Below, piece by piece: positions 1 to 10,616 of a stretch of DNA of 10,616 bases. Positions within the stretch are counted from its first letter, which is position 1; each line of letters opens with the position of its first letter. The stretch comes from Dictyoglomaceae bacterium (GTDB taxonomy: Bacteria > Dictyoglomota > Dictyoglomia > Dictyoglomales > Dictyoglomaceae), in the NCBI GenBank assembly GCA_026417425.1, contig JAOADF010000047.1, positions 1 through 10,616 on the forward strand. Reading direction: 5' to 3'. Below the pieces are notes generated by a model. The model did not search any database. It saw nothing but the letters and a program-made list of their open reading frames with translations, and was not told the DNA's origin. Both the position numbers and the translations under genes were made by a program.

Positions 1-1236
1 TCCTTTTGCTTTAAGAATACTTAAAGTCCTCTGCATTTCATTATAGACAATCATTAATCCTTCATCTACTCCCATGCCAGGTTTTGCTAAAATTTGATCC
101 GCTTGAGTTGCTAGAGCAATATGAACTGAAATTTGTGCTGATCTATCAGTCTCATTACATGTTCCTCCTACATAAGCCCCTACATTATTATTCTTACAAA
201 ACAAAACTGCTTCTATAGAGTTATGAATACTTCCTAAAACAGGAGTTTTTATTTGAATCATATCTACAGCTTCTGCATTAACAAATTCTTCTATATCTTC
301 TAAACTATTACACCATTCATCTGCAACTATCTCTACATTTATACCTTTTTCTTTTAATTTTCTTCTTAATTTCCCTAAATATTCAACTTGTCTCTCTTTA
401 CTTTCTAAATCTAATGGTCCTTCAATCCTTAATTTGTGAGGATAAGCAATTCTTTCTAATATAGAAAAATATTCCGCTATTTCTTCTAAATTATTCTGGA
501 AAGCTAATCCGATAGTTCCATAAACATCAATATGAAATATGGGCTTATAATTTTCTCCTGCTAAAATTTTTACTCTTTCTTTTAACCAACCTAAATATTC
601 TATCAATTTTTCTCCTCTCCAACCCAATTTAGTTTCCACATTATTTATTAATGCATGAGGCAAAACATCAACTCTTTTTATAATCATCTTATCCGCATTG
701 ATATACCTATCATCTCCTGATTGGCAAAAGATAGGTATAGATTTTAGGATAATAGGAAGATTGTATTCTTCAGCAATAATTTCTGTCATAGTTTTTTTTG
801 TAGATTTTGCAAAAGCATCAAGAATAGCTTGGGTTATTCCATATCTTAATGCGGAATGCAACTTTTTACCATTTTCTTCCCAATTTTCAATAATTTCTGA
901 TAACTTTTTAAAACTTTCCCATTCTTTTTCCAAAAGAAAAGGAAAGATTTTTTTGTCTAAAATTTCTAAGAAATCTTTTGCCCTAAATAATGGCTCTCTT
1001 CCTCCCGCACCAGAATACTGAATGGCAGAGCAATCTCCATAAGCCATACATCCGTTTTCTAAGATAAAAATTATGGATAAACTTTCTCCCTTTTGTCTTA
1101 TCCCTTCATAACCAGGAGTTAGGGGAACACCTCTATATGCAAAGCCATCTTCTCGAGCACCTGCTTTTATAGCCTGTTGATCATCAAAATAAAATCCTGA
1201 TAATCCAATAGAATATAATGCAGATTTTAATTTCAT
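1..1236 (-). CDS. mal: Methylaspartate ammonia-lyase, partial at 3' end
   Basis: Enzyme of the enolase superfamily that removes ammonia from (2S,3S)-3-methylaspartate to give mesaconate, the second step of the methylaspartate route of glutamate fermentation; cytoplasmic and Mg-dependent. My translation is open for 412 codons to the window edge with no stop; the clostridial enzyme is about 413 residues, so only the last residue or so and the stop are missing. Family hallmarks are all present: LPHALINN with the His base at residue 194, metal ligands in HIDVYGTIG (Asp237), RIEGP (Glu272) and VADEWCN (Asp306), the Lys base in IQIKTP (Lys330), and GGTCNETD (358-364). Numbering is within one residue of the Clostridium tetanomorphum enzyme. 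The ATG overlaps the glmE stop as ATGA, implying translational coupling. Function is assigned with high confidence; the protein is complete apart from its extreme C-terminus. Confidence 0.95.
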   Translation of the reverse strand, partial: MKLKSALYSIGLSGFYFDDQQAIKAGAREDGFAYRGVPLTPGYEGIRQKGESLSIIFILENGCMAYGDCSAIQYSGAGGREPLFRAKDFLEILDKKIFPFLLEKEWESFKKLSEIIENWEENGKKLHSALRYGITQAILDAFAKSTKKTMTEIIAEEYNLPIILKSIPIFCQSGDDRYINADKMIIKRVDVLPHALINNVETKLGWRGEKLIEYLGWLKERVKILAGENYKPIFHIDVYGTIGLAFQNNLEEIAEYFSILERIAYPHKLRIEGPLDLESKERQVEYLGKLRRKLKEKGINVEIVADEWCNSLEDIEEFVNAEAVDMIQIKTPVLGSIHNSIEAVLFCKNNNVGAYVGGTCNETDRSAQISVHIALATQADQILAKPGMGVDEGLMIVYNEMQRTLSILKAKG

Positions 1237-2696
1237 TTTTTCATCTCTTTCTTTGGTCTTCCAATAAGTCTTCCTTTACTAATAGCATATATATCATCAA
1301 GAACCATTTGAAAACTTACAGATCTTCCTTCAAACTTAGCCCTTTCCTCAATCTTTTCTCTATGAAAATCCTTTATATCGGAAGGAATAGGTAAATTTCC
1401 AAAATCAAAAAATCTAATAGCACCGTTATTATCTCTTATTGGCATAATCCTTCCATGGGCAAATCTACTAGGAGCAAAGGGTACATCTAAAACTCCAGAA
1501 GAAAAAGCTCTTACAGTACCAATTAAAAAATCTCCTTCTCCAAGAGAATAAACCCTATCTAAAATATTTTTTACTTCTTCTTCTATAATTTTTTCCTCTT
1601 CTTCAACAAGTTTATAATTTATAAAATATTGATTTTCTAACATTTGAAGAGTTTGTCGAGTATTTCTTAAGGCTTGGGCATTTGCTTCTTTAGTAGGAAT
1701 CCCAATAGCTTCTTGGGGAGTTTTAACAATAATCTTTGATACAGAACCTAAAAATCCTGCAATGGTACCATAAGTTATCACAGCAAAAGCTCTTGCTTCA
1801 TCTTCTGGAAATCCTCCCATCCAATGATGTAGAACTGTGGTAATATGAACATCATAATATCCGAAATTTTTAAGATATTTCTCTGTTAGTCTCTTCATAA
1901 CATTTATTGCAGCTACATCCTGAACAATATTTCCACTTTCCCCATATCCTACACTGAAACTTTTAACCCCTTGTTCTACTGCTAAAAGAGCTTCGATAAT
2001 TCCTATACTTATGGATATACACGGAGGAACTAATGTTCCAGTTAATGGTCCAAAGGATTCTCGGTTTATAACTACTCCATTTTCTGCATAATAACCCACT
2101 AAGTAATCTACATATTGCCAATAAAGAAGAGAATTTTCTAAAGGAACATCCTTTGCATAGGGTATATTATAGGTTATTCCTCCCCCTTCAAAAGACGTGA
2201 AGCCAGAACATAAGGTTATTTCTGCCAAAAGTCTTGCATCAGGAGAGCCATGCCTCACCTCTACAGGAATTTTAACATTTTCTATGATTTCCCTGCATCC
2301 TCTAACCCCATAATTTACTGCTGGAAAACCATTTAGTAAAGATCTTCCTTCTTTTAAGCTTTCATCTAATCCTAATTGGGCTTCTTTATACCTATTTTGA
2401 CGAGTATAACTATCAATAGTTGTAGGTAAAAGATCCGCCTCATTATCTTGAAGATATTTTAATAATTCTATATGTTCCTTAAGAATTGGAACTCCTGCTC
2501 TAGGCTGTAGGAGTATTTTATTCTCCTTTTCTCCAATTCTTAGAACATAATCAAATTGTTTTTCTAGAGAAAGAGATTTATGATATTCAATACCCGATTT
2601 CAAATCTACTTCTTTTCCTGTGTACCATGTATTCAGAACCTCTTCCCTCATTCTAATAAAATATTTTTCATCCCATCTCTTATTCTTTAAAACCAT
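1233..2696 (-). CDS. glmE: Glutamate mutase epsilon subunit (methylaspartate mutase E chain)
   Basis: Large substrate-binding TIM-barrel subunit of adenosylcobalamin-dependent glutamate mutase (E2S2), which rearranges L-glutamate to (2S,3S)-3-methylaspartate by a radical mechanism. Length is 487 residues against about 483 in Clostridium cochlearium. The arginine claw that holds glutamate is visible: Arg66 in LQPRAGVP, Arg99 in DSYTRQNRY and Arg148 in VEVRHGSPD. Glu170, Tyr176 and Tyr180 in the stretch FEGGGITYNIPY match the catalytic-site Glu and Tyr residues of the family. Start ATG follows AAGGAG at a 10-nt spacing, lying just after the mutL stop (14-nt gap). An earlier ATG at the Shine-Dalgarno site is out of frame. 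It sits between mutL and mal, the order known from clostridia. No truncation or missing key residue was seen. Confidence 0.96.
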   Translation of the reverse strand: MVLKNKRWDEKYFIRMREEVLNTWYTGKEVDLKSGIEYHKSLSLEKQFDYVLRIGEKENKILLQPRAGVPILKEHIELLKYLQDNEADLLPTTIDSYTRQNRYKEAQLGLDESLKEGRSLLNGFPAVNYGVRGCREIIENVKIPVEVRHGSPDARLLAEITLCSGFTSFEGGGITYNIPYAKDVPLENSLLYWQYVDYLVGYYAENGVVINRESFGPLTGTLVPPCISISIGIIEALLAVEQGVKSFSVGYGESGNIVQDVAAINVMKRLTEKYLKNFGYYDVHITTVLHHWMGGFPEDEARAFAVITYGTIAGFLGSVSKIIVKTPQEAIGIPTKEANAQALRNTRQTLQMLENQYFINYKLVEEEEKIIEEEVKNILDRVYSLGEGDFLIGTVRAFSSGVLDVPFAPSRFAHGRIMPIRDNNGAIRFFDFGNLPIPSDIKDFHREKIEERAKFEGRSVSFQMVLDDIYAISKGRLIGRPKKEMKK

Positions 2697-2710
2697 AGTA
2701 TTTCATCTCC

Positions 2711-4084
2711 TTAGTAATGGTCGATTTTTATCACATATTTTTTTAATATATTTATAGCTTTTTCAGGAAAGATTTCTGAGAGAAGTCCTATAGCAAAAAA
2801 GATGTATTCTTTATCTAAATAAATCCTTGGATTCTTAGGTTTCAATACAAAGGGATTTTTTTCATCAAATAATGCTGATTTTAATGCAGAGATATTATAA
2901 GGATTATAAACCAACGGACCTCCTGTTCCTATTAAATTTTCTACCTCTGTCAAATCCTTTCCATACTGAAGATATGTTATCCCCATAGGAGTATATAGCG
3001 GTTCTAAGTATCCGCAATGTCTTTCCACTGCAATTCTTATAGCATGATAAGATAGAACATAATCTAAAAAGAAATCCTCTTCTTTTTTCGGTAAAAAGTC
3101 TGTTTTCTCACTTAAAAATTTTACTTTTTCTTTATATGAATTTAATTCTCCTAAAAATTCTTTCCATCTTTCTTCTCCTACTATCTCCCATAAAGACAAA
3201 GCACTTACCCTTACCCCTAAATCTCCTTCTACAGTTCTTTTAACATATGGTTCAGGTAATCCCTTCCATATCACTCCAATTTCAGTTGGTCTTCCATGGG
3301 ATATAGAGCAAACATCAGTAGTTGCTCCACCTATGTCTACCAAAATTGTTTCTCCAAAAATTTTTGAGAAACTTTCACAAGCCTTTAAAACTGCTAAAGG
3401 AGTTGGCATTATAATTCCATCCAAAAAATTTTTAACTTTTTCTAAGCCCTTAGCATGTATTAAACGAGAGATAAAAATTTCCCTAATACAATTTTGTACA
3501 GGACTAATGTTTAACTTTCCAAATTCTGGCATAACATTTTCGGTAATCCATATTTCTTTTACTGATTTTTCAAATATTTTCTCTATTTCCTTTGCTATTA
3601 TTCTATTTCCAGCATAAATTATAGGAATATTTATAGGGATTTCTGAGATTTTTTGTGCATTAATTAAAGGATAATATTTATTTCCACCATCGGTGCCACC
3701 CGCTAAAATAACTAAATCAGGTTTCAAATCTTCCATTTCTTTTAGATCATTATCGGTTAATTCGAAACTATAAGTTTTGATTACCTTTCCTCCAGCCCCT
3801 AAAGCAGCTCTTTTTGCAGCTTCTGCAGTTAAATCGGGAACAAGGCCAACTGCCACTATTTTTAGTCCACCCTTGGCACTGCTACATGCCCTCTTAATTT
3901 CGAATCCTTCTAATTTCTTTCCCGTTTGTCTATATATTTCATCTAAGACATATTTTACACCAATCGTTACATCAATATTTACAGTGGATGGTACTTTTGC
4001 TTTCCCTATAATCTCTTCCTTTTCTAAATCAAAAGCAATAGCTTTTGTAAAGGTACTTCCTAAATCCAAAAATAATCCTAACAT
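2711..4084 (-). CDS. mutL: MutL, glutamate mutase-associated ATPase (reactivation protein)
   Basis: A 457-residue protein of the GlmL/MutL family (unrelated to the mismatch-repair MutL), with the actin/Hsp70/sugar-kinase ATPase fold. Members are encoded between the two glutamate mutase subunits and are thought to reactivate the mutase by exchanging damaged cobalamin. Seen in the sequence: phosphate-1 motif FLDLGSTFTK (5-14), the family signature CSSAKGG (67-73), LAGGTDGG (127-134), phosphate-2 motif VDIGGATTDV (249-258), and a GTGGP motif (386-390) fitting the adenosine loop. No signal peptide or membrane span. The ATG lies 4 nt after the glmS stop in an A-rich run and has no convincing Shine-Dalgarno of its own, so it probably depends on translation of glmS. 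The biochemical role is inferred from family and context; the family assignment is firm. Confidence 0.93.
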   Translation of the reverse strand: MLGLFLDLGSTFTKAIAFDLEKEEIIGKAKVPSTVNIDVTIGVKYVLDEIYRQTGKKLEGFEIKRACSSAKGGLKIVAVGLVPDLTAEAAKRAALGAGGKVIKTYSFELTDNDLKEMEDLKPDLVILAGGTDGGNKYYPLINAQKISEIPINIPIIYAGNRIIAKEIEKIFEKSVKEIWITENVMPEFGKLNISPVQNCIREIFISRLIHAKGLEKVKNFLDGIIMPTPLAVLKACESFSKIFGETILVDIGGATTDVCSISHGRPTEIGVIWKGLPEPYVKRTVEGDLGVRVSALSLWEIVGEERWKEFLGELNSYKEKVKFLSEKTDFLPKKEEDFFLDYVLSYHAIRIAVERHCGYLEPLYTPMGITYLQYGKDLTEVENLIGTGGPLVYNPYNISALKSALFDEKNPFVLKPKNPRIYLDKEYIFFAIGLLSEIFPEKAINILKKYVIKIDHY

Positions 4085-4088
4085 TTTT

Positions 4089-4502
4089 TTATTTTAAACC
4101 CAAATCTTTCTTTAAATCTTCAATAACCTCATCAGGAGTTGTTTTAGGAGGATAAACTCTATGAAATCCTAATTCCTTAAATCTTTTTACAACTTCATCC
4201 CAATTCTTTTTTCCAATTCCTAAATTTCCTCCTATATAAAGAAGGATATCTTCTAATCCTGCTTCTATAAGTTTTTCTTTAAATCCTTGACAATCTAATT
4301 CTGCATGCCCATAAAGAGATGACACTAATATTGCTCTTGCACCTGTTTCAAGGGAGGCTTTTATAAAATCCTCTTGAGAAGATAAAACCCCAATATTTAT
4401 AACTTCAAATCCAGCAGATCTTAAAGCATAATCTAAGACTCTAAGACCTACTGCATGCACATCAGAACCTATAACTCCAAGAACAATAGTTCTTTCTCCC
4501 AT
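4089..4502 (-). CDS. glmS: Glutamate mutase sigma subunit (cobalamin-binding)
   Basis: Small B12-binding subunit of glutamate mutase, 137 residues, the normal length for the family, with a Rossmann-like flavodoxin fold. The base-off/His-on cobalamin motif DxHxxG is present as Asp14-Val-His16-Ala-Val-Gly19; His16 would be the lower axial cobalt ligand, at the same number as in clostridial proteins. Further nucleotide-tail contacts are the SSLYGHAE segment (61-68) and GGN (91-93). The ATG follows GAGGG with a 9-nt spacer, 12 nt after the peptidase stop. It is the first gene of the glmS-mutL-glmE-mal block. There is no room for a cobalamin riboswitch upstream, so any B12 control must act further up the operon or not at all. 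Confidence 0.96.
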
Positions 4503-4514
4503 ATATTATATCCC

Positions 4515-5612
4515 TCAAGTTTTAATTAAATAATATACAATCTTAGAAAGTCCAAAAAGATTATCAATTTTAATTCTTTCATCAACAGAATGAGGGTTTT
4601 CAACAGCAATTCCAATATTTAAAGCTTTTAATCCCCTTTCATTAAAAATGTTTGCATCACTTCCACCCTTTGTAGATTTAAAGGTTAATTGGTAATTAAG
4701 ACTTTCAAAAATAGGTTTAATTTTTTTAATAATTGGATCATTTTCATTAAAAGAATAACCTCTATACAGATCCTCTTTTCTTAAGTTCCATTTCCCACCC
4801 TTTTCTTCTATCCTTTTTAGTTGTTCCTCAAAGTTTTTAAAACATAAATTAAGTTTTTCTAAGTCCAAACTTCGAAATTCTCCTTCTAAATACACATCAT
4901 CAGGTATAATATTTGTTGCTCTTCCCCCTCTTATTATTCCAACATTTCCTGTGGTATCTTCGTCAATTTTTCCCCAAGGTAATTTTAATATAAATTCACT
5001 AGAAAGAAGAATAGCAGAAAGACCCTTTTCAGGCTCTGCTCCTGCATGAGAAGCTTTTCCATAAATGTTTAGAAAAAATCTAGAATGATAAGGTGCTTTA
5101 ATGATTACAGAACCCAATTCTCCATCAGAATCTAATACATACCCCTCTTTAGATTTAATTAAGGAATAATCCAAATTTTTTGCTCCACGAAGTCCTACTT
5201 CTTCAGCAACAGTAAGAATTATCTCAACATTTCTATTTTTTATATTATTCTCTTTTATTGTCTCAATAGCCTCTAATATTGCAGCAATAGCAGATTTATT
5301 ATCCGCTCCTAATATAGTCTCTCCATTGCTTTTTATATACTCTTCTTCAATATTAAATTTAATATTCTCACAAGGGGTTACAGTATCCATATGAGCACAT
5401 AAAAATATGGGCTCTCCTTCTCCTTCAAAATATACAATTAAATTGCCAGAGTCTCCTCCAATCTTTTCTCCTGCATTATCTTCTTTATATGGTAAATTTA
5501 ATCTTTCAAGTTCCCTTTTCAAGTAATTAGAAAAATTCCCTTCTTTAAGTGAAGGACTAGAAATTTTAACCATCTCTTCAAATCTTTTTATTAATCTCTC
5601 CCTTGAAAGCAC
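4515..5612 (-). CDS. PepT-like M20 family metallopeptidase
   Basis: Zinc aminopeptidase of the M20 clan, closest by eye to peptidase T-like (PepT2) tripeptidases that take N-terminal residues off short peptides in the cytoplasm. With the GTG start used here it has 365 residues. All di-zinc ligands are readable: His74 and Asp76 in AHMDTV, bridging Asp104 in LGADNK, Glu137 (base) and Glu138 in AEEVG, Asp161 in VLDSDGE, and His341 in NPHSVDE. The lid domain lies between roughly residues 166 and 280. An ATG at 5648 gives 12 more residues, but an AAAGGAG site stands 8 nt before GTG at 5612, and family proteins begin near SRERLIKRF, so GTG (or TTG at 5615) is preferred. It overlaps the murI end by 35 nt. 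It may feed amino acids to the mutase pathway downstream (inference); exact peptide specificity is unknown. Confidence 0.88.
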   Translation of the reverse strand: MLSRERLIKRFEEMVKISSPSLKEGNFSNYLKRELERLNLPYKEDNAGEKIGGDSGNLIVYFEGEGEPIFLCAHMDTVTPCENIKFNIEEEYIKSNGETILGADNKSAIAAILEAIETIKENNIKNRNVEIILTVAEEVGLRGAKNLDYSLIKSKEGYVLDSDGELGSVIIKAPYHSRFFLNIYGKASHAGAEPEKGLSAILLSSEFILKLPWGKIDEDTTGNVGIIRGGRATNIIPDDVYLEGEFRSLDLEKLNLCFKNFEEQLKRIEEKGGKWNLRKEDLYRGYSFNENDPIIKKIKPIFESLNYQLTFKSTKGGSDANIFNERGLKALNIGIAVENPHSVDERIKIDNLFGLSKIVYYLIKT

Positions 5613-6393
5613 CAACCTCACTCCTTTCCCAGTCAATTTTTTTAACATCCCAATTAACCTTCAACAATTTCCTCAAAATCTCCTGAAACTCTATTTCATT
5701 ATTGGTTACAAAAATATCAACCTTTACTTCTTCTACCCTTTCATTATCTAATTTCACAATATTTACAATTTCCTCTGATGGGTCAATCACTTTTATGTTC
5801 GGATAATTTTTTCTTATTACAGGAGAAATAAAAGGAAGATGAGTACAACCTAATATAAGCCCTTCAATATTTCTTTTTATTAATGGTATCATACATTTAA
5901 AAAGTTCTCCTTCTATAATTTCCCCCTCAATTATTCCCTCTTCTATTGTTTCTAATAAAGGTCCTTCACTACAAGATTCAACAAATACTTCTATTTCTGG
6001 ATTAATTTTTTTAATCATTTTAGGATAAATACCACTTTCTAAGGTTCTTCTTGTGGCTAAAACCCCTATTTTTTTACCCCTAAATTTAGAAAGTCCCCAT
6101 ATTGCAGAATTTACAATACTGTAAACAGGAATAGAGAATTTACTTTTTAAGTATTCGTAGGCAGTAGAAGATGCAGTATTACAGGCAATAATAACTTCCT
6201 CAACCTCCTCTCTTAGAAAAAAATTGATAATTTCTTCTACTCTCCTTTGAATAAAATCCACAGGTTTTATACCATAGGGAAAATATTTTGTATCTGCAAA
6301 ATAAATAACTTGTGATAATTTATTTGTTTCAATTAAACTTTTAAGAACGGTTAATCCTCCAACACCCGAATCCAAAATTCCAAGCTTCTTCAT
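5578..6393 (-). CDS. murI: Glutamate racemase
   Basis: Cofactor-free racemase that makes D-glutamate from L-glutamate for peptidoglycan; cytoplasmic. At 271 residues it has the usual length. The two-cysteine active site is intact: Cys71 in ACNTAS and Cys183 in LGCTHLPF, with His185 next to the second cysteine. The N-terminal GILDSGVGGLTV (5-16) carries Asp8 and Ser9, and the ADTKYFPYG block (33-41) is typical. ATG follows AAAGGTG (about 7-nt spacer), which overlaps the stop of the amidase gene; the gap is 6 nt. A short in-tandem repeat, IIEGE twice, occurs at residues 154-163. The 3' end runs 35 nt into the peptidase gene. The amidase next door supports the wall role, while the glutamate mutase further down competes for the same L-glutamate. 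Confidence 0.96.
   Translation of the reverse strand: MKKLGILDSGVGGLTVLKSLIETNKLSQVIYFADTKYFPYGIKPVDFIQRRVEEIINFFLREEVEEVIIACNTASSTAYEYLKSKFSIPVYSIVNSAIWGLSKFRGKKIGVLATRRTLESGIYPKMIKKINPEIEVFVESCSEGPLLETIEEGIIEGEIIEGELFKCMIPLIKRNIEGLILGCTHLPFISPVIRKNYPNIKVIDPSEEIVNIVKLDNERVEEVKVDIFVTNNEIEFQEILRKLLKVNWDVKKIDWERSEVGAFKGEINKKI
5610..5624 (-). promoter_or_regulatory. Ribosome binding site deciding the peptidase start
   Basis: Reading the minus strand, GGAG at 5624-5621 is followed after 8 nt by GTG at 5612 and after 5 nt by TTG at 5615. No comparable site precedes the upstream in-frame ATG at 5648. The site lies inside the last codons of murI, so ribosomes finishing murI would pass over it, which fits coupled translation. 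Confidence 0.65.
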
Positions 6394-6399
6394 ATTTTT

Positions 6400-8022
6400 T
6401 CACCTTTCTATATTATATTTTTCTATTGCTTCCTTTATTTTTTCTACAAAATTATTTTGAAATTCCTCAGAAGTTAACAAAGCTCTTTCTTCATTATTAC
6501 TTAAAAATCCCATCTCTACAATAACCCCTGGAATGGGAATTCTAGATAGAACATAGAATTTTCCCTGTCTTAAAGTTCTAACGGAATAATATTTTGAAAG
6601 AACTTCTGAAAAAGTTTTAGCTAAAGGAAAAGAAAAATCAGTAGCATAAAAGATTTCTATTCCTTTGATTGTTGGAGAAAGAGCTGCATTAGTATGAATA
6701 CTTAAATAAATAACTGTTTCTCCCAAGATATTTTCTTGCAAATAGTTTTTCACAAACTTTACTCTGTCATCTAAACTTATAGTTTCATCTTTTTCTCTAA
6801 GTAGTATAACATTATATCCACTATCCTTTAATATTTTCGAAAGCTTTAGGGAAACTTGAAGATTTAAATCCTTTTCTAATATATTTGAATATATAGCTCC
6901 AGGATCACTTCCTCCATGTCCAGGATCAATAATAACTGAAATATTTTTTGTTTTTTGTTCTCTGTTAGGTGTTTCCTCTATTTCTATAGGGAAATTTATC
7001 TTTAAAGTATCTGTAAAAATTTCTTCATTGAAAATAGTCGATGTGTAAAGATCGAAAACAACTCTTAATATTTTAGGATTAATACTTTGGAAACCTAATC
7101 TTATTTTTTCTACAGGACTTTCGTTTACAAAAATAGTATTTGTATTGAGAGTTGTAGCGTTAGGAAAATCAAAAAAAATTCTTTCAGGATATCTCAGAAT
7201 ACCTTTGGAATAAGTGAAAGCTGAATTAAAAATCAGATCAATGGAAATATTTTTTTCATTTTTTAACCATTTTATATCTACAAGTTTTATCTCTAAAGGT
7301 TCTTCAACCTTTTCTTTAGAAAAATTTAAAACTACCTGTCCCTTATCTGAAGTTATTTTTGGTTCTAAAAAATCTTTAGAAAATTCCAAAACTATTCTGA
7401 CCACATAAGGTTCAGTAGAATATTGAGAGTATCTAATATTTTTTATTCCAGAAATTTTAGGAAAAATTTCACCCTTTTCTATTAAAATACAGTTATACAA
7501 ATCAAAAACCAACCTATTTGGTTCTTTTAATTTAAAACTCTTATATTCTATTTTATCTTCAGATTTTATTTTGAAAAATACTCTTTCCTCTTTCCAGTTA
7601 ACCTCATCTATAATTTGCACTATATAAATATTTTTTTCTTTTATAATTACTCGATATCCCAATAAAGAGAAAAGAGACTTTATAGGAAGAAAAACATCAC
7701 CATTTATAGATAAAGGAGCTTCTAAAAGTTTATAACTTTTTTCATTAATAGTACATTCTTTTCTTCCAATATTTCCCAGGAAAAATTCCTTTGAGTTTTT
7801 GAAAATAAAAATTTTCTCTCTTTCTATTTTAAAAGAGGAATTTAAGAGGGAAGAAATCAAAGTAATAGGTAGATAGATTTCTTGTCCTTTAAAATAAGGG
7901 GTAACAATAATTTTATCTTTTTCATTGGGAAAGTATAAAGAAAAAATTTCTTCTCCATAAATGGAGAAGATCAGAAGAAAAAGAATAAAGACTATTAAAA
8001 ATATAAAAAATTTTTTTAAAAT
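6400..8022 (-). CDS. Exported N-acetylmuramoyl-L-alanine amidase (stalk + 2 AMIN-like + Amidase_3)
   Basis: Zinc amidase that cuts the bond between N-acetylmuramic acid and L-Ala in peptidoglycan, outside the cytoplasmic membrane. In the 540-residue form: residues 1-22 are a Lys-Lys start plus a long hydrophobic run (signal peptide or anchor); about 38-138 resembles the copper-amine-oxidase-N-like stalk domain; about 141-236 and 244-346 are two AMIN-like beta domains that usually bind wall polymer; about 361-537 is Amidase_3. Zinc ligands are His369 (DPGHGG), Glu383 (LEKDLNL) and His443 (SIHTNA), with catalytic Glu503 in VEMGFLSN. The open frame extends upstream to an ATG at 8094, but those 24 codons lie in the tmRNA 3' end. 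The first plausible start is ATT at 8022, 7 nt after GGAGG; there is no other in-frame ATG before the catalytic Glu region and no early GTG or TTG. Domain calls are firm, the start is inferred. Confidence 0.9.
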   Translation of the reverse strand: MLKKFFIFLIVFILFLLIFSIYGEEIFSLYFPNEKDKIIVTPYFKGQEIYLPITLISSLLNSSFKIEREKIFIFKNSKEFFLGNIGRKECTINEKSYKLLEAPLSINGDVFLPIKSLFSLLGYRVIIKEKNIYIVQIIDEVNWKEERVFFKIKSEDKIEYKSFKLKEPNRLVFDLYNCILIEKGEIFPKISGIKNIRYSQYSTEPYVVRIVLEFSKDFLEPKITSDKGQVVLNFSKEKVEEPLEIKLVDIKWLKNEKNISIDLIFNSAFTYSKGILRYPERIFFDFPNATTLNTNTIFVNESPVEKIRLGFQSINPKILRVVFDLYTSTIFNEEIFTDTLKINFPIEIEETPNREQKTKNISVIIDPGHGGSDPGAIYSNILEKDLNLQVSLKLSKILKDSGYNVILLREKDETISLDDRVKFVKNYLQENILGETVIYLSIHTNAALSPTIKGIEIFYATDFSFPLAKTFSEVLSKYYSVRTLRQGKFYVLSRIPIPGVIVEMGFLSNNEERALLTSEEFQNNFVEKIKEAIEKYNIER

Positions 8023-8034
8023 CTTAAATCCTCC
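8020..8034 (-). promoter_or_regulatory. Strong Shine-Dalgarno with ATT start codon (amidase)
   Basis: On the minus strand GGAGGA (8034-8029) is followed by TTTAAG and then ATT at 8022-8020, a 7-nt spacing counted from GGAGG. Translation from ATT gives two lysines and a hydrophobic segment, exactly what a signal peptide needs. No ATG, GTG or TTG occurs in this frame near the site. ATT starts are rare and best known from infC, where they make expression sensitive to initiation factor 3. Confidence 0.6.
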
Positions 8035-8111
8035 ATAATAAAAAATTGGTGGAGGCGGCGGGAATTGAACCCGCGTCCAAAGAGTAGGAGCCAAAAACCT
8101 CTACAGGCTTA

Positions 8112-8170
8112 GCGGAAGTTTTGACTTTTCGGAATCTATAGACTCCCCTCCGCAGGATTCTATAGATTCC
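8112..8170 (-). repeat. PK4 of tmRNA: 12-bp perfect inverted repeat plus loop pairing
   Basis: On the plus strand GGAATCTATAGA (8131-8142) and TCTATAGATTCC (8159-8170) are perfect inverse complements, a 12-bp stem with a 16-nt loop. The loop bases TCCGC (8149-8153) pair with GCGGA (8112-8116), forming the second stem of an H-type pseudoknot at the position of tmRNA PK4. Because the core TCTATAGA is a palindrome, the two arms are also a 16-nt direct repeat with 14 matches (8131-8146 and 8155-8170). Confidence 0.85.
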
Positions 8171-8278
8171 TATCCCATTTTCTTTCCCCCTCTCTTATGG
8201 GAGTCAAGAGGGGTAGCTGACTAATCTTACGCCCTTCTTAACCCTGCCAGCCCAGATTAAGAGGACGTAGCTGCTAGA

Positions 8279-8308
8279 TTAAGCAGCTAATGCTAAATTT
8301 GTGTTGGC
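8279..8308 (-). other. tmRNA tag reading frame (ANTNLALAA, stop TAA)
   Basis: The frame GCC AAC ACA AAT TTA GCA TTA GCT GCT TAA encodes ANTNLALAA, ending in the LAA degron recognised by ClpXP-type proteases. It lies 11 nt after PK1, and an A at position -4 from GCC matches the conserved base that sets the resume codon. With the alanine carried by tmRNA the full tag would be AANTNLALAA. The stop codon sits in the loop of an 8-bp hairpin (8268-8275 with 8282-8289), the usual helix 5. An ACT or AGA codon further upstream could in principle be the resume codon, so the exact N-terminus is less sure than the C-terminus. Confidence 0.85.
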
Positions 8309-8397
8309 AGTTCTTTTTTGCCGTTGTTTTATGAGGTAACGGCACCTCAACCTGCAGTCTTTGACCCCCAAACTCCCTGTCGAAACCATTCGCCCCC

Positions 8398-8859
8398 TCA
8401 ATATTTTATTTTATAAGCTCTTTCTAATTCTCTTCTTTCAGCTCTTTCTGCCAAATCTCTTCTTTTATCGTATAATTTTTTACCCTTTGCAAGTCCTAAC
8501 TCAACTTTTGCCCATCCTCTTTCATTAAAATATATAGAAAGAGGTATCAATGTCAAGCCCTTTTCTTTAACCTTTCCTATAAGACGAGCTATTTCATCTT
8601 TATGCATTAAAAGTTTTCTCGGCCTTTTAGGATCATGATTATATATATTTCCCTTATCATAGGGACTTATGTGAAGATCAAATAACCACAATTCTCCTTT
8701 GTCAATATCTGCATAACTATCAACAATACTTACTTTTCCCTCACGAAGAGACTTAACCTCAGTACCTCTCAGAGCAATTCCTGCCTCATAGGTTTCTAAT
8801 ATAAAATAATCATGTTTTGCCTTTCTATTAATAGTCACATATCTTTTTTCCTTTTTCAT
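8398..8859 (-). CDS. smpB: SsrA-binding protein SmpB
   Basis: RNA-binding partner of tmRNA, needed for its alanylation stability and for loading it into the A site of stalled ribosomes. The 153-residue length is normal. Recognisable blocks are the N-terminal NRKAKHDY segment, YEAGIALRGTEVKSLR (24-39) of the OB-fold core, HDPKRPRKLLMH, and the basic C-terminal tail GKKLYDKRRDLAERAERR that folds in the mRNA channel of the ribosome. The ATG at 8859 has no Shine-Dalgarno; an extended -10 promoter stands just before it. Its TGA stop (8400-8398) is immediately followed by nucleotide 1 of tmRNA. Genomic linkage of smpB with ssrA is common, but zero spacing is not something I would expect. Confidence 0.98.
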   Translation of the reverse strand: MKKEKRYVTINRKAKHDYFILETYEAGIALRGTEVKSLREGKVSIVDSYADIDKGELWLFDLHISPYDKGNIYNHDPKRPRKLLMHKDEIARLIGKVKEKGLTLIPLSIYFNERGWAKVELGLAKGKKLYDKRRDLAERAERRELERAYKIKY

Positions 8860-8865
8860 ATTTTA

Positions 8866-8874
8866 ATTATATCA
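8866..8874 (-). promoter_or_regulatory. Extended -10 promoter for smpB-ssrA, possibly leaderless
   Basis: In the 20-nt gap between galE and smpB the minus strand reads TGATATAAT: a consensus TATAAT (8871-8866) with the TG extension. Six bases separate it from the smpB ATG, so a start point at the normal distance falls on or within a base of the A of ATG. No good -35 box is seen (at 18 bp upstream TGGTTA matches 3 of 6). No ribosome binding site lies in the gap. This fits a leaderless mRNA, but is a sequence-only inference. Confidence 0.5.
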
Positions 8875-8879
8875 CAAGA

Positions 8880-9869
8880 TTAATCGGGATAACCATTAGG
8901 ATGATTCTTCAACCATCTCCAGTGAGATTCAATAATCTCTTCTAAATCACTATATTGAGGATTCCAGCCTAAATCTTTTTTAATTTTATTAGAACTTGCT
9001 ATCAAAATCGCAGGATCTCCCGCTCTTCTTCCTACTTCTTTTACAGGAATTCTTTCTCCTACAACTTTTTCAGCAGTCTTTATAACTTCTCTTACTGAGA
9101 AACCTCGAGAATTTCCTAAATTATATATATCAGATCTCTTTCCAGATAATAAAGCTTCTAATGCTAATATATGTGCAGAAGAAAGATCTGATATGTGAAT
9201 ATAATCTCGAATACATGTTCTATCAGGAGTAGGATAATCACTTCCATAAATCTCCACATAATCCCTTTGTCCAAGGGCGGTTTTTAAAACTAATGGTATA
9301 AGATGAGTCTCAGGATTATGATCTTCTCCTAGCTCTCCCTCAGGATCACATCCTGCTGCGTTAAAATATCTTAAAGATATATATTTAATACCAAAGATTT
9401 TTTCATACCATTTCAGAATTTCTTCGAACATTAGTTTTGAAGAACCATAAACATTTGTAGGAATTGTTGGATGGTCTTCAGGAATTGGAATAATCTTAGG
9501 CTCACCATATACTGCAGCAGTAGATGAAAATATTAAAAACTTAATATCATATTTGACCATACAGTCTAAAAGATTTAATCCTCCTAAGATATTATTTTCA
9601 AAATATTTTCCTGGATTGGCCATGGATTCTCCCACCAGACTTGCTGCAGCAAAATGTAAAACTCCATTAATCTTAAAGCTTTCAAAAATTTCCTCTAAAG
9701 AATCTTTATCCTTTAAATCTACTTTATAAAAATATTTTGACTTTACAGCGGATCTATGTCCTTTTTCTAAATTATCAATTACAATTACATCATAACCTTT
9801 CTTAATTAAATCTTTAACCACATGACTTCCAATATACCCCGCACCACCGGTTACTAATAATTTTTCCAT
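8880..9869 (-). CDS. galE: UDP-glucose 4-epimerase
   Basis: NAD-dependent short-chain dehydrogenase-type epimerase interconverting UDP-glucose and UDP-galactose, giving galactosyl donors for polysaccharide. The 329-residue protein has the NAD-binding TGGAGYIGSH (7-16), Asp32 at the end of beta-2, the SSTAAVYG block with Thr117, the catalytic YxxxK as Tyr141/Lys145, and RYFNAAGCDPEG followed by GEDHNPETHLIP, the classic GalE substrate loop. Its ATG overlaps the stop of the Wzz-type gene as TAATG and follows GGAG at an 8-nt spacing (9881-9878), within the upstream gene, so the two are probably coupled. Linkage to a chain-length regulator points to exopolysaccharide or surface-glycan synthesis rather than galactose catabolism. 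Related 4-epimerases acting on UDP-GlcNAc cannot be excluded. Confidence 0.93.
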   Translation of the reverse strand: MEKLLVTGGAGYIGSHVVKDLIKKGYDVIVIDNLEKGHRSAVKSKYFYKVDLKDKDSLEEIFESFKINGVLHFAAASLVGESMANPGKYFENNILGGLNLLDCMVKYDIKFLIFSSTAAVYGEPKIIPIPEDHPTIPTNVYGSSKLMFEEILKWYEKIFGIKYISLRYFNAAGCDPEGELGEDHNPETHLIPLVLKTALGQRDYVEIYGSDYPTPDRTCIRDYIHISDLSSAHILALEALLSGKRSDIYNLGNSRGFSVREVIKTAEKVVGERIPVKEVGRRAGDPAILIASSNKIKKDLGWNPQYSDLEEIIESHWRWLKNHPNGYPD

Positions 9870-10616
9870 TATGTTTTCTCCAATTTTCTTAATTCTTCTC
9901 TAAAATTTCCCCAGAAATTTAAGAAAAAGGCTAAAAAGATACCTAAAAATATACTGCTTACTCCCGCAATAAGAACATTTAAAGTAGTTGAAGGCTTACT
10001 CTTTTTGACTGGCGGGATAGCATAATCTACCACTTGAACAATTATATTTTCTTTTGCTTCGTTAACCTTTGCCTGTTCATATTGAGAAGTTAATAAAGTA
10101 TAGATAGTCTCCTGAACTTTTACTTCTCTCATTAACCTTCCCAACTCTAAACCTAAAGAAGGAAGTTGAGAAAGTTTTTTCTCATATTTTTCTATAACAC
10201 TATCTAAGGCTTTCTTTTTTGCTTCATTAAATACTATTTCTAATTGTAAAGAAAAGAGTTTATCCAAAGAATAATTCCCAATAGCCTTTGATATTCTCTC
10301 AATTTCATCCCTCATTACCTTTTTTGTCATATCTACCGCTGCTTTTGCAGCAACAACCTTTGGATGCTCAGGTCCATATTCCAATGATAATAAAGCTAAA
10401 TCAACTTCTTGAGAAATAAGTTTTTCTCTCCATTCATTTAAAGAAGAAGTATAAGTTAAGGATGTTATTGCTAATATATCTTTCCTTTGAAGATTAGTCT
10501 GTTCTATTAATATATTTTGAAGATCCTCAAGATTTCTCTTAGCAAGTTTTATGGACATATCACAGGATTCCCTCTGAGAATAAAGATTTGCTAAATTATC
10601 AATTAATACCTTTGCT
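9869..10616 (-). CDS. Wzz/GumC-type polysaccharide chain-length protein, C-terminal part
   Basis: The frame stays open to the window edge (AKVLIDNLANLYSQRE precedes the internal Met at 10558), so this is the 3' part of a longer gene, at least 249 codons. Seen: long charged heptad-like helices between roughly 60 and 190 codons from the end, typical of the periplasmic coiled-coil stalk; then a GNVR-like region with EVKVQETIYTLLTSQYEQAK and the VDYAIPPVKKSKPS segment that regularly precedes the last helix in polysaccharide co-polymerases; then a hydrophobic span of about 24 residues (LNVLIAG to FLNFW) and a short basic tail of about 13 residues. No tyrosine-kinase domain follows, so it is a GumC/Wzz form without a fused BY-kinase. 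It would set chain length or assist export of a surface polysaccharide in the inner membrane. The N-terminal half lies outside the window. Confidence 0.88.
   Translation of the reverse strand, partial: AKVLIDNLANLYSQRESCDMSIKLAKRNLEDLQNILIEQTNLQRKDILAITSLTYTSSLNEWREKLISQEVDLALLSLEYGPEHPKVVAAKAAVDMTKKVMRDEIERISKAIGNYSLDKLFSLQLEIVFNEAKKKALDSVIEKYEKKLSQLPSLGLELGRLMREVKVQETIYTLLTSQYEQAKVNEAKENIIVQVVDYAIPPVKKSKPSTTLNVLIAGVSSIFLGIFLAFFLNFWGNFREELRKLEKT

Follow-up and report, generated by a model that had tools for sequence, protein, structure and literature searches.

The way in which cells balance SmpB against tmRNA is, to our knowledge, not settled. The locus described here raises the question in a concrete form. 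In the window, the whole 10,616-nt stretch of Dictyoglomaceae DNA that was analysed, the smpB reading frame runs directly into the tmRNA gene, and an earlier note on this DNA had proposed that RNase P processing of a shared transcript would leave an smpB message ending exactly at its stop codon, on which tmRNA itself might act, so that SmpB synthesis would carry a built-in feedback.

The identity of both genes was established. The window protein was a full-length member of the SmpB family (Pfam PF01668, 213.6 bits against a cut-off of 27, profile positions 2-142 of 143) with 94% identity to an SmpB labelled Dictyoglomaceae, and the K-x-[KR]-Y C-terminus was present in 35 of the 36 best SmpB matches, the window's own included, P0036 being incomplete. 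The RNA gene was identified as tmRNA by its match to Rfam RF00023 (207.3 bits against a gathering threshold of 47, model positions 1-374). Its 5' end was firm, as ARAGORN and Rfam were concordant and the acceptor stem GGGGGCG/CGCCTCC was paired at 7/7 positions from G1, followed by ACCA. The spacer between the smpB stop codon and the tmRNA on the minus strand was 0 nt, which bore out the geometry given in the earlier note and left no room for a terminator. By the same geometry, as the note had reasoned, cleavage by RNase P before G1 would produce an smpB message ending at UGA. Both genes belonged to one compact minus-strand run in the order galE, smpB, tmRNA, amidase and further genes (Table 1), in which the other gaps ranged from -71 to +24 nt with the amidase start taken as ATT.

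Table 1. Positions of genes and predicted elements around the smpB-tmRNA junction of the window.
Feature	Position	Strand	Details
galE-like epimerase gene	8880..9869	minus	upstream neighbour, 20 nt before smpB
Predicted extended -10 of smpB promoter	8866..8874	minus	TGATATAAT; 6 nt before ATG
smpB	8859..8398	minus	153 aa; ATG 8859-8857, TGA 8400-8398; ORF list
Predicted internal promoter	8529..8556	minus	-35 TTGACA 8556-8551, 16 nt, -10 TATATT 8534-8529
Inferred tmRNA precursor 5' leader	8398..8522	minus	3' portion of smpB, roughly 125 nt; from promoter position
smpB stop codon TGA	8398..8400	minus	abuts tmRNA G1 (8397); sequence
tmRNA (ssrA)	8397..8047	minus	ARAGORN and Rfam RF00023; tag ANTNLALAA; CCA encoded
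N-acetylmuramoyl-L-alanine amidase gene	6400..8022	minus	downstream neighbour of tmRNA; likely ATT start, 24 nt past CCA

The junction was compared among eight Dictyoglomota, the window and seven further genomes, with phylum names taken from record or protein labels and from SmpB identity (92% and 89% to the window in the two of these genomes that came from the wide sample described below). The spacer was 0 nt in four of the eight (window, L376, L377 and L378) and 1 nt in the other four (L373, L374, L375 and L379), counts which are not independent as the genomes are related. Conserved zero spacing, for which the earlier note had suggested looking in related genomes, was ruled out in its exact form; it was the near-zero junction of 0-1 nt that was conserved, in 8/8. 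The spacer was still 0-1 nt where divergence of the smpB DNA reached 26%, and the stop codon varied among TGA, TAA and TAG, as did the flanks.

Within the smpB frame of the window, a promoter-like site with 11 of 12 consensus matches and 14.8 bits was detected on the codons for LTLIPLSIYF (all promoter scores derived from a matrix of the E. coli type). As is characteristic of the sigma-70 type, it comprised two hexamers at a distance within 16-18 nt and was kept beyond codon constraint. The pattern TTGAC[AT]-16-TATA[TC]T, at 11 bits or more, was located 131-132 nt before the tmRNA in seven of the eight Dictyoglomota, and the Leu codon at the -35 position was TTG in all eight, ranking first of 106 degenerate columns with an invariant residue. 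When whole columns were permuted with relatedness kept, the observed mean best score in Dictyoglomota was reached in 2 of 400 permutations. Synonymous shuffles of the window smpB gave p=0.035 for the site, a control that is only partial for the LTxxPLxxYF motif, which itself favours promoter-like letters. L376, despite its zero spacing, had no internal site of at least 11 bits (best 9.8). In L373 and L375, another promoter-like site of 12.9 bits was observed 280 nt before the tmRNA. Because a sigma-70-type promoter is predicted to sit inside smpB, the tmRNA is probably made mostly on its own transcript. The earlier note had named a separate tmRNA promoter inside smpB, with no shared transcript, as the finding that would speak against its idea; half of this was encountered, namely the likely internal promoter in 7/8.

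The shared transcript that the note presupposed also appears likely. The motif TGATATAATT, of which TGATATAAT is the window's version, was found in the gap before smpB in 8/8 Dictyoglomota, and this conserved, predicted promoter element suggests that some transcripts carry both smpB and tmRNA. No good -35 was found for it, and the mean score of the region was reached by 3 of 60 shuffles, thus not clearly above them. A side observation concerned the smpB start (8857-8874), where TATAAT ends 6 nt before ATG with no Shine-Dalgarno-like sequence between. Going by the position of the predicted -10, the smpB message may be leaderless or nearly so, and a leaderless message, once cut by RNase P, would be left with next to no untranslated sequence on either side of its reading frame.

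From the positions, their conservation and the promoter-like sequences, we infer promoter use, an RNase P cut and a fate of the message, which together make up a two-promoter model with a probability of roughly 0.6. The smpB and tmRNA genes would be packed head to tail in the compact run, with the sigma-70-type promoter within the smpB codons as the main source of tmRNA, and RNase P, by which the tmRNA 5' end is processed according to a review (PMC3985003), would remove the short tmRNA leader precisely at the smpB stop codon. The second promoter before smpB, together with read-through from galE, would give some transcripts with both genes, on which the same cut would generate an smpB message ending at the stop codon and, with its short 5' leader, close to a bare reading frame, comparable to the tRNA punctuation of mitochondria. 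In termination assays, reading by a release factor requires only the stop codon. Normal termination, by RF2, would therefore be expected to dominate on the cut smpB message, and the UGA at its end keeps it from being a non-stop message, since the codon in the A site stays readable by a release factor. A true non-stop smpB message needs trimming or overlap; if a few bases were lost from the 3' end, one would arise and lead to tagged SmpB as a side branch. In vitro, trans-translation is less efficient the more mRNA lies beyond the decoding region, as stated in a review (PMC3929946), so that ribosomes on the cut message could also be tmRNA substrates. The earlier view of the truncated message as such a substrate held for the geometry of the cut, but not for the UGA in the A site, which a release factor can read. 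As for the built-in feedback, the geometry and a likely shared transcript spoke for it, while the internal promoter, the inexact zero and the retained UGA spoke against it. In the window, feedback is possible but probably weak, because a stop codon would remain in the A site.

A more direct arrangement was revealed in Atribacterota, the phylum of G001, in which 38 of 50 genomes had a tmRNA and 37 pairs were evaluated after exclusion of L193 at a contig end. Among these pairs, 17 overlapped, 4 were spaced at 0 nt, 13 at 4-17 nt and 3 at 36-42 nt. In all 17 overlaps the acceptor stem was paired at 7/7 positions, and the overlapping genomes formed one clade with a support of 0.988 in a single-locus tree, in which the phylum itself was not recovered as a clade. 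The spacing was -11 in 16 of the 17, where GGGGGCGATAG of the tmRNA, together with the T preceding it, encodes the W-G-R tail of SmpB and the TAG. In L179, the SmpB frame extended 36 nt into the tmRNA, adding 11 residues and a stop inside it.

The predicted promoters differed accordingly between the two kinds of Atribacterota. In the survey of the internal site, from which 24 of 84 loci, none of them from Atribacterota, were excluded as not matching the motif expression, the codon site scored at least 10 bits in 17 of the 20 non-overlapping Atribacterota (joint test 0/200), and TTG was the codon in all 17 that have Leu there, ranking first of 80 columns. The overlap clade was mostly without it (at least 10 bits in 2/17, joint test reached by 175/200; Fisher p about 1e-5 for the contrast). 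The contrast may represent a single evolutionary event, because it rests on one clade, and the internal site was presumably lost, not gained, in the overlap clade. Just before smpB, about 490 nt before the tmRNA, an extended -10 TGNTATAAT was present in 17/17 of the overlap clade, scoring at least 11.5 bits with a -35 in 12/17. The region before smpB had a mean of 12.24 against 8.15 in this clade, reached by 0 of 60 shuffles, and 7.57 against 6.72 in the non-overlapping Atribacterota, reached by 1 of 60. The likely promoter is thus placed inside smpB where the genes are non-overlapping and before smpB where they overlap. As judged from these sequences, shared transcription of smpB and tmRNA looks obligatory in the overlap clade, and the smpB stop codon is expected to be lost there when the tmRNA matures. 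The predicted feedback is more direct in this clade than in the window, and the case imagined in the earlier note is better embodied by it.

The spacing was also determined in a wide sample of 96 genomes outside Dictyoglomota and Atribacterota, consisting of 16 of the 30 wide-sample loci and 80 more, all from the better-matching part of the listed SmpB table. A tmRNA downstream of smpB on the same strand was found in 25 of the 96, with 71 having none on the stretch examined, and the spacing was 1 nt or less in 2 of the 25 pairs (L416 with an overlap of -8, and another at 1 nt). The difference from Dictyoglomota, with 8/8 at 0-1 nt, was beyond chance. Among pairs from the Syntrophomonadaceae-labelled genome's phylum, spacing was 0 in 3/26 and 3 in 6/26 (best 30 of 58 tmRNA-bearing genomes), and in that of the Binatia-labelled genome an overlap occurred in 3/20 pairs (-32, -32 and -25; best 29 of 51). 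No pair below 8 nt was found among 4 in the phylum of the CPR1-labelled genome (best 29 of 53 tmRNA-bearing genomes) or among 21 in that of the Actinomycetota-labelled genome (best 29 of 55). An smpB stop inside the tmRNA, as in Carsonella, was accordingly found in 17/37 Atribacterota, 3/20 pairs of the Binatia-labelled genome's phylum and L416 (1/25). The acceptor stems were paired in these overlaps outside Atribacterota (L217, L218 and L222 at -25, -32 and -32, and L416 at -8). Weaker overlap cases were L062 (-1) and L066 (-7, doubtful), loci labelled Roseburia and Acetatifactor; L066 was rejected as a firm overlap, its stem being paired at 7/7 but followed by C rather than A, with an Rfam start 8 nt later than that of ARAGORN. 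A general rule linking tight spacing to an internal promoter was also rejected, as single-genome p<=0.05 was obtained in 0/13 in the Syntrophomonadaceae-labelled genome's phylum, where the joint test (0/200) gave a small effect (9.75 vs 8.56 bits).

Zero spacing was present in 12 pairs of at least four groups and has therefore probably arisen more than once. The base before the RNase P site was a purine in all 12 (9 A, 3 G), because zero spacing forces the A or G of a stop codon into this position; in pairs with spacing of at least 2 nt it was T in 95/147, the commonest base there. The first spacing survey came from an SmpB protein scan with 80 kept loci, mostly Clostridia and no Dictyoglomota. 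From it a mixed set of 46 pairs was formed, with 42 of these 80 loci and 4 of 5 TAG-pattern loci; pairs at least 400 nt apart were excluded, and L001 was counted under Atribacterota. In a pattern search, TAG was common near the tmRNA 5' end in the family of G009 (46/200 genomes). Viral contigs yielded no SmpB match better than 59%, and these matches entered the first spacing survey alone. SmpB homologues with 39-47% identity were observed on IMG/VR contigs of 343-482 kb (L108, L114, L117, L118, L150, L154 and L156) and are perhaps virus-encoded.

Other explanations were weighed against the two-promoter model. Compaction alone could give the smpB-tmRNA distance, because the gene run is closely packed elsewhere too; the spacing would then simply follow from a compact genome, in which gaps are short or negative, and would have no effect. 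The range of spacing, 0-1 nt within Dictyoglomota and 0 to 42 nt in the 20 non-overlapping Atribacterota pairs, agrees with this, but the retention of 0-1 nt in 8/8 despite smpB divergence, and of a forced purine where T is commonest, makes plain compaction unlikely. A single promoter might instead serve tmRNA and smpB together, with the internal promoter-like site arising by chance. The overlap clade of Atribacterota seems to work in this way, and the presence of TGATATAAT before smpB in 8/8 Dictyoglomota and the want of a strong internal site in L376 are consistent with it, yet the joint synonymous-column test in Dictyoglomota (2/400) and the same codon site in 17/20 non-overlapping Atribacterota render it highly improbable for the window.

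We know of no tagged SmpB or mapped RNA ends at the junction. A built-in feedback in the full sense, in which smpB messages are truncated at the stop codon as tmRNA matures, tmRNA-SmpB engages the ribosomes at that point and high rescue activity lowers SmpB output, would draw on a geometry that forces truncation on any processed shared transcript, on the 0-1 nt spacing and the promoter-like element before smpB in 8/8 Dictyoglomota, and on the possibility that a message reaching no further than its stop codon is a trans-translation substrate (PMC3929946), with precedents in the Carsonella overlap (PMC4131195) and in arfA (PMC10107115). The stop codon remaining in the A site and a likely internal promoter that would uncouple much of the tmRNA from smpB translation both argue against it, and we consider it decidedly unlikely as the explanation of the window.

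The concept of feedback is not new, since it was described for Carsonella ruddii, in which smpB overlaps tmRNA in half of the strains and which was called an interesting feedback situation (Hudson, Lau and Williams 2014, PMC4131195), with tmRNA maturation making a non-stop smpB message. The survey of 2031 complete bacterial genomes in that paper reported the overlap only in Carsonella. Carsonella (PMC4131195) resembles the window in that smpB immediately precedes tmRNA, on the same strand and without a spacer. It differs in that the TGA of the window ends just before G1, where the predicted cut would leave the stop intact, and that the window has an SmpB with its full tail and a likely internal promoter. 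In E. coli arfA, as described in PMC10107115, the message of a rescue factor can likewise be cut, so that trans-translation represses it; that cut is made by RNase III upstream of the stop, whereas the predicted RNase P cut in the window follows the stop immediately and affects the message of SmpB itself. Human mitochondrial tRNA punctuation, as portrayed in PMC9674279, is similar in that an excised tRNA-like RNA adjoining the frame sets the 3' end of the message, a geometry that the tmRNA abutting the reading frame would reproduce in the window. The window is bacterial, its stop codon is encoded, and the RNA to be cut out has the product of the preceding gene as its partner protein. For Streptomyces coelicolor, PMC2635970 states, citing a manuscript in preparation, that most tmRNA comes from its own promoter beside smpB; the proposed tmRNA promoter of the window lies instead within the smpB frame.

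Among the open-licence papers listed, judged mostly by title or abstract opening, PMC4131195 was the only one found on such an smpB-ssrA junction; in this literature no paper on smpB in Atribacter was found, and Dictyoglomus with smpB matched only a phylogenomics method, by its listing. The window junction is ordinary in parts, namely a tight gene run and a known concept, and the comparison is good and testable. What the present analysis adds is the additional overlap lineages, the conserved near-zero junction in Dictyoglomota and the differing place of the promoter. Tight or overlapping junctions were retained in clades with genomes of 1.1 to 3.1 Mb, which are not reduced endosymbionts. The anecdote thereby becomes a testable comparison of which lineages pay with smpB message for tmRNA maturation and whether the SmpB level responds. 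Tentatively, and on balance rather unlikely, smpB-tmRNA might be a self-limiting transcription unit in several lineages, in which tmRNA maturation and rescue activity set SmpB synthesis and keep the partners balanced. If so, tmRNA excision would trim the smpB message to a bare reading frame in Dictyoglomota, and in the overlap clade, with the internal promoter largely absent and a single one ahead of smpB for both genes, each tmRNA would cost an smpB message its stop codon.

The amidase gene downstream of the tmRNA has an apparent ATT start (8022-8020), 7 nt after GGAGG (feature 8020-8034) and directly followed by a signal-peptide-like stretch. ATT was found at the matching position in L377, L378 and L379 (4/4 of the subgroup with the window), with TTG and ATG present as well in L377, several codons downstream; the start in L373-L376 was TTG or ATG, not ATT. 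Further downstream in the same gene run, a methylaspartate mutase cluster (B12-binding subunit, MutL and MutE) was located at 1233-4502.
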